64,000 nucleotides of DNA from Ignavibacteriota bacterium (GTDB lineage Bacteria > Bacteroidota > Ignavibacteria > Ignavibacteriales > Melioribacteraceae), in assembly GCA_002698995.1 (NCBI GenBank), contig PAAX01000036.1, positions 62,001-126,000 of the forward strand. Direction: 5' to 3'. The notes beneath the pieces were generated by a model. That model searched no databases. It worked only from the letters and a program-made list of their open reading frames with translations, and was not told the DNA's origin. Of the stretch, positions 1-64,000 are shown one piece after another. Position 1 is the first letter of the stretch; every line of letters begins with the position of its first letter. The translations under genes and the position numbers were made by a program.

Positions 1-2
1 TA

Positions 3-1133
3 ATTGGTTCAGCATCTTTATTCATAATTATTTTCTGGTCAAAGATTTCTAAAAAAATTCCGGGCTCTATAGTTGCAATAATCATAACAACAGCTGTAGT
101 TCAGATATTCAATTTGAATGTAGAAACTATTGAATCAAGATTCGGTTCTATTCCATCATCAATTCCGTCACCGGAAATTCCATACTTCGATTTATCAATA
201 ATAAAAGAATTGATTTTACCGGCAACTACCATAGCAATTCTTGCAGCGATTGAAGCTCTTCTTTCAGCTGTTGTTGCAGATGGTATGATTGGCGGGAAAC
301 ATAAATCCAATATGGAATTAGTTGCAAACGGAATTGCAAATATTTTTTCACCAATTTTTGGGGGAATTCCGGTTACCGGTGCAATTGCAAGAACTGCGAC
401 AAATATCAAAAACGGCGGAAGAACACCAATTGCCGGAATTACACATGCAGTAACTTTACTTATGATTATGATCTTTCTTGGTTCACTTGCAAAGTTAATT
501 CCAATGGCAACTTTATCTGCTATTCTAATAATTGTTTCATTTAATATGAGTGAGATTCATATTTTTAAGAGACTTTTGAAAAGTCCTAGAAGTGATGTTA
601 TTGTTCTTTTAACTACGTTTCTACTAACTGTAATTTTCGATTTAACAATCGCAATTGAAATAGGAATGTTTTTAGCAGTAATTTTATTTATGAAAAGGAT
701 GGCTTCAGTAACAAATATTGATGTAATTAAAAGAGAATTAAAAGATCAGGATGAATTAGTAGATACAAATTCCATTCAAAACAAAGTTATTCCGGATGGA
801 GTTGAAGTATATGAAATAAACGGACCTTTCTTTTTTGGAGCAGCTTCTAAATTTAAGGAGATAATGCATCGAGTTGAAAATCCTCCCAAAGTAATGATTC
901 TGAGAATGAGAAATGTTCCGGCTATTGATGCAACCGGATTAAATCTATTAAGTGACATAATAAAGAAAAATAAAGACGAAAATGTTCATTTGATACTATC
1001 CGGAGTTCATGCTCAGCCATTATTTGCTTTAACTCAATACAAATTAATTGATGAAGTGGGTGAAGAAAACATTTTCCCAAATATTGATGAAGCATTGCAA
1101 AGAGCTGGAGAATTGATTTCAGGGAAAGTCTGA
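3..1133 (+). CDS. SulP family anion transporter, 5' end outside window
   Basis: The reading frame is open from the left edge, so the N-terminal half is missing and about 376 residues are visible. The first two thirds are hydrophobic membrane segments typical of the SulP (SLC26) family, which moves sulfate, bicarbonate or other anions across the inner membrane. The last roughly 110 residues form a cytoplasmic STAS domain, with the segment VPAIDATGL at its conserved loop. Substrate cannot be read from the sequence. There is a TTG codon at 114, but hydrophobic coding sequence continues upstream of it, so it is not the true start. Confidence 0.9.
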
Positions 1134-1296
1134 TTCTCCATTTTGATTTTTACTTGGAATCATTTACTTATTCCCTTTTACAAATTTGAAATTGGATTTA
1201 AACTTCCTTACGTTTAAACTCATTTTTCAAGATTCTTTTCAATTATTCCTCTTTTAAAATGACCTCAATTAATTAAAAAAATAAATAAGGAAAATT

Positions 1297-1776
1297 ATGC
1301 AAGTAGCAAATGACAAAGTTGTTTCTATTAACTATACACTTACTGATATTGATGGAAAAGTATTAGACAGCTCAAAAGGTAATCCCTTAGTATACCTTCA
1401 TGGAAGAAATAATATTATTCCAGGACTTGAAAATGCACTTGAAGGTAAATCAACCGGTGATAAATTAAATGTATCTGTTCCGCCGGAAGAAGCATACGGT
1501 GAATTTCGCGAAGATATGATTCAGGATATTCCAAAATCAGCTTTCGGAGAAATTACAGATATTCAACCCGGTATGCAGTTCCAAATGAATTCACCAAATG
1601 GTCCTTTAGTTATTACAGTTCAGGTAGTTAATGAAGAAACTGTAACAGTAGATGCTAATCATCCGTTAGCAGGTGAAACTCTTAATTTTGATGTTGAAGT
1701 TATGGATGTACGAGAAGCAACAAAAGAAGAGTTGGATCATGGACATGTTCACGGACCAAACGGACATCATCATTAA
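1297..1776 (+). CDS. slyD: FKBP-type peptidyl-prolyl isomerase, SlyD-like
   Basis: This 159-residue cytoplasmic protein has the SlyD layout: an FKBP half starting with VSINYTLTDIDGKVLDSS, an inserted chaperone flap in the middle (about residues 70-120), and a histidine-rich tail (HGHVHGPNGHHH). SlyD proteins isomerise prolyl bonds, act as folding chaperones and bind nickel through the tail. The tail here is short compared with the E. coli protein. The start has an AAGGA ribosome-binding site about 6 bases upstream. A terminator follows directly, so the gene is probably transcribed alone. Confidence 0.88.
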   Translation: MQVANDKVVSINYTLTDIDGKVLDSSKGNPLVYLHGRNNIIPGLENALEGKSTGDKLNVSVPPEEAYGEFREDMIQDIPKSAFGEITDIQPGMQFQMNSPNGPLVITVQVVNEETVTVDANHPLAGETLNFDVEVMDVREATKEELDHGHVHGPNGHHH

Positions 1777-1783
1777 TTTTTAA

Positions 1784-1808
1784 GCCCGGTTATTCCGGGC
1801 ATTTTTTC
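1784..1808 (+). terminator. Intrinsic terminator after slyD
   Basis: A six-base-pair GC stem (GCCCGG at 1784-1789 with CCGGGC at 1795-1800) with loop TTATT is followed by ATTTTTTC. It lies a few bases after the slyD stop codon and fits a Rho-independent terminator. Confidence 0.85.
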
Positions 1809-1869
1809 AAATCAATAATTACAATTCTCTTAATTCCTTGTTCATTTTTAATGATAAGAAAAATATAAT

Positions 1870-1897
1870 TTGACAATTCATTTCAACACATTACATT
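1870..1897 (+). promoter_or_regulatory. Sigma70-like promoter for the deoxyhypusine-synthase-like gene
   Basis: TTGACA at 1870-1875 and TACATT at 1892-1897 are separated by 16 bp. This implies a transcript start near 1904 and a leader of about 105 bases. The leader contains an AT-only hairpin (1948-1956 with 1962-1970). Position and match to consensus are the only evidence. Confidence 0.5.
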
Positions 1898-2009
1898 TAT
1901 TTCCGATTTTTAACATATTAAGCAAGTAAGAAATTTTTTAGGATAAGTTATAATTTTTTATAAATTATAATTGAAAATAAAGTTAACTAAAAGACAGGAG
2001 TAGAATAAA

Positions 2010-3053
2010 ATGGCAGAAAAAAAAGATTACTTAAAAGAAGTAATTCAACATATTGATATTAAAGAACATAATGTTGTTCCTCTAGTTGAATCGATGGAAA
2101 AAATGGCTTTTACAGCAAGAGATTTAAACAGAGCAGCTAAAATTTATAATATGATGCTGAATGATAAAGAATGTGCGGTTATTTTAACTTTAGCAGGTAG
2201 TTTATTTAGCGCCGGATTAAAGAAAACGGTTTTTGATCTAATTGAAAATAATATGGTTGATGCAATTGTGTCTACAGGTGCTATTATGGTTGATCAAGAT
2301 TTCTTTGAAGCATTAGGATTCAAACATTATATCGGCTCACAATATTCCGATGATAATGAATTGAGAGATTTACATATAGATAGAATTTACGATACTTATA
2401 TTGATGAAGATGAATTAAGAATCTGCGACGATACAACAGCAGAAATTTTTGATTCACTAGAGCCTCGTCCTTATTCATCAAGAGAATTATTGTGGCATTT
2501 CGGAAAATATCTTGAAGAAAAAGGGGGACCAAAAGTTAATGACAGTGTAGTTTATGCAGCTTATAAAAAGAATGTTCCTATTTTCGTTCCAGCATTTTCT
2601 GATTGTTCTGCCGGATTTGGAATTGTTATGCATCAACATAAAAATCCCGAAAAACATGTTTCTATCGATTCCGGAAAAGATTTTTATGAATTGACTCAAG
2701 TTAAATTAAAACACAAAGAAACCGGTATTTTCATGATTGGCGGTGGAGTTCCTAAAAACTTTACTCAAGATATTGTTGTTGCTGCAGATATTTTAACTGA
2801 AGATGCACCTATGCACAAATATGCTGTTCAAATTACAGTTGCTGATGTTAGAGACGGCGCTCTGTCAAGTTCAACACTTAAAGAAGCTTCTTCATGGGGT
2901 AAAGTTGAAACTACTTTCGAACAAATGGTTTATTCTGAAGCAACACTTGCTTTACCGTTAATTGCAGGTTATGCTTATCATAAAGGAGACTGGAAAAAGA
3001 GAAGTCCAAAAGAATTATCTAAACTTTATGAAAAAAGTGAAGTTGGTGCTTAA
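2010..3053 (+). CDS. Deoxyhypusine synthase-like protein (possible homospermidine/spermidine-forming enzyme)
   Basis: This 347-residue protein is recognisable as deoxyhypusine synthase family along its whole length, close to the roughly 370 residues of the eukaryotic enzyme. The segment EASSWGKV places Lys298 at the position of the catalytic lysine that forms the imine with the aminobutyl group of spermidine in the human enzyme (SWGK motif). Bacteria have no eIF5A substrate, so the true product is uncertain. Related bacterial enzymes make homospermidine or other polyamines. AGGAG precedes the ATG. The gene is flanked by its own promoter and terminator, and no other polyamine gene lies nearby. 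Confidence 0.88.
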   Translation: MAEKKDYLKEVIQHIDIKEHNVVPLVESMEKMAFTARDLNRAAKIYNMMLNDKECAVILTLAGSLFSAGLKKTVFDLIENNMVDAIVSTGAIMVDQDFFEALGFKHYIGSQYSDDNELRDLHIDRIYDTYIDEDELRICDDTTAEIFDSLEPRPYSSRELLWHFGKYLEEKGGPKVNDSVVYAAYKKNVPIFVPAFSDCSAGFGIVMHQHKNPEKHVSIDSGKDFYELTQVKLKHKETGIFMIGGGVPKNFTQDIVVAADILTEDAPMHKYAVQITVADVRDGALSSSTLKEASSWGKVETTFEQMVYSEATLALPLIAGYAYHKGDWKKRSPKELSKLYEKSEVGA

Positions 3054-3072
3054 AAAATGATTTCTTAAAGGA

Positions 3073-3096
3073 GCCGGATTTTTATCCGGCTTTTTT
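3073..3096 (+). terminator. Intrinsic terminator
   Basis: A seven-base-pair stem GCCGGAT (3073-3079) with ATCCGGC (3084-3090) is followed by six T residues. It sits 20 bases after the deoxyhypusine-synthase-like stop codon and just before the convergent reductase gene ends. Confidence 0.88.
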
Positions 3097-3099
3097 GAT

Positions 3100-4149
3100 T
3101 TAAAACCTGTCCTCATAAAGTATAACAACATTATCACTCAAAGGATATCCAACACAAGTTAAACAATAACCTTGATTTACTTCTTCTTCTGTTAAAACTG
3201 ATTGATCAACTAATTTTAGTTTACCTGATAAAAGTTTTGCTTTACAAGTTCCGCACGAGCCATATTGACATGAATTTGGAACTTCCAATCCTTCCGCCAA
3301 GGCTCTTTCTAAAATAGATTCATCAGGATTTACGGTAATTTTATGTTTTTTACCTTCAAGTATAATAGTTACTTCTCTTGATATTTCTTCACTACTTTCA
3401 TCATCTTCAACTACTTTTGTAGTGTATACTTCTCTATGTATTTGATTTTTTGAAACATTCAATTCTTTTAAAGCTTCAAAAACATTTTCCATCATTCCTT
3501 CAGGTCCGCAAACAAAATATTCCCCTTTTTCCGTCTCGTTAATAAAAGATTTTACAAGTTCAACTGTTTTCTCTTTAGAAATTCTTCCTTTTAATCCAGT
3601 CCAATTTTCTGAAGGGTTAGACAAAGAATGTACTATTTTGAAATTTGGATATTCTTCAAAAAGATCATTAAACATTTTGTTGTAGATTATCGATTCTTCA
3701 TCTCGATTACCATAAATTAGAAAAACCTTGCTGTTTGGTTCATCCCTTAAAATTGTTTTAATCATTGAAGCTAAAGGAGTGATTCCGCTTCCTGCTCCAA
3801 TCATTATATAATTTTTATGGTGATTTGCATTGGTCTCTACTGTAAAATTTCCTAAAGGAGGCAAAGTTTTTATTCTTTTTCCTTCCGTAAATTGATCCAT
3901 CAAATGATTAGATGCAAATCCATCTGATTGTCTTTTTATAGCCAACTGTACAAAAGGAAGCTCATAAGGAGAAGATGCGATGGAATACCCTCTTCTAATT
4001 TCTTCTCCATCTAAATCAAATAAAACTGTTAAAAATTGGCCCGGTTCAAATTCCAATTGCTTTTCACCGGTATATTTTAAAGTAACACCTAAAGTATCCT
4101 TAGCCTCGTCTTTTACTTCGTATATTTCGAATTCTATTAAATTTTGCAT
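3100..4149 (-). CDS. Ferredoxin reductase-like oxidoreductase with C-terminal 2Fe-2S domain
   Basis: Three domains are visible in 349 residues. The first is an FAD-binding barrel with RGYS at 53-56. The second is an NAD(P)-binding domain with GAGSGITP at 120-127. The third is a plant-type ferredoxin domain with Cys294, Cys299, Cys302 and Cys332 spaced C-x4-C-x2-C-x29-C. This order matches PaaE / hybrid-cluster-protein reductases, which pass electrons from NAD(P)H through FAD and the 2Fe-2S cluster to a partner enzyme. The partner is not in the window, since neighbours are a deoxyhypusine-synthase-like gene and a histidine kinase. AGGGA precedes the start. Confidence 0.88.
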   Translation of the reverse strand: MQNLIEFEIYEVKDEAKDTLGVTLKYTGEKQLEFEPGQFLTVLFDLDGEEIRRGYSIASSPYELPFVQLAIKRQSDGFASNHLMDQFTEGKRIKTLPPLGNFTVETNANHHKNYIMIGAGSGITPLASMIKTILRDEPNSKVFLIYGNRDEESIIYNKMFNDLFEEYPNFKIVHSLSNPSENWTGLKGRISKEKTVELVKSFINETEKGEYFVCGPEGMMENVFEALKELNVSKNQIHREVYTTKVVEDDESSEEISREVTIILEGKKHKITVNPDESILERALAEGLEVPNSCQYGSCGTCKAKLLSGKLKLVDQSVLTEEEVNQGYCLTCVGYPLSDNVVILYEDRF

Positions 4150-4504
4150 TATTTCCCTATTATTTCGTAAAATGATTAAACATTAACCACAAAGATAAAG
4201 TTCTTTTTACTTAATTTAAATTTAGGATGCTTTAAAAGAGGAAAGCCGTTATAGTAGAGGGCGCAACTACAACGGCTGGTTAGTTACTTAAAGGAGGGTA
4301 TTAACTACCATCTAGTAATACTAATATAATTCAATTTGTGTGCCATTTAAACAAACAAGTAAATCGCATAATTTAATCGGATTTATTTTTGAATATGAGA
4401 AATCTTTTTACAATTTTCTCAATTTAGTATTTTGTTTCTGTTAAAGCGGATACTTTAGATAATAAAATTACTGCGGAAACTTTTTAATCTGTTGAGGTAA
4501 AAAA
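4150..4504. other. 355 bp intergenic stretch with two adjacent hairpins
   Basis: No protein frame is convincing here. The only GC-richer part is 4244-4309. The first hairpin pairs AGCCGTT (4244-4250) with AACGGCT (4271-4277), extended by GTAG (4254-4257) with CTAC (4267-4270). The second pairs GGT-AGTTA (4278-4286, one bulged T) with TAACTACC (4302-4309), leaving AAGGAGGG (4291-4298) in its loop. No T-run follows on the plus strand. It could be a small RNA or a relic leader; the strand is undecided. The rest (4310-4504) is AT-rich with nothing recognised. Confidence 0.35.
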
Positions 4505-5704
4505 CTATTCTAATATTATTTTGAAAGTTGTACCTTCATTTAAAGAGGTGGTTTTAACAAAAATTTTTCCTCTATGGTAATCTTCAACAATTCTTTTTGA
4601 AAGGCTTAATCCTAAACCCCACCCTCTTCTTTTTGTACTATAACCGGGTTTAAATATTTCTTTCTTCCTATTCTGATCAATACCTTTTCCGTTATCTTCA
4701 ACTTCTATTTCTACAAGTTTATTAATCTTAACAATTCTAATATCAATTTTCCCTTCACTACTTTCAATTGCATCAAGTGCATTTTTAATCAGATTTTCAA
4801 TAACCCATTCAAATAAATCCGGATTTACTTTACCCATAATTTCATTTTCCCCATGCAAGTTAATTGAAACATTTTTACCTGTGTGAGGAAGTCTTCTATG
4901 AAAATAATTTACGACCCTTTCAAGTATTTCGTAAATATTATTTTCCTTTAATTCCGGTTTAGAACCGATTTTTGAAAATCTTTGTGCAATTTTATTTAGT
5001 CTTTCTAAGTCACTATCCATTTCATAAGTAACATCCAAAACTTTATCCGGTTCAGCGTAACTCATTTTTAATATTTCGTTCCAGCCAAGCAGACTAGAGA
5101 TCGGTGTACCAAGCTGATGAGCAGTTTCTTTTGATAATCCAACCCAAATATTACTCTGCTCGGTTTTTTTCACATAACTGAAACTAACGTATGCAATCAA
5201 TATAAAAACTAGAGCAGAAATCACTTGAAGAAAAGGATAATACCTAAGCATGGCAATAAGTTTAGAATCGCCATAATATATTTTACTCTGAATGATCGAA
5301 TCGGCATAAGTAACAATTATAGGAGGATTAATAACGCTCATCTCGATTATTTCTTTTTTTAGAATGCTCTTAATTTCCTCTTTGCTTAAAGTAGTATCAA
5401 TATCAAGATTTTTATAACCGCCGCCAATTCCATCAACATTTGGATTATCATTTGCATCGGTAAGAATCATCGGGAAATCAATAGGTTTAACAATATTTTC
5501 AAAGATAAAAGTATAATCTTGATTTGAAGCGTCATTATTTGCAATGTACTCAAGTCCGTTAGCAAATAATTCAACTACCTGTCTCTCTCTATTTTGCAAA
5601 GATTGAACGATATCGTTGGTATAATAAAAAGTACCGGCAACAATTAATGCTGCCAGCACCAGTAAAGTAAGCTTTAATTTAAGTGAGGTAGATCCTCCAA
5701 ACAT
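4505..5704 (-). CDS. Membrane sensor histidine kinase
   Basis: This 399-residue protein has a membrane segment at about 11-27, an extracytoplasmic sensor region to about residue 155, and a second membrane segment at about 158-177. A dimerisation/phospho-acceptor helix follows with His196 in ETAHQLGTPISS. A HATPase domain comes next, with NLIKNALDAIE (N box), VEDNGKGID and GWGLGLSLSKRI (G boxes). It should autophosphorylate on His196 and signal to a response regulator, but none is encoded nearby, so it is an orphan here. It starts 3 bases after purA on the same strand. The sensor region is not recognised. Confidence 0.9.
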   Translation of the reverse strand: MFGGSTSLKLKLTLLVLAALIVAGTFYYTNDIVQSLQNRERQVVELFANGLEYIANNDASNQDYTFIFENIVKPIDFPMILTDANDNPNVDGIGGGYKNLDIDTTLSKEEIKSILKKEIIEMSVINPPIIVTYADSIIQSKIYYGDSKLIAMLRYYPFLQVISALVFILIAYVSFSYVKKTEQSNIWVGLSKETAHQLGTPISSLLGWNEILKMSYAEPDKVLDVTYEMDSDLERLNKIAQRFSKIGSKPELKENNIYEILERVVNYFHRRLPHTGKNVSINLHGENEIMGKVNPDLFEWVIENLIKNALDAIESSEGKIDIRIVKINKLVEIEVEDNGKGIDQNRKKEIFKPGYSTKRRGWGLGLSLSKRIVEDYHRGKIFVKTTSLNEGTTFKIILE

Positions 5705-5707
5705 ATA

Positions 5708-7044
<1,337 letters not shown>

Positions 7045-7069
7045 ATAAAATGCTAATTTATAATTCTTT

Positions 7070-7414
7070 TTATTTATTAGAGACAGCTTTTACAGCTTCG
7101 TCAACAGATTCGTAGTGATCAAAAATAGTAACGAGTTTAGTAATTACTAAAAGACTATTAATCTTTTCAGTTGCTCTGGTTAAAACTAAAGAACCACCGC
7201 CGTTCTTCATTGTTGTGAAACCGCTGATAAGCATACCTAAGCCTGAACTGTTCATAAATTTAACACCTGCTAAATCAATAACAATATTTTTTTTATTTTC
7301 ATCAAGCAGATTATGAAGCAGAGTGTTAAATTCTTGGGCATCGGGTCCGCCCATAACATTACCTTTTAATTCAACAACAACAGCACCGTATTTCTCGTTA
7401 ACTTTAATTTTCAT
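7070..7414 (-). CDS. STAS-domain anti-sigma factor antagonist
   Basis: A single STAS domain of 114 residues resembles SpoIIAA/RsbV. The conserved loop reads FMNSSGLGML. By alignment with SpoIIAA (Ser58) the phosphorylatable residue is Ser56, with Asn replacing the usual preceding Asp. Such proteins release a sigma factor by binding its anti-sigma kinase when dephosphorylated. It is divergent from the partner-switching operon that starts at 7632 and is probably a second client of that module. AGGAG precedes the ATG, and it has its own promoter and terminator. Confidence 0.9.
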   Translation of the reverse strand: MKIKVNEKYGAVVVELKGNVMGGPDAQEFNTLLHNLLDENKKNIVIDLAGVKFMNSSGLGMLISGFTTMKNGGGSLVLTRATEKINSLLVITKLVTIFDHYESVDEAVKAVSNK

Positions 7415-7446
7415 GTACTCTCCTAGTGAAATTTACTATTGAATGC

Positions 7447-7475
7447 TATATAAGATTTTTTACAAAATTTTACAA
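7447..7475 (-). promoter_or_regulatory. Candidate promoter for the STAS gene
   Basis: Read on the minus strand, TTGTAA (7475-7470) and TATATA (7452-7447) are spaced by 17 bp. The start of the STAS gene is about 33 bases further on. A 13 bp palindrome (TTGATCAGATCAA, 7478-7490) adjoins the -35 side. Confidence 0.45.
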
Positions 7476-7631
7476 TATTGATCAGATCAAAAATAAAGAT
7501 TATTAACTACTTTTACTTATATTTTAGTTCAAGTTATATAATAAAATTGTAAAAATAAAGTTATATTTATCTTAAATAGTTCTTAAAAATTCTCTAAACG
7601 GAACATAATTAAAAGATTCAGCGTCTAAAAA

Positions 7632-8213
7632 ATGCAAGAAAATCAAAACGAAAACGAGAATAAATTTTTTGATGATGACAGTGGTCTGATTCAGGATTTT
7701 ATTGACGGCGATGACCATGCTTTCAGCAAACTTGTTGCTAAGCATAAAGAGAAAGTTAGAAATTTAGTTTATCTAACTTTGGGTGATACTGATGCGGTTG
7801 ATGATATTTCCCAAGATGTTTTTATAAGTGTCTTTCATAAATTAAAAGATTTTCGTTTCGAATCGAAATTTACAACTTGGCTTTATAGAATTACTGTTAA
7901 TAAGTGCAGAGATCACTTAAGAAAGAAAAAAGTTAGAAGTATTTTTGTTCCTATTGAAAATAGAGAGCATGAGCTTAAAACAAGTGCTAGGCAAGACAAT
8001 ATGGATATTCCTGGTCTGGTAAGAAAAGCAATTAATAAATTACCCGACAAACTGAAAATTCCTTTGGTTCTTAGAGATATTGAAGGTTTTAGTTATAAAG
8101 AAATTGCTGATCAACTTGAATGTGAAGTGGGAACTGTTAAATCAAGAATTTTTAGAGCTCGTGAAAATTTGAAATTTATTTTGGAACCGTATCAAAAAGA
8201 AATGAATGCTTAA
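7632..8213 (+). CDS. ECF-type sigma-70 family RNA polymerase sigma factor
   Basis: The 193-residue protein has only sigma regions 2 and 4, as in extracytoplasmic-function sigma factors. Region 2 spans about 33-101, with DAVDDISQDVFISVFHKL and TTWLYRITVNKCRDHL. Region 4 spans about 130-185, with GFSYKEIADQLECEVGTVKSR as its helix-turn-helix. It directs RNA polymerase to a dedicated promoter set. It is the first gene of a tightly packed operon running to 16559. No classical zinc-containing anti-sigma follows; an unknown membrane protein sits 9 bases downstream instead. Confidence 0.93.
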   Translation: MQENQNENENKFFDDDSGLIQDFIDGDDHAFSKLVAKHKEKVRNLVYLTLGDTDAVDDISQDVFISVFHKLKDFRFESKFTTWLYRITVNKCRDHLRKKKVRSIFVPIENREHELKTSARQDNMDIPGLVRKAINKLPDKLKIPLVLRDIEGFSYKEIADQLECEVGTVKSRIFRARENLKFILEPYQKEMNA

Positions 8214-8222
8214 TAGTTTTTT

Positions 8223-9446
8223 ATGACAAACAAAACTAAAATATTACTAAAGAAATATCTCCCGTTTGCGGGTCTTACAATTCTTACAATCTTTTTGATG
8301 GTATTCTTTAAAGTTAATAGTGATAGAGGAGCTAAAATTTTTGAAGAAAGCAAAACCATTCTTGCTGATTTTTATCTCCAAAATTTAAAACCCTTAATTT
8401 ATGATTCACCTATTACCAGAGATGAAGTTTTCGATTTTGCAGTTAATAATCAATTACCTATTGATAAGAATGATAACAAATCATTAAAAATTGGTACTGA
8501 TAAAACAGGTGAAGAGTATTTCCAAATTATCCCTACAAATGAAGCTATTGCCGAGAACAATTACCCGGCATTTAAGAAATTATTAAGTCTAAATTCTGAG
8601 CAGGAAAAATCTTTAGACTCAATTTTAGATTCATATAAAGAAGATTTATACACAGCAGTTTTTGTTAATGATGACAATACTTACGCAGTTAATTCAGAGC
8701 TTCACTTACTTAAAAAAATTATAGCTTATGATTTATATGAATTTGCTTATAAAGTAAATAATAAAATTGCCCCTCCAATAAAGTTTATTGAACAACCTGA
8801 AAAGATTGATGAATTTGTTTATGATTTTAGAAGAAGCGACAAAAACAATTTTATAGTTTTTACTCAAGATACTATAGTTGAAAGAGCTCTTGCATTTAAT
8901 AAAGAAGGATTAGAAAAAGATTTTAAGGAACTTCAGTTTAATCAAGAAAAATTACGGGAAGAACTAGCAGCTAATAAGTTTCATGTAGAAGTATTAAAAC
9001 AAAAAGCAGAAAAACTTAGGCATGATGCAAGATTTAGAAGTATTGTTGTAAGGAAAGATAACGACAGCAATAAAGTAATTGTTGTTAATGACGAAGCAAT
9101 TAATTTCACAATTCCTACAATTGATTTATCTTTTATTAATGAGATAACTCCTAAATTAAAAATGAATATCAATTCCGATTCATTAAAAGGCAAACTTGAT
9201 TTTGTTATTGATCTTAAAGATAATGAACGAGATAATTTTTCATTTGCAATTGGTATTAATGAAAAGGAATTGAATAAACTTATTCAAAAATCTGTTAGCT
9301 CTGTAAACAACGCTAAAGACTGGGAAGAGTTTGGGAAAAAAATGGATTCACTTTCTAAGGAAATTGAATTCCGTATTTTAGATTCTACATTTCAAATAAA
9401 AGTAAACGACAGCCCGGCTAAAAAATCAAAAATAAAAGTTAATTAA
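8223..9446 (+). CDS. Membrane-anchored protein of unknown function, possible regulator of the adjacent sigma factor
   Basis: I do not recognise a family in these 407 residues. One membrane segment (about 13-29) follows a basic N-terminus, so most of the protein is probably outside the cytoplasm or facing the membrane. A charged, heptad-like stretch at about 225-270 looks like a coiled coil. The end is lysine-rich. It lies 9 bases after the ECF sigma gene and 6 bases before a membrane phosphatase. A role as sensor or anti-sigma partner is suggested only by this position. It lacks the HxxxCxxC motif of common zinc anti-sigma factors. Confidence 0.75.
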   Translation: MTNKTKILLKKYLPFAGLTILTIFLMVFFKVNSDRGAKIFEESKTILADFYLQNLKPLIYDSPITRDEVFDFAVNNQLPIDKNDNKSLKIGTDKTGEEYFQIIPTNEAIAENNYPAFKKLLSLNSEQEKSLDSILDSYKEDLYTAVFVNDDNTYAVNSELHLLKKIIAYDLYEFAYKVNNKIAPPIKFIEQPEKIDEFVYDFRRSDKNNFIVFTQDTIVERALAFNKEGLEKDFKELQFNQEKLREELAANKFHVEVLKQKAEKLRHDARFRSIVVRKDNDSNKVIVVNDEAINFTIPTIDLSFINEITPKLKMNINSDSLKGKLDFVIDLKDNERDNFSFAIGINEKELNKLIQKSVSSVNNAKDWEEFGKKMDSLSKEIEFRILDSTFQIKVNDSPAKKSKIKVN

Positions 9447-9452
9447 TAAATA

Positions 9453-11525
9453 ATGAAACTTCCCTTTAACGCAATTGAGATATCCCGAAAATTTGAACTG
9501 GCTATCGGTCTTTCTATAATTTTATTTGTCTTTAAAATTATTTCACCAATTTCCACTTCTCCTTTTACTATTTTTATAAATGAAAGCCTTGTTATTGCCG
9601 TAGCTTATTTTTGGTTTTTATATATCTCAGAGTATCTTCAATCAAAAATTGATTCAATCCTTTCAATTATTCTTAATGCGGGAATTTTAACTTCATTAAT
9701 ATTTTCTCTAAATGCAATTCTCTCTTACTTAATCGATAATTCATTTACAGCTAATTCTAGTTACGATTTTTTTCAAATTCTTCTAACAATTTCTATTTCT
9801 TATGTTTTTTTAGGAGCTATAATCTACATCTTTACGGTTTTTAGAGAGTTATTTCTATTAAGACAAAAGAAAGATCCTCAAGCATTCTTTAATATTATGC
9901 TTCTTTTCTTTTTGCTGGCTTATTTTTCCAACATTACATTTAAGTTAAATTCAGATTTAGATTATATTTTTAATGCCTTCTATGTTGTATCTATAATTTT
10001 GATTTCGTTAAATTCATTAAGAGTTGCATGGATTGCTTTTCTACCAAAAAAGCAAAAAGTATATCTTTTAATTATATCCATTATCCTTTCAATACTTTTC
10101 GGCTTTAATTTTTCATTTACTTTAGAGAATAATATTATTCAGCAGATTGTAATAAATTTTTCTCCCGGACTTCAACTTTTAATAAATCTTATTACTTTAT
10201 ACGGAGCTATTTATTTTGGTGTAATCTTTTTTACTACATTATTTCATTTACCTACGGCAGAAGCTTTTGATAGAAAAGCAAACGAAGTGTCATCATTAAT
10301 TGATTTAAGTAAACTTATTACACAAGTTTTTGATAAAAAAGAACTTGCTGATACAGTTACAAAAATGCTTACTAAAGTCTGTAACTCCGATTCTGCTTGG
10401 TTGGTTATAAAAAATAATAATGGATTTGAAATAGCATCGGTAAATGAGATTGGTTATTTGGAAGCAGAGAAAATAACCGAAATCCTTTTGAATGAAACAA
10501 GCAAAGAGAATAATTCATTAATAACTTTCAATAGAAAATCTCTTAAGCTAAATATAAAATCCGAGTTAAAAACTGTTTTATTTAGTGCTGTTGCAATAGC
10601 ACCTTTGAAGGTTCATGAAGAAATAAGCGGATATTTATTTACCGCAAGAAAAACCCATTACAGTTTTGATGAAGATGAAAAAAAATCAGTTGAAGCTTTT
10701 GCAGATTATGCCGCAGTAGCATTAGAAAATGCAAAGCTGCTTAAAGAATCAATTGAGAAAGAAAGACTAGAAAAAGAACTTGATGTAGCAAGAGAAATTC
10801 AATTTAAAATTTTACCAAGTAAAACTCCGGAATGCACACATTTAAAAATTGCCAGTTTGTTTGTACCTGCATTTGAGGTTGGTGGAGATTATTATGATTT
10901 CTTCAATTTAGGAGAACAAAAATTAGGATTTGTAGTTGCAGATGTTTCAGGCAAAGGAATTTCAGCAGCATTTATTATGGCTGAAGTAAAAGGTATTTTT
11001 GAATCATTAGCAAAAATAATTGATAGCCCTCGCGAACTTTTAATAAAGGTAAACGAGATTCTCAAAAATTCACTTGATAAAAAAAGTTTTGTTACAGCAA
11101 TTTACGGAATTGTTGATGGTAAGAATTCTAAAGTAATTCTATCTAGATGCGGGCATACCCCAATTCTTTATTCACATGATAATTTAATAGAGCGATTAAC
11201 TCCAGCAGGTATTGGTTTAGGCTTAGATTACAGCGGAAGTTTTACAAATACCATTAAAGAAATGGAAATTAATCTAAAGAATAACGATATTTTAGTTTTT
11301 TATTCGGATGGAATTACAGAAAGCAAAAACCATAATATGGAAGATTTTGGCTACGATAGATTAGAAAAGTTAATTCAATCTAATAAGGAAAAAGATGTAG
11401 ATTCAATTGCTAATTCGATTATGCAGGAACTAACTCTGTTTTCAAAAGATAGTTCGCAGCATGATGATATAACTTTAGTGATTTTTAAATGGAGTTTTAA
11501 TAACAATTTAGCCGGAGTAAAATAA
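9453..11525 (+). CDS. Membrane SpoIIE/RsbU-type PP2C phosphatase with GAF domain
   Basis: The 690-residue protein has an N-terminal block of about seven or eight membrane segments (1-270), a GAF-like sensor domain (about 285-425), a short helical linker and a SpoIIE-type PP2C domain. Metal-binding acidic residues are present: GGDYYD 477-482, Asp497 in DVSGKG, Asp619 in SDG, and Asp671/Asp672 in DDIT. It should therefore be active, removing phosphate from a STAS antagonist protein. The likely substrate is the STAS protein encoded immediately downstream, whose start codon directly follows this stop codon. Confidence 0.92.
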   Translation: MKLPFNAIEISRKFELAIGLSIILFVFKIISPISTSPFTIFINESLVIAVAYFWFLYISEYLQSKIDSILSIILNAGILTSLIFSLNAILSYLIDNSFTANSSYDFFQILLTISISYVFLGAIIYIFTVFRELFLLRQKKDPQAFFNIMLLFFLLAYFSNITFKLNSDLDYIFNAFYVVSIILISLNSLRVAWIAFLPKKQKVYLLIISIILSILFGFNFSFTLENNIIQQIVINFSPGLQLLINLITLYGAIYFGVIFFTTLFHLPTAEAFDRKANEVSSLIDLSKLITQVFDKKELADTVTKMLTKVCNSDSAWLVIKNNNGFEIASVNEIGYLEAEKITEILLNETSKENNSLITFNRKSLKLNIKSELKTVLFSAVAIAPLKVHEEISGYLFTARKTHYSFDEDEKKSVEAFADYAAVALENAKLLKESIEKERLEKELDVAREIQFKILPSKTPECTHLKIASLFVPAFEVGGDYYDFFNLGEQKLGFVVADVSGKGISAAFIMAEVKGIFESLAKIIDSPRELLIKVNEILKNSLDKKSFVTAIYGIVDGKNSKVILSRCGHTPILYSHDNLIERLTPAGIGLGLDYSGSFTNTIKEMEINLKNNDILVFYSDGITESKNHNMEDFGYDRLEKLIQSNKEKDVDSIANSIMQELTLFSKDSSQHDDITLVIFKWSFNNNLAGVK

Positions 11526-11885
11526 ATGGCGGATTTCAACGTCGCTGTTCGTGAAGTTGGAAATGTAAAAGTAATTGATGTAAAAGGTTATTTGGATGCT
11601 CATACTGCACCTGAACTTGAAAGTGCCTTTAACAAATTGATTGACCAAAATAAATATAATGTGGTAGTCAATTTTGATAACCTCAATTACATAAGCAGCG
11701 CTGGTTTAGGCGTTTTTATGGCTTATGTTGAAACAATGAGAGATAATAAAGGTGATATTAAATTTTCGAACATGCAGGAGGGAGTTTATAACATTTTTGA
11801 TTTACTTGGATTTCCGATGTTATACGAATTTTTTAATGATGAAAAAGAAGCAATAGAAAAATTTAACCAAGAAGGTAAATCTTGA
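11526..11885 (+). CDS. STAS-domain anti-sigma factor antagonist (RsbV-like)
   Basis: This is a 119-residue single STAS domain with YISSAGLG at its conserved loop. Alignment to SpoIIAA/RsbV makes Ser58 the expected phosphorylation site. It begins with no gap after the phosphatase gene, and its stop codon overlaps the start of the RsbW-like kinase gene by four bases, so the three are almost certainly translated together. The expected cycle is phosphorylation by the kinase next door and dephosphorylation by one or more of the three PP2C phosphatases in this operon. Confidence 0.92.
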   Translation: MADFNVAVREVGNVKVIDVKGYLDAHTAPELESAFNKLIDQNKYNVVVNFDNLNYISSAGLGVFMAYVETMRDNKGDIKFSNMQEGVYNIFDLLGFPMLYEFFNDEKEAIEKFNQEGKS

Positions 11886-12304
11886 GCACAAAGAATTTCA
11901 AAAATGAAATTACTATAACTAGTAAAACCGAAAATCTTTCTCAAGTAAGAGATTTCATAAAATCTATTGCCGAAACATGCGGTTTTACAAAAGAGGAAAT
12001 TGGTAAAATTATTCTAGCTGTTGATGAAGCCACAACTAATGTGATTAAACATGCATATCATTATGCAGATGATAAGGAAATAAATATAAAAGCATCGTGC
12101 GAAAAGGGAAAATTCTCAATAATTATTAGTGATGAAGGTTCCGTTTTCGATCCCAATAAAGTTCCTTTGCCGGATTTAAAGGAATATCACAAACAGAAGA
12201 AAGTCGGCGGTTTAGGAATGTTTTTAATGCGTAAGCTTATGGATGACGTTAAATATGAACATTTTGCAAACAGGAATAAAGTAACTCTTGTTAAATATAT
12301 CTAA
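11882..12304 (+). CDS. RsbW/SpoIIAB-like serine kinase anti-sigma factor
   Basis: The 140-residue HATPase-fold protein has AVDEATTNVIKHAY (N box), SDEGSVFDP and GGLGMFLMRKLMDD (G box), matching anti-sigma serine kinases. It starts at TTG inside TTGA, overlapping the STAS stop codon, with GAAGG upstream; no ATG is available nearby. In characterised systems this protein binds a sigma factor or other target, or phosphorylates the STAS antagonist. The sigma bound by RsbW is normally of the SigB type. An ECF sigma in the same operon is unusual, so the target here is not settled. Confidence 0.9.
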   Translation: MSTKNFKNEITITSKTENLSQVRDFIKSIAETCGFTKEEIGKIILAVDEATTNVIKHAYHYADDKEINIKASCEKGKFSIIISDEGSVFDPNKVPLPDLKEYHKQKKVGGLGMFLMRKLMDDVKYEHFANRNKVTLVKYI

Positions 12305-12310
12305 TAATTA

Positions 12311-13987
12311 ATGCTAAAGTCAGAAAGTAACTCAATAATTAGAAACTTTGCCGCACTTGTAGATTTTGCAAATCTTATTAATTCTAGTCTGGATATCAAT
12401 TTTACACTTAATAATCTTCTGCTTACATGTTTCGGAAAGTTTCAATGTACAAAAGGTATTATTGCAATTGCCGAAGAGGAAAAACTATATATTAAAAATT
12501 ACAAGGGCTTTCCTAACTCGGTTGAAGATTTATGGTTAGACTTTGATTCATCTTGTTACAAAAATAATGATGATTTTAACACTTTTATTAAAACAAATAA
12601 TATAGAAGTATATCAAGAAATCAAATCAAATGAAAAAATTATCGGTTTAATTTTACTTGGCAAAAAGTTTACCGGTAAAGATTTTTTGGATGAAGATAAA
12701 CAGTTCTTAGCTACATTATGTAATATAGCCGCTACCGCAATTGAAAATTCGCTTACTGTTGATAAGTTAAAATCAGTTAATAAACAGTTGGATTCAAAAG
12801 TCAATCAATTAAGTTCATTATTCGATTTAAGCAAAGAATTCAGCGGTGTTCTGGAAACTTCAACAATAGTAAAACTTCTTGTTTATTCTATTATTGGACA
12901 ACTGCTTGTATCTAAATTTGCAGTTGTTTATTGTAAAGACAATAAATATGAAATTTTGGAATCGAAATTTGACAAGGAAAAACTACAGAATACTTTAATC
13001 AATTTTATTCCCAATGATTTTGCTGAAACTCTTCAATCGGATGAACTCGATGAGAATTTTTCATCTATTAAAAAAATTGGCGTTGAGCTTTTAGTTCCGA
13101 TGAAAATTAATAATGAAACCAGAGGATTAATACTTTTAGGAAAAAGATTAAAGGATGATAATTATTCAAAATCAGATAAAGAATTTATCTCTTCGGTTGG
13201 AAGTCTGGCAATAATATCAATAACAAATGCTCAATTATTTCAAGACGCAATTGAAAAGCAGCGGCTTGAGAAGGATTTGGAAATTGCAAGAAATATTCAG
13301 AAAAATCTTCTGCCTAAAAGAATATCCAAGTCGGCAGTTTTTGATATTTCTGCTTATAATCAGTCCGCAAGACAAGTAGGCGGTGATTACTTTGATGTTA
13401 TGAAACTTGATGAAAACAGAATCTTAATTGCCATAGCGGATGTATCAGGTAAAGGGGTTCAGGCTGCATTATTAATGGCTAATCTGCAGGCATTCTTAAA
13501 ATCGATTGCTAAACAAAACATAAGTTTGATTGAAGCGTCTAATCTTATAAATGATCTTGTTTCTGAGAATGTAAGCAATGGAAGTTTTATAACTTTCTTT
13601 TGGGGAATATTAGACAACGTTTCAAAAACTATTCAATATGTAAATGCAGGACATAATCCCCCATTATTGATTAGAGATAATAAGATTACTAAACTTAAAA
13701 AAGGGGGAATGATTTTAGGAGTAATGAAGACAATCATTCCTTATGAAGCAGAAAAAATTGAATTGCAAAGCAATGATAAAATAGTTCTTTTTACTGATGG
13801 AATTACTGAGGCTATGGATATTAACGATAATGAATACAGTGATGAAAGATTAGAAGAACTTTCAGTTAGTATTGAATCAGATGAAAGTGAAATTTTCTTA
13901 GACAAGATTATTGATGATGTAAAACAATATACAGTAAATGCAGAACAATCTGATGATATTACTTGCTTAATTATAAGCGTAAAATAA
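12311..13987 (+). CDS. Cytoplasmic SpoIIE-type PP2C phosphatase with two GAF domains
   Basis: In 558 residues I see no membrane segments. Two GAF-like domains (about 15-160 and 170-310) precede a short coiled linker and a SpoIIE/PP2C domain. Catalytic acidic residues are intact: Asp359 in GGDYFD, Asp377 in DVSGKG, Asp496 in TDGI, and Asp548/Asp549 in DDIT. GAF domains usually bind small ligands or sense redox state, but the ligand is unknown. It lies 6 bases after the RsbW-like gene and 1 base before the third phosphatase, suggesting parallel signal inputs into the same antagonist. Confidence 0.9.
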   Translation: MLKSESNSIIRNFAALVDFANLINSSLDINFTLNNLLLTCFGKFQCTKGIIAIAEEEKLYIKNYKGFPNSVEDLWLDFDSSCYKNNDDFNTFIKTNNIEVYQEIKSNEKIIGLILLGKKFTGKDFLDEDKQFLATLCNIAATAIENSLTVDKLKSVNKQLDSKVNQLSSLFDLSKEFSGVLETSTIVKLLVYSIIGQLLVSKFAVVYCKDNKYEILESKFDKEKLQNTLINFIPNDFAETLQSDELDENFSSIKKIGVELLVPMKINNETRGLILLGKRLKDDNYSKSDKEFISSVGSLAIISITNAQLFQDAIEKQRLEKDLEIARNIQKNLLPKRISKSAVFDISAYNQSARQVGGDYFDVMKLDENRILIAIADVSGKGVQAALLMANLQAFLKSIAKQNISLIEASNLINDLVSENVSNGSFITFFWGILDNVSKTIQYVNAGHNPPLLIRDNKITKLKKGGMILGVMKTIIPYEAEKIELQSNDKIVLFTDGITEAMDINDNEYSDERLEELSVSIESDESEIFLDKIIDDVKQYTVNAEQSDDITCLIISVK

Positions 13988-13988
13988 A

Positions 13989-16559
13989 ATGAACGCTGTT
14001 AAAGAACTGATTAATAAATATCGTCCAAAAATTGTAAAACCACTTACCCTTTTCATTTTTTTGGTTGGGATACTTAACGTTTACTTCCAACTAGAAATAA
14101 CTCCAATTTCCAATGATGAATGTTTATGGATAAATAAAAAACAAGGTGACAGTTCAATTGTAGTTTTTGATTTTGTAAAGTTTGAAGGTGTTACTTGGAA
14201 TGCTGGAATTAGAGATGGTGATAGACTAATTGCCATCAACGGGAAAAATATTAAAAACAGTACCGATATTGCTACTTCAATTCTAAACAGACTTGAAGAA
14301 GGTGAAATTGCAAAATATGTTGTTTCAAGAAATGATGAAGTTTTTGAAGCTCCGGTTAAAATTAAAAAACTTATTAATTACGGCAACCTTACATTTGCAT
14401 TTCTAAGCATAATATGGATTTTAGTAGGTTATATAGTAATTTCATCAAAGCCGGATGGTAAGGCACAAATTGTTTTTTATAGAATTGGTGTTTTATTTGG
14501 AATTACTTCATTAATTATGTTTTACATCGGTAATAATTCCAACAATCCTATTACTCAAATTCCTTTTATAATATACGTTCTTGATATTGCCTATGTAATT
14601 GGAAATAATTTTCTGCCTTTTGTAATAGTGCACTTTTTCTGGATTTTCCCACGCGATTTAAGAATTGTAAATTACAGATATACTTTAAAACTACTTTACA
14701 GCATTCCTCTTATTATGTCTCTTTTTTTAGTGGCAATTAGAGTGTTATTTGTTTATTCAAATATGCCAACCGATTTTGCTCAATTATTAATAAGATATCA
14801 AACTAGTTTAACTAATCTACTTTTTGTTATTGCATTAATAATTGGTTTGATAAGTTTGTTTATAAATTACTTCAAACTGGAAAACTCTAAAGAAAGAAAT
14901 GCCATCTTCGTAATTTTGGTAAATTATACATTAGGAGTTATAGCTATAATATATTCAACAACTGCTGTAAATTTTGTTGTTGATACAATTTTTAATTCCC
15001 CAGAGCAGTTAGCTCCAATGATACTATTAATACTGCTTCCTATTTCTTTCGGTTACTCAATCTTTAAATATTCATTGATGGATGTAAGTGAAGTAATTAA
15101 AAAAACAATTATGTACGGTGCAGCAACATTATCAATTGCGGCAATATATTTTCTTGTAGTCTGGTTAATTGGTTCTACGGTTACAAATGCTTTGGGCGCC
15201 GGTTATCAAGGAGTAATAGCCGGATTCATATTCATAACTTTTGCATTAGTTTTTCAATCTACAAAAGATCGATTTCAAACTTATGTTAATAAAAAATTCT
15301 ATCCGGAGCAGTTTGCATTTCAACAGGTTGTACTTAATTATGGAAATGAAGTATCTAAAATTGTTGGTTTTGATAATGTTCTTGAGTTCTCTAAAAAAAC
15401 TCTTGTTGATTCACTACAGATAAGCAAATTTGGAATTTTTCTAAAATGTGATGATGTAAATGGGTATAAGTTTAGGAATGGTATTGGATTTGAAAAAAAT
15501 GATGTTGTTATAAAAGTTGATATGTCTCAAATAATTAAGCTTATTCTTGAAAGAAATTCATTAAATAAAATTCCGGCAATTCAAAGAGAGCAATTTCATT
15601 CAATATTCGGTGATGATGAAAGAATTCTTTTAGAAAATGATATTTATACAATTCTACCGATGCTCATAAATTCTAAGCTAATGGGTTTAATGTTGTTTGG
15701 ATTGAAAAAATCTGGTTTACAGTTTAATGAGCAGGAAACCGAACTTCTATATTCCTCTGCAAGTCAAACTGCTATTTCTATTGAAAATGCCAGATTATAT
15801 GAAGCAGAAGCGGAAAAATTAAAATTAGATAGGGATTTAGAAAATGCCCTTTTAATTCAAGAAAGTCTCTTACCGATGTCGATTCCATTTTTAGATAAAC
15901 TGGATATTTCCGGTAAAATGATTCCAGCTATGCATGTTGGAGGAGATTATTTTGATGTTATAAAAGTAAGCAATGATAGAATATTTGTAATTGTTGGTGA
16001 TGTTTCGGGTAAAGGTTTAGCCGCTTCTTTTTATATGTCTAAGCTTCAAACTATGATTCGCATTTACTGTACTTCAAACGTTTCTCCAAAGGATTTAATG
16101 ATTGAAGTAAATAAAAGAATTTACAAAAGCATAGAGCGTAACTGGTTTATAACCGTATCGGTTGCATTGTTCGATTTGAAAGAAAATAAAGTTTCATTTT
16201 GCAGAGCAGGACACGTTCCGCTTTTAGTTATTCAATCGAATAACAGTATAGTTGAATTCCAGCCAAAGGGAATTGGAATCGGAATAGAAAAGGGAGATAT
16301 TTTTAATTCATCTATCGAACAAATAGATATCCCTCTTAAAAAGGATGACGTTTTTATTTTATATTCCGATGGATTAATTGAAGCAATGAATGGTGAGAAT
16401 GAACTCTTTGGAATTGATAGACTAAAAACTGTTGTGAAAAATTCCAATATAATGTCATCTTTTCAAATACAAAAAAATCTCTTGGATTCAATTCAATCAT
16501 TTAGAAATGGAAGAGAAATTAATGATGATCTTACTTTAGTTGTAACTAAAGTAAAATAA
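13989..16559 (+). CDS. PDZ-membrane-GAF-SpoIIE phosphatase
   Basis: The 856-residue protein begins with a membrane segment (about 18-33). A PDZ-like domain follows (about 50-120; WNAGIRDGDRLIAINGKNI is the typical peptide-binding-loop neighbourhood). Next come about eight membrane helices to about residue 420, a GAF-like domain (about 450-600) and a SpoIIE/PP2C domain (Asp653 in GGDYFD, Asp671 in DVSGKG, then YSDGLIEAMN and DDLT). The PDZ domain should lie outside the cytoplasm and could sense exposed protein termini, as in envelope-stress sensors; that is inference. It is the last gene of the operon. Confidence 0.9.
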   Translation: MNAVKELINKYRPKIVKPLTLFIFLVGILNVYFQLEITPISNDECLWINKKQGDSSIVVFDFVKFEGVTWNAGIRDGDRLIAINGKNIKNSTDIATSILNRLEEGEIAKYVVSRNDEVFEAPVKIKKLINYGNLTFAFLSIIWILVGYIVISSKPDGKAQIVFYRIGVLFGITSLIMFYIGNNSNNPITQIPFIIYVLDIAYVIGNNFLPFVIVHFFWIFPRDLRIVNYRYTLKLLYSIPLIMSLFLVAIRVLFVYSNMPTDFAQLLIRYQTSLTNLLFVIALIIGLISLFINYFKLENSKERNAIFVILVNYTLGVIAIIYSTTAVNFVVDTIFNSPEQLAPMILLILLPISFGYSIFKYSLMDVSEVIKKTIMYGAATLSIAAIYFLVVWLIGSTVTNALGAGYQGVIAGFIFITFALVFQSTKDRFQTYVNKKFYPEQFAFQQVVLNYGNEVSKIVGFDNVLEFSKKTLVDSLQISKFGIFLKCDDVNGYKFRNGIGFEKNDVVIKVDMSQIIKLILERNSLNKIPAIQREQFHSIFGDDERILLENDIYTILPMLINSKLMGLMLFGLKKSGLQFNEQETELLYSSASQTAISIENARLYEAEAEKLKLDRDLENALLIQESLLPMSIPFLDKLDISGKMIPAMHVGGDYFDVIKVSNDRIFVIVGDVSGKGLAASFYMSKLQTMIRIYCTSNVSPKDLMIEVNKRIYKSIERNWFITVSVALFDLKENKVSFCRAGHVPLLVIQSNNSIVEFQPKGIGIGIEKGDIFNSSIEQIDIPLKKDDVFILYSDGLIEAMNGENELFGIDRLKTVVKNSNIMSSFQIQKNLLDSIQSFRNGREINDDLTLVVTKVK

Positions 16560-16612
16560 TTCTCTACTCTATTTCTTATCTTTTTATCTCTCTAAAATTA
16601 AAGGTATTAAAA

Positions 16613-17377
16613 ATGTGTTTGATTTCATTTGCCTATGAATGTATTCCAAATTATAAATTAATTTTAATTGCAAATAGAGATGAATTCTTTGACCGCCCCT
16701 CAAAATCAGCTTATGATTGGGGAAACGGAATTATTGGCGGACAAGATTTGAAATCAGGCGGCATGTGGTTCGGTTTACATAAATCCGGTAAGTTTGCCGC
16801 TATAACAAATTACAGAAACGGGTTTGATAAAAGAGAATTCAAAACAAGCAGAGGAAGTATTGTAAAAGGATTTTTAAACTTTCAAAATTCAGCAGAAGAA
16901 TACGCCAATTTACTCAAGCAAAATAAAAATGAATATGCAGGTTATAATCTAATTTTTGGAGATATAAATAAAATTCTATATTACTCTAATATTGAAGATA
17001 AGATCACAACTATACAGATCGGTATCCATGGTTTGAGTAATGCTTTCCTAAACAGCAGTTGGCCAAAAGTTGATAAAGCTAAAGAATTTTTTGATGTAAT
17101 GAAATTGAATAATGAAAAATTGAATAGGGAGAAAATCTTTTCGTTTATGGTTGATGAATCCAAAGCATCTAAAAATTTACTCCCTAAAACTGGTATAAAT
17201 GAAGAACTGGAATATCAGTTATCTTCAATTTTTATAAGGCTCCCAAATTATGGTACTAGGACAACAACTCTGCTTACAATTGATTCTTATGAAAGAATTG
17301 AATTTCGTGAAAGAACTTATTCATTTAATAAAAATGAATATTCAGATAGAATGTTTAAAATAAAAAAGCCGGAATAA
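16613..17377 (+). CDS. NRDE (TANGO2) family protein
   Basis: The 254-residue protein starts MCLISFAY and contains IANRDEFFDRPS, the NRDE signature that names the family. Cys2 would become the N-terminal residue after methionine removal, as in Ntn-hydrolase-like folds. The biochemical function of the family is unsettled; eukaryotic TANGO2 is linked to lipid and haem handling. The gene follows the phosphatase operon by 53 bases. Its stop codon lies inside the loop of a terminator shared with the convergent secDF gene. Confidence 0.9.
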   Translation: MCLISFAYECIPNYKLILIANRDEFFDRPSKSAYDWGNGIIGGQDLKSGGMWFGLHKSGKFAAITNYRNGFDKREFKTSRGSIVKGFLNFQNSAEEYANLLKQNKNEYAGYNLIFGDINKILYYSNIEDKITTIQIGIHGLSNAFLNSSWPKVDKAKEFFDVMKLNNEKLNREKIFSFMVDESKASKNLLPKTGINEELEYQLSSIFIRLPNYGTRTTTLLTIDSYERIEFRERTYSFNKNEYSDRMFKIKKPE

Positions 17378-17390
17378 ATCCGGCTCCTTT
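17361..17390 (-). terminator. Terminator for secDF, possibly bidirectional
   Basis: AGCCGGA (17367-17373) pairs with TCCGGCT (17379-17385). On the minus strand the stem is followed by six T residues (17366-17361), fitting secDF. The stop codon of the plus-strand NRDE gene is in the loop, and the plus strand shows only CCTTT after the stem. Confidence 0.8.
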
Positions 17391-17410
17391 ATAAAGATTT
17401 CTATCAAGTT

Positions 17411-20400
17411 TTAGAAGGACATTTTCTTCTTAGTTTTTTTCGCATATTCAAGAACGAATGCACTAGCAACGAAAACTGATGAATATGTACCGATAATAAT
17501 ACCGAAGAATAATGTAAAAGCAAATCCTCTTAAAACTTCACCGCCAAAGAACAATAATACTGTTATTACAATCAAAGTTGTAAATGATGTCATTATAGTT
17601 CTTCTAAGTGTTAGATTAATTGCTCTGTTTATATTTTCTTCAAGATCAATAGTCTTGTGAATTTTTAATTCTTCTCTAACTCTATCAAATACAATCACAG
17701 TATCATTGATTGAATAACCGACAAGAGTTAAGAATGCAGCAACAATTGTAACGGATATCTCGAGATTTAGGAACGGCATAAAGCCATACAGTACTGAGAA
17801 TAATCCCAATGTTATAATTACGTCATGGAATAAAGCCGCAACTGCACCATTAGCAAATGCAAATTTGAATCTTAATCCTAGGTAAATAAGAATTACTACA
17901 AGAGAAAGAGCAACTGCTATAATTGCGTCTCTTTTTAGTTCATTACCTATTTTAGGACCAACATTTTCTTCTTTAAGAATTGTGAAATTATTATCCGGCA
18001 TTTTATCTTTAAGGGTTTCCTCCAAAAGATTTGCAATACCAAATCTAATCTGCATTTTTGTATTATCCGGTTCTAAAGAGGCTCTGCTTGCTAAGAAACC
18101 TTCTGCAGTTAATTTATCAACAACTTCATTAGTTGTTTCAGGATTTCCTAATTCATATGTAAACGAATTATAGCTTGAATCTACAATTGATTTTTGCAGA
18201 TTCGGGAATGAAGCAGCTATAACATTTTCAATATTCGCAAGTATTTGAGGAATTAATTCTTTAGGAACTTCCTGAAGTTCAGTTCTGATAAGAACACCGG
18301 TTTCACCACCAAATGTTTTTACTTCAACATTTCCCAGACCTATATCGTCAAGATTATTTCTAACCTCACCAATTTCAATCGGCTTTTGGAAACTTAATGC
18401 AATTTCAGAACCACCTTTGAAGTCGATTCCTAATTCAAGTCCTCTAAAAACAAGACTGATAACTGCAATGATAAATAATGAACTTGATACTATATAAGCA
18501 ACTTTACGTTTCCCTAAAAAGTCAATATTAAGGTTATCAAAAATTCTTGATCTTCCGCCAATCTTAATTTCATAACCTCTGGAAACCATAAACTCCATCA
18601 TCAGCTTGGTAATAATTAAAGAACTGAATAAACTTGATATTATACCAATCATAAGAGTTAAAGCAAAACCTTGAATAGGACCGCTTCCAAATTGATACAA
18701 AATTAATGCAGTAAAGAATGATGTTATGTTTGCATCAAAAATAGCTGAGTATGAATTTTGGAATCCGCTTTCTATAGAAGCTTTTATGGTTTTTCCAGTT
18801 GATTGTTCTTCTCTAATTCTTTCAAAAATAATTACGTTAGCATCAACAGCCATACCTATTGTAAGAATAATACCTGCAATACCAGGTAAAGTTAAAGTTG
18901 CTTGGAACCCTGCTAAAATACCCATAATAAATAACACCGTAAACATTAGAGTTAAATCAGCTAAAGTACCGGATTTTCTATAATAGAAAATCATGAACAC
19001 TGCAACTAATAAAAATCCTATAATAGTTGAGTTGAATCCTTGAGCAATTGAATCTTGACCAAGAGAAGGACCAACTGTTCTTTCTTCAATAATATCAACG
19101 GGAGCAGGAAGAGCACCGGCTTTTAAAACAATTTCAAGCAGCTTAGCTTCTTCAAGATCAGCTAAACCGGAAATTTGTGAATTACCGCCGGCAATTTTAT
19201 TCTGAATAACCGGAGCTGAATAAATAACTCCATCTAATACAATTGCACATCTCTTATCAATGTTTGCACCAGTAATTCTTGCCCATTCTCTTGAACCCTC
19301 AGCATTCATCTGCATGTAAACAACTGCACCGGTTGTCTGCGGATCAATGTTGGATTGAGCATCAACAATAACACCGCCGGTAAGTTCAGGCTGTTTATTA
19401 ACCATATACATTCTGTAATAGTTTTCGCCGTCATCACCAACAATCGGATTAGCTTCAAATAAAAATTCTATATTATCGGGTACCACATTCTTAATTTCAG
19501 GTCTGCTCAAAAGTTCTAACACTTTAGCTCTATCACTTTCTTTAACATAGGTATCCGGAATTCTACCTTGAGGATCAGCTAATCTTGCTACTGAATAGAA
19601 GGGATGTTCTTTAGCAAATTCTTCTTCAGTCATATCTGCAGCAGTAGTATCTTGCTGAGCTTCAGTTGTATCCGTTTGAGTATTACCTGCAAGAACCTCA
19701 TCAATTCTATTCATAATTGGAAAGGCAAAATCAGATTCTTTTACTAATTTAAATTCAAGTAAAGCTCTTCCCTGAACAAGATTTTTAGCTTCTTCTTCTT
19801 TAGCAATGCCGGGAAGTTCAACAATAATTCTTCTGGAGCCTTGTTTTTGGATACTTGGTTCTGAAACACCATACTGGTCAACTCTATTTCTAATAATTTC
19901 AATAGCTCTAGTAACAGCATCACTTTCTTGTTCTTTAAGTCTTTCAATAATCTGTTGATCATCTTCTCTGATAGAACCAAAGTAACGGCTCATTCTAATA
20001 TTTCTTTGCTGAAAAATATTAGAAAGTGTAGTAACAACATCTTCATTTGTAGTTCTAGAAATGTTTTCAGCATCTGCTAATGCTTCTTTAAATTGAGGAT
20101 CATCAGCATCTTTTGCTAATTTCTCAAGTAACTTAGCAGTGTTAACTTCCATAACTAAATACATACCGCCTTGAAGATCCAAACCTAATTTTACTCTTTT
20201 TTCTCTAGCATCTCTAACTTCGGGAACACTTCTTAAAGAGTTTTCCTTTAGATCAATAACTTCTTTAATTTCTGCTTCACTTAAAACAGGAGTGGATTGA
20301 TTGAGACTATCGCGCAAATTTTCAATGCTGTCAGAAATTTCATTATTGAAGGAATAATCTTGATACGTAGGATAAAGTAAATATAAGCTAAGCCCTACAA

Positions 20401-20440
20401 AGGCAATTATCATTAAAAATCTAAATCTGAACTCTTTCAT
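17411..20440 (-). CDS. secDF: SecD-SecF fusion protein translocase subunit
   Basis: SecD and SecF are joined in one 1009-residue chain. The SecD half starts with a membrane segment (about 8-25) and a large periplasmic region containing RVKLGLDLQGGMYLVMEV. The SecF half begins around residue 650 with its own periplasmic domain (GLELGIDFKGGSE). Each half ends in a group of membrane helices with the RND-like SecD/SecF pattern. It uses the proton gradient to finish export of proteins through SecYEG. A low-complexity Thr/Asp/Glu insert lies in the SecD periplasmic region (around 265). The fused form is common in Bacteroidota. Confidence 0.96.
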   Translation of the reverse strand: MKEFRFRFLMIIAFVGLSLYLLYPTYQDYSFNNEISDSIENLRDSLNQSTPVLSEAEIKEVIDLKENSLRSVPEVRDAREKRVKLGLDLQGGMYLVMEVNTAKLLEKLAKDADDPQFKEALADAENISRTTNEDVVTTLSNIFQQRNIRMSRYFGSIREDDQQIIERLKEQESDAVTRAIEIIRNRVDQYGVSEPSIQKQGSRRIIVELPGIAKEEEAKNLVQGRALLEFKLVKESDFAFPIMNRIDEVLAGNTQTDTTEAQQDTTAADMTEEEFAKEHPFYSVARLADPQGRIPDTYVKESDRAKVLELLSRPEIKNVVPDNIEFLFEANPIVGDDGENYYRMYMVNKQPELTGGVIVDAQSNIDPQTTGAVVYMQMNAEGSREWARITGANIDKRCAIVLDGVIYSAPVIQNKIAGGNSQISGLADLEEAKLLEIVLKAGALPAPVDIIEERTVGPSLGQDSIAQGFNSTIIGFLLVAVFMIFYYRKSGTLADLTLMFTVLFIMGILAGFQATLTLPGIAGIILTIGMAVDANVIIFERIREEQSTGKTIKASIESGFQNSYSAIFDANITSFFTALILYQFGSGPIQGFALTLMIGIISSLFSSLIITKLMMEFMVSRGYEIKIGGRSRIFDNLNIDFLGKRKVAYIVSSSLFIIAVISLVFRGLELGIDFKGGSEIALSFQKPIEIGEVRNNLDDIGLGNVEVKTFGGETGVLIRTELQEVPKELIPQILANIENVIAASFPNLQKSIVDSSYNSFTYELGNPETTNEVVDKLTAEGFLASRASLEPDNTKMQIRFGIANLLEETLKDKMPDNNFTILKEENVGPKIGNELKRDAIIAVALSLVVILIYLGLRFKFAFANGAVAALFHDVIITLGLFSVLYGFMPFLNLEISVTIVAAFLTLVGYSINDTVIVFDRVREELKIHKTIDLEENINRAINLTLRRTIMTSFTTLIVITVLLFFGGEVLRGFAFTLFFGIIIGTYSSVFVASAFVLEYAKKTKKKMSF

Positions 20441-20540
20441 ATTAACTTCTTAATTTTGGTTAATAAAACACACTTATAAAACGAACGTAAAATTAATCTC
20501 TCAAAGATCAACTAATAAAACATTCATACAGTAAGCGTAG

Positions 20541-20569
20541 AAACAAAAAGCCGGTAAAACGAACCGGCT
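20541..20569 (-). terminator. Intrinsic terminator after rplI
   Basis: AGCCGGT (20549-20555) pairs with ACCGGCT (20563-20569). Read on the minus strand it is followed by TTTTGTTT. It ends the rpsF-ssb-rpsR-rplI gene run before secDF. Confidence 0.8.
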
Positions 20570-20575
20570 TAATTT

Positions 20576-21019
20576 CTATTCTCTTACTACCCAAGTTTTT
20601 ACAACAGAAGTAACCTTAGGATGAAGTTTAATATTAATACTATAAATTCCAAGAGCCTTTATTGGTTCAGGAATTTCAATTTTACGTTTATCAATATCAT
20701 AAGATTTTTCATTAAGAGCATCTGCAATCATTTGAGTAGTAACAGAGCCGAATATTTTATCTTCTTCACCAACTTTAACAGGAATAGTTACAGAAACATT
20801 TTCTAATTCTGCTGATAATTTTTGAGCATCTTCTAATTCTTTAGCTTCTTTCTTTAATACTTGTTTTTTCTCCTCTTCCAATGCATTAACTGCACCGGCA
20901 GTAGCTATATATGCTATTTGCCTTGGAATGAGAAAATTTCTTGCATAACCATCTTTTACTTCAACAACTTCACCAATTTGTCCAAGCTGTTCAAAGTTTT
21001 TTCTTAATATTACTTTCAT
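20576..21019 (-). CDS. rplI: 50S ribosomal protein L9
   Basis: The protein has 147 residues, the normal L9 length. The N-terminal domain has the L9 signature region (LGQIGEVVEVKDGYARNFLI), followed by the long connecting helix and the C-terminal domain. L9 binds 23S rRNA and helps hold the reading frame. It is the last gene of rpsF-ssb-rpsR-rplI and is followed by a terminator. Confidence 0.97.
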   Translation of the reverse strand: MKVILRKNFEQLGQIGEVVEVKDGYARNFLIPRQIAYIATAGAVNALEEEKKQVLKKEAKELEDAQKLSAELENVSVTIPVKVGEEDKIFGSVTTQMIADALNEKSYDIDKRKIEIPEPIKALGIYSINIKLHPKVTSVVKTWVVRE

Positions 21020-21036
21020 TTAATTTTAACCTCCAA

Positions 21037-21246
21037 TTACTTAACAGCGTCAGCTATATAAGGCATTATAGCAATTTGTCTAGCTCTTTTAATTGCTCTA
21101 ACTAATTCTCTATGTTGTTTAGCACTTAAACCTGTAATTCTTCTAGGTATAATTTTACCTTGATCAGTTACAAATTTTTGTAATTTTTTAGAGTCTTTAT
21201 AATCAATATAATCATCAATAACTCTTTTAACTTTTTTAGCCTTCAT
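21037..21246 (-). CDS. rpsR: 30S ribosomal protein S18
   Basis: A 69-residue basic protein containing [19 protein letters not shown] and the conserved [20 protein letters not shown] region of S18. It binds with S6 to the central domain of 16S rRNA. It lies 14 bases after ssb and 17 bases before rplI in the usual conserved order. Confidence 0.97.
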
Positions 21247-21260
21247 TAAAATACTCCATG

Positions 21261-21740
21261 TTATTCTTTGTCATTAATTAAATCAGATTCCTCATCTGTA
21301 AGGAATTTGTCAAATGAGTTTTCCTCATAATCACTGTTATCATTTTCGTCTTCACTATAAACGCTTTCTTCTTCATCGTAGCCATTACTTTTAGCAAATT
21401 TATTAAGAAACTGAATTCTTTTGGCTTTAATTTCAACAATAGTTCTATTCTTTCCGTCATCGGTTTTGAAAGTTCTGCTTTGAAGTTCACCATCAACCAG
21501 CACAGCACTACCTTTTCTTAATCTATCTCTGCAGCTGTCTGCAAGTTTATTCCAAGCAACAACACCCACGTAACAAACATCTTCTTGCCATTGATTACTG
21601 CTGTCTTTATATCTTCTATTAACGGCAATATGAAAATTTACAACCGGTGTTTTGTTAGAAGTTTCTCTGAAAATAGGATCTTTTGTTAAATTACCTGCCA
21701 CTATAACACTGTTTAATTCCGGCATTTTGAATTCAGCCAT
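21261..21740 (-). CDS. ssb: Single-stranded DNA-binding protein with unusual C-terminus
   Basis: The OB-fold domain occupies about residues 8-115 ([16 protein letters not shown], ending near [13 protein letters not shown]), normal for SSB, and the total is 159 residues. An acidic linker follows. The chain ends ESDLINDKE rather than in the conserved acidic tip closing with Pro-Phe (DDDIPF type) that recruits repair proteins in most bacteria. The stop codon is clear and no frameshift is apparent. It lies between rpsF and rpsR, the classical housekeeping position. Confidence 0.95.
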
Positions 21741-21769
21741 TTAAAACCTCCATCCTCATCTTATATAAA

Positions 21770-22156
21770 TTATTCTTTACTATCGTTCTCTTCGTTACTT
21801 ACTTCTGGAACTTCATTAACTGCAACAGATTTTTCTTTTTCTTTTGAATAAAACTCTAATGCTTTTTTGTCTAAAACAATTGTAAGATATCTTACTATTG
21901 TTTCATCTAATTGATAATGACGCTCTAATTTGGCAATTAATTCGCTTGGCGCTTCAAATCTGTACACGGCATAATAACCACTTTTAGATTTTTGGATTGG
22001 ATATGCGAGACGTTTTCTACCCCATTTATCTGCATCTAGGATAGAGCCGCCGTTAGCTTGGATATTGTCTTCGATTTTTTTGAGTGTAATTTCTATCTGA
22101 TCGTCTTCCAATGCAGCGTTAACGATCACGACACTCTCATAGGTTCGTTGAATCAT
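21770..22156 (-). CDS. rpsF: 30S ribosomal protein S6
   Basis: The frame can be extended to a TTG at 22192, but the true start is almost certainly the ATG at 22156. It gives MIQRTYESVVIVNAAL, matching S6 N-termini, and has a strong GGGAGG ribosome-binding site just upstream. The resulting protein has 128 residues with an acidic tail. S6 pairs with S18 in the small subunit. It opens the rpsF-ssb-rpsR-rplI run and has a structured leader (22171-22204). Confidence 0.95.
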   Translation of the reverse strand: MIQRTYESVVIVNAALEDDQIEITLKKIEDNIQANGGSILDADKWGRKRLAYPIQKSKSGYYAVYRFEAPSELIAKLERHYQLDETIVRYLTIVLDKKALEFYSKEKEKSVAVNEVPEVSNEENDSKE

Positions 22157-22170
22157 TCGTACCTCCCTTT

Positions 22171-22204
22171 GGGCTTTTTTTAGGCCCGCCAATTAAAATT
22201 GGCG
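22171..22204 (-). promoter_or_regulatory. Structured leader of rpsF
   Basis: Two hairpins precede the rpsF ribosome-binding site on the minus strand. The first is a perfect palindrome, CGCCAATT/AATTGGCG (22187-22204). The second is GGGC-CTAAAAAAA-GCCC (22187-22171), ending next to AAAGGGAGG. Neither is followed by a T-run, so they are not obvious terminators. I do not see the CCG element known from S6:S18-binding rpsF leaders, so autoregulation by that route is not supported. Confidence 0.4.
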
Positions 22205-22236
22205 AGCAGGGTTAATAAAAGATTTTAAATATAAAA

Positions 22237-24318
22237 CTATTTAATGAGTGGTGCAATAACTAAAGAAACCACAGACATTAATTTTATTAAAATATTAAGT
22301 GATGGTCCGGACGTATCTTTAAATGGATCTCCAACAGTATCACCTACAACTGCAGCTTTGTGAGCTTCCGATCCTTTTCCGTAAGTAAACCCATCAATTT
22401 TTAATCCGCTTTCAATTAATTTTTTTGCGTTATCCCACGCACCACCGGCATTAGATTGGAAAATAGCCATTAAAACACCACTGGTTGTAACACCGGCCAG
22501 CAATCCGGCTAACATCTCTTTATTCAAGAAACCAATAGCAACTGGAACAATAACAGCCATTAAACCGGGAGCAATCATTTCTCTAATAGCAGCTTTAGTA
22601 GAAATTTCGACACACTTTGAATATTCTGCTTTTGCTGTTCCTTCTCTTAATCCTGGTATTTCTTTAAACTGCCTTCCTACTTCAATAATCATTTCTTTTG
22701 CTGCTCTTCCAACAGCACCCATCGCCATTGCAGAAAATAAAAACGGAAGCATAGCACCTATAAACAATCCACCCATAATAATTGGTTTTGATATATCGAT
22801 TGTAGTGATTTCTGCTTGATACATATATGCAGAAAATAAAGCTAATGCTGTTAAGGCAGCAGAACCAATTGCAAACCCTTTTCCTATAGCTGCAGTTGTA
22901 TTTCCTACCGCATCTAATTTATCAGTTCTTTCTCTAACTTCTTTTGGTAATTCAGACATTTCAGCAATACCACCAGCATTGTCAGAAATTGGTCCGTATG
23001 CATCAACTGCCAACTGAATACCGGTTGTTGAAAGCATACCCAAAGCAGCTATAGCAATACCATATAAATTTGCAAAGTGAAATGCACTAATTATTCCGAC
23101 AGCAATAATTATAATTGGGATTGCAGTTGACATCATTCCAACACCCAAACCGGCAATAATATTAGTTGCTGAGCCTGTTATTGATTGATTTGCAATACTT
23201 TTAACAGGTTTGTTATCTGTTCCGGTATAATACTCTGTAACCAAACCGATTAACGTACCAGCTGCTAATCCAATTAAAGTTGCATAGAAAACACCGTTGC
23301 TGGTATATACAAATGAATCAGCTTCAAGAGTCCAGCTATCCGGAAGCATTGCTTGAATAATAAAATAAGCGGCAACAACCATTAAGCCTGTTGCACCAAA
23401 TTCACCTATATTCAAAGCTCTTTGAGGATTTCCTCCTTCTTTAACTCTAACAAAGAAAGTTCCTATGATAGAAAGAACTATTCCAACTCCTGCTAAAACT
23501 AAAGGAAGTAAAACTGCTTCTAATCCAATTTCCGGAACTTGAGGTGAAGCGAAAACAGCACCTAAAACCATGGTACCGATAATTGCACCAACATAAGATT
23601 CAAATAAGTCGGCACCCATACCCGCAACATCACCAACATTATCCCCAACGTTATCGGCTATAGTAGCCGGGTTACGCGGATCATCTTCCGGAATTCCTTC
23701 ATAAACCTTTCCGGCAAGATCGGCACCAACATCTGCAGCTTTAGTATAAATTCCACCACCGACTCTAGCAAAAAGAGCAATTGAAGAAGCTCCTAATGAA
23801 AATCCGGATAATACATTTATAATTTTTCCTAAATTTAATTCAACACCCCATAGGTTGCTGTAAACAATAAAAAGAACACTAAGACCAAGAAGTCCAAGTC
23901 CAACAACATTCATTCCCATTATTGAACCACCGGAGAAAGCGATTTTGAGTGCCGGACCCAAACCTGTTCTTGCAGCATTTGTAGTTCTAACGTTTGCTTT
24001 AGTAGCCGAGATCATACCTAAGTAGCCGGCTAAAGCAGAGCAGAAGGCTCCTACAACAAATGAAACGGCAATTAACCAGGATGAATCTTCTCTACCAGAA
24101 TTTGCAAAGCCGAGCAGCACTGCTACAGCTAATACAAAAACTATTAATACTTTATATTCTGTTTTTAAGAATGCAATTGCACCTTCTCTAATGTAGGTTG
24201 ATATTTCAACCATCTTATCTGTGCCGGATGGCTGTTTATTAATCCACAAACTTTTTGTGAATGCATAAACAAGTGCAGATAGACCAAGAATTGGAATAAT
24301 GTAAGTTATATAACCCAT
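22237..24318 (-). CDS. hppA: Membrane-bound proton/sodium-translocating pyrophosphatase, K+-dependent type
   Basis: The 693-residue protein has about 16 membrane helices and the pyrophosphate-binding motifs [37 protein letters not shown] and [16 protein letters not shown]. It couples pyrophosphate hydrolysis to ion pumping across the inner membrane. The segment [11 protein letters not shown] has Ala at the position that is Lys in potassium-independent enzymes, indicating the K+-dependent subfamily. Whether it pumps Na+ or H+ cannot be decided here. It lies between pth and rpsF on the same strand. Confidence 0.96.
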
Positions 24319-24348
24319 GCTATATCTCCATATTTCGGTATTCTAACT

Positions 24349-24936
24349 TTAGGATTGATCGATTGATTTATTAAAGTTTCTACTAAAATATTCTAATGCT
24401 CCTTCAATACTGCTTTCTAAAAATTTTATAACAATTTCTGATGCAAAATTTAATTTTTCTAATTGCTCTTCATTCGAATCATCAAAATAATTTGATAAAA
24501 CAAAATCTGCCATATTCCCTTTATCTTCATATTTTCCGACACCGTATCTTAATCTTGGAAAGTCTTCTGTCATTAACTCATAAATTATAGAGCTCAGACC
24601 ATTATGCCCTCCATCTCCGCCGGATCTTCTAATTCTTATCTTACCGTCATCAAGATTTATGTCATCTGTAACAACTAAAAAATCTTTTGGTTCAACTTCA
24701 CAATGCTCTAGAGCATTTTTTGCGGCTCTACCGCTAAGATTAACAAAAGTGGTAGGTTTAACCAGAATAAATTCTGAATTATTTATTTGCCCTCTTGCAA
24801 AATAAAAATCAAATTTAGAAGGAATAAACTCCAAATTCAATTTTTCTGCAATTTTGTCTAAAATTATAAACCCAGCATTGTGCCGGGTTTTTAAATATTT
24901 AATTCCAGGATTACCAATTCCTAAAACTAACTTCAA
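24349..24936 (-). CDS. pth: Peptidyl-tRNA hydrolase
   Basis: The 195-residue protein has GIGNPGIKYLKTRHNAGF with catalytic His19, plus DDINLDDGKIRIRRSGGDGG HNGL as the substrate-binding region (space inserted for length). It recycles peptidyl-tRNA released from stalled ribosomes. The start is a TTG giving MKLVLGIGNPG. The only nearby ATG upstream in frame runs straight into TGA, so TTG is favoured. It follows rplY by 15 bases, a very common bacterial pairing. Confidence 0.95.
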   Translation of the reverse strand: MKLVLGIGNPGIKYLKTRHNAGFIILDKIAEKLNLEFIPSKFDFYFARGQINNSEFILVKPTTFVNLSGRAAKNALEHCEVEPKDFLVVTDDINLDDGKIRIRRSGGDGGHNGLSSIIYELMTEDFPRLRYGVGKYEDKGNMADFVLSNYFDDSNEEQLEKLNFASEIVIKFLESSIEGALEYFSRNFNKSIDQS

Positions 24937-24951
24937 TTCACATCTAATATT

Positions 24952-25587
24952 TTATTCTTCGTCTTCAGCTTTGCCTTTTTTAATTACTTCCGGCTGTTGA
25001 ACTTCTTCATCTAAGTCAACATCGGCAGTTTCTTCTTCTTCGGCTCTAGTTGAAGAAACACCAACAATTACACTATCAGGGTTATTAAGTATTTTCACGT
25101 TTTCCAATTCAAGATCACCGCATGAAATTGAATCGCCAACTCTTAATTCGCTAACATTAATTTCGATATTTTCTGGTAAGTGTTTAGGAAGACATTCAAC
25201 ATCAACCTTAGTTAAGTGGTGTTCTAAAACGCCACCCTCTTTAACACCTTTAGCTGATCCTTTAAGAACTATCGGAACTTGCATCTGCATAATTTGTCCA
25301 GCAGTTACACCTTGAAGATCAAAGTGAACCATTTTATCGGTAAGCGGATCGAATTGAATATCTTTTAAAATACATCTGTATGTTTGTCCTTCAACATCTA
25401 AACTAACTATATGAGCTTCAGAAGTATAAACAATTTTCTTTAACTGATTTTCATGCATAGCAATAGTGAAATTACCTTGATCTTTAGCATAAAAAACTCC
25501 GGGGATTAATCCGGTTTTTCTAAGATCATTAAGTTCACCTTTAGTAGATGTGCTTCTTTTTTCTGCTTTTAAGCTTAAATCTGCCAT
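24952..25587 (-). CDS. rplY: 50S ribosomal protein L25, long (Ctc) form
   Basis: The 211-residue protein has the L25 domain first (LSLKAEKRSTSTKGELNDLR) and the TL5/Ctc C-terminal domain (EGGVLEHHLTKVDVECLP), ending in an acidic tail. It binds 5S rRNA. GGAGA precedes the ATG. It is located between prs and pth, a conserved arrangement. Confidence 0.95.
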   Translation of the reverse strand: MADLSLKAEKRSTSTKGELNDLRKTGLIPGVFYAKDQGNFTIAMHENQLKKIVYTSEAHIVSLDVEGQTYRCILKDIQFDPLTDKMVHFDLQGVTAGQIMQMQVPIVLKGSAKGVKEGGVLEHHLTKVDVECLPKHLPENIEINVSELRVGDSISCGDLELENVKILNNPDSVIVGVSSTRAEEEETADVDLDEEVQQPEVIKKGKAEDEE

Positions 25588-25620
25588 TTTATTTACTTCT
25601 CCAAATGTTAATCAAAAAAC

Positions 25621-26568
25621 CTAACTTTTATCAGTATCAAATAATGAACTGATTGATTCATTTCTATGTGTACGTATAATAGCTTCAGCTAATAAGCTGG
25701 AAGCTGACATAACTACAATTTTCTCAGAATTAATTCCGTCTTTCAACGGAATACTATCGGTAACATATAATTTTGTTATCGGTGAGTTTTCAATTTTTTC
25801 AACAGCCTCACCGGAAAGCAGAGGATGAGTTACTGCACCGTAAACATCTCCGGCTCCTTTTTCCTTCAATGCCTGAACTGCGTTTACAAAAGTTCCGCCT
25901 GTATCAATTAAATCATCAACTAAAAGAACATTTTGACCTTCAACATCACCGATAATATTCATTACTTCAACAAAATTCTGCTGAGGTCTTCTTTTATCAA
26001 TTACTACTAATTTGGCATCAAGTCTTTTTGAATAAGCTCTTGCCAATTTAATTCCGCCGGTATCGGGAGAAACAACCACTAAATCATCAACCGGATTTTC
26101 CTTAAAGTAAGTTGTAAACACAGGAGATGCATAAAGGTGATCAGTAGGTATATCAAAAAAACCTTGTATTTGAGCTGCATGAAGATCCATCGCTATTACT
26201 CTATCTGCACCTGCACCGGTAATTAAATTTGCAACTAACTTTGCAGTAACCGATACTCTAGGCTGATCTTTTCTATCCTGCCTAGCATAACCAAAATATG
26301 GAATTACCGCTGTAACTCTTTTTGCGGAAGATCTTTTTGCCGCATCAATCATTATCAGCAATTCCATTAAATTTTCTGCCGGCGGCTGGGTAGATTGCAC
26401 AATATATACGTCTCTTCCCCTAATGTTCTCTTTATACTTTACCCAAATTTCGCCGTCACTAAATCTCTTTAATTCAACTAATCCCGGTTCTAAACCAATA
26501 TAATCAGTTATCTTCTTTGTTAATTCGGGATTTGAATTTCCCGAAAATATCATTGGGCTGTCTTGCAT
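25621..26568 (-). CDS. prs: Ribose-phosphate pyrophosphokinase
   Basis: The 315-residue protein has the PRPP synthetase hallmarks: an N-terminal SGNSNPELTKKI, the FGYARQDRKDQPR loop, MDLHAAQIQGFFDIP and VLLVDDLIDTGGT (PRPP-binding loop). It transfers pyrophosphate from ATP to ribose-5-phosphate, feeding nucleotide, histidine and tryptophan synthesis. It is the first gene of a housekeeping run (prs, rplY, pth, then hppA) with a good promoter upstream. Confidence 0.97.
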   Translation of the reverse strand: MQDSPMIFSGNSNPELTKKITDYIGLEPGLVELKRFSDGEIWVKYKENIRGRDVYIVQSTQPPAENLMELLIMIDAAKRSSAKRVTAVIPYFGYARQDRKDQPRVSVTAKLVANLITGAGADRVIAMDLHAAQIQGFFDIPTDHLYASPVFTTYFKENPVDDLVVVSPDTGGIKLARAYSKRLDAKLVVIDKRRPQQNFVEVMNIIGDVEGQNVLLVDDLIDTGGTFVNAVQALKEKGAGDVYGAVTHPLLSGEAVEKIENSPITKLYVTDSIPLKDGINSEKIVVMSASSLLAEAIIRTHRNESISSLFDTDKS

Positions 26569-26600
26569 ATTTTCCTAATTTTATCTTAAGACAGAATTTA

Positions 26601-26629
26601 AATATAAATATTTGGGTTTGCTAAGTCAA
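26601..26629 (-). promoter_or_regulatory. Sigma70-like promoter upstream of prs
   Basis: Read on the minus strand, TTGACT (26629-26624) and TATATT (26606-26601) are separated by exactly 17 bp. The prs start codon lies about 33 bases after the -10 box. Confidence 0.65.
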
Positions 26630-26651
26630 ATTAAGTTTATTTATCTATTTT

Positions 26652-27326
26652 TTACGATTTCCTCTTCTTAAATAAAAATGCGAATACTATTACTAGTACA
26701 CCCAAGGTCAAATATAAAATCCAAGAAGGTGTTTCTTTTAATTTATAAGGACGAAATGTTGCATTCAGCAAATATCCGGAAGAAATATTATTCGCATTAA
26801 AATTCCAAGTAAGCTTATTTCTAGATAAATCATCTGCATTGTGATTAATAACCTGACCCGGCAAATAGTAAACTAGCTGAATATTTAGTTCTTTCGTGTT
26901 TAATCCAAACCCTGTAATTAAAGATGGTAGAAATTGGGAAAAAGTTTTTAATCCGTCTCCCCCTTCTTTTATCGTTATCTCCGTCCCTTTAAATAGCATC
27001 AATTCGTTTAATCTGTTAATATCGGTATAGCTGAATTCAATTTTTCCATGAATTGTAGAATCAGTAAAATCATTATATACTTCAACATTTTTGATTGCTA
27101 TAAAACTTGAGTCAAATTGACTTTTAATTGAATCACTGTTGTAAAATCCAATTTGGTTAATAAGAAGTGTGTCGTAAGGAGTTTTGAGTTTTGACCAGTA
27201 ATGAATAAACATTTCACCTGTATTATCAGTTTTGATAACCGATACTTGTTCGTAATTCAAGCATCCGGTTAAAAAAGCAAGAAATAAAAGTACAATTGGA
27301 AAAAATCTTTTCAGTTTCATAGGCAT
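26652..27326 (-). CDS. Predicted lipoprotein with C-terminal membrane segment, unknown function
   Basis: The N-terminus is a short basic region, a hydrophobic core and the lipobox LTGC, so export and lipidation at that Cys is predicted. About 185 residues of beta-rich sequence follow. The chain then ends in a second hydrophobic stretch and KKRKS, like a membrane anchor with its tail inside. This two-ended anchoring is unusual for a lipoprotein. I chose the ATG at 27326; an ATG at 27320 is equally possible, and a TTG at 27329 extends it by one codon. No family is recognised. Confidence 0.75.
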   Translation of the reverse strand: MPMKLKRFFPIVLLFLAFLTGCLNYEQVSVIKTDNTGEMFIHYWSKLKTPYDTLLINQIGFYNSDSIKSQFDSSFIAIKNVEVYNDFTDSTIHGKIEFSYTDINRLNELMLFKGTEITIKEGGDGLKTFSQFLPSLITGFGLNTKELNIQLVYYLPGQVINHNADDLSRNKLTWNFNANNISSGYLLNATFRPYKLKETPSWILYLTLGVLVIVFAFLFKKRKS

Positions 27327-27334
27327 CAAATTAT

Positions 27335-27363
27335 TTTACACAAAAATAGTTATTTCATATAAG
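27335..27363 (+). promoter_or_regulatory. Sigma70-like promoter for fmdB-type gene
   Basis: TTTACA (27335-27340) and TATAAG (27358-27363) are spaced 17 bp apart. They lie about 50 bases before the FmdB-family start and diverge from the lipoprotein gene. Confidence 0.55.
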
Positions 27364-27411
27364 AAAAAGAGTAAATATTTTTGAAATCTATTTTTTTAAT
27401 TGGAGGATAAG

Positions 27412-27711
27412 ATGCCGACTTATGATTACAAATGTTTGGATTGCGGAAATTTATTCGAAGCTTTTCAAAAAATGACTGACGAACCTTTAACTGAATGTCC
27501 AAATTGCGGAGGAAATGTTAAGAGATTAATTGGAACAGGATTAAGTCCAATCTTTAAGGGAAATGGATTTTATCAAACAGATTATAAAAATTCATCTCCT
27601 ACAAATGAGACAAAATCAAAAGAGAATAATTCTGAGAATAAAACCGCAGCCAAAACAGAAACTACAACTGAAAGTCAATCAAAGAATAAAGAAACAAAAA
27701 AAGCCGGTTAA
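27412..27711 (+). CDS. FmdB-family zinc ribbon protein
   Basis: The start at ATG 27412 gives MPTYDYKCLDCG, the invariant FmdB beginning, with TTGGAGGA just upstream; the longer TTG frame from 27400 overlaps that ribosome-binding site. In 99 residues, Cys pairs CLDC and CPNC form a zinc ribbon, followed by a GLSPIFKGNGFYQTDYK segment typical of the family. The Lys/Glu/Thr-rich tail is probably disordered. The family is thought to be regulatory, but its function is unclear. Confidence 0.9.
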   Translation: MPTYDYKCLDCGNLFEAFQKMTDEPLTECPNCGGNVKRLIGTGLSPIFKGNGFYQTDYKNSSPTNETKSKENNSENKTAAKTETTTESQSKNKETKKAG

Positions 27712-27722
27712 ATTAACCGGCT
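27696..27722 (-). terminator. Terminator at the end of the envelope cluster
   Basis: AGCCGGTTA (27702-27710) pairs with TAACCGGCT (27714-27722). On the minus strand it is followed by a T-run (27702-27696), ending the gene at 27728. The stop codon of the convergent fmdB-type gene is inside the hairpin. Confidence 0.8.
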
Positions 27723-27727
27723 AGCAA

Positions 27728-30700
27728 TTAAAAATCTGTTCCAATGGAAAGATAAAATCTTGGTTTAGAAAATCCCTCAACATTATAAGCCCAAGCAAAA
27801 TCAAATTTCCACAAGAAAATAAAATACATTCTTAAACCAATTCCGGTCCCCATTAATAAATCTTTAGTAACCGTATTTCCATTTTCATTTTTTGAGAAAA
27901 GCTGAAGCTGCTTATTATAATTCCATGCAGTTCCGGCATCAAAATAAATTGATCCCAAAATATTTTGAAAGAGAAGCGGAAGAGGACCGGTTACCAAATA
28001 TCTAATAAGTGGAACTCTTAACTCTAAATTTAGAAGTGAATATTTAGTACCAATTTTTTCTCCGTAATCAAATCCTCTCATCGGTAGCCCCGGAGTTAAG
28101 AAAGCAAAATCGGAAGTTGATTCAATCGGAATATCACCTGAGGCAAATGATCTGTTAATCCAATTATCAACACCTCCTAAGAAAAATCTTTGAGGATTAT
28201 TACCACCGGAAATACCGCCGGAAAATCTCATTGCAAAACCGTTATCAAACCAGAATCTATAGTACTGTCTAAAATCCCAAACAGTAGAATAAAAACTATG
28301 TTGGGAAGAACCAATTCCGGGATTACCAAAAAATGTTATTCTATATCTGCTTCCTTCAATAGGAGAATAATAACCCCAGAAAGTATTATCATGAACAAAT
28401 CCTATTGATGGAATTACATAACTTACTTTTTCAGTCGGATCATTATAATTATCCAAATTCTCCGATGAAACATTTAAGTAACTTAAACTTCCTTCCAGTC
28501 TGTAAAAACGAGATAACGGATAACTAGCAGAAGCTACAAAACCAAAATTTCTGTATCGATATAATTGCGAACCTTGTCCCCGATTTATATAAATAAATCT
28601 TGCAGTATGAAATCCCTCAAAACCATAATCAATTCTTTCTGGTAAATAATAATAAGCTAATCCATAATCGCTATTTTTTAAATCAACTTGCAGACTAGTA
28701 ACACCAACTAATCTATGGTTTCCCAGCATATCACTAAAGCTAAGAACGGTTGTTCCTAAAAGTCCGTATAAAGTACTATAACCGGCATTCGCATAAATCA
28801 AATCGGGCGAGAAATTTATTTTGTATTTGTTAACTAGAAAATTTCCGTCTTCATCAAGATTAGCAATAAAAGTTGTGTCTCTGTATTTTTGAGATGAAGT
28901 ATCACTTGCAATTTCTTTAGAACCAAAAATATAATTTGTGTATTCGTCTTTCGACTTCACTGAATCCGATTGAGCTAATTGACCGGTAAAAATAATTGGT
29001 TCATCATCCTTTGTTTTTACGGTATCGGATTTAGTAATTACGGTAGAATCTTTTAAAGCAATTATTGTAGAATCATTCTTTATAATCAATGTAGAATCTG
29101 AAGAAGTAGAATCTGTTTCAGCAGAAATTAAATTTTTCTCATCGACTTCCTCTTCAGCAAGTTCACCTTGCGCAGAATTAGAATCTGATTGGGTAGCAGC
29201 TAATACTTCATCATTTGGACTGTTTGCAAATAGCCCATCTGCATTTCCTTTTGCAAACATCATTTTCATGTAGTTTGTCGGTTCAATTTTTTCGCCAAGA
29301 GACTGCATTTCAAACGGATTATTCAACAAATAAATATTATATCCTTGATTGAAAAGACTTGTAAATACAAGCTTTTTTCCATCTTCTGTAATTGAAAGTT
29401 GATTGATTCCGTTTAACGAATTTGTTAAAGGAAGACTTGGCTGCGTTAATAACATCTCAGGATTTTCAAAGTTATTGATTTCCTTTCTATACAAATTATC
29501 AATTCCATTATAGTCAGAAACAAAAATCATATATTTACCATCAGGGGAAATAACAGCAGATTTTTCACCGCTATATTCCCAATCTGTTATTCTGTATACT
29601 TTTTCTGTTTCTACATTCATTGTGTATAGATCAATATTCTTATAGTTATGGTTATACATTTCATGATTTTCGGGGATTTTATACCTATCAGTAAATTCGC
29701 CTCTATCAGAAGAAAATATTACCCAGTTACCGTCATGAGACCAAGAAGGATTCATATCCGAAAAAATATCATTAGTTAAATTTTCTAACTTATCCTTCTC
29801 AAAATCATAAACATAAATATCGCTTTGAGATTCATTAGAAGCATTGAAAGCAATTTTACTTCCATCAAAAGACCAGCTTACAGATTCAATTCCACTAAAC
29901 TTAAAAGGAAGTTCTTTAGAATCCCCCTCTGCAACATCAACAATCGTAATTCTATCAAAACCACCGCTTTTGGTAGAAACTGCAATTCTTTTATTATCGG
30001 GAGCCCAAGTAAGTGCGGGGAATAAAACATTTAATTCTTCAAAATCATTCGTTCTTCCGCTGGAAATAATTTTCTCAACATCATCAGGCTTGTTAATATC
30101 CATCAAATAAAGATCAAGAAATATATCTCTATCAGAGATAAAAACTATTTTATCACCTTGTGGAGAAATTGCCGGACTAGTATTATAAAATCCGCCAACT
30201 TTTTTGTTGTCTGTCAATCTCTTAGCAATTTCATCCGGATCTTTTCTAAACGAAATTTCAGGCCAGTATTCTCTTTTTAATGACTTTTTCCATCTATCGT
30301 TTAATTCTTCTATAGTTAATCCAATTCCTGCTTTAAGTCCATTCTGCACATTTCCGGCATTTTGAACTTGCTTTAGTAATTCACCTATTTTTTGTTCACC
30401 GTATTTATCAGCAATGTATTTGAATAAAGCTTGTCCGCCGCGATAAGCATAATAACCGCCAAGTTGATTTATATCAGGAAGATATTCATTTATAATTGCA
30501 TCTCTAATAAACATGTCAGAATTAGTTTCCCAGCCGCTTGCAAGGTATTCAGCCATTCCTTCATGATACCAAAGCGGAAGTTGAAGTGTGATTCCCTTAG
30601 CAATTATATTTTGAACAGTGCCTCCGTATAATAAATCACGCATTACGGCATGTACAAGTTCATGATGAATTACATGTTCAAATTTTTCATAAGAGCCTTC

Positions 30701-31054
30701 AAAAGGAAATACAACTCTGTTTTTAAATGGTTCGGTAAAACCGCCTACACCTTGACTTAAATAGGAATCCGTAGTATTAGTTTCTTGAAACTCATTATGT
30801 GAATCATAAATAATAAGAGCAATTCTTGCTCCTAATTGATAATCAAGTTTATTAAGAATAGATTCTAAAGAAGCTTCGGCAGCATGAGCAGTAAATTCCG
30901 CTGTAGTTTTTCCTTGTTCAGTAAAGTAAATATCAAAATGTTTAGTTTGAATATAAAACCATTCATGTTCTCTATACTGAACTCTATTCTGTCCAAACTG
31001 CGCCGAAAGTGTAATAGCTAAAAACAAAAAGGAAAATATATTTCTAACAGTCAT
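27728..31054 (-). CDS. Gluzincin-like peptidase, TolB-like propeller and outer-membrane barrel in one protein
   Basis: I start this at ATG 31054, which has GAAGG upstream and begins a clean signal peptide (MTVRNIFSFLFLAITLSAQ); an ATG at 31069 adds 5 residues. In 1108 residues I see an N-terminal metallopeptidase-like region with HHELVHAV (His131, Glu132, His135) and a downstream YHEGMAEYLA glutamate. WD40/TolB-type propeller repeats follow (about 280-600), then a Ser/Thr/Asp-rich linker. The C-terminal region resembles BamA-type barrels and ends in Phe. It should sit in the outer membrane. It is the last gene of the envelope cluster. Confidence 0.85.
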   Translation of the reverse strand: MTVRNIFSFLFLAITLSAQFGQNRVQYREHEWFYIQTKHFDIYFTEQGKTTAEFTAHAAEASLESILNKLDYQLGARIALIIYDSHNEFQETNTTDSYLSQGVGGFTEPFKNRVVFPFEGSYEKFEHVIHHELVHAVMRDLLYGGTVQNIIAKGITLQLPLWYHEGMAEYLASGWETNSDMFIRDAIINEYLPDINQLGGYYAYRGGQALFKYIADKYGEQKIGELLKQVQNAGNVQNGLKAGIGLTIEELNDRWKKSLKREYWPEISFRKDPDEIAKRLTDNKKVGGFYNTSPAISPQGDKIVFISDRDIFLDLYLMDINKPDDVEKIISSGRTNDFEELNVLFPALTWAPDNKRIAVSTKSGGFDRITIVDVAEGDSKELPFKFSGIESVSWSFDGSKIAFNASNESQSDIYVYDFEKDKLENLTNDIFSDMNPSWSHDGNWVIFSSDRGEFTDRYKIPENHEMYNHNYKNIDLYTMNVETEKVYRITDWEYSGEKSAVISPDGKYMIFVSDYNGIDNLYRKEINNFENPEMLLTQPSLPLTNSLNGINQLSITEDGKKLVFTSLFNQGYNIYLLNNPFEMQSLGEKIEPTNYMKMMFAKGNADGLFANSPNDEVLAATQSDSNSAQGELAEEEVDEKNLISAETDSTSSDSTLIIKNDSTIIALKDSTVITKSDTVKTKDDEPIIFTGQLAQSDSVKSKDEYTNYIFGSKEIASDTSSQKYRDTTFIANLDEDGNFLVNKYKINFSPDLIYANAGYSTLYGLLGTTVLSFSDMLGNHRLVGVTSLQVDLKNSDYGLAYYYLPERIDYGFEGFHTARFIYINRGQGSQLYRYRNFGFVASASYPLSRFYRLEGSLSYLNVSSENLDNYNDPTEKVSYVIPSIGFVHDNTFWGYYSPIEGSRYRITFFGNPGIGSSQHSFYSTVWDFRQYYRFWFDNGFAMRFSGGISGGNNPQRFFLGGVDNWINRSFASGDIPIESTSDFAFLTPGLPMRGFDYGEKIGTKYSLLNLELRVPLIRYLVTGPLPLLFQNILGSIYFDAGTAWNYNKQLQLFSKNENGNTVTKDLLMGTGIGLRMYFIFLWKFDFAWAYNVEGFSKPRFYLSIGTDF

Positions 31055-31098
31055 AGTAAAATCCTTCATCTATCTTTTTTATTATAATTAGAATAGAG

Positions 31099-33186
31099 CT
31101 AATCTAAAAGTATAAAATCGATCTCTCTTTTTTGTTCATCAATTCTAACAAGTTTAACAACAATTTTATCACCAAGCCTAAATCTTCTGCCGTTTCTTCT
31201 TCCAACAACAGAATAACTTTTTTCATCAAAAAGATAATAGTCATCATCTAAATCTTTAAATCTGATTAATCCTTCAGCAAGAGTTTCATTAAGTTCAACA
31301 AAAATTCCGAAATTTGTAATCCCAGAAATTACGGCTTGAAATTCATCACCTATTTTATTTCTAAGGTATTCCATTTGTTTCAATTTTACAGAAAGTCTTT
31401 CGGCATTAACGGCATTTCTCTCCATTGCAGAAGAATGATCGCAAATTTCCTCAAGTTGAGCAAAAGAAAACCCGACTTTTTGATTTGTTAAAAATTGATG
31501 GAGTACTGTATGAACAATTAAATCAGGAAATCTTCTGATAGGTGAAGTAAAATGAGTATAATATTTGAATGCTAATCCGTAATGTCCAATATTTTCAATA
31601 TCATAAATTGCTTTTGCCATCGATCTGATTGCAACTTCATTAACAACTGCTTCTTCTTCGGTTCCTTCAACCTGCTCTAAAAGATACTGCAATTGTTTTG
31701 AATGATTTTTACTTCCGATATCGAATTTATATCCCAAAGAATTTACGAATCTGCCGAATTCAAAAAGTTTTTCTTCATCAGGAACATCATGAACACGATA
31801 AACAAAAGGAATTTTCGTTTTATTTTTTGCAATATGTTCTGCAACAATTTTATTAGCAAGAAGCATAAATTCTTCAATTAAATTATTGCTTTCCTTAACC
31901 ACTTTAATTTTTACTCCAATTGGAGTTCCTTTTTCGTCAACTTCAAATTTAACTTCCGGTGTATGAAAATTTATACTTCCGTTTGAAATTCTTTTTTTCT
32001 TTAACTGCTTTGCAATTTTATTAAGTGTCAACAACTCCGAATTAAACTTACCTTTTCCGGTATCTAAAATTTCCTGCACTTCTTCATAAGTAAATCTTTG
32101 ATCACTATTAATTATTGTTTTGTGAATTTCATAATTAACAAGTTTAGCTCTCGGTGTCATTTCTACAATTACAGAATAAGTCAACCTATCTTCATTTGGA
32201 ACCAAAGAACAAATCTGATTTGATAATTTTTCAGGAAGCATTGGAATTACTTTGCCAACTATATAAACACTTGTTCCTCGTTTAAGAGCTTCATCATATA
32301 AAGGTGAATTGGTTGTTACATAATGACTAACATCAGCAATATGAATTCCAATTTTATAATTTCCATTCTCCAATTTTTCCAGCGATAACGCATCATCAAA
32401 ATCTTTAGCATCTTCAGGATCAATAGTAAATGTTGTAATATTTCTAAAATCTACTCTCTTGGATATTTCATCTTTATCAATAGAACCATCTACATTTTTT
32501 AACTGATCATCAACCTCTTTAGGGAAAGAATAGCTCAAATTAAATTCATGTGCAATTGCTGCAATCTCAGCATCGTAAGTACCGGCTTTACCATATATTT
32601 CTTCAACTTTACCGAATAGTTCTTTATTCTTTGATTCCCAATCAATTCCGGTTACAAGAACTTTGTCATTTTCTTTTGCACCATTTAAATCTTTTTTTCT
32701 TACATAAATTTCTTTACGTAATTCACTGCCGTCCGGTACTAATAAATATCCCCCTTCGGTAACTTTTATTATACCTAAAACGGATTCGTTTTTTCTTTCA
32801 AGAACAGAAACAATTTTTCCTTCGTAGTTTTTTCCCTTCTTTTTATCAAGAAGTTCAACTTCTACAATATCGCCGTTGAATGCATCTGCAAAGTATTTTG
32901 AAGGAATAAAAATATCATTGTACTTTTTATTTTCGGTAACAACAAATCCAAAATTTCCACTTTCGGTTATTTGGAGCTTTCCTTTAATTTTTTCAACTGA
33001 CTTTTGATTAAGAGAAAACTTTTTTCCGGTCTTGATTAAAAAATCCTCTTTAAATAGATCGTGAAGAACCTGCTTAAGCTTTGAAATTTCATGAGCATCT
33101 TTTATATAAAGACGCTTAGCTAAATCTCTTGATTTAAGTTTATCAGTCGGATTTTTTTTGAAGTAAGCTTTAATTTCTTTTTTCAT
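31099..33186 (-). CDS. rnr: Ribonuclease R
   Basis: The 695-residue protein has a short N-terminal helix-turn-helix-like region, cold-shock domains, and an RNB catalytic domain with FTIDPEDAKDFDDALSLE carrying the metal-binding aspartates. A C-terminal S1 domain follows (EFQAVISGITNFGIFVELNE). It degrades structured RNA 3' to 5'. The start codon overlaps the tamB stop by one base (TAATG), so translation is probably coupled. Confidence 0.96.
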   Translation of the reverse strand: MKKEIKAYFKKNPTDKLKSRDLAKRLYIKDAHEISKLKQVLHDLFKEDFLIKTGKKFSLNQKSVEKIKGKLQITESGNFGFVVTENKKYNDIFIPSKYFADAFNGDIVEVELLDKKKGKNYEGKIVSVLERKNESVLGIIKVTEGGYLLVPDGSELRKEIYVRKKDLNGAKENDKVLVTGIDWESKNKELFGKVEEIYGKAGTYDAEIAAIAHEFNLSYSFPKEVDDQLKNVDGSIDKDEISKRVDFRNITTFTIDPEDAKDFDDALSLEKLENGNYKIGIHIADVSHYVTTNSPLYDEALKRGTSVYIVGKVIPMLPEKLSNQICSLVPNEDRLTYSVIVEMTPRAKLVNYEIHKTIINSDQRFTYEEVQEILDTGKGKFNSELLTLNKIAKQLKKKRISNGSINFHTPEVKFEVDEKGTPIGVKIKVVKESNNLIEEFMLLANKIVAEHIAKNKTKIPFVYRVHDVPDEEKLFEFGRFVNSLGYKFDIGSKNHSKQLQYLLEQVEGTEEEAVVNEVAIRSMAKAIYDIENIGHYGLAFKYYTHFTSPIRRFPDLIVHTVLHQFLTNQKVGFSFAQLEEICDHSSAMERNAVNAERLSVKLKQMEYLRNKIGDEFQAVISGITNFGIFVELNETLAEGLIRFKDLDDDYYLFDEKSYSVVGRRNGRRFRLGDKIVVKLVRIDEQKREIDFILLD

Positions 33187-36100
33187 TAGAACTCGAATCT
33201 ATATTTTAAACCAAATTCAGTGATTTTTTCCTCAAAACTGTTTGTCTGAAGAACAGGATCTTTTCTTTCAAACCTCATTAAAAAATTAGGATTGAACAAA
33301 TATTCAATTCTAACATTTGCTTGACTAACATTTTGAAAGACATCAGTAGTTCCGCCAAAAGTATATTTTACATCTTTAATTCTGCCCGAAATACTGAATG
33401 TAGTTGCCTGCTGCGTTTGACCAAGTCTTATATCATTTACAACTTCACCTACTGCCGAATTTACAAATCCAGTTAATACCGGACCAAGAAACGAACCAGC
33501 TACATTACCAATTTCGCTGTTGATTTGATTTCCAAGTTCTGTTCTTTGATCGGCACTTAAATCATTCTTAAATTTACCTATAAGTACAAAAGAAAAAGCA
33601 TCGGAAACATCTAGCCTGCTATCGGGAACGTTATCTTGAATATTTCTTTGTCCAACATAAACATTAATATTATCAGTATTCTCAGTTAAGTTTCTTCCTA
33701 AATCACTTAATGGACCGGTTAATTTCAATTTTACTGCAACCGGTTTGGTAGTTTGTTCCTGCACATCATAATAATCAGATTGATAAGTAGAAACAATATC
33801 TAAATAAGGATTAGTTACATCACTTTCAAATCTAATTGCACCTTCAGCGTTAAAGGTTTTTATAAAATCTAATTTAGAACCAGAAAGAACCGTAAATTCT
33901 CCTTGAATAAACTGTTGTCCTGATATCCTTTCGAACCTCATTGAACCGGCAGCATTAACAGTTAATTTTTGATTTGCTGCTTTTGATAATATAAATACTA
34001 TTTCTGCCGGATCTTGAATTGAAACACCAAATTCGTAATCTAAATCTGCTGCATTATTTTCGGCGCTTTTAATCACTTTATTTTGATTATTACTTTCCAA
34101 AAGTCTTCTCAGCATCAAATCATCATCGCTGATGTTTGTTGTATCTTCTATAAAAACATATTGGATATTTTCACTTAGATTACCTCCCGAAGCTTGTCCG
34201 GCTGAAAAAGTTAGATTAGCTTTTTTTACCAATACTTCCCCAACAAAATTAGATTTACCGTTTTTACTGGTATAAATCCAATCACCATCAGTTCCAATAA
34301 AAAGTGTTCCGTACAAATTAGGCATAACTTCTTTAGTTTTTTCGGAAAGTACTGTTAAATCTCCATTAATAATAAATTCAGCCTCTGCAATTCCGTTAGA
34401 AGAAAGAACAGCTTTTCCTTTACCTTTCATAATACCATGATTAGAAACCATTAAAGTATTTTTAATCATAAAATCTTCTATGGTAATTTCTTCGTTATTA
34501 AATGAAGCATGAAATGCCATATTGTAATCTAAGTTATTTGCTCGAAGTGTTAAGTATGAATCATCAACAAAAACTTTACCGGTAAATTTAGGATTTTCAA
34601 CAGTTCCGTTTATTGATAAATCAGCATTCAAAATTCCCATTTGATTTTTTACGAAAGGAAGAATATCTCCAAAAGTATTGATGATAAATTCATTAGTTAC
34701 AATCTTCAAATCCATTTCTTTATCTTTTATAAATCTTTCCTCATCACTTAAAAAAGCAAGATTAATTGGAACAGTTCCATACATTTTTAAACTTGGATTT
34801 ATAAAAGTTTTTGATGTGTCAATAAATCTTATATCCGTTTCCAAAAGTTTATCTTCATAATATATATTGCTTATTATTCTTCCGAATTCATTTCCGCCTA
34901 TGTTTATATCTTTAAGATCAAGTTTAATATCAATTAAAGGATCAGATAAATTACCGGTTAGCCAAATTTCGGTTAACAAATCTCCATTAATTGGACGGTC
35001 ACCTTCTTTAACAAGAAGTTTTGAAAGTGAAGCTCCGGTCGAATCTTCCAATCGCATCAGATAATTTAGGTTTCCATCGCTATGTAAAATTCCATCCAAT
35101 GTCAGCAAAGAAGAACCGATTGATAGATTAAAATCTTTTACTCTTACCGAATCATTAGTGAATTCAACTGCAATTGGTTCTTCATTAAAAAGTTCTTGAT
35201 TGTTATATGTGATAAACAAATTGGAAAGATTAATGTCATTAAACTCAGGTTTTAATATCATACTTCCATCGGTATAAAAACTGAGGTTTGTATCCAGCTT
35301 AGCGCCCGAGTTAAAATATAGTTTTCCCTTATTGAACAGAAAATCAGCACTAATATCATCAAAGTTTCTGTTAGCATAAACTCTGTCGGTTTTAAACGAT
35401 ATATTACCGAACAGATTATTGAAATCATTAATGATATTATTCCGCGAAAAAGAAATTTTTGATTCGAGATCAGACATATATATTACAGAAGTGTCAAATA
35501 CATTTACGAAATAATCGATTTTAAAATTTGTAGTTACGCCAAAACTATTATTGTCATTTTTAACAACCCCTTCGCCGGCACCCGAGATATCAAGTTTTTT
35601 TAATCCTAAAAATTTTGCAATCGTTTCAAAATCTTTAAACACAAAATTATAATTGAATGAGATATTTTCTTTGGCAATTGAAGTATCCAATCCTGCTGTA
35701 TAATTAATTAAAGTATCCTCTTTCAATAAATTAAGTTCATCAACTTTATCTGAGATTATTCTTGTTATTACTTCACTTTGATAATCGAGAAGATCAATTG
35801 CTTTGCTTAACGAAAAATCACCGCCGATATTAAAATCAAGAAAATCGGAATTCAGCGCAATACTTCTTGTAGTATCAGTCTTTGATATTTCCAAATCAAT
35901 TTGAGATTCCGGAATTTCATGATCATTGTACGTTGAAGGTTCAAGCTTAGCAATAAATTTATTCTGCATTTCATCAAGTTCTAATCCTGTTCCGTTAAGA
36001 CTAAAAGCCAAATTCAAGTTTGATGAATCTTTCTGGTCTTTAGTTAATCTTGATAAATCAAGTTTTTTTATATCCGCAGTAATATCATATTTGGTTTTAG

Positions 36101-37697
36101 ATGTATCGGTAAAATTAAATTCAGCAATTGAAGTTAGTGAAGCATTTTCAATTACTGAGCTTACATTCATTTTAATTATTTGAGAATCTGCCCTAGTCGT
36201 TAAATCTAAATTTTTTATTGAATAAATATCAAACACAGAATTTTTGATATTAATTACCGCATCTGCAATTAAATCATTTGGACTGGTTCCTTCTCCTTTT
36301 ACCTTTGATTTTGTATTTAACTTGGTTGCAAATCCTAAAACCGGACTAAGATTCAGATTTGTGGTTTCAAGTTTACCATCATAAACAAGTTTATCTTTTG
36401 TAAGATCGAGAAATAATGAACCGTCAACTTTTCCTTTATTAACATCACCAAATATTTTTGATGAAAACTTTGTCGGTTCTCCTTTATACTCCGCATTAAA
36501 ATTAGATAAAATCACATTCTTGAAATCGGGCAGTTCCAGAGCGGGTAAAAGCTTTGTTACATTTTCATAATTCACATAAGAGTCGTTTATTTTTACATCC
36601 AAAAATAAATTTTCCGGAACATGAAGATTCTTAACATTTCCAGTCATTTTTAACTTTGTGTCATAAAAGCCTACGTCAAGTTTTTCAACATTTAAATCAC
36701 CAAAATAACCTTGAACCCTTAAATGAAGCGAAGGTTCTCCTTTAAGAAAATTTGTAGCATCTAAAAAAGAAGTTAAATCATCAAAATTAAATGAAGGAGT
36801 TATAAGTTCAAGCTGTACTGGATATTTTTCGAATTTTTGAAGTTCAGCTCCACCCAACAGATTAAGACTATCCAACCTTGCATTTATAGTAAAATCTGTA
36901 TTCTTTGTAATCAGTTTCAATTCTTCAACAGAAGCAAAATCTTTTGTTAGAAAGAAAGAACCCTTGAGATTTTCTAGTGTAAAGTTTTTAAAGTTTGGCT
37001 GAAATGATAAGTTTTCCAGAATAAAACGTAATTCCGATTTAGAAAGATCAGCATAAACTCTTGAAAAGAGATTGAAATTTTGAATCTGTAAATCGTTTGA
37101 GTTTATTGTCTCGTAAAGAATATCCTTGTTTAGATATTCGTAAGTTTTGTTAGAAAAATTAAGGTTGTTGATGCTGAAATCATTGATTTGAATTTTAAAA
37201 GGAAAACTGAAACCAGATTCTTCTTTTACTATTTCTTCCTCAACTTTTTCTTCTGAAGCAAAAAGCTTTGCAAGATTAAGTTCACCATTTTTATCTGCCT
37301 CTAACTTTACATAAATATCTGAAAGATGAATTTTTCTTAAATAGATTTTTTGAAGTAAAAGCTGCAGCGGACTTGTTTGAATTTCTATCTCGCCGATATA
37401 TGCAACTGTCTGAACAGAATCTGTTAATGCGATATCATAAATTTTTAATGTAGTTAAAAATGTCCCTTCAATATCGCCAATGTATAATGAGCCGCTGTTG
37501 GTTGAAGAATTAACAATCTCAACAATTTCTTCTCGTAAAAAATTTCTAAAAGAACTTGTTTGAGAATACCCAAAAAACACGAGCAGTAAAACAAAAATGA
37601 TAACAAAAAACGTAATAAACCCATTAACGATCTTTCTAAATAAGGATCTTTTAGGTTTTTCTTTTTTCTGCTCGCTATTATTCTTTGTATCGCTCAA
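33186..37697 (-). CDS. tamB: TamB-like translocation/assembly protein
   Basis: This 1503-residue protein has one N-terminal membrane anchor (about 27-47), a very long beta-rich region and the TamB (DUF490) domain at the C-terminus, ending KYRFEF. TamB/AsmA-like proteins span the periplasm and are implicated in lipid transport to, and protein assembly in, the outer membrane. The start is TTG (MSDTKNN), overlapping rfaE2 by 20 bases; no in-frame ATG lies near. A TamA partner is not obvious in the window, although BamA is encoded upstream in the same cluster. Confidence 0.9.
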   Translation of the reverse strand: MSDTKNNSEQKKEKPKRSLFRKIVNGFITFFVIIFVLLLVFFGYSQTSSFRNFLREEIVEIVNSSTNSGSLYIGDIEGTFLTTLKIYDIALTDSVQTVAYIGEIEIQTSPLQLLLQKIYLRKIHLSDIYVKLEADKNGELNLAKLFASEEKVEEEIVKEESGFSFPFKIQINDFSINNLNFSNKTYEYLNKDILYETINSNDLQIQNFNLFSRVYADLSKSELRFILENLSFQPNFKNFTLENLKGSFFLTKDFASVEELKLITKNTDFTINARLDSLNLLGGAELQKFEKYPVQLELITPSFNFDDLTSFLDATNFLKGEPSLHLRVQGYFGDLNVEKLDVGFYDTKLKMTGNVKNLHVPENLFLDVKINDSYVNYENVTKLLPALELPDFKNVILSNFNAEYKGEPTKFSSKIFGDVNKGKVDGSLFLDLTKDKLVYDGKLETTNLNLSPVLGFATKLNTKSKVKGEGTSPNDLIADAVINIKNSVFDIYSIKNLDLTTRADSQIIKMNVSSVIENASLTSIAEFNFTDTSKTKYDITADIKKLDLSRLTKDQKDSSNLNLAFSLNGTGLELDEMQNKFIAKLEPSTYNDHEIPESQIDLEISKTDTTRSIALNSDFLDFNIGGDFSLSKAIDLLDYQSEVITRIISDKVDELNLLKEDTLINYTAGLDTSIAKENISFNYNFVFKDFETIAKFLGLKKLDISGAGEGVVKNDNNSFGVTTNFKIDYFVNVFDTSVIYMSDLESKISFSRNNIINDFNNLFGNISFKTDRVYANRNFDDISADFLFNKGKLYFNSGAKLDTNLSFYTDGSMILKPEFNDINLSNLFITYNNQELFNEEPIAVEFTNDSVRVKDFNLSIGSSLLTLDGILHSDGNLNYLMRLEDSTGASLSKLLVKEGDRPINGDLLTEIWLTGNLSDPLIDIKLDLKDINIGGNEFGRIISNIYYEDKLLETDIRFIDTSKTFINPSLKMYGTVPINLAFLSDEERFIKDKEMDLKIVTNEFIINTFGDILPFVKNQMGILNADLSINGTVENPKFTGKVFVDDSYLTLRANNLDYNMAFHASFNNEEITIEDFMIKNTLMVSNHGIMKGKGKAVLSSNGIAEAEFIINGDLTVLSEKTKEVMPNLYGTLFIGTDGDWIYTSKNGKSNFVGEVLVKKANLTFSAGQASGGNLSENIQYVFIEDTTNISDDDLMLRRLLESNNQNKVIKSAENNAADLDYEFGVSIQDPAEIVFILSKAANQKLTVNAAGSMRFERISGQQFIQGEFTVLSGSKLDFIKTFNAEGAIRFESDVTNPYLDIVSTYQSDYYDVQEQTTKPVAVKLKLTGPLSDLGRNLTENTDNINVYVGQRNIQDNVPDSRLDVSDAFSFVLIGKFKNDLSADQRTELGNQINSEIGNVAGSFLGPVLTGFVNSAVGEVVNDIRLGQTQQATTFSISGRIKDVKYTFGGTTDVFQNVSQANVRIEYLFNPNFLMRFERKDPVLQTNSFEEKITEFGLKYRFEF

Positions 37698-38151
37698 GTA
37701 TAATCTTTATAATATTTGATGTTGATTGCTGATTAACAAATTCAATTGTTTTTACTTCACCGCCATTTGATTCAACAGTTTCTCTTCCTACAATTTTCGA
37801 AATATCCCAATCTGCACCTTTAACAAGAATATCCGGAATTAATTCATCAATAATTTCTTTTGGTGTATCTTCTTCAAAATAAGTTACATAATCAACACAT
37901 TTAAGATTGCTGACAACAAAAGCTCTTTCAGAATAATTAACAATCGGTCTTTTGCTCCCCTTAATTCTTCTTATTGATTCATCACTATTTAATGCAACAA
38001 TAAGAATATCTCCAAAAGATTTTGCTTTATTCAAGTAATCAACGTGTCCAGCATGAACAATATCAAAACAACCGTTACTGAATACTACTTTTTTATTTTC
38101 ATTTTTAAACTTTTTTCTTAGTTGATTTAGTTCACTTCTTTCAATTATCAT
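37678..38151 (-). CDS. rfaE2: Heptose-1-phosphate adenylyltransferase (HldE C-terminal domain type)
   Basis: The 157-residue nucleotidyltransferase has VFSNGCFDIVHAGHVDYL (HxGH-type motif) and ends with a QSTSNII segment, matching the second domain of E. coli HldE. It attaches AMP to D-glycero-beta-D-manno-heptose-1-phosphate for LPS core heptose. The start overlaps the rfaE1 stop by four bases (ATGA), and the end overlaps tamB by 20 bases. Confidence 0.93.
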   Translation of the reverse strand: MIIERSELNQLRKKFKNENKKVVFSNGCFDIVHAGHVDYLNKAKSFGDILIVALNSDESIRRIKGSKRPIVNYSERAFVVSNLKCVDYVTYFEEDTPKEIIDELIPDILVKGADWDISKIVGRETVESNGGEVKTIEFVNQQSTSNIIKIILERYKE

Positions 38152-39143
38152 AATATTTCTTTTTTAATAGTATTGAATAAATAATCAATTTCGATTGGAA
38201 TGATACCAACCTCTTCGCAGACTAATCCACCCGCATAATTTGCAAGATATGATGCGGTTTTAATATCGGCACCAGCAGCAAGCGCCATTGTTAATGTAGA
38301 GATAACAGTATCACCTGCACCGGAAACATCAGCAACTTTTCTAGCTTTAGTTGGAATTCTCCAGTAATTATTTTTTTTATCAGATATTGCCAATCCCTTT
38401 TCACCTAATGTTAACAATAGGAATTCACAATTCAACTTATCAATTAATTTTTCGGAAGCTGATTTTATTTCGTCTTCAGTTTTAATTTTAATTCCTAGTG
38501 CATCTTCAGTTTCTTTTCTATTTGGTTTAAAGACAGTAACATCAGTAAAATTAAAAAAGTTATTAAATTTTGGATCAACAGTTACAATCTTATTTTGTGA
38601 TTTTGCAATTTCGATGCTCTCTTTTATTAATTCAAAAGAAAGTACTCCTTTATTATAATCCTGTAGAATGATTGCATCAATTTCATCAAGATTATTCTTT
38701 AAGAAATCGGATAACTTCTGAGAAATTTCATGATTGAGATATTCTTTACTTTCTTTATCAATTCTTACTACATGCTGTCCATCTGCAATAACTCTGCTTT
38801 TAGCCGTAGTTGGTCTTTTATTATCAACAACAATTCCTTCAGAATTAATACCGGAATCTTTCAGAAGATTTTTGAAAATCTCACCATCATTATCATTCCC
38901 AATAACACCAATAGGGAGAGGAATACCGCCAAGTTTAAGTATATTCAAAGCTACGTTTGCAGCTCCGCCAAATCTAAAAAATTCATTATCAATTTCTACA
39001 ATGGGCACAGGAGCTTCCGGAGAAATTCTACTTACAGATCCCCAGAAATAACAATCAAGCATCATATCGCCTATTACCGCAATCTTTTTCCCGTAGAATT
39101 TATCTTTTAGTTTTTCAAATTCCGAGATTTTCAAGTCGTCCAT
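38148..39143 (-). CDS. rfaE1: Heptose-7-phosphate kinase (HldE N-terminal domain type)
   Basis: The 331-residue PfkB/ribokinase-fold enzyme has FGGAANVALNILKLGG near the N-terminus and DVSGAGDTVISTLTMAL containing the catalytic Asp. It phosphorylates heptose-7-phosphate at C1. Together with the following gene it provides both activities of the fused E. coli HldE as separate proteins. It lies 8 bases after the propeller protein gene. Confidence 0.93.
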   Translation of the reverse strand: MDDLKISEFEKLKDKFYGKKIAVIGDMMLDCYFWGSVSRISPEAPVPIVEIDNEFFRFGGAANVALNILKLGGIPLPIGVIGNDNDGEIFKNLLKDSGINSEGIVVDNKRPTTAKSRVIADGQHVVRIDKESKEYLNHEISQKLSDFLKNNLDEIDAIILQDYNKGVLSFELIKESIEIAKSQNKIVTVDPKFNNFFNFTDVTVFKPNRKETEDALGIKIKTEDEIKSASEKLIDKLNCEFLLLTLGEKGLAISDKKNNYWRIPTKARKVADVSGAGDTVISTLTMALAAGADIKTASYLANYAGGLVCEEVGIIPIEIDYLFNTIKKEIL

Positions 39144-39151
39144 TATTCTTC

Positions 39152-40219
39152 CTAAAATTTTGCTAAATTGTTTGAAAGGTTAACTCTATAAATTCCCGTA
39201 TCAGATGCGAGCCAGATAAAATCACCATCAAAATAAATATCTAAAATTCTGTTAGGGAGCTTTTCATTATAAATCATTCTTACTTTGTTGGTATTTGTAT
39301 TAATGACTGCAAGTCCTCTACCGAATTTTTCCTTTGTATCACTTCCAAATTGATAAAGAGCAACCCAAATTAGATTTCCTGTTCTTTCAACAGCATAAAT
39401 ACCGTTACCGCTTAAGCCTCTTGAAACATCAAATCTCTGCCAGTCATTTCTTCTATCGTATTTATAAAGTCCGCCAACATTGAATCTTGGTCGTTCAGAA
39501 GTAGTAAATTCATCAGTTCCAACCCATACATTATTCTGTTCAATCAAAATATCGGAAATCGAAACTTCATCCCCTTCACCTCTAAAATAATTCAACCGGT
39601 TATCATAAAATTTAGAAGCATCATTGGAATTTAGATCTAATCCTTTATAATATTTATGCAGCCCGGCTTCGGTACCAAACCAAACTAAGCTGTCACCATC
39701 AATCTCAATAGTTTTAATGGTATTTGTTTTTTCATTTCTCTTAATTGTTAAATCATAATCTGTAAATCGTCTTGAGTTTATTTCATACTTAGTTAAGTAT
39801 TGGAATCTTCCGATCCAAACAGAATTTATAGTAGGATCAAACTTGATTGCTCTAATCCAGTTACCTAATTGTCCACCTACACTAAATTTTCTTTTAATCC
39901 ATTTGTTTGTCTTTTTATTGAGAATAAAAAGTCCATCTGTACTGCCTGCAAATACCAATTCATTATTAACTGCTATGCAATGGAAAAAATCCTGCTGAAT
40001 ATTGTTTTTTGAGGAGGAATACTCATTCCATTTATTCTTCTTTTTATCGTACTCAATAATTCCGTTGCCGTTTGTCGCAAACCAAACTTCATTTAGAAAA
40101 CCGGATATCTGCAAAACATTTGCATCAGGATAAAAATGTTCTACTTCAATTTCATCTTGCGCAATTAACAGATTAGCAAGTAAGAAGATCAATAATATTT
40201 TCAGATTAGAAATCTTCAT
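39152..40219 (-). CDS. Secreted beta-propeller protein (two-component-regulator propeller type)
   Basis: A signal peptide ([21 protein letters not shown]) is followed by about 330 residues of repeats with Trp-rich strands such as VWIGRFQYLTKYE, VWFGTEAGLHKY and IWVALYQFG. These match the propeller repeats found in sensor domains of hybrid two-component regulators, but no kinase or membrane part is present. The start overlaps the panB stop by one base. A binding or scaffolding role in the periplasm is possible; function unknown. Confidence 0.8.
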   Translation of the reverse strand: MKISNLKILLIFLLANLLIAQDEIEVEHFYPDANVLQISGFLNEVWFATNGNGIIEYDKKKNKWNEYSSSKNNIQQDFFHCIAVNNELVFAGSTDGLFILNKKTNKWIKRKFSVGGQLGNWIRAIKFDPTINSVWIGRFQYLTKYEINSRRFTDYDLTIKRNEKTNTIKTIEIDGDSLVWFGTEAGLHKYYKGLDLNSNDASKFYDNRLNYFRGEGDEVSISDILIEQNNVWVGTDEFTTSERPRFNVGGLYKYDRRNDWQRFDVSRGLSGNGIYAVERTGNLIWVALYQFGSDTKEKFGRGLAVINTNTNKVRMIYNEKLPNRILDIYFDGDFIWLASDTGIYRVNLSNNLAKF

Positions 40220-41034
40220 TAGTAACTTTCATTTTCTGACGGGAATTGTTTTTCTTTTACATCTTTAATATAGTTTGATACTGCAAAATTAATTTGATCC
40301 GCTAAGTTGGAATAATGTCTCACAAATCTTGGTTTGAAATCTATATTTAGTCCAAGCATATCGGGAGTAACTAAAATTTGTCCATCACAAAAATTACCGG
40401 CACCAATTCCAATAGTAGGAATTGTAAGACTTTCAGTAATTTCATTTGCAAGCTGAGCCGGTATTTTTTCAAGTACAACTGCGAAAGCACCGGCTTCTTG
40501 AAGGATTAAAGCATCTTCTTTTATTTCTTTTGATTCTTCCAAATCAGTCGCTCTAACTTTATAACTTCCAAACTTATGAATGCTTTGAGGCATCAATCCC
40601 AAATGTCCCATTACAGGAATTCCGGCTTCGGTTATTTTCTTAATTGTTGGAGCAATAAGTTTTCCCCCTTCAAGTTTAACTGCACCGGCGGGAGTTTCCT
40701 TTAGAATTCTTCCAGCATTTCTAAAAGCTTCATCACTGTTAGTTTGGTAAGACATAAAAGGCATATCAACAACAACCATTGCTCTATTTACCCCTTTGCA
40801 TACGGCTTTTGTATGGTAAATCATCTCATCCATAGTAACCGGTAATGTAGTTTCATTTCCTTGAAAAACATTACTTAAAGAATCTCCTACAAGAATTAAA
40901 TCAATCCCGGATTCATCCAAAATTTTTGCTGTAATAAAATCATATGCGGTTAATGCTGCAATTTTAATGTTATTGTTTTTTAACAATTGCAGTGATTTAG
41001 TAGTTACCTTTTTAAATTCTCGTTCAACGCTCAT
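40219..41034 (-). CDS. panB: 3-methyl-2-oxobutanoate hydroxymethyltransferase
   Basis: The ATG at 41034 ([18 protein letters not shown]) is preferred over a TTG at 41043. It gives 271 residues, the normal PanB length. Family features include [24 protein letters not shown] (magnesium and substrate site, split here as a partial reading) and GHLGLMPQS. It makes ketopantoate from ketoisovalerate for coenzyme A. The gene overlaps the upstream LipM-like gene by 11 bases. No other pantothenate gene is in the window. Confidence 0.95.
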
Positions 41035-41761
41035 AATCTTCAAAATTTATTTCAAAATAATTTTCAAATCCTAATTTAATTGAATCAGCCAATCTTTTGT
41101 AATCAACTTTTTCATTTATAATCGATTCAATTTCTATAGTTTTTTCATTCATCTCATTAAGAATCGATTGAATATTTTCTTCAGATAAATTTAAGTATTG
41201 TACAAGTTTTTTATGATAAGTTCCACATAAAATTGAACCATGCTGTAAAATTGTATTATTTAATTTTCTTTGTGCACTTCCAATAATTTTTTTACCGGAA
41301 AATTTCACTTCATTTTTGGCTGTACTTGCAAAACAAACCGGGCCAGATAATTCATTTAATACTTTTGAAAAATCGGGCTGAATAGTTTCAAGTTCAGTTT
41401 CGTTCAATCGATTATCATAAATTGAAAGTCCTAATGATAATGCTTCGGAGATTTTTTTATAAAGTACTTTAGGAGTATTTTCTTGTGTCAGATTAGTAAT
41501 TACTGAATAGGTTATTTCTTCTGCATGAAGAATTGCTCTTCCTCCGGTTGGTCTTTTTACAAACTCTAGATTATCATCTTTAATATTGTTTTTATTTAAT
41601 TCTTCTTCAGATTGATTTTTGCCAAGAGAAATGCAAAAGGGATTCCATTGGTATAATCTTAGTATGAAAGTATCGGGAGGTAAATCGGCGGCAAGTTTAA
41701 GATCGTAATCCATATTAAACTTACCGCTGTTAATTTTTAAGTCAATAAATTGCCATTTCAT
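41024..41761 (-). CDS. LipM/LplA-family octanoyl- or lipoyl-transferase
   Basis: The 245-residue protein has the BPL/LplA fold motif [10 protein letters not shown] (70-79) and [12 protein letters not shown] (155-166), whose lysine binds the acyl group. The Cys143 in GPVCFAS matches the catalytic cysteine of Bacillus LipM-type octanoyltransferases better than it matches ATP-using LplA. It should modify lipoyl domains of 2-oxoacid dehydrogenases or the glycine cleavage system. It overlaps the lpxA stop by four bases (ATGA). Its place in an envelope cluster has no clear logic. Confidence 0.85.
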
Positions 41762-42534
41762 TTTGTAAGAATGGTGCGGGTTGTTTTACTCATAAATTCA
41801 ATAATTTCTTGTCCGTAAATGTTATCGGCAAGCTCATTTTTAATTTTTTCTTTAGCTTGAGCAAAATTTAAACCGCTGTTATAGAATATTCTATAAACAT
41901 TTTTAATAGAATTAATTTGATCAACAGTAAAACCTCTTCTTCTTAATCCAACTGAATTAAGTCCGGAAAATTTTGTAGGATAACCGGCAGCAATAATGTA
42001 AGGAGGAATATCAGAAACTAATTTACAACCGGCACCAATCATCGAATGTTTTCCAATTCGAGTAAATTGATGAACGGCTGCCAATCCGCCAATTATTACA
42101 AAGTCTTCTATTTCAACATGACCGGCTAATTGAACGGTATTTGCCATAATAACATTGTTGCCTACAATACAATCATGTGCAACATGTGCATAAGCCATAA
42201 TTAAACAATTTTTTCCTATTCTAGTAGATTCCCCTTCAACAGTAGCGCGATGAAGAGTAGCAAATTCTCTTATTGCAGTATCATCACCAATTTCCACGTA
42301 GGTTTTTTCATCTTTAAATTTTAAATCCTGCGGAACATTTGATATAGAAGCTGATTGGAAAATTCTTACTCTTTTACCTAATCTTGCTCCGTCATAAATA
42401 ACTGCATGAGAGAAAATTTCAGAATCATCATCAATAATTACATTATCATGAATTATTGCAAAAGGACCAACTTTAACATTATTACCAAGTTGGGCTTTAG
42501 GACTTACAATTGCAGTGGGATGAATTAATTCCAT
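41758..42534 (-). CDS. lpxA: UDP-N-acetylglucosamine acyltransferase
   Basis: The 258-residue protein has left-handed beta-helix hexapeptide repeats (GNNVKVGPFAIIHDNVII) and the LpxA catalytic region MAYAHVAHDCIVG with the active histidine. It adds the first 3-hydroxyacyl chain to UDP-GlcNAc in lipid A synthesis. It follows lpxC-fabZ by 3 bases. Confidence 0.96.
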   Translation of the reverse strand: MELIHPTAIVSPKAQLGNNVKVGPFAIIHDNVIIDDDSEIFSHAVIYDGARLGKRVRIFQSASISNVPQDLKFKDEKTYVEIGDDTAIREFATLHRATVEGESTRIGKNCLIMAYAHVAHDCIVGNNVIMANTVQLAGHVEIEDFVIIGGLAAVHQFTRIGKHSMIGAGCKLVSDIPPYIIAAGYPTKFSGLNSVGLRRRGFTVDQINSIKNVYRIFYNSGLNFAQAKEKIKNELADNIYGQEIIEFMSKTTRTILTK

Positions 42535-42537
42535 AGT

Positions 42538-43953
42538 TTATTCTTCTTTATTGTTTTCTTCTTTATCCATAATTCCGGCGGTTAATTCAGCTTCCGCCAC
42601 AAGTGTTTCATTAACATAAGCTCTTGCGGTAAAAACAAAATATCTGCTTTTTCTGTTTTTCATTTCTGCTTCAATATACAGTTGATCTCCGGGAACAACC
42701 GGTCTTCTGAATTTTGCATTATTAATCCCCATAAATACAACAAGTTTAGAAGAAGGATCTAAAAATGAATTAAGAAGCATTACTCCCCCAGTCTGCGCCA
42801 TCGCTTCGATAATCAATACTCCCGGCATAATTGGTTGATTTGGGAAATGCCCTTGGAAAAAGGGTTCATTTACAGTTACGGACTTTACACCGATTACTTT
42901 TTTATCAAGCTCGAGATGAACAATTTTATCAATCAATAAAAAGGGATATCTGTGAGGGAGAATTCTTTGCAAAGCATTTATATCAAGAACAACTCCTTCT
43001 TTCTTCACAAATTGAAATTTCTTTACAAGCTTTCTTTGCTGATATAATTTTCTTATCCTTTTTGCAAACTCAACATTTGCTTTATGTCCGGGACGAGCAG
43101 CTAATATTTGAGCTTTGATTGGTACACCAATAAGAGCTAAATCACCCAGCATATCTAGTAGTTTATGTCTTACCGGCTCATTTCTAAATCTAAGTGATTT
43201 ATCATTAAGAAAACCACTCTCACCTAATTCCATTTTTTCTTTCAAACCAAGTTTGTTTGAAAGGGAATCCAATTGGTTTTGATTTACTTCATGATCAACA
43301 ATTACAACTGCGTTATCTAAATTTCCCCCTTTAATTAAGCCTTGCTGAGCTAATTGTTCAACTTCGCTTAAAAAGCAGAATGTTCTTGCAGGAGCAAATT
43401 CAGCTACAAATTCTTTTTCTATATCGAATAATCCGGAGTGCTGGCTACCAAGGGCAGGATTTTGGTAATCTACCATTACAGTTAACCTGTATCCATCTAA
43501 AGGAAGAGCAACAATATCAACTTGTCTATCTTCTTCATGATGAATTACGGTTTCATCAATTATTAAATAATCTTTGGGAGCATCTTGTGTTAGTAATCCG
43601 GCTTCAATCAATTTTTCAACATAAGGCATTGCACTTCCATCACCGACCGGAGGTTCAATACCATCCATCTCTATTACTAAGTTATCTATTTGCAGTCCAA
43701 CAACCGCGGCTAAAACATGTTCTACGGTATGAACTTTAGCTTCGCCTAAACCTAAGGTTGTTCCTCTAGATACATCAACAACGTACTCGGCAAGAGCCGG
43801 AATTTCCGGATTACCGCCTAAATCAACTCTTACAAATTTTATTCCGCTGTTTTCCGGAGCAGGTTTAAATGTCATTGTACATTCAGTTCCAGTGTGCAAT
43901 CCCATACCCGACATTGAAACAGGTTTTTCTATAGTTCTTTGTAATTCTCTCAT
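42538..43953 (-). CDS. lpxC-fabZ: Bifunctional UDP-3-O-acyl-GlcNAc deacetylase / 3-hydroxyacyl-ACP dehydratase
   Basis: The 471-residue fusion has LpxC at about 1-315: zinc ligands around KVHTVEH (His75, His79, with Glu78), plus the later RHKLLDMLGDLAL and RPGHKANVEF motifs. FabZ is at about 325-465: LPHRYPFLLIDK, His369 in GHFPNQPIMPG and Glu383 in EAMAQTGG. LpxC does the committed step of lipid A synthesis, and FabZ dehydrates acyl-ACP for fatty acids, so the fusion ties the two pathways that compete for hydroxyacyl-ACP. This fusion is a known feature of Bacteroidota and relatives. Confidence 0.97.
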   Translation of the reverse strand: MRELQRTIEKPVSMSGMGLHTGTECTMTFKPAPENSGIKFVRVDLGGNPEIPALAEYVVDVSRGTTLGLGEAKVHTVEHVLAAVVGLQIDNLVIEMDGIEPPVGDGSAMPYVEKLIEAGLLTQDAPKDYLIIDETVIHHEEDRQVDIVALPLDGYRLTVMVDYQNPALGSQHSGLFDIEKEFVAEFAPARTFCFLSEVEQLAQQGLIKGGNLDNAVVIVDHEVNQNQLDSLSNKLGLKEKMELGESGFLNDKSLRFRNEPVRHKLLDMLGDLALIGVPIKAQILAARPGHKANVEFAKRIRKLYQQRKLVKKFQFVKKEGVVLDINALQRILPHRYPFLLIDKIVHLELDKKVIGVKSVTVNEPFFQGHFPNQPIMPGVLIIEAMAQTGGVMLLNSFLDPSSKLVVFMGINNAKFRRPVVPGDQLYIEAEMKNRKSRYFVFTARAYVNETLVAEAELTAGIMDKEENNKEE

Positions 43954-43969
43954 CTATTGTAACCTAACA

Positions 43970-45013
43970 TTATTCTTTATTAATCTTTTTTTCTAATTCG
44001 GAAATTTTATTTTCGAGATCTTTAATTCTTTCAGCATACTTTGGAAGATTTCTTATATGGGCTTCAGTTCTAAGTGCAATCGCCATTTCCTTTGCCGGAT
44101 AACCGAAATACATACCAGGCTTGGTAATTGATTTTGAAACTCCGGATTGAGCACCAATAATTACTTTATCACCAATTTCTAAATGTCCGGCTAAACCAAC
44201 TTGACCGGCTAATATTGAGTTATTTCCAATTTTAGTACTTCCCGAAATTCCGGTTTGTCCAGAAATTACTGTATTCTCTCCAACTATAACATTATGACCA
44301 ATCTGAACCAAATTATCTATCTTGGAACCTCTCTTAATAACCGTAGATCCCATTGCCGCTCTATCAATTGCAGTATTTGCACCGATTTCTACATTATCTT
44401 CAATAATTACATTGCCAATTTGAGGTACTTTAAAATAAACTCCTTTTTCATCTGGAGTAAAACCAAATCCATCAGAACCGATAACAACACCAGAATGGAT
44501 AATTACATTTTTACCTATGCTGCATTTTTCTCTTATTGAAACATTTGGATAGATAATTGAACCTTCTCCAATAAAACAATCCTCGAGAATAACAGTGTTG
44601 TCAAAAATAAAAGAATTATCTTCTACAACTGTTCTATCTTTAATAACAACGTTATTTCCGAATTTAACATTTTTACCAATAACGGCGGTTGGGCTAACAA
44701 CTAAATTATGCGGTGAAGTTGAAAGTTGCGGAAGGTTGTTAAAATATTTTATTATAATTTTTTGAAAGGCAACATTTGGATTTTCAACTTGGATGTAGGT
44801 GATATCATCACGAGTTTTTTTGAAGTCCGGTTTTACAATAATAACAGAAGCTTTTGTTGTGCTAAAATACTTTTCGTATGAACTTAAATAAAGAAAAGTA
44901 AGATCACCGTTTTCTGCCTCTTCAATTTTAGCAACATTATTGAAGGAGAGATTTTCATCACCAAAAATAGTACCGCCGATATAATAGGCGGCTTCTCTAA
45001 CAGATATTTTCAT
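43970..45013 (-). CDS. lpxD: UDP-3-O-acylglucosamine N-acyltransferase
   Basis: The 347-residue protein has an N-terminal LpxD uridine-binding domain (about 1-100), then a left-handed beta-helix of hexapeptide repeats and a C-terminal helix ([12 protein letters not shown]). The repeat [12 protein letters not shown] contains the catalytic histidine. It adds the N-linked acyl chain after LpxC. Located between skp and lpxC-fabZ in the classic order. Confidence 0.96.
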
Positions 45014-45019
45014 AGAAAT

Positions 45020-45523
45020 TTATTTTAATTTTTCTAATACTAAATTTGTAATATCATATTCATCCTTAGCATACAAAAATATGATATCCCCGCTTCTATC
45101 AAAAACAAAATCTAATTCTTCTTCTTCGGCAACTTCTTTAATTGCATTAAAAACTTTGTTTTGAACGGGCTTCATAACTTCTTCCTGCTTTTTAAAAAGT
45201 TCCCCTTCAACACCAAACTTTTCTTGTCTGAATGCAGAAATTTTATCTTCGGCAGCAACAAGTTCTCTTTCTACTTCAGCTCTTCTTTGATCGCTCATGC
45301 TGAGTTTTCTTCTTTCATAATCATCGTACATCGATTTCCATTCACGTTCAAGTTTGTTTAATTCTTCCTGCCATTCTTGAATTTGTGCATCAATTTTCTT
45401 TTGAGCATCTTGAGCTTCAGGAAGTTGTTCCATTATAGTATCAGAATCAATATAACCAATTTTTAACTGCGCATTAATTGATAAAAATGATAAAGCGAAT
45501 AAAACTATTGCCAGCTTTTTCAT
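45020..45523 (-). CDS. skp: OmpH/Skp-like periplasmic chaperone (second copy)
   Basis: A signal peptide (KKLAIVLFALSFLSINAQ) precedes KIGYIDSDTIMEQLPEAQ, the OmpH start, and then long charged coiled-coil helices. In 167 residues the mature protein should form the jellyfish-like trimer that holds unfolded outer-membrane proteins. It is the second of two adjacent paralogues; this copy is more acidic and ends TNLVLEKLK. Confidence 0.92.
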   Translation of the reverse strand: MKKLAIVLFALSFLSINAQLKIGYIDSDTIMEQLPEAQDAQKKIDAQIQEWQEELNKLEREWKSMYDDYERRKLSMSDQRRAEVERELVAAEDKISAFRQEKFGVEGELFKKQEEVMKPVQNKVFNAIKEVAEEEELDFVFDRSGDIIFLYAKDEYDITNLVLEKLK

Positions 45524-45534
45524 AATGTTACCTT

Positions 45535-46056
45535 TTATTTTTTGCCTCTTTTAAGCATATCTAAAACAGTAAAAGTAATATCATAAGTTTGATCAGCATA
45601 AAGAAGAATTACATCACCGGCTTTATCAAATACAAAAGTTAAGCCTTCTTTTTTAGCTGCTTCCTCAATTCCTTTCATAATTTGATCTTTAATCGGTTGA
45701 AGAAGTTCGTCATTTTTTCTGTAATATTCACCATTAGGTTGCTGGAATTTGCTTGCTCTAAATTGTGTGATTGATTGTTCTTTCATCACCAATTCTTGTT
45801 CTTTTGCTCTTCTTGCATCAGGAGTCATACTTTCAGCCTGCTGCTGATAATTTGTGTATTGAGATTGTAAATCAGTAACCATGCTATCTATTGATGCATT
45901 CCATTTAGAAACAAGCGCATCTAATTCCCCTTGAGCTTTAATAGCTGAAGGCAACTGGTTAAGAATTACTTGAGAATCGACATAACCAATTTTTTGAGTA
46001 GTTTGTGCAATTAACGCAGTTGATAAAACAACCAGTATTAATAATACCTTTTTCAC
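45535..46056 (-). CDS. skp: OmpH/Skp-like periplasmic chaperone (first copy)
   Basis: The 173-residue protein has a signal peptide (KKVLLILVVLSTALIAQ), the IGYVDSQVILNQLPSA start and a Gln-rich coiled-coil. The start codon is GTG, with AGAGGT upstream and no alternative ATG nearby. It lies 27 bases after bamA and 11 bases before the second skp copy, which it closely resembles in architecture, suggesting tandem duplication. Confidence 0.92.
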   Translation of the reverse strand: MKKVLLILVVLSTALIAQTTQKIGYVDSQVILNQLPSAIKAQGELDALVSKWNASIDSMVTDLQSQYTNYQQQAESMTPDARRAKEQELVMKEQSITQFRASKFQQPNGEYYRKNDELLQPIKDQIMKGIEEAAKKEGLTFVFDKAGDVILLYADQTYDITFTVLDMLKRGKK

Positions 46057-46083
46057 TTTTACCTCTTTATATTTATTTTGTTT

Positions 46084-48582
46084 TTAAAGTCCTCTACCGA
46101 ATTGGAAATGGAACATCCATTTTGGATCTGCACCGGAAACACTTTTTCTATCGAAACCATATCCGAAATCAAATCCAAGTAATCCAACCGGATTAATTAA
46201 AATTCTTGCACCAAAACCGACCGATCTTTTTAGATCAAACATATTAGTAGTATTCAAATCAAAGAATATATTTCCGGCTTCTGCAAATGCTAATAAATAA
46301 ATCGGAATTGGTTCCAAAGCCAGTGCTGCTCTTAGTTCGGCAGTATATTTAACCATAACTCTGCCGCCAAGCACATCTCCGTTAGCTTGTTTTGGTCCAA
46401 CCGATCTATCATCATAGCCTCTTAAAGGAGTAGTTGCAATTACTAAACCACTTCCTCCCATATAGAAGAATTCAAAAGGTTGAATTCTTGTACCTTTTAT
46501 TAATTCATCTATGTAACCCAATTCACTTCCTGCATAAAATGCCAGGCGATTTGAATTAAATAATCTTTTGTACCAGTCAAGTTTGAATTCAATTTTGTAA
46601 TAATCTACATCGCCAGGTAAAAACGGACCGCCTGAAAGCTCACCGTTAAGACTTAATTTTGAACCTTGAGAAGGAAAAATTGGATTATCTATATCGGTTC
46701 TGGAAATATTCAATCCAACTGTATATTGTCTGGATAAACCTTCGGCATAAAATCCGCCGCCGTCAATAACATCGTTATATTGGAATCTGAATAAACCTTG
46801 GATGTAGAAATAATTATCAGGCCATTTTAATCTTCTACCAACTCTTACTGTACCGCCTGATTGTCTCAAATCGTAAACATATCTTTGTCTTGTATCAAAA
46901 ACATCAAAACCTACCAAAGTTGGAGTATCCATAAACCAAGGTTCTGTAAATCCTAAAGTGAATGTTCTATAAAAATTACCAACTCCAAACTGCCAATTGA
47001 AATTTAGAATTTGTCCGCCGCCAAGCTGGAAAGGTTCGGTAATTGAAAAGTTTGTTAAAGTTACTCCAAGTGCACCAGAAAATCCAAAACTTCCGCTGTA
47101 ACCAATAGAGGCATTTAAATAATCGGATGATTTTTCTTCAACGGAATAAACGATGTTTACTGTGCTGTCGCTTGCCGGTCTTGGTTCAACTCCGGATTGA
47201 TATAATTTTTCTACATTGAAATACTGAAGATTTGCTAGCTGCTGAAGACTTCTAAAAATATTAGCACGACTGAAATAATCGCCCGGAATTGTGTAAAGTT
47301 CTCTTCTAATCACTTTATCTTTTGTTTTAGTATTTCCTGTAATTTGAACTTGATCAACTTTGAACCGGTTATTCTCTGTAATTCTAATAAAAATATCTAT
47401 TGAATCTTCGGCAACTTTTTCTTCTCTAGCATTAATGTTAAAAGCCAAGTAACCGCTGTCATAATAAAGCGCCGAAACATCATTTTGTTTTTCATTTGCT
47501 CTTAAATTCTGCTCAAACTTTTGATAATCGTAAACATCCCCTTTTTCAAAATCCAATCTCTCTTGTAAAGCTTCGCTTCTAAATACAGTATTTCCTTCCC
47601 AAAAAATATTTCTTACTTTGTACTGCGGACCTTCATAAAGATCTAATGAAATATTAACATCAGCTTTATCGTCGGAGTACAAAAGAGTATCTTTAAGAAT
47701 TTCAAAATCTCTAAAACCATTTTTTCTGTAGAAGTCGGTTAAAAGTTCTTTATCCTTTTTATAATCTTCCATTTTAAGATTAGCGCCTGACCAGAACTTC
47801 CACCATTTAGATTCTTCGGTTTCATCAAATTCGCTCTTCAAATCATCATCATCAAAAGCTTCATTTCCTGTGAATTCAATTTTTCTAACTACCACTTCAT
47901 CCCCTTCTTCAATATCAAAAACCAGAAGAACACGGTTGTTTAATTTATCAACTAATCTGGAAGAAACATCGGGATCATAATCATAAGTTGTTTCCATTTC
48001 ATCTTCTTGATTATCAATATTTTGCCAAGTTACGGTAATTTCATCATCGCTTGTATCAGCAGAAACAAATTCATATTGAAGCGGAGTAATTTTTGCGTTT
48101 AAATATCCTTCTTCATCATAAAGTTCTTTTACTTTTAAAATTGCTCTGTAGATTGATTGAGGTCTAATTACCTGTCCTCTTCCCATCGTAATAACTTCTG
48201 CTATATCGTCTTCATCAACTTCGTCATTTCCCCTAACTAAAAATCTCTCAAATCTTTTGAACTCTTCAATTTTTATTAAAAGGAAAACACCGTTGTCAAT
48301 TTTTTGATCAATAATAATTTGTACATCTTTAAAGATGTTTAAATTCCACAATCTTCTAACTGCATTAATAAGTTTATCGCCGGGAACTTCAATTTCATCA
48401 CCAATTTTAAGTCCGGTATTGGCAATAATAGTAGTTGCGTCGGCAGTTTTATTACCCTCAACAGAAATACCTAATATTTTGTAGATAACCCTATTAGATT
48501 GAGAATACGTATCGGGTACCAAAAATAGAAGGCAAAATATTAAACTATACTTGAGCAAAATGCTTGGAATGTTTTTTAGCAT
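46084..48582 (-). CDS. bamA: Outer membrane protein assembly factor BamA
   Basis: The frame is open to 48657, but I place the start at ATG 48582, which begins a signal peptide (MLKNIPSILLKYSLIFCLLF) and removes 25 charged residues. It still overlaps uppS by 38 bases. Five POTRA-like domains (about 30-430, each with patterns such as ISVEGNKTADATTI and QITGNTKTKDKVIRREL) precede a 16-strand type barrel with a GYDDRSVGP region. It inserts beta-barrel proteins into the outer membrane. The last residue is Leu rather than the usual aromatic. Confidence 0.95.
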   Translation of the reverse strand: MLKNIPSILLKYSLIFCLLFLVPDTYSQSNRVIYKILGISVEGNKTADATTIIANTGLKIGDEIEVPGDKLINAVRRLWNLNIFKDVQIIIDQKIDNGVFLLIKIEEFKRFERFLVRGNDEVDEDDIAEVITMGRGQVIRPQSIYRAILKVKELYDEEGYLNAKITPLQYEFVSADTSDDEITVTWQNIDNQEDEMETTYDYDPDVSSRLVDKLNNRVLLVFDIEEGDEVVVRKIEFTGNEAFDDDDLKSEFDETEESKWWKFWSGANLKMEDYKKDKELLTDFYRKNGFRDFEILKDTLLYSDDKADVNISLDLYEGPQYKVRNIFWEGNTVFRSEALQERLDFEKGDVYDYQKFEQNLRANEKQNDVSALYYDSGYLAFNINAREEKVAEDSIDIFIRITENNRFKVDQVQITGNTKTKDKVIRRELYTIPGDYFSRANIFRSLQQLANLQYFNVEKLYQSGVEPRPASDSTVNIVYSVEEKSSDYLNASIGYSGSFGFSGALGVTLTNFSITEPFQLGGGQILNFNWQFGVGNFYRTFTLGFTEPWFMDTPTLVGFDVFDTRQRYVYDLRQSGGTVRVGRRLKWPDNYFYIQGLFRFQYNDVIDGGGFYAEGLSRQYTVGLNISRTDIDNPIFPSQGSKLSLNGELSGGPFLPGDVDYYKIEFKLDWYKRLFNSNRLAFYAGSELGYIDELIKGTRIQPFEFFYMGGSGLVIATTPLRGYDDRSVGPKQANGDVLGGRVMVKYTAELRAALALEPIPIYLLAFAEAGNIFFDLNTTNMFDLKRSVGFGARILINPVGLLGFDFGYGFDRKSVSGADPKWMFHFQFGRGL

Positions 48583-49372
48583 CTTTAGATTTTGTGAGGT
48601 TTTTAGAAATTTGCTCGCTAACAAGTCCAAATCGTCTCTCTCTTCTTTGAAAATCACGAATTGCTTCTAATAAGCTTTTTGTATTAAAATCGGGCCACAG
48701 AGTATCAGTAACAAATATTTCTGAATAAGCAATTTGCCAAAGAAGAAAATTACTTATTCTCAACTCACCGCCGCTTCTAATTAACAAGTCCGGATCGGGA
48801 ATACCCCTAGTTGTTAAAAAATCTGAAATTAATTCTTCGGTGACATCTTCTTTTTTAATATCACCTTTGTCATACAAGTCGATTATATTCTTAACGGCAT
48901 TGGTTAGTTCCCATCTTCCACTGTAACTTAGTGCAAGATTAAGAGTTAGGGCAGAGTTATTTTTAGTTTTTTCTATAGCTAATTCAAGTTCATTCTGCAC
49001 AATATTTGGGAGTACTTCCAAATTTCCGATAGAAGCTAATCTAATATTATTTGCATGAAGTTCGTTAGTTTCATTCTGAAGACTTTTAACAATAAGTCTC
49101 ATTAAAGTAGAAACTTCATCCTTAGGTCTTTTCCAATTCTCGGTTGAGAATGTATATAAAGTGAGATATTCGATACCAAGCTCAACAGAAGCTTCCACCA
49201 TTTCTCTAACAGTTTCAACCCCTCTTTGATGACCGGCAACTCTGGGAAGTCCTTTTTTTCTCGCCCATCTGCCGTTACCATCCATAATTATTGCAACATG
49301 CTTTGGAATTTCACCTGATTCTTTTACTTCTAAAATCTGCTTCTTTTCTTTTTCTGTTAAAACTCTTTTCAA
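48545..49372 (-). CDS. uppS: Isoprenyl transferase (undecaprenyl diphosphate synthase)
   Basis: The 275-residue protein carries HVAIIMDGNGRWARKKG with the catalytic Asp and IRSGGELRISNFLLWQIAYSE near the C-terminus. It makes the C55 lipid carrier for peptidoglycan and O-antigen. The start is TTG with a weak ribosome-binding site; no ATG is available before the conserved core. It is the first gene of the envelope cluster, about 24 bases after the predicted transcript start. Confidence 0.95.
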   Translation of the reverse strand: MKRVLTEKEKKQILEVKESGEIPKHVAIIMDGNGRWARKKGLPRVAGHQRGVETVREMVEASVELGIEYLTLYTFSTENWKRPKDEVSTLMRLIVKSLQNETNELHANNIRLASIGNLEVLPNIVQNELELAIEKTKNNSALTLNLALSYSGRWELTNAVKNIIDLYDKGDIKKEDVTEELISDFLTTRGIPDPDLLIRSGGELRISNFLLWQIAYSEIFVTDTLWPDFNTKSLLEAIRDFQRRERRFGLVSEQISKNLTKSKDAKKHSKHFAQV

Positions 49373-49402
49373 ATCGGTCTCAAAAAAATAATTAGACCTA
49401 GC

Positions 49403-49431
49403 AAAATAAATTGAGCGTGCCTAAATGTCAA
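49403..49431 (-). promoter_or_regulatory. Sigma70-like promoter for the uppS-bamA-lpx cluster
   Basis: On the minus strand, a perfect TTGACA (49431-49426) and TATTTT (49408-49403) are separated by 17 bp. Transcription would start near 49396 and read into uppS. It is the only strong promoter I noticed for the 15-gene cluster, though internal ones may exist. Confidence 0.7.
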
Positions 49432-49474
49432 GGTAGATATAATTTAAGTGAAGAGATGAAAAATCTGCTAATCT

Positions 49475-49858
49475 TTAATTTTCTGATAAAGAAACGAGCT
49501 TTATCGCCTTTTTTGTGGTTTCATCTAATGATGAAATTAAGCTTTTGGCTTTGTTGAAACTCTCTTTTTGAACTCCAACAAAAATAACTAATTTTGATTG
49601 GCTTCCTCTATTGTTGCGGGCAGCAAGATATTTTAATTTAGAAATTGTTTTGGGATTATCTAAATCTTCATTTTGTAATGTAATTCCAATTGCTAACTTT
49701 TTCTTGTACTTACCAACAGCGTCAACTTCATAAGTTCCCATTGGTGTTGGGTCAGGAAGATAAGTTCCGTATTTACGGCTGATTGTTAAATAACCATTTT
49801 TCCAGAAATGATCAATTAATCTATCAACTCTTTGCTGGTATGTATATCTTGCAGTCAT
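49475..49858 (-). CDS. Small protein of unknown function in the lexA operon
   Basis: The 127-residue soluble protein has an aromatic N-terminal helix region (YTYQQRVDRLIDHFWKNGYL) and then alternating strands and helices. The stretch YEVDAVGKYKKKLAIGI recalls the core strands of PD-(D/E)XK nucleases, but the expected E-x-K is replaced by I-G-I, so catalysis by that mechanism is doubtful. A strong ribosome-binding site (TAGGAGGT) precedes the ATG. It lies 19 bases after the WYL-like gene and so may be SOS-controlled. Confidence 0.75.
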   Translation of the reverse strand: MTARYTYQQRVDRLIDHFWKNGYLTISRKYGTYLPDPTPMGTYEVDAVGKYKKKLAIGITLQNEDLDNPKTISKLKYLAARNNRGSQSKLVIFVGVQKESFNKAKSLISSLDETTKKAIKLVSLSEN

Positions 49859-49877
49859 TTTATACCTCCTAGCTCGA

Positions 49878-50123
49878 TTAGTTAAAAGACATAATCGGAA
49901 TTATTGGAGAAAACTTATTGAATTCCAAAACCTTAATGTTCATAATTTTTTCATATTCAAACATCTTGATTTCATTCGTACTGCTGATTCTGCCGTAAAT
50001 AACTTTCTTTCCTGTTTTATTAAATGCGATATAATAAGGTTCCAATACAACTTCATTAAATCCGTATAAAAACTTTACTCTATTTCTATCGCTTATAGCT
50101 TTTGAAAATAAATCCGACTTCAT
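49878..50123 (-). CDS. Small WYL-like protein in the lexA operon
   Basis: The 81-residue protein resembles the first half of a WYL domain: KAISDRNRVKFLYGFNEVVLEP, then KTGKKVIYGR where WYL proteins have the name-giving residues, then an F-x-Y-E-K-I region (motif read in parts). WYL domains bind nucleic acid or nucleotides and often regulate DNA-damage and defence genes. No helix-turn-helix part is attached. It starts 16 bases after the lexA stop with AGAGGTG upstream. Assignment is tentative. Confidence 0.7.
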   Translation of the reverse strand: MKSDLFSKAISDRNRVKFLYGFNEVVLEPYYIAFNKTGKKVIYGRISSTNEIKMFEYEKIMNIKVLEFNKFSPIIPIMSFN

Positions 50124-50139
50124 ATAAACACCTCTAAGT

Positions 50140-50784
50140 TTAATTGTAATAACGAATTACGCTAATTACTTTACCTATTATCGAAAAGTCTTCAAAATTG
50201 TTTACATCAATTAGACGATAATTTTGGTTCTCGGGTTTAAGGTAAATTTTATTATCCTCTTTTAGGAATGTTTTTAGGGTTGATTCATCCCCCAGCATTG
50301 CAACTACAATATCTCCGTTATTTGCCACTTTCTGCTGATTAACAATAACCAAATCTCCATCCAATATTCCGGCTTCAATCATACTATCTCCTTTAACTTT
50401 TAGACCGAAGCATGAACTTGTGGTTTTTGTAAAATTCGAATCGACTAAAATTCTATTCTCAATATTTTCTTCTGCAAGAATAGGATAACCGGCGGCAACT
50501 CTACCAACAATAGGGATTTCAACAAAACTATCATTTTCATTTGCTGCTATTGGAAATACATTAGAAGAATTGTCAGTAATCGAAATTGAGCGGTTACTAT
50601 TCTCATTTGTAGTTATGTAACCTTTTTTAACCAGCGCATCAATGTGACGTTTAACGCCGAATGTTGAATTGATTTCAAATCTCTTTCCAATTTCTCTATA
50701 CGTCGGAGGATATCCTCTTTCATGCTGAAATTCGAAAATGAAATCTAATATCTCTTTTTGGCGGTCTGTTAATTCTTTTTTCAT
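50140..50784 (-). CDS. lexA: LexA repressor
   Basis: I place the start at ATG 50784 (MKKELTDRQKEILDFI), removing 12 residues that would be read from the operator region. The 214-residue protein has an N-terminal winged helix (about 1-65) and a C-terminal S24 peptidase domain. Its cleavage site is Ala98-Gly99 in RVAAGYP, with Ser134 (GDSM) and Lys171 (TLKTF). LexA represses SOS genes until RecA-ssDNA triggers self-cleavage. Two matching palindromes overlap its promoter, indicating autoregulation. Confidence 0.95.
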   Translation of the reverse strand: MKKELTDRQKEILDFIFEFQHERGYPPTYREIGKRFEINSTFGVKRHIDALVKKGYITTNENSNRSISITDNSSNVFPIAANENDSFVEIPIVGRVAAGYPILAEENIENRILVDSNFTKTTSSCFGLKVKGDSMIEAGILDGDLVIVNQQKVANNGDIVVAMLGDESTLKTFLKEDNKIYLKPENQNYRLIDVNNFEDFSIIGKVISVIRYYN

Positions 50785-50787
50785 TGT

Positions 50788-50805
50788 AGTGCTCTTTTGT
50801 TCACT
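50788..50805 (-). promoter_or_regulatory. Candidate LexA operator 2
   Basis: An 18 bp site AGTGAACAAAAGAGCACT (minus strand) has the form AGTG-N10-CACT, within a longer perfect repeat of TTGTAGTG and CACTACAA arms (50784-50791 and 50802-50809). It spans the transcript start to the start codon. Its centre is 26 bp from that of the other site. Confidence 0.6.
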
Positions 50806-50808
50806 ACA

Positions 50809-50837
50809 AATATAGTGCACGGATGTACACTTGTCAA
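50809..50837 (-). promoter_or_regulatory. lexA promoter
   Basis: On the minus strand, TTGACA (50837-50832) and TATATT (50814-50809) are separated by 17 bp, the best promoter match in the window. The start codon is about 25 bases after the -10 box. Confidence 0.8.
50814..50831 (-). promoter_or_regulatory. Candidate LexA operator 1
   Basis: An 18 bp site AGTGTACATCCGTGCACT (minus strand) fills the spacer between the -35 and -10 boxes of the lexA promoter. It has the same AGTG-N10-CACT form as the second site. A repressor bound here would block RNA polymerase directly. Confidence 0.65.
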
Positions 50838-50840
50838 TAT

Positions 50841-51650
50841 CTATTTAAATATTTTTTGCAAATATTCTATTGAGGGAGGATTTTCTTCGGAAAAATTGTT
50901 GTAATCTTTTTCCAAATCAAAAGTGGTTGGATTATGGGGATTTGTTATTATTAGTCTATCATGCAAACACCAAATTCCATTTTTATCACAAGATGATTGT
51001 AAGATATTAATCTGAATATGTTCTGCATTCTTATATAATTCTGCTAATTCAATCATTGTTTGATGATTTGCAGAATAAATATTTGTGCTTTTATCATAAA
51101 CTGAAACGGGATAAATTTTACTAATCTTCAATGCTGAATTAGAGTCAATAAATGTTTCATCTTCACCAATTCCGCCATCTAAATTAAAATAAGTTATGTT
51201 GGGTATTTCATTCACAGAATTCAGAAAATTATTCAAAAAATAGTTTGCAACAAATGATCCACTTGAATGAGCCGAAATAACTAATTCACTATTCTTATTA
51301 ATTTGGGTTTTTAATTGAATTATTAGAGAATCTATATTTATATCGGATTTGTTCTTAAACAAAACATCATTTGGACCTTTAACAGAATATAATTTTCCAA
51401 AACCTTTTTTACTCAGATAAAAATCGTTAAGCGAATTAACCCAATTGTTTGCCCAATCTTGTTTAACAGTCCAGCCGGCAAATCCAATAAATATTTTACA
51501 TGATGATGAATCGATTTCTAAATAATTAACGCCGCTGGTAATTTTGATAAATTCCTTTTTCTCATTGGAACTTGCAGAAATAGATAATAAAAAAGCCGTC
51601 AAAAAAATTGTGACGGCTTTTTTAAAAATATTTCGATTATTATTGAACAT
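50841..51650 (-). CDS. Secreted alpha/beta-hydrolase-like protein
   Basis: The 269-residue protein has a signal peptide (about 1-28) and a possible nucleophile elbow AHSSGS (127-132, with Ser129 as nucleophile) after a beta strand ELVIS. A candidate acid lies in NLDGGIGED, and a candidate His in HDRLIITNP near the end. The fold assignment rests on this motif alone, and the substrate is unknown. The codons of the signal peptide contain the ilvE terminator (51589-51623). No later in-frame Met would give a sensible protein, so the start appears right. Confidence 0.7.
   Translation of the reverse strand: MFNNNRNIFKKAVTIFLTAFLLSISASSNEKKEFIKITSGVNYLEIDSSSCKIFIGFAGWTVKQDWANNWVNSLNDFYLSKKGFGKLYSVKGPNDVLFKNKSDINIDSLIIQLKTQINKNSELVISAHSSGSFVANYFLNNFLNSVNEIPNITYFNLDGGIGEDETFIDSNSALKISKIYPVSVYDKSTNIYSANHQTMIELAELYKNAEHIQINILQSSCDKNGIWCLHDRLIITNPHNPTTFDLEKDYNNFSEENPPSIEYLQKIFK
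51589..51623 (-). terminator. Intrinsic terminator of ilvE lying inside the next gene
   Basis: On the minus strand a GCCGTCA/TGACGGC stem (51617-51611 with 51601-51595), flanked by A and T runs, is followed by six T residues (51594-51589). It looks like a strong Rho-independent terminator 30 to 60 bases after ilvE. It also encodes residues about 10-22 of the downstream hydrolase's signal peptide. Confidence 0.8.
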
Positions 51651-51653
51651 TAT

Positions 51654-52724
51654 TTAGTCTAAATAAGTCATCCAATTATATCTATCTTCAACTCTTCCGT
51701 ATTGAATTCCTGTTATTTCTTCATAAAGCTTAAGTCCTAATTCACCCGCTTCTTCGGAGTTGAAGTTAAGTAGTTCATCATTATAACTTAATTTACCAAT
51801 TGAAGAAATTACAGCGGCTGTTCCTGTTCCGAATAATTCTTTTAAATTACCGTTTTTATAACCACTAAGGATTTCATCAATGTGAATTCTTCTTTCATTC
51901 ACATTATAACCCCAATCACGTAAAATTTGAAGAACAGAGTTTCTTGTAACCCCAGGTAAAATTGTTCCTTGCAAAGGAGGGGTAGCAACTTCATTTTCAA
52001 AATGAACAAAGATATTCATTGTTCCAACTTCTTCAAGATATTTCTGTTCAATTGCGTCAAGCCAAAGAACTTGAGTATATCCCAATTTTCTAGCTTCTCT
52101 CTGTGCAGCTAAGCTTGCAGCATAATTACCGGCAGTTTTACAATCACCAACACCTTTTCTAACTGCTCTTACATATTTATCTGTTGCCAAAATTGGAACA
52201 GGTTTAAATCCTTCAGGATAATATGGACCAACCGGACTAAGCATAATAATCAATTTATAATTATTGCCAGGTCTAACTCCTAAAAAAGGATCGGTTGCAA
52301 ACATAACCGGACGAATATAAAGCGAATGTCCTTTTTTTGTAGGAATCCAATCTTGATCAATCTTAACTAATTCCAATAAAGCTTTTAGAACTAAATCGGA
52401 ATCAACTTCCGGGATGCACATTTTTCTTGCTGAGTTGTTTAGTCTTTCAATATTCTTTTCAGGTCTGAATAATGCAATTCTTCCATCAACTTGCTTGTAA
52501 GCTTTTAATCCTTCAAAAATTGATTGGCCATAATGCAAAACCATTGCAGCCGGACTCAAATTAAGATTAGAATATTTTTTGATAGTAGGACTATGCCATC
52601 CGCCAAGTGCTTCATCGTAATCCATTTCAAATACATGATCTGTAAAGGTTCTTCCAAAAATTAAATTTTCAGGTAGTTCAACTTTGGTTGTTCTTTCCTC
52701 TAGCTCAAAATTAATTTCCGCCAT
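51654..52724 (-). CDS. ilvE: Branched-chain amino acid aminotransferase
   Basis: The 356-residue fold-type IV PLP enzyme is of the long BCAT type. Lys196 in GDCKTAGNYAAS is the PLP lysine. LHYGQSIFEGLKAY and RPEKNIERLNNSARKM are typical substrate/cofactor regions. It interconverts leucine, isoleucine and valine with their 2-oxoacids. The neighbouring hydrolase starts 3 bases after its stop codon, but a terminator lies in between functionally. Confidence 0.95.
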   Translation of the reverse strand: MAEINFELEERTTKVELPENLIFGRTFTDHVFEMDYDEALGGWHSPTIKKYSNLNLSPAAMVLHYGQSIFEGLKAYKQVDGRIALFRPEKNIERLNNSARKMCIPEVDSDLVLKALLELVKIDQDWIPTKKGHSLYIRPVMFATDPFLGVRPGNNYKLIIMLSPVGPYYPEGFKPVPILATDKYVRAVRKGVGDCKTAGNYAASLAAQREARKLGYTQVLWLDAIEQKYLEEVGTMNIFVHFENEVATPPLQGTILPGVTRNSVLQILRDWGYNVNERRIHIDEILSGYKNGNLKELFGTGTAAVISSIGKLSYNDELLNFNSEEAGELGLKLYEEITGIQYGRVEDRYNWMTYLD

Positions 52725-52782
52725 TTTCTCACCATCATTTTGTTCTTAATAAAACAGTAAATCTTTGATAAATTTTTAGTTG

Positions 52783-52810
52783 ATAATTCTTGAAATGTTT
52801 TAAGAATTAT
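52783..52810. repeat. Perfect inverted repeat between ilvE and the stress-protein gene
   Basis: ATAATTCTT (52783-52791) and AAGAATTAT (52802-52810) form 9 bp arms around a 10-base spacer, within the 244 bp divergent region. It could be an operator or an RNA hairpin in the ilvE leader; there is no further evidence. A TATAAT at 52924-52929 could be the -10 box of the plus-strand gene, but its -35 box is poor. Confidence 0.35.
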
Positions 52811-52968
52811 TTTGATTCTTTATGCAGTAAATTCAATAAATATGATAGACAAATCTAAGATTCGAAAATCATGTTAAAAGATAAATAAAATAGCTTATAT
52901 TAAAAAGCAATTTACCTTTCTCTTATAATCATATTTTCGTTAAATTTAAGAAAAAACAAACTGGTTTT

Positions 52969-53805
52969 ATGTTTAAGAAAATTGGTATTGCAGTCAGCTT
53001 TTCCCCTTACGGAAAATCATTATTTAAAATTGCCGCTTTCCTTCAAAAAGAATTGTCATCTCAATTATATTTGATGCACATCGGTAATTTCTCGGAAGAA
53101 AAGGAAAACAGAGTTAAAGCACTTGCACAAGAATTTAATATTGATGAATCAGCATACAAAATTGAATTCAAGAAAGATGAACCTTCAAAAGCACTTGCTA
53201 AATTTGTGGAAACAGAAAATTTAGATTTGCTCATTCTCGGTGCGCTTGAAAAGGAAACAACTCTAAAATATTATATCGGTTCTGTAGCAAGAAATTTAAT
53301 GAGAAGTGCTCCTACAAATCTGCTTATTTGTCCGGCTAAAAAGGAAGCTGATTTTGAATTTAATAATCTATTTATTACTACTGATTATTCATCAAGAAGT
53401 GAAACGGCAATTAAATTTTTAGCCGATTTTGGGAAACTGATAAATTCAAAAAGAATTGTTGTGATAAGAGAATTTAATATTCCCGGTTTGGCTGTTACTG
53501 TTGATGATTTTGGATCAGCGAATGATGCCGAATACAGTATGAACAATCTAGTTGCAGAAGAAAAAGAAAAATTAGATTTCTTTCTTAAAGAGATTAACAT
53601 AAAAGATATAGCGATTGAAAGCGTATGCCTTTATGGTAAAGAAGGTTTTGCTTCAAACAAATTTGTTAAAGATAACAATGCCGATCTTTCAGTAATTACT
53701 GCTCCATTAAAAAGACCAAAGTTATTTGACAGAATTTTTACCAGCGAAATTGAATTTAACATAAAAGAAATTCCTTCTCCTTTACTTATTCTGAAGAAAT
53801 TCTGA
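52969..53805 (+). CDS. Tandem-domain universal stress protein
   Basis: The 278-residue protein is made of two UspA domains. The first (about 1-137) ends YIGSVARNLMRSAPTNLLICP, close to the G-x2-G-x9-G nucleotide-binding pattern but incomplete. The second (about 145-278) is more divergent. Usp proteins bind ATP or other ligands and often regulate transporters. The stop codon overlaps the antiporter start by one base (TGATG), so the Usp probably acts with that transporter. Confidence 0.88.
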   Translation: MFKKIGIAVSFSPYGKSLFKIAAFLQKELSSQLYLMHIGNFSEEKENRVKALAQEFNIDESAYKIEFKKDEPSKALAKFVETENLDLLILGALEKETTLKYYIGSVARNLMRSAPTNLLICPAKKEADFEFNNLFITTDYSSRSETAIKFLADFGKLINSKRIVVIREFNIPGLAVTVDDFGSANDAEYSMNNLVAEEKEKLDFFLKEINIKDIAIESVCLYGKEGFASNKFVKDNNADLSVITAPLKRPKLFDRIFTSEIEFNIKEIPSPLLILKKF

Positions 53806-55487
53806 TGCAGAAATTAGGATCAGCAGAAATAGTACAATTGCTTTTGGCAATTACATTAATGCTTGGATTTGGAAGAGCATTTGGTGAACTGTTTAGAAAA
53901 ATAAAACAGCCTGCAGTAGTTGGTGAAATTTTAGCTGGAATTTTTCTTGGACCAACAATTTTCGGAACAATCTTTCCCGAAATTCAACAGTTCATTTTTC
54001 CATCTATTGGATTAGTAACAATTTCTCTAGATGCAATTGTTAATCTTTCTATAATATTTATGCTTTTAGTAGTTGGATTAGAAATTGATCTTGCAGTTGT
54101 AATTAAGCAGGGTACTGCAGCTTTAACTACCGGCACACTTGGAATGATTATTCCCTTTATATTTGGTGCTGCAGCAGCTTATTTTGCTCCTTCAATTTTC
54201 GGATCTCAACCGGATAATCTTTTAATTTTTTCTTTCTTTATCGGAACAGCTCTCGCTATTTCTGCTTTGCCCGTTATTGCCAGAACATTAATGGATTTGA
54301 AGTTATTCAAAACCAAAATGGGTATGACAATTATGGCAGCCGCTATGTTTAATGATTTAATGGGCTGGATTATCTTCTCAATTTTCCTTGGTTTAGTCGG
54401 TTCAAGTTCTCATGGCGGAACAGTTTGGGAAACAATAGGATTTACTCTTTTATTCACTTTTATTGTTCTAATTTTTGTTAGAAAGTTATTCGATAAATCT
54501 CTTCCTTATATTCAAAGCAGACTTTCATGGCCCGGCGGTATTTTAGCTTTTGTTATGGTTTCTTCTTTAATCGGTGCAATTTTAACTGAGCTGATTGGAG
54601 TGCATTCAATTTTCGGCGCATTTATAATTGGCGTTGCTCTTGGTGATTCCGTTCATTTAAGTGAAAAAACAAAATTTATTGTTCATCAATTTATTACAAA
54701 TATTTTTGCTCCACTGTTCTTTGTTTCAATTGGATTAAAAGTAAATTTCATTCAAGCTTTCGATCCGGTTATTGTTTTAGTAATTATTGTTCTCGGTTTT
54801 CTAGGTAAAATTATCGGATGTGGATTTGGCGCTAAAATAAGCGGGTTTAATAATAATGAAAGTCTTTCAATCGGTTTTGCAATGAATTCGCGCGGAGTTC
54901 TTGAAATTGTTCTTTCTTTGGTTGCAATACAAAGCGGAATTATTTCGGAAGAAATTTTTGTTGCAATTATAATTCTTGTCCTTTCCAGCTCGGTTCTTGC
55001 CGGACCTTTAATGAGTTATTTCACCAAAGATTCAAGAAAGTATTCCTTTATGGATCTTATCGATTCAAAATCAATTATTGTTTCTAATTATGAAAAGAAA
55101 GATGACCAAATAAAACAGTTATGCAAAGTTGCATCTGATAGATATAAGCTAAACTATGATGAAATTTCAAGCAGAGTAATACAAAGGGAAAATCTGATTC
55201 CAACCGGAATTGGAAACTTTGTTGCCATTCCACATGCAAAAGTAAAGATCAATAAACCAATTGTTACAATTGGAATAAATAAGAAAGGATTAGATTTTGA
55301 AGCACCCGATCATCAACTTTCTAAAATTATTATTTTGCTTTTAACTCCTGAAGATAAGAATGAACTTCAGCTTCAATTACTTGCTGATGTTGCAAATAAA
55401 TTTAGAGATAAAGAAAAAATTTCTTCTCTACTTAATATTAGTTCGGAAGAAGAATTCATGTCAAAAATAAAAGAAGAGCTTGCATAA
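53805..55487 (+). CDS. CPA2-type cation/proton antiporter with C-terminal PTS EIIA-like domain
   Basis: The 560-residue protein has about 12 membrane helices with CPA2 features such as PAVVGEILAGIFLGPTIFG and MNSRGVLEIVLSLVA. A cytoplasmic tail from about 420 resembles PTS EIIA type 2 (mannitol/nitrogen type), including His477 in AIPHAK, the phosphorylatable position. This suggests antiport controlled by phosphorylation or by the EIIA fold. Transported ion (Na+ or K+) cannot be told. It is coupled to the universal stress gene before it, and the MlaE permease gene starts directly at its stop codon. Confidence 0.9.
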   Translation: MQKLGSAEIVQLLLAITLMLGFGRAFGELFRKIKQPAVVGEILAGIFLGPTIFGTIFPEIQQFIFPSIGLVTISLDAIVNLSIIFMLLVVGLEIDLAVVIKQGTAALTTGTLGMIIPFIFGAAAAYFAPSIFGSQPDNLLIFSFFIGTALAISALPVIARTLMDLKLFKTKMGMTIMAAAMFNDLMGWIIFSIFLGLVGSSSHGGTVWETIGFTLLFTFIVLIFVRKLFDKSLPYIQSRLSWPGGILAFVMVSSLIGAILTELIGVHSIFGAFIIGVALGDSVHLSEKTKFIVHQFITNIFAPLFFVSIGLKVNFIQAFDPVIVLVIIVLGFLGKIIGCGFGAKISGFNNNESLSIGFAMNSRGVLEIVLSLVAIQSGIISEEIFVAIIILVLSSSVLAGPLMSYFTKDSRKYSFMDLIDSKSIIVSNYEKKDDQIKQLCKVASDRYKLNYDEISSRVIQRENLIPTGIGNFVAIPHAKVKINKPIVTIGINKKGLDFEAPDHQLSKIIILLLTPEDKNELQLQLLADVANKFRDKEKISSLLNISSEEEFMSKIKEELA

Positions 55488-56258
55488 ATGACTTCATTCT
55501 TTAATTGGATTGGTAAAAAGAGTTTAGATTTTATCGAAGAATTCGGCGAAGTAATGATTTTACTTGCAAGAATTTTCAAGTTTTCTCCAAAACTTATTAA
55601 AAGCAGAAAACTTCTTTTATATCAAATGGAACATATTGGAGTTAATTCTCTCCCTTTAGTTATAATTATTGCAAGCTTTACCGGAGCAGTAGCAGCTTGG
55701 CAGGCAGCTTATCAATTACAGGGATTAGCCCCTTTGTCATTTTTAGGTGCTGCAACAAGCAGAGCAATTATCACTGAGCTTGGTCCGGTTTTAACTGCAA
55801 TTGTAATTGCAGGAAGAGTTGGTGCTTCAATTGCCGCCGAACTTGGAAGCATGAATGTAACCGAACAAATTGACGCATTAAAAACAATGGGAATTAGTCC
55901 GATTAGATATTTGGCTATGCCCAGATTTTTTGCCGCTTTAATTATGATGCCCATTTTAGTAGTTATTGCAAATTCAATCGCCGTTTTCGGTGCTTATATA
56001 ATTTCAGATTATTTTCTTGGAATTTCGGCAAATGTATTTTTTGATTCTGTGAGAAGATTTTTCTTAATCAGCGATTTCTTTTTCGGAATTATTAAAGGAA
56101 CTCTTTTCGGCAGTGTAACTGCTTTAATCGGCTGCCACATTGGCTTTAAGACCGAAGGGGGTGCGGAAGGTGTTGGAAACTCAACAATTCGTTCTTTCGT
56201 TCTAACTTCTGCTCTAATTCTTATTTTGGATTACATTTTATGGTCATTACTCTTTTGA
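55488..56258 (+). CDS. mlaE: MlaE-family ABC transporter permease
   Basis: The 256-residue protein has about five or six membrane helices and the MlaE-characteristic LGPVLTAIVIAGRVGASIAA and MNVTEQIDALKTMGISP. MlaE permeases move phospholipids between inner and outer membranes together with an ATPase (MlaF) and an MCE protein (MlaD). Neither follows here: the next gene, 198 bases on, is a sugar transferase. Its start directly abuts the antiporter stop. Confidence 0.92.
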   Translation: MTSFFNWIGKKSLDFIEEFGEVMILLARIFKFSPKLIKSRKLLLYQMEHIGVNSLPLVIIIASFTGAVAAWQAAYQLQGLAPLSFLGAATSRAIITELGPVLTAIVIAGRVGASIAAELGSMNVTEQIDALKTMGISPIRYLAMPRFFAALIMMPILVVIANSIAVFGAYIISDYFLGISANVFFDSVRRFFLISDFFFGIIKGTLFGSVTALIGCHIGFKTEGGAEGVGNSTIRSFVLTSALILILDYILWSLLF

Positions 56259-56456
56259 GATTAAATGGAAGCAAACGAAAATTATTTAAGGATTAATTTC
56301 AACTTGATACTAAATTAATATTGAACTATTCCTTATTTTTTTTATTTTTTACTTAGAATTTTGATTTAGATTTTATTTCTGTCAAATCATATTGAATGAG
56401 AGCAGTGTGATTTGATTTTTCAATATAAAAAAACATAAAAAAATATCGGCCCAAAA

Positions 56457-57290
56457 TTGAGAGACTTATATTCTTTTTCAAAAAGGATAATTGATCTATT
56501 ATTATTTTTTATTTTATTAATTCCGGCTGTAATTTTAATAGCTTCATTCGGAATTATTCTGGCTTTTCAATTTAAAAGTTCACCTTTCTTCATTCAGGAA
56601 CGTGGACTCACTCTTACCAAACATCGCTTGAAAATTTTAAAGCTGAGAACAATAAAGAAAGATTTCTCTAAAGTTACTTCCGAAAATGATATTTTCTTCA
56701 AACCCTCATTACAAAATGAAATCCCAAAATTTGCAGCATGGTTAAGAAAAACCGGTCTGGATGAACTTCCTCAAATATTTAATGTACTTACCGGGAAAAT
56801 GAGTTTTATTGGTCCACGCCCTTTAATGGATCAAGATCTAAAAGTAATGAAAAAGGAAAATCCTATTATTTACTATAAAAGAGAAAGCATTAATTCTAAA
56901 CCGGGTATATCGGGACTATGGCAGATTTACGGCAACCGCGATGAAGGACTTATCAATCTTATTGCCCTCGATTTAATTTACGATACTTACAAAACAATTA
57001 ACATAGATTTACAACTCATTTTTAAAACCGCCTTTTTTGTTGTTACAAGTAAAAACTCCGACGCAGTTTTTACAATCAAGAAAAAAGATAAAAGATTTGT
57101 TGATATCTCCATCTCAGAAGATATTGAATTAAAAATAGATTCCGGTTTAATCAGATTGTTGGCACTTCCACTTCTTAATATCAATAACAGTTTCTCTTAC
57201 AGCTTAAACCTTCCGGAGAATTTTTGGATTACTGATTATACCATTAATAATAATGAATTAAAAAATCATGAACATCGAATTAGTGCATAA
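56457..57290 (+). CDS. Polyprenyl-phosphate sugar-1-phosphate transferase family protein
   Basis: The 277-residue protein has one N-terminal membrane hairpin (about 12-36) and the bacterial sugar transferase domain, with KRIIDLLLFF, LKLRTIKKDF, LRKTGLDELPQIFNVL and MSFIGPRPLM. Such enzymes load the first sugar phosphate on undecaprenyl phosphate for exopolysaccharide or O-antigen. The start is TTG; an in-frame TAA lies 21 bases upstream and no ATG is available. About 80 residues at the C-terminus go beyond the normal domain and are not recognised. Confidence 0.85.
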   Translation: MRDLYSFSKRIIDLLLFFILLIPAVILIASFGIILAFQFKSSPFFIQERGLTLTKHRLKILKLRTIKKDFSKVTSENDIFFKPSLQNEIPKFAAWLRKTGLDELPQIFNVLTGKMSFIGPRPLMDQDLKVMKKENPIIYYKRESINSKPGISGLWQIYGNRDEGLINLIALDLIYDTYKTINIDLQLIFKTAFFVVTSKNSDAVFTIKKKDKRFVDISISEDIELKIDSGLIRLLALPLLNINNSFSYSLNLPENFWITDYTINNNELKNHEHRISA

Positions 57291-57441
57291 TTACTTACTG
57301 GTAAACAATTTTTATTGATTAAAAATCCTTCGCCGAATTTTCAGTTATTTAAAATTAAACTTGCCATTTTAAACTTTTATCAATAACTTCTGCCTAAAAT
57401 CAATTGAAGTTCTGATGTTCTATAAGCTAATGTTATTTATT

Positions 57442-57460
57442 TATAAAACATAGTTTTATA
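57442..57460. promoter_or_regulatory. Palindrome upstream of the type IX secreted protein gene
   Basis: TATAAAAC-ATA-GTTTTATA is a perfect 8 bp palindrome about 50 bases before the next start codon. Its right arm overlaps a possible -10 box TATACT (57457-57462). It may be a regulator site; AT-rich sequence makes such repeats common by chance. Confidence 0.3.
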
Positions 57461-57512
57461 CTCATATCTCTTTCTAATGTTTCGATTAATGAAAATATAA
57501 ATTGGAGGTCTG

Positions 57513-59483
57513 ATGAAAAAGCAGTTAATTACAATTTTGATTTTTGTAATAGCCCAAGCTTTATACTCTCAAACTACAGAAGATGCATGGATAAATGAAA
57601 TCCACTATGATAATAATGGAGCAGATTCAAATGAAGGAATTGAAATTGTCGTTAAAGATGTGTCTACTTACCCATTAGCAAATTGGTCGATAATCTTATA
57701 CAATGGTAGTAATGGCGAAACTTATAATACCTTCGATTATTCAGTTCCAAATTCAACTTCATCTTCTAACGGATTTACTATAGCATGGAAAGAACAATCA
57801 AGTATTCAAAATGATGTAGAAGGAGTTGCATTAGTTTACAATAGTAATACTCTAGTCCAATTTCTTTCATACGAAGGAAGTTTTACAGCTACAAATGGTA
57901 TTGCAATTGGAATTACTTCAACTGATATTTTAGTATTCGAAGATGCTAGTGGGACAGGTGTTTCTTTGCAGTTAAGTGGTTCAGGTAATCAATACGAAGT
58001 TTTCTCTTGGCAGTCCCAAGCTGCCAGTACATTTGGGACAATAAATAACTCACAAGTCTTAACAAATATCGTTAAAGAGGAACCTTCAAGTCACCCCTCA
58101 AATTTTCAGGCTTCAATTCATGGTTTCAATAAAATAAATCTAACTTGGACAGATGCCGCTGGCGCAATAATTCCGGACGGATACTTTATAAAAGTTAATG
58201 AGACCGGTACTTTTATCGATCCGGTTGATTTGTCATCTCCAATTAATGATACAGATTTTACAGATGGAGAAGGCTCTTTATTTGTCAATTATGGTATTGA
58301 GAGTTCATCAATTTCAGGATTGCAAAGTAATACAACATATCACTTTAAAATCTGGCCTTACACAAATTTCGGTTCCTCTACAGACTACAAAACAGATGCT
58401 TCACCTCTTGAAACTCAAAACACAACTTCAGTTTATGTTGTGATAAATGAAATATTAGCTGATCCTGACGAAGATTCAAATGGTGATGGAATATTAAGTA
58501 CCGATGATGACGAATTTATTGAAATAATAAATAACACTGGGGTAACCCAAGATATTTCTAATTGGACAATTGAAGATGCTACAGAAGTAAGACACACTTT
58601 TAACGCAAATACATTATTAAATAGTAATGAATCAATAGTAGTATTTGGAGGTGGAACTCCAACAGGTATAAATGGATTGGTACAAATTACAAGTAGCTTA
58701 TCCTTAAATAATACTGGTGATGATGTTATTTTAAGAAATTCATCCGGTGAAATTGTTGATCAATATTCATTTGGTTCTGAAGGTAATAGTGGAACTTCCC
58801 TGGCTAGACATCCAGATATAACTGGTTCATTTGTATTACATACAGACATAATTTCAAATTCAGTTTCATTCTCCCCCGGTACGAAAAATTCGGATGGAAC
58901 TCCTCTTCCAATTGAACTAATTTACTTTACTGTTGCTTTCCAAAACAACTTTGTTATTCTTAATTGGGAATCTGCTACTGAAGTTAATAATTACGGATTT
59001 GAGATTGAAAGAACAATTACAAATTCCAAATTACAAATTACAAATTGGGAAAATGTAGGTTTTGTAGAAGGACATGGAAACAGCAATTCTGCTAAACAAT
59101 ATTCTTATGTTGATAATTCTGTTAGAGCCGGACAATCATATTCATACCGCTTAAAACAAATTGATTTTGACGGACAGTTTGAATACTCAAGTGTTGTTAA
59201 TGTTGAAGTTGGTGTTCCAATGGAATTTAGTCTTGCACAAAATTATCCAAATCCATTTAATCCGAGTACTATTATTGATTACTCAATACCAAGTAATGAG
59301 TTTGTAACTATAAAAGTATTTGATGTTCTGGGAAATACAGTTTCTACATTAGTAAACGAAACTAAAGAAGCAGGAAAATACAACGCAACATTTGATGCAA
59401 ATAACTTAACAAGCGGAATTTATTTCTACTCAATTAATGCAGGTGGATTTACACAAGTTAAGAAGATGATGCTGGTTAAGTAG
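57513..59483 (+). CDS. Secreted lamin-tail/fibronectin protein with type IX secretion sorting domain
   Basis: The 656-residue protein has a signal peptide (KKQLITILIFVIAQALYS). A lamin-tail-like domain follows (about 22-170), then a fibronectin type III-like region (about 195-300) and a second lamin-tail domain (about 305-430, starting VVINEILADPDEDSNGDG). The C-terminal about 85 residues form a type A sorting domain, with FSLAQNYPNPFNPSTIIDYS and a final QVKKMMLVK. The product should cross the outer membrane through PorU/SprA-type machinery and stay on the surface or be released. GGAGG precedes the start. A heptamer repeat lies at 59019-59046. Confidence 0.9.
   Translation: MKKQLITILIFVIAQALYSQTTEDAWINEIHYDNNGADSNEGIEIVVKDVSTYPLANWSIILYNGSNGETYNTFDYSVPNSTSSSNGFTIAWKEQSSIQNDVEGVALVYNSNTLVQFLSYEGSFTATNGIAIGITSTDILVFEDASGTGVSLQLSGSGNQYEVFSWQSQAASTFGTINNSQVLTNIVKEEPSSHPSNFQASIHGFNKINLTWTDAAGAIIPDGYFIKVNETGTFIDPVDLSSPINDTDFTDGEGSLFVNYGIESSSISGLQSNTTYHFKIWPYTNFGSSTDYKTDASPLETQNTTSVYVVINEILADPDEDSNGDGILSTDDDEFIEIINNTGVTQDISNWTIEDATEVRHTFNANTLLNSNESIVVFGGGTPTGINGLVQITSSLSLNNTGDDVILRNSSGEIVDQYSFGSEGNSGTSLARHPDITGSFVLHTDIISNSVSFSPGTKNSDGTPLPIELIYFTVAFQNNFVILNWESATEVNNYGFEIERTITNSKLQITNWENVGFVEGHGNSNSAKQYSYVDNSVRAGQSYSYRLKQIDFDGQFEYSSVVNVEVGVPMEFSLAQNYPNPFNPSTIIDYSIPSNEFVTIKVFDVLGNTVSTLVNETKEAGKYNATFDANNLTSGIYFYSINAGGFTQVKKMMLVK
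59019..59046 (+). repeat. Four tandem heptamers within coding sequence
   Basis: Units ACAAATT, CCAAATT, ACAAATT, ACAAATT follow one another in the secreted protein gene, encoding TNSKLQITN. Because seven is not a multiple of three, gain or loss of one unit would shift frame just before the type IX sorting domain. Confidence 0.65.
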
Positions 59484-59527
59484 ACATAAGATTTTAGACT
59501 TTTAGACACAAGACTATTTTTGATGAT

Positions 59528-59566
59528 AAACTCCCGCAATTTTTGAAATTGCGGGAGTTTTTAATT
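59528..59566 (+). terminator. Intrinsic terminator after the type IX secreted protein gene
   Basis: A long perfect stem AAACTCCCGCAATT (59528-59541) with AATTGCGGGAGTTT (59547-59560) is followed by TTAATTTT. It lies between convergent genes, and the A-flank could also serve the minus strand weakly. Confidence 0.88.
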
Positions 59567-59953
59567 TTAAAGATTGTTCATAACTCTGGAAAGTTTTTCA
59601 CTCACCTCTTTAGCTATTGGTTCTAAATTTTCATTTTCAACACTTTGCATTGAGACCAAAGGATTTACTGATGAAATCTGAGTCTTTCCATCTTTGTTTT
59701 CCTGAACCACAAAATTACATGGCAGCAGAACTCCAAGATTATCTTCAGCAGAAATAGCTTTGTGAGCAAAAGATGGATTGCAAGCACCCATAATTTTATA
59801 TCTTCTAAAATCTACATCTATTTTTTTCTTTAATGTCTCTTTAACATCAATTTCAGTCAATACCCCAAATCCCTCTTTCTTTAATTCCTCAGCAACTTTT
59901 ACTAATGCTTCATCATAAGAATAATCAACAATTTTTGTATTAAAATATTTCAT
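59567..59953 (-). CDS. DUF302 family protein
   Basis: The 128-residue protein matches DUF302 throughout: an N-terminal SYDEALVKVAEELKKEGFGV, the YKIMGACNPSFAHKAI stretch with a conserved cysteine, and LGVLLPCNFVVQE with a second. The family is widespread, often found with redox or sulfur genes, and has no settled function. No signal peptide is seen. It lies 48 bases downstream of the DASS symporter on the same strand. Confidence 0.9.
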   Translation of the reverse strand: MKYFNTKIVDYSYDEALVKVAEELKKEGFGVLTEIDVKETLKKKIDVDFRRYKIMGACNPSFAHKAISAEDNLGVLLPCNFVVQENKDGKTQISSVNPLVSMQSVENENLEPIAKEVSEKLSRVMNNL

Positions 59954-60001
59954 TATATCCCTCGTTTTTATTTAGTAAGATGCATTATCCAATTAAACGA
60001 T

Positions 60002-61498
60002 TCATCCTAAAAACAGATAAAAATATGTAGAAACCAATAAAGCTCCTATTAGATTTAGAAAGAATCCAACTTTTGCCATTTCATATACGGTTATAGATTT
60101 ACTGCTGAAAATAATTGCATTCGGCGGTGTTGCTACAGGCATCATAAATGCCATTGATGATGAAATTGCAGCCGGAATCATTACAATTAAAGGATTGATA
60201 TTCAGTTCGGTTGAAAGTGCTGCTAATATAGGTAATATTATCTGCGCAGTTGCAGTGTTTGAAGTCAGTTCCGTTAAAAAAGTAATAACTAGACAAATAG
60301 TCATTACTAAAAGGATAATTGGAAAATTCGATAAAACAGATAATTGATTCCCTAATATTTTTGAAAGTCCGCTTGAAATAAATCCTTCAGCCAAAGCAAA
60401 ACCTCCTCCAAAAAGAATTATAATTTCCCACGGAAGTTTTTTTATTGAAGTGGAATTTAATATTCTCTTTTCCGGACTGCTTTTACTTGGAATTATAAAA
60501 AGTAAAATTGCCATGAAAACTGCAATTGTCGAATCGTCAATATAATCTGCAAATGTTAACACTCCACTCCATCCCGGAATTACAAATTCACCTAGAATTA
60601 TATCTTTTCTAAATATCCATAACAATGCAGTTAATGAAAAAACAGTTATTACAACTTTTTCTTCAAATGAAATTTTAGAAAGCTTTTCTGTAATTGTAAT
60701 CTTATAATTTTTTGACTGATCGAAATCTTTTTTAAAAAATACCTTTGCCAGTAAAAACCATGTAATTAAAAGAAGAATTAAAGCAAGGGGAAAAACTAAA
60801 ATTATCCATTCACCAAAAAGAATTTCCGTTTTATCAGGAAAAGATATTTTAAATATTCTTTGGAATACCAAATTGGGAGGTGTTCCAATAATAGTTGCAA
60901 TACCGCCTATTGAACATCCGTATGCAATTCCCAATAAAATTCCTTTATGAATTCCGACATCAGACTTTATATTCTTTATCACCGCCAATCCAATTGGAAG
61001 GAGCATTAAAGCAGTTGCAGTGTTCGAAATCCACATAGAAATAAGAAAAGCAGATGACATAAATCCGAACAATAAAGAAGGCAAATTACTTTTGAATAAC
61101 TGAATTATTGAATAAGCAATTCTTTTATGAAGCTCCCATTCTTCCATTGCTATTGCAATAAAAAATCCGCCGACAAACAAAAATATTGTTGAGTTCATGT
61201 ATGAGGAAGTCACATCATTAGCCGTAAGCACACCGGTTAACGGAAAAACAACAATCGGAATTAGTGCCGTAACATAAAGAGGAACTGCTTCAGTTATCCA
61301 TAAAATTGACATTAAAACTGCAGCAGCTGCAACATATTTTGCTGATTGATTTTGAATTCCGAAATCAAGAAATGATATTAAAAGGAAATAAATTAATACT
61401 GAGACAAGAACAACTGCTAAATTTTTTACGCTCTGATGTTTGTAAAATTTTTGAAAGCGAGAACTTAGATTGTTTTCATTTCTCACTTCTTGTTCCAT
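60002..61498 (-). CDS. DASS/SLC13-family anion symporter
   Basis: The 498-residue integral membrane protein has about 12 helices. The two family signatures are present: MWISNTATALMLLPIGLA in the first half and LTELTSNTATAQIILPILA in the second. These form the sodium and carboxylate binding sites. It probably imports dicarboxylates (succinate, malate) with Na+, though some members carry sulfate or citrate. It is followed by DUF302 and preceded by a dehydrogenase gene on the same strand. Confidence 0.92.
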   Translation of the reverse strand: MEQEVRNENNLSSRFQKFYKHQSVKNLAVVLVSVLIYFLLISFLDFGIQNQSAKYVAAAAVLMSILWITEAVPLYVTALIPIVVFPLTGVLTANDVTSSYMNSTIFLFVGGFFIAIAMEEWELHKRIAYSIIQLFKSNLPSLLFGFMSSAFLISMWISNTATALMLLPIGLAVIKNIKSDVGIHKGILLGIAYGCSIGGIATIIGTPPNLVFQRIFKISFPDKTEILFGEWIILVFPLALILLLITWFLLAKVFFKKDFDQSKNYKITITEKLSKISFEEKVVITVFSLTALLWIFRKDIILGEFVIPGWSGVLTFADYIDDSTIAVFMAILLFIIPSKSSPEKRILNSTSIKKLPWEIIILFGGGFALAEGFISSGLSKILGNQLSVLSNFPIILLVMTICLVITFLTELTSNTATAQIILPILAALSTELNINPLIVMIPAAISSSMAFMMPVATPPNAIIFSSKSITVYEMAKVGFFLNLIGALLVSTYFYLFLG

Positions 61499-61518
61499 TA
61501 TTTAATTATTAAAATATG

Positions 61519-62379
61519 CTATTTCTTTTTAGGATGAACAGCATTATAAAGTGATGAATAATCTTTATCGGCATTTTTAAGCTGCAGTCCTTTTTTAATT
61601 GTTTCTCTTACTCCATCAAGTTGAGCTGTAAACAATCCGCTCTTAGTAAATTCATCAGAAATTAAATTAACATCTTTAAGGAGATGCTTCAATGGAAAAT
61701 TAGGATTATCAAAATCTCTGTTAAGCATATTATCTAACTTTTTATCGAACGTGGGAGCATAAAGTGCACTCTCTCGCAAAATCTCCATAAAAGTTTCTAC
61801 ATTAATTTTATTTTCCAGAACATAACCAAGACTAAGAGAAAATGAATTTGTTATGGATGCAATTAAATGATTTAGTGCAAGTTTTAATGCAGATGCTTTC
61901 CCAATTTTCCCGACGTGAATAATTTTATCTCCGAAAGCTTTTAGGAACAATTCATTCTCCTCAAACTGTTTTTCCGTTGATCCAACCAAAACAAATAATT
62001 CTCTTTCCTGCACTTGTTTGATGCTACCTAAAACGGGAGCTTCTATAAACTCGCCGCCAAGTTTAGAAATCCTTTCACTTAAAATCAGATTTTCACCAGG
62101 CGATATTGTACTCATTTGAAAAACTTTTTTTGAAGAATAATCAATTTTCTCTTTGAATAATGTTTCGCATATCGCGTAATAATCTGAAAGCATTACTACT
62201 ATTATTTCTGATTGCTTAACGGCATCTGCAGCAGAATCACATATATCAGCCCCTCTTTCAACTAAGTATTCTGCTTTTGATTTTGTTCTATTGTATACTA
62301 AAACATCATATTCTCTTTCAAGAAGTTTTTCTGCCATCGGAGCACCCATCAATCCGGCGCCAATCATCGCAACTTTCAT
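61519..62379 (-). CDS. 3-hydroxyisobutyrate dehydrogenase-like NAD(P) enzyme
   Basis: The 286-residue protein begins with a Rossmann motif, MIGAGLMGAPMAEKLL (Gly7, Gly9, Gly12), and NRTKSKAEYL, which favours NADP. An all-helical C-terminal domain follows with the catalytic lysine in ASALKLALNHLIAS. This is the beta-hydroxyacid dehydrogenase family, close to the GLYR1/succinic semialdehyde reductase branch. The exact substrate is not clear. It lies 1 base after bshB1 and 20 bases before the symporter gene. Confidence 0.9.
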   Translation of the reverse strand: MKVAMIGAGLMGAPMAEKLLEREYDVLVYNRTKSKAEYLVERGADICDSAADAVKQSEIIVVMLSDYYAICETLFKEKIDYSSKKVFQMSTISPGENLILSERISKLGGEFIEAPVLGSIKQVQERELFVLVGSTEKQFEENELFLKAFGDKIIHVGKIGKASALKLALNHLIASITNSFSLSLGYVLENKINVETFMEILRESALYAPTFDKKLDNMLNRDFDNPNFPLKHLLKDVNLISDEFTKSGLFTAQLDGVRETIKKGLQLKNADKDYSSLYNAVHPKKK

Positions 62380-62380
62380 T

Positions 62381-63109
62381 TTATAATTCCTTTAAATAAT
62401 TTATGATATCCAATTCAATATCTTCTTCCGAATAAAATGGTTCACCGAATTCTTTCCCAATTTTAAATCCGTACAAACCGGCTCTTGTTTCTAAATATTT
62501 TACAAATCCGGGCTGACTAATAAAAGTTTCCGGTTCATCTGAATTTGAATTGGGGTTATGAAACTGAGTTGCATAAGCTTTAACAGATTCCATTTTAGTC
62601 TTAAATGTATCCGAAATATCGACAATAAAAGTAGGGGTAAAATCGTACGTCTGCATATAATAAAAAAGTCTTTTTGGTCTATAAGCTTCCTGTAATTCAT
62701 CCCCTTCAAAAGTTTCAATCTTTGGAAGTCCGGTAAAAAACATTGCTTCTTTTACAAGCTGACTGGAACCGATGTGATCCGGATGACGATCATTTTTATA
62801 AGGAGCAAATATAATTGAAGGACGATGTTTTCTAATTTTATTAATTATCTTCAGTAGATATTCTTGATTAAATTTTATCTTTCCATCGGGGAGTTCTAAG
62901 TTATCTCTTAAAGCAAGTTTTAATATTTCGGATGCTTTTTGAGCCTCTTCAAATCTGGTTTCAATTGTACCTCTAGTACCTAATTCACCACGAGTAAAAT
63001 CTATAATTCCGACTTTCAATCCGGCGTTTGTAAGCTTTGCAATCGTTCCCCCCATAGAAAGTTCTGCATCATCCGGATGGGCTGCAAAGACTAAAACATC
63101 TAAATTCAT
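62381..63109 (-). CDS. bshB1: Bacillithiol biosynthesis deacetylase BshB1
   Basis: The 242-residue PIG-L/LmbE-fold enzyme has zinc-binding AAHPDDAELSMGG and YKNDRHPDHIGSS, and the BshB1-type start LDVLVFAAHPDD with FTRGELGTRGT. It removes the acetyl group from N-acetylglucosaminyl malate to make the bacillithiol precursor. BshB1 is typical of Bacteroidota and Chlorobi as well as Firmicutes. The bshA and bshC partners are not in the window. Confidence 0.92.
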   Translation of the reverse strand: MNLDVLVFAAHPDDAELSMGGTIAKLTNAGLKVGIIDFTRGELGTRGTIETRFEEAQKASEILKLALRDNLELPDGKIKFNQEYLLKIINKIRKHRPSIIFAPYKNDRHPDHIGSSQLVKEAMFFTGLPKIETFEGDELQEAYRPKRLFYYMQTYDFTPTFIVDISDTFKTKMESVKAYATQFHNPNSNSDEPETFISQPGFVKYLETRAGLYGFKIGKEFGEPFYSEEDIELDIINYLKEL

Positions 63110-63340
63110 TTATCCCTCTAAATTATTTTCATAAATATACAAACTTTTACACGAATGATATTTTTCAGATTCTTTTTAGTCTGTAGTAACTGAGATTTTA
63201 GATTATTAAGATACTTAACCATTCTCCTGCAAATTTAATTCTCTATTAAGATTTTCACAATTTTATCGATAATAATTTGATGATATGTTTTATTTTTCTT
63301 TACAAAATTTTCTAATCTAATAAAGTAAAAACAACCTTTG

Positions 63341-64000
63341 ATGAACGGCAAAAAATATTTATCAACAAATTTAACTGCATTGAGAGAATCTGCTGATATT
63401 CTTCTTGATCTGAATAAATTTGAAAATGCATTTGATTTGTATGATGAAGCAAACAGGCAAATTTGGCTCTCTCTTGGGAACATTCAAAATAATATAACAA
63501 ACTTTACGCAGACTGTCTTGGAAAGTGATTTCAAAGCAACATTCGAATTTCAATCCAAGTATACATTAAAAATTTCTGAAACTGCATTTGCAAGAAATTT
63601 TGAAATGAGTTCCGGAAGTTTACTTAATGAATTTATTCAAATAAATTACGGCAAGCTGCAGACAGTTGTTTCTTCAAGCAGACTTATAAACAGTATAGAC
63701 TATACAACAGTATTGGCTGATTTTCTCCTTTTATATACTCTTATCTCAAATAAAAATTCGGATGATTGGATTAATTATGTTCTTAAGATTTACAATCCTA
63801 TAATGGAAGGGAACAGAATTAAAAGTATGTTTCTTCGTATTACCGATAAATACCTTAAAATAAGATTAGCAGAAGAAGCTGAAATAATTAAGCAAAGTGA
63901 TAAATCAGAATTAAATGCAATTCTACTCGATTACTTAATAAAATCTTCAGTAAAAGATGAAGTCTTTTTTGACATGATAAAATCGGTTGCCGGAAGTTAT
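63341..64000 (+). CDS. Unrecognised protein, 3' end outside window
   Basis: The frame starting at ATG 63341 (MNGKKYLSTNLTALRESADI) stays open for 220 codons to the right edge, so the gene is truncated by the window. An in-frame TAA at 63326 limits the start. The visible part is mostly helical and amphipathic, with alternating charged and leucine-rich stretches like a helical-repeat protein (KFENAFDLYDEANRQIW), and no membrane segment or signal peptide. No clear ribosome-binding site precedes it. I do not recognise a family. Confidence 0.7.
   Translation, partial: MNGKKYLSTNLTALRESADILLDLNKFENAFDLYDEANRQIWLSLGNIQNNITNFTQTVLESDFKATFEFQSKYTLKISETAFARNFEMSSGSLLNEFIQINYGKLQTVVSSSRLINSIDYTTVLADFLLLYTLISNKNSDDWINYVLKIYNPIMEGNRIKSMFLRITDKYLKIRLAEEAEIIKQSDKSELNAILLDYLIKSSVKDEVFFDMIKSVAGSY

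Follow-up and report, generated by a model that had tools for sequence, protein, structure and literature searches.

The promoter of a canonical lexA gene (lexA1) within the 64,000-nt stretch of DNA analysed here (the window) carries two copies of an 18-bp palindrome, and the same box recurs upstream of dnaE2-C, a gene encoding the C-terminal half of a split, DnaE2-like accessory polymerase of the C family. Sequence comparison across the order indicates that LexA1 very probably represses its own operon and dnaE2-C through these boxes. An earlier note on this DNA had put the palindrome forward as a candidate lineage-specific SOS box; conservation at lexA1 and recurrence at dnaE2-C support that proposal, pointing to a LexA1 operator with a predicted regulon that is very small and directed at translesion polymerases. 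The features concerned are listed in Table 1.

Table 1. Coordinates of the features discussed, in the window or, where a locus is given, elsewhere in the same genome.
Feature	Position	Strand	Remarks
LexA1 box 1, AGTGTACATCCGTGCACT	50814..50831	-	between -35 and -10; matrix score 22.8 bits
LexA1 box 2, AGTGAACAAAAGAGCACT	50788..50805	-	over presumed transcription start; 23.1 bits
-35 element TTGACA	50832..50837	-	directly before box 1 in 44/56 genomes
-10 element TATATT	50809..50814	-	TATATT present in 41/56 genomes
lexA1, canonical LexA repressor, 214 aa	50140..50784	-	TIGR00498; LexA_DNA_bind and Peptidase_S24 domains
Stand-alone protein of predicted WYL fold, 81 aa, second gene	49878..50123	-	match in 47/47 lexA1 loci
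127-aa protein, third gene, tentative restriction-endonuclease-like fold	49475..49858	-	42/43 distinct loci
lexA2, second LexA	L190:4623-5243	-	own box upstream
dnaE2 halves, contig C15	L252:5119-6786 and L252:6929-8584		accessory DnaE split between palm and fingers

Paired boxes at the lexA1 promoter

The lexA1 product scores 219 bits against the LexA equivalog model, above its cut-off of 110.95. The Ala-Gly cleavage site and the Ser/Lys dyad, located by E. coli LexA sequence and numbering, are A, G, S and K in 55 of 56 aligned rows, the remaining row being a gap. The promoter matches the consensus at 11 of 12 bases, with a 17-bp spacer between its -35 and -10 elements. Box 1, the upper repeat, fills the whole spacer and takes the first base of the -10 element as well, and box 2 stops 3 bases before the lexA1 ATG at 50784, the two centres lying 26 bp apart. 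These sites are the sole exact matches to AGTG-N10-CACT in the window, where 0.25 were expected and two were reached in 3 of 100 shuffles. The arrangement is that described in the earlier note: two sites of one form on the lexA promoter, one in the spacer of a near-perfect promoter and one between the start of transcription and the start codon. Its account of the half-sites needs correction, as AGTGnACA is found in one half of each site and the other halves read AGTGCACG and AGTGCTCT.

The proposal had been tied to conservation at lexA in related genomes, and the paired boxes with 26-bp spacing are present in 51 of the 56 lexA1 promoters that could be read in a sample of 58 genomes (the genome of the window and its relatives). 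A LexA1 match at E up to 0.001 was found in 57 of these genomes, that of G028 being UmuD-like, and no lexA1 was obtained in two of the 58 (G028 and G033); the closest named relatives of LexA1 come from Melioribacteraceae and other Ignavibacteria MAGs. Mean information per base in the 51 promoters is 1.28 for box 1 and 1.48 for box 2 vs 0.20 well upstream, and the LexA1 proteins share 54% mean identity (34-genome subset). The consensus half-site is A-G-T-G-n-n-C-a-w, and conservation within the box is highest in the outer AGT...ACT (A 0.92, G 0.97, T 0.99). A chance origin of the sites was rejected on the strength of this conservation in relatives. A scoring matrix was trained on lexA1 promoters only, omitting two of the 112 lexA1 sites that score at or below 8 bits (in G027 and G054), and two sites of at least 14 bits occur in 54 of the 56 promoters, the same ones that trained it; the reversed motif reaches 14 bits in one of 56. 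The lexA1 boxes of G045 are poor, at 15.6 and 14.7 bits with a spacing of 31. Letter shuffles (not dinucleotide shuffles), the reversed motif and recA loci served as background for the matrix; a random-window background gave 4.9% at 14 bits or above, and was set aside because its windows came from loci that contain true sites.

Two further genes follow lexA1 in a presumed operon, with gaps of 16 and 19 bases in the window. The match to the 81-aa protein stands beside lexA1 in every one of the 47 loci (four of them duplicates). By fold comparison this is probably a stand-alone WYL-fold protein: the top rows are domains of DriD, BrxR, PafBC and CapW, and the alignment to DriD gives Z 12.1 and rmsd 1.3 over 72 residues. 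With an E limit of 0.1, the WYL model PF13280 matches 10 of 40 family members (best 0.0016); the window member is not among the matches listed. PafBC and DriD have been described as binding single-stranded DNA in DNA-damage responses. The 127-aa protein is tentatively assigned a nuclease fold of the restriction-endonuclease-like type, with a middling best Z of 8.4, several restriction-endonuclease-like chains in the top rows, and an AHJR-like REase match in 2 of 41 members of its family (best E 0.0075). Foldseek E-values lie above 0.001 for both operon proteins.

A probable second target at a split polymerase gene, and the extent of the predicted regulon

The matrix trained at lexA1 finds a site of at least 14 bits upstream of dnaE2-C in 40 of 43 genomes, the own genome included; the best of 714 letter-shuffled promoters scores 11.2 bits and the reversed motif reaches 14 bits in 0 of 43. 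In the own genome the box (AGTGTACGTATGTTTACT, 19.9 bits) adjoins the downstream end of TTGAAA-N17-TATTAT, leaving 17 bases to the ATG. For these counts, dnaE2 hits below 45% identity and all those starting past query residue 60 were dropped, which removes replicative DnaE and end fragments, and the N-half fragments of G010 and G053 and the lexA2 genes of G010 and G014 were left out. Three dnaE2-C promoters are without a LexA1 box. That of G044 has an exact LexA2 box (described below) in its place, and in its genus-mate G051 the gene order is lexA2-dinB-dnaE2-N-dnaE2-C, with 12 bases separating the two polymerase halves. The third, in G045 (L348), has neither a LexA1 nor a LexA2 box, and the lexA1 boxes of that genome are also divergent.

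The dnaE2-C gene is about 560 codons long. In the own genome its product carries a fingers domain, HHH_6 and an OB match of 26.6 vs the Pfam cut-off of 27; its alignment to E. coli DnaE chains starts at residue 593. The separate gene dnaE2-N encodes PHP and DNA_pol3_alpha domains and aligns to E. coli DnaE residues up to 578, so that PHP, DNA_pol3_alpha, fingers, HhH and OB are all present, spread over two proteins; a full-length DnaE of 1147 codons is encoded in the own genome as well. Complete halves are open frames of roughly 530-620 aa, none fused among the 58 genomes. Both halves are found in 38 genomes, the C-half only in 5 and the N-half only in 3 (N-half fragments of G010 and G053 uncounted). 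The halves lie in tandem less than 300 bases apart in 4 of the 38 (G000, G012, G018 and G051); in genomes assembled as a single contig (G035, G046, G048 and G049), linear coordinates place them 0.48 to 3.3 Mb from each other. Of 40 N-halves, two of them fragments of 247 and 321 aa, 38 have a PDxDxDF motif and 38 a KxDxLSQR-like motif; these motifs hold the catalytic aspartates. Elsewhere in the class, families f4, f12 and f23 have full-length frames of 1037-1111 aa, whereas f13 has the gene in two parts as well (5 genomes, one of them at a contig edge). An old, derived split is a better reading than a frameshift, since both halves are full length with their motifs across the order, f13 shares the split, and f4, f12 and f23 have the gene in one piece. 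It seems to have been the C-half that relocated, because dnaE2-N stays near dinB (within 2.5 kb on the same strand in 21 genomes), as the full-length gene does in two f12 genomes, where it comes after dinB and one further frame. Placement in DnaE2, as opposed to a second DnaE1, is tentative, the error-prone polymerase model scoring below several DnaE models. A mirror comparison over 34 genomes gave correlations of 0.46 between N-half and C-half, 0.47 between N-half and LexA1, and 0.26 between C-half and LexA1; these are only modest, and a case for co-evolution therefore gains nothing from them. The two halves likely form one working translesion polymerase.

The box also occurs at other polymerase genes in some genomes. 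Among 41 dinB/umuC promoters it is found in 8, six of which share it with a divergent dnaE2-C (G003, G011, G021, G042, G056 and G057), and among 40 dnaE2-N promoters in one, that of G047, again divergent from dnaE2-C across a single box. Nine genomes have umuC or umuDC and no dnaE2-C; three of these have a LexA1 box there of 23.6-26.3 bits (at umuC in G015 and G055, at umuDC in G024), and the other six have no box of 10 bits or more beside umuC/umuDC. No LexA1 box was found at dinB in the own genome, at any of 27 DUF72 promoters, or, outside the order, upstream of the split dnaE2-C of f13 (5 genomes) or the full-length dnaE2 of f4 and f12 (5 genomes). In the own genome dinB is immediately preceded by a DUF72 gene (L253:2910-4939), and in G038 a DUF72-like gene and dinB follow lexA2.

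Counts of the bare pattern say little at genome scale: AGTG-N10-CACT is hardly enriched in the own genome, with 17 sites vs 12 in its reversed control. Of the extended form AGTGNNCNNNNGNNCACT the whole 4.23-Mb genome has two copies, both at the lexA1 promoter, and 0 of its reversed control. With one mismatch it is not enriched in the own genome (9 vs 13 in the reversed control), and neither is a relaxed pattern (10 sites vs 10). The seven one-mismatch sites comprise five in coding frames, the dnaE2-C site, and one (L129) between frames of at least 90 aa with no evident repair gene downstream; besides lexA1 and dnaE2-C, all seven relaxed-pattern sites lie in frames. A wider LexA1 regulon in the own genome is unsupported by these counts, and beyond lexA1 and dnaE2-C no own-genome target can be claimed because the mismatch and relaxed patterns do not rise above their controls. 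Over the 58 genomes the strict pattern gives 103 forward sites vs 25 for the reversed control. Of the 75 listed, 46 are at lexA1 by reading and 29 elsewhere: 17 before dnaE2-C, one each at a umuC-like gene, dinB and a DinB-family gene, seven in unrelated frames, and two at other positions (G012 and G017). The G012 site stands behind a murI-like frame. An exact box in G017 (L272:119-136) is near a contig edge, the regulated gene being out of view, and an exact box in G043 (L263:2489-2506), upstream of a DinB-family (PF05163) gene, may mark a further target.

The earlier note had proposed looking for sites of the same form at recA and other damage genes. Such sites are present at dnaE2-C and, in some genomes, at umuC, umuDC or dinB, but not at recA. 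No LexA1 box of 8 bits or more was found in the 7-kb region of the own recA operon, where recA follows thpR, and 30 recA loci (116,255 bases) contain none that reaches 10 bits, although operon starts in other genomes may lie outside those loci. The LexA1 regulon is thus far smaller than the classical one, since recA is without a box, and the LexA1 targets are not a full SOS regulon, with no box at recA, at the own dinB or at the own lexA2. SOS networks without recA have been documented (PMC13148647).

Proposed mechanism, LexA2 and alternative explanations

Under the proposed mechanism, a LexA1 dimer on box 1 would sit between the -35 and -10 elements and another on box 2 would cover the transcription start, the two together repressing the operon of lexA1, the WYL-fold protein and the nuclease-fold protein. 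LexA1 would also occupy the box just after the -10 element of dnaE2-C, which encodes the fingers/HhH/OB half, while the PHP/palm half with its catalytic aspartates comes from the separate gene dnaE2-N. Upon DNA damage, RecA on single-stranded DNA would trigger self-cleavage of LexA1 and free both promoters, and the induced C-half would join the N-half to give an active error-prone polymerase. The N-half may be supplied constitutively, or from near the second LexA in some genomes. We infer LexA1 binding, cleavage, induction and the assembly of the halves from these arrangements.

Alternatively, repression of lexA1 and dnaE2-C through the boxes might be the work of a different DNA-binding protein, for instance LexA2 or some unrelated regulator, with LexA1 acting elsewhere. 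The operator role of LexA1 is deduced from sequence, nearly all genomes encode a second LexA, and the LexA2 box at dnaE2-C in G044 adds some weight to such an arrangement. LexA2 of the own genome is 37% identical to LexA1, and its promoter has a different palindrome: TACCATAC-N4-GTATGGTA is found at lexA2 in 31 of 34 genomes when as many as 4 mismatches in 16 are allowed, and 14 of 20 genomes have a single copy of the strict core of this box. A LexA2-like box is present at lexA1 in one of 56 genomes (with 4 mismatches) and at two of 43 dnaE2-C and none of 40 dnaE2-N promoters, and a LexA1 box is present at lexA2 in none of 34 genomes, the own included; on these grounds LexA2 was rejected as owner of the box. 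A further argument comes from G027, in which the LexA1 recognition helix reads SVNGAKTH vs ST.GVKRH in at least 90% of LexA1 proteins, and CTG replaces GTG in three of the four lexA1 half-sites and both dnaE2-C half-sites. A joint change of the boxes at both promoters is expected if one protein reads them, and its coincidence with a changed LexA1 helix argues against a different owner, which we regard as improbable.

Another alternative is that LexA1 merely regulates itself, the dnaE2-C box having no damage-response role and both polymerase genes being decaying remnants. The tiny regulon without recA would fit, as would the 5 genomes with a C-half and no listed N-half, the 3 with the reverse, and single stops inside the N-half matches of G018, G020 and G048. 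Several of the one-half genomes are, however, fragmented assemblies, with N-half fragments in G010 and G053, and decay is hard to reconcile with full-length halves that keep their catalytic motifs across the order or with a box kept at nearly all dnaE2-C promoters; we consider this account very unlikely. It is scarcely credible that the inverted repeats act in RNA, as a terminator or attenuator. The upper repeat was flagged as terminator-like, but its position between the -35 and -10 elements precedes the start of any transcript made from the promoter, and the terminator reading was rejected; the box moreover recurs at a second promoter, with the same bases conserved and not merely their pairing.

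Repression by LexA1 of its own operon and of dnaE2-C remains the favoured reading, and a more speculative extension of it, which we regard as possible though doubtful, is a two-key lock in which the fingers half is held behind LexA1, the catalytic half is either made constitutively or carried along with LexA2, and the stand-alone WYL protein, of a single-stranded-DNA-sensor type, feeds back on the response. In 16 genomes lexA2 has dinB within 6 kb on the same strand, and in 9 it has dnaE2-N within 8 kb. If such a lock exists, translesion synthesis would need the release of one, and in some lineages two, separately tuned LexA switches. One strict LexA2-type site in G006 lies away from any recognised lexA2 gene.

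For an order whose SOS response was found undescribed in the open-access literature searched, the results would define a LexA operator and a minimal regulon, with two LexA paralogs of different box side by side in most genomes examined. They favour placing translesion synthesis, and not recA, at the core of SOS, and they open to direct test the idea that mutagenesis is controlled through the assembly of a polymerase. The joint change of box and recognition helix in G027 offers a natural experiment on LexA specificity.

Comparison with known polymerases and LexA systems

DnaE2 accessory polymerases are built of PHP, palm, fingers, HhH and OB parts (PMC12926913, PMC3919608). The same parts are present here, with a Y-family gene adjoining in 21 genomes, but they are divided between two genes cut between palm and fingers and mostly non-adjacent. 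A PHP motif departing from TDHGN is a further DnaE2 feature that the protein here has. Cyanobacterial DnaE is likewise a C-family polymerase encoded as two genes, rejoined there by a split intein (PMC3919608), whereas a domain search found no intein family in either half here. The 2013 survey rejoined fragmented sequences where intact relatives existed (PMC3919608), and split cases may consequently have been masked. Within the open-access literature searched, no report of this LexA1 box or of a split DnaE2 was found, nor any paper joining 'SOS response', 'LexA' and 'Ignavibacteri'; LexA and DnaE are both absent from the main text of the Melioribacter roseus genome paper.

The earlier note had set the box apart from the E. 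coli and Gram-positive boxes, and this holds for its bases but not for its geometry, the 18-bp dyad being in register with both. The LexA1 box thus reads as a box with the dyad geometry of known LexA boxes and different bases. The Gram-positive box of B. subtilis LexA (DinR) is CGAAC-N4-GTTCG (PMC9578287). In this shared register the G and C at positions 4 and 7 of the LexA1 box correspond to those of GAAC, and among the lexA1-promoter sites G..C-N4-G..C is present in 75 of 110 and a GAAC half in 65 of 110, whereas the full GAAC-N4-GTTC is present in 2 of 110, neither of them a window site. The central 18 bp of the E. coli box, TACTG(TA)5CAGTA (PMC9578287), align without gaps, the half-site being ACTGTATA in E. 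coli and AGTGnACA here; CTGT-N8-ACAG is found in none of the 110 lexA1 sites above 8 bits, in one of 40 dnaE2-C sites, and in one of the two left-out lexA1 sites (G027). In E. coli, LexA controls recA, unlike here, where recA is without a LexA1 box.

In Balneolaeota, the LexA motif TTACACATATTTTWTACATA, also derived from lexA promoters, governs a regulon of lexA, translesion polymerases and recA (PMC7739468). The combination of lexA and translesion polymerases is shared, but that motif is a direct repeat and its regulon includes recA, as opposed to a palindrome here. Non-canonical LexA proteins of Bacteroidetes, with the motifs GGA-N5-TCC and CTAA-N5-TTAG and a phage-CI-like N-terminal domain (PMC8565304), place dinB and dnaE2-type genes of the wider group under SOS-type control; they differ from LexA1 in their motifs and in its LexA_DNA_bind N-terminus. 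Paired LexA regulons are described in Pseudomonas putida and Xanthomonas axonopodis (PMC9578287), where, as here, one cell has two LexA proteins with separate boxes. The pair described here differs in being widespread across an order, and in that the conserved targets of LexA1 are itself and half a polymerase.
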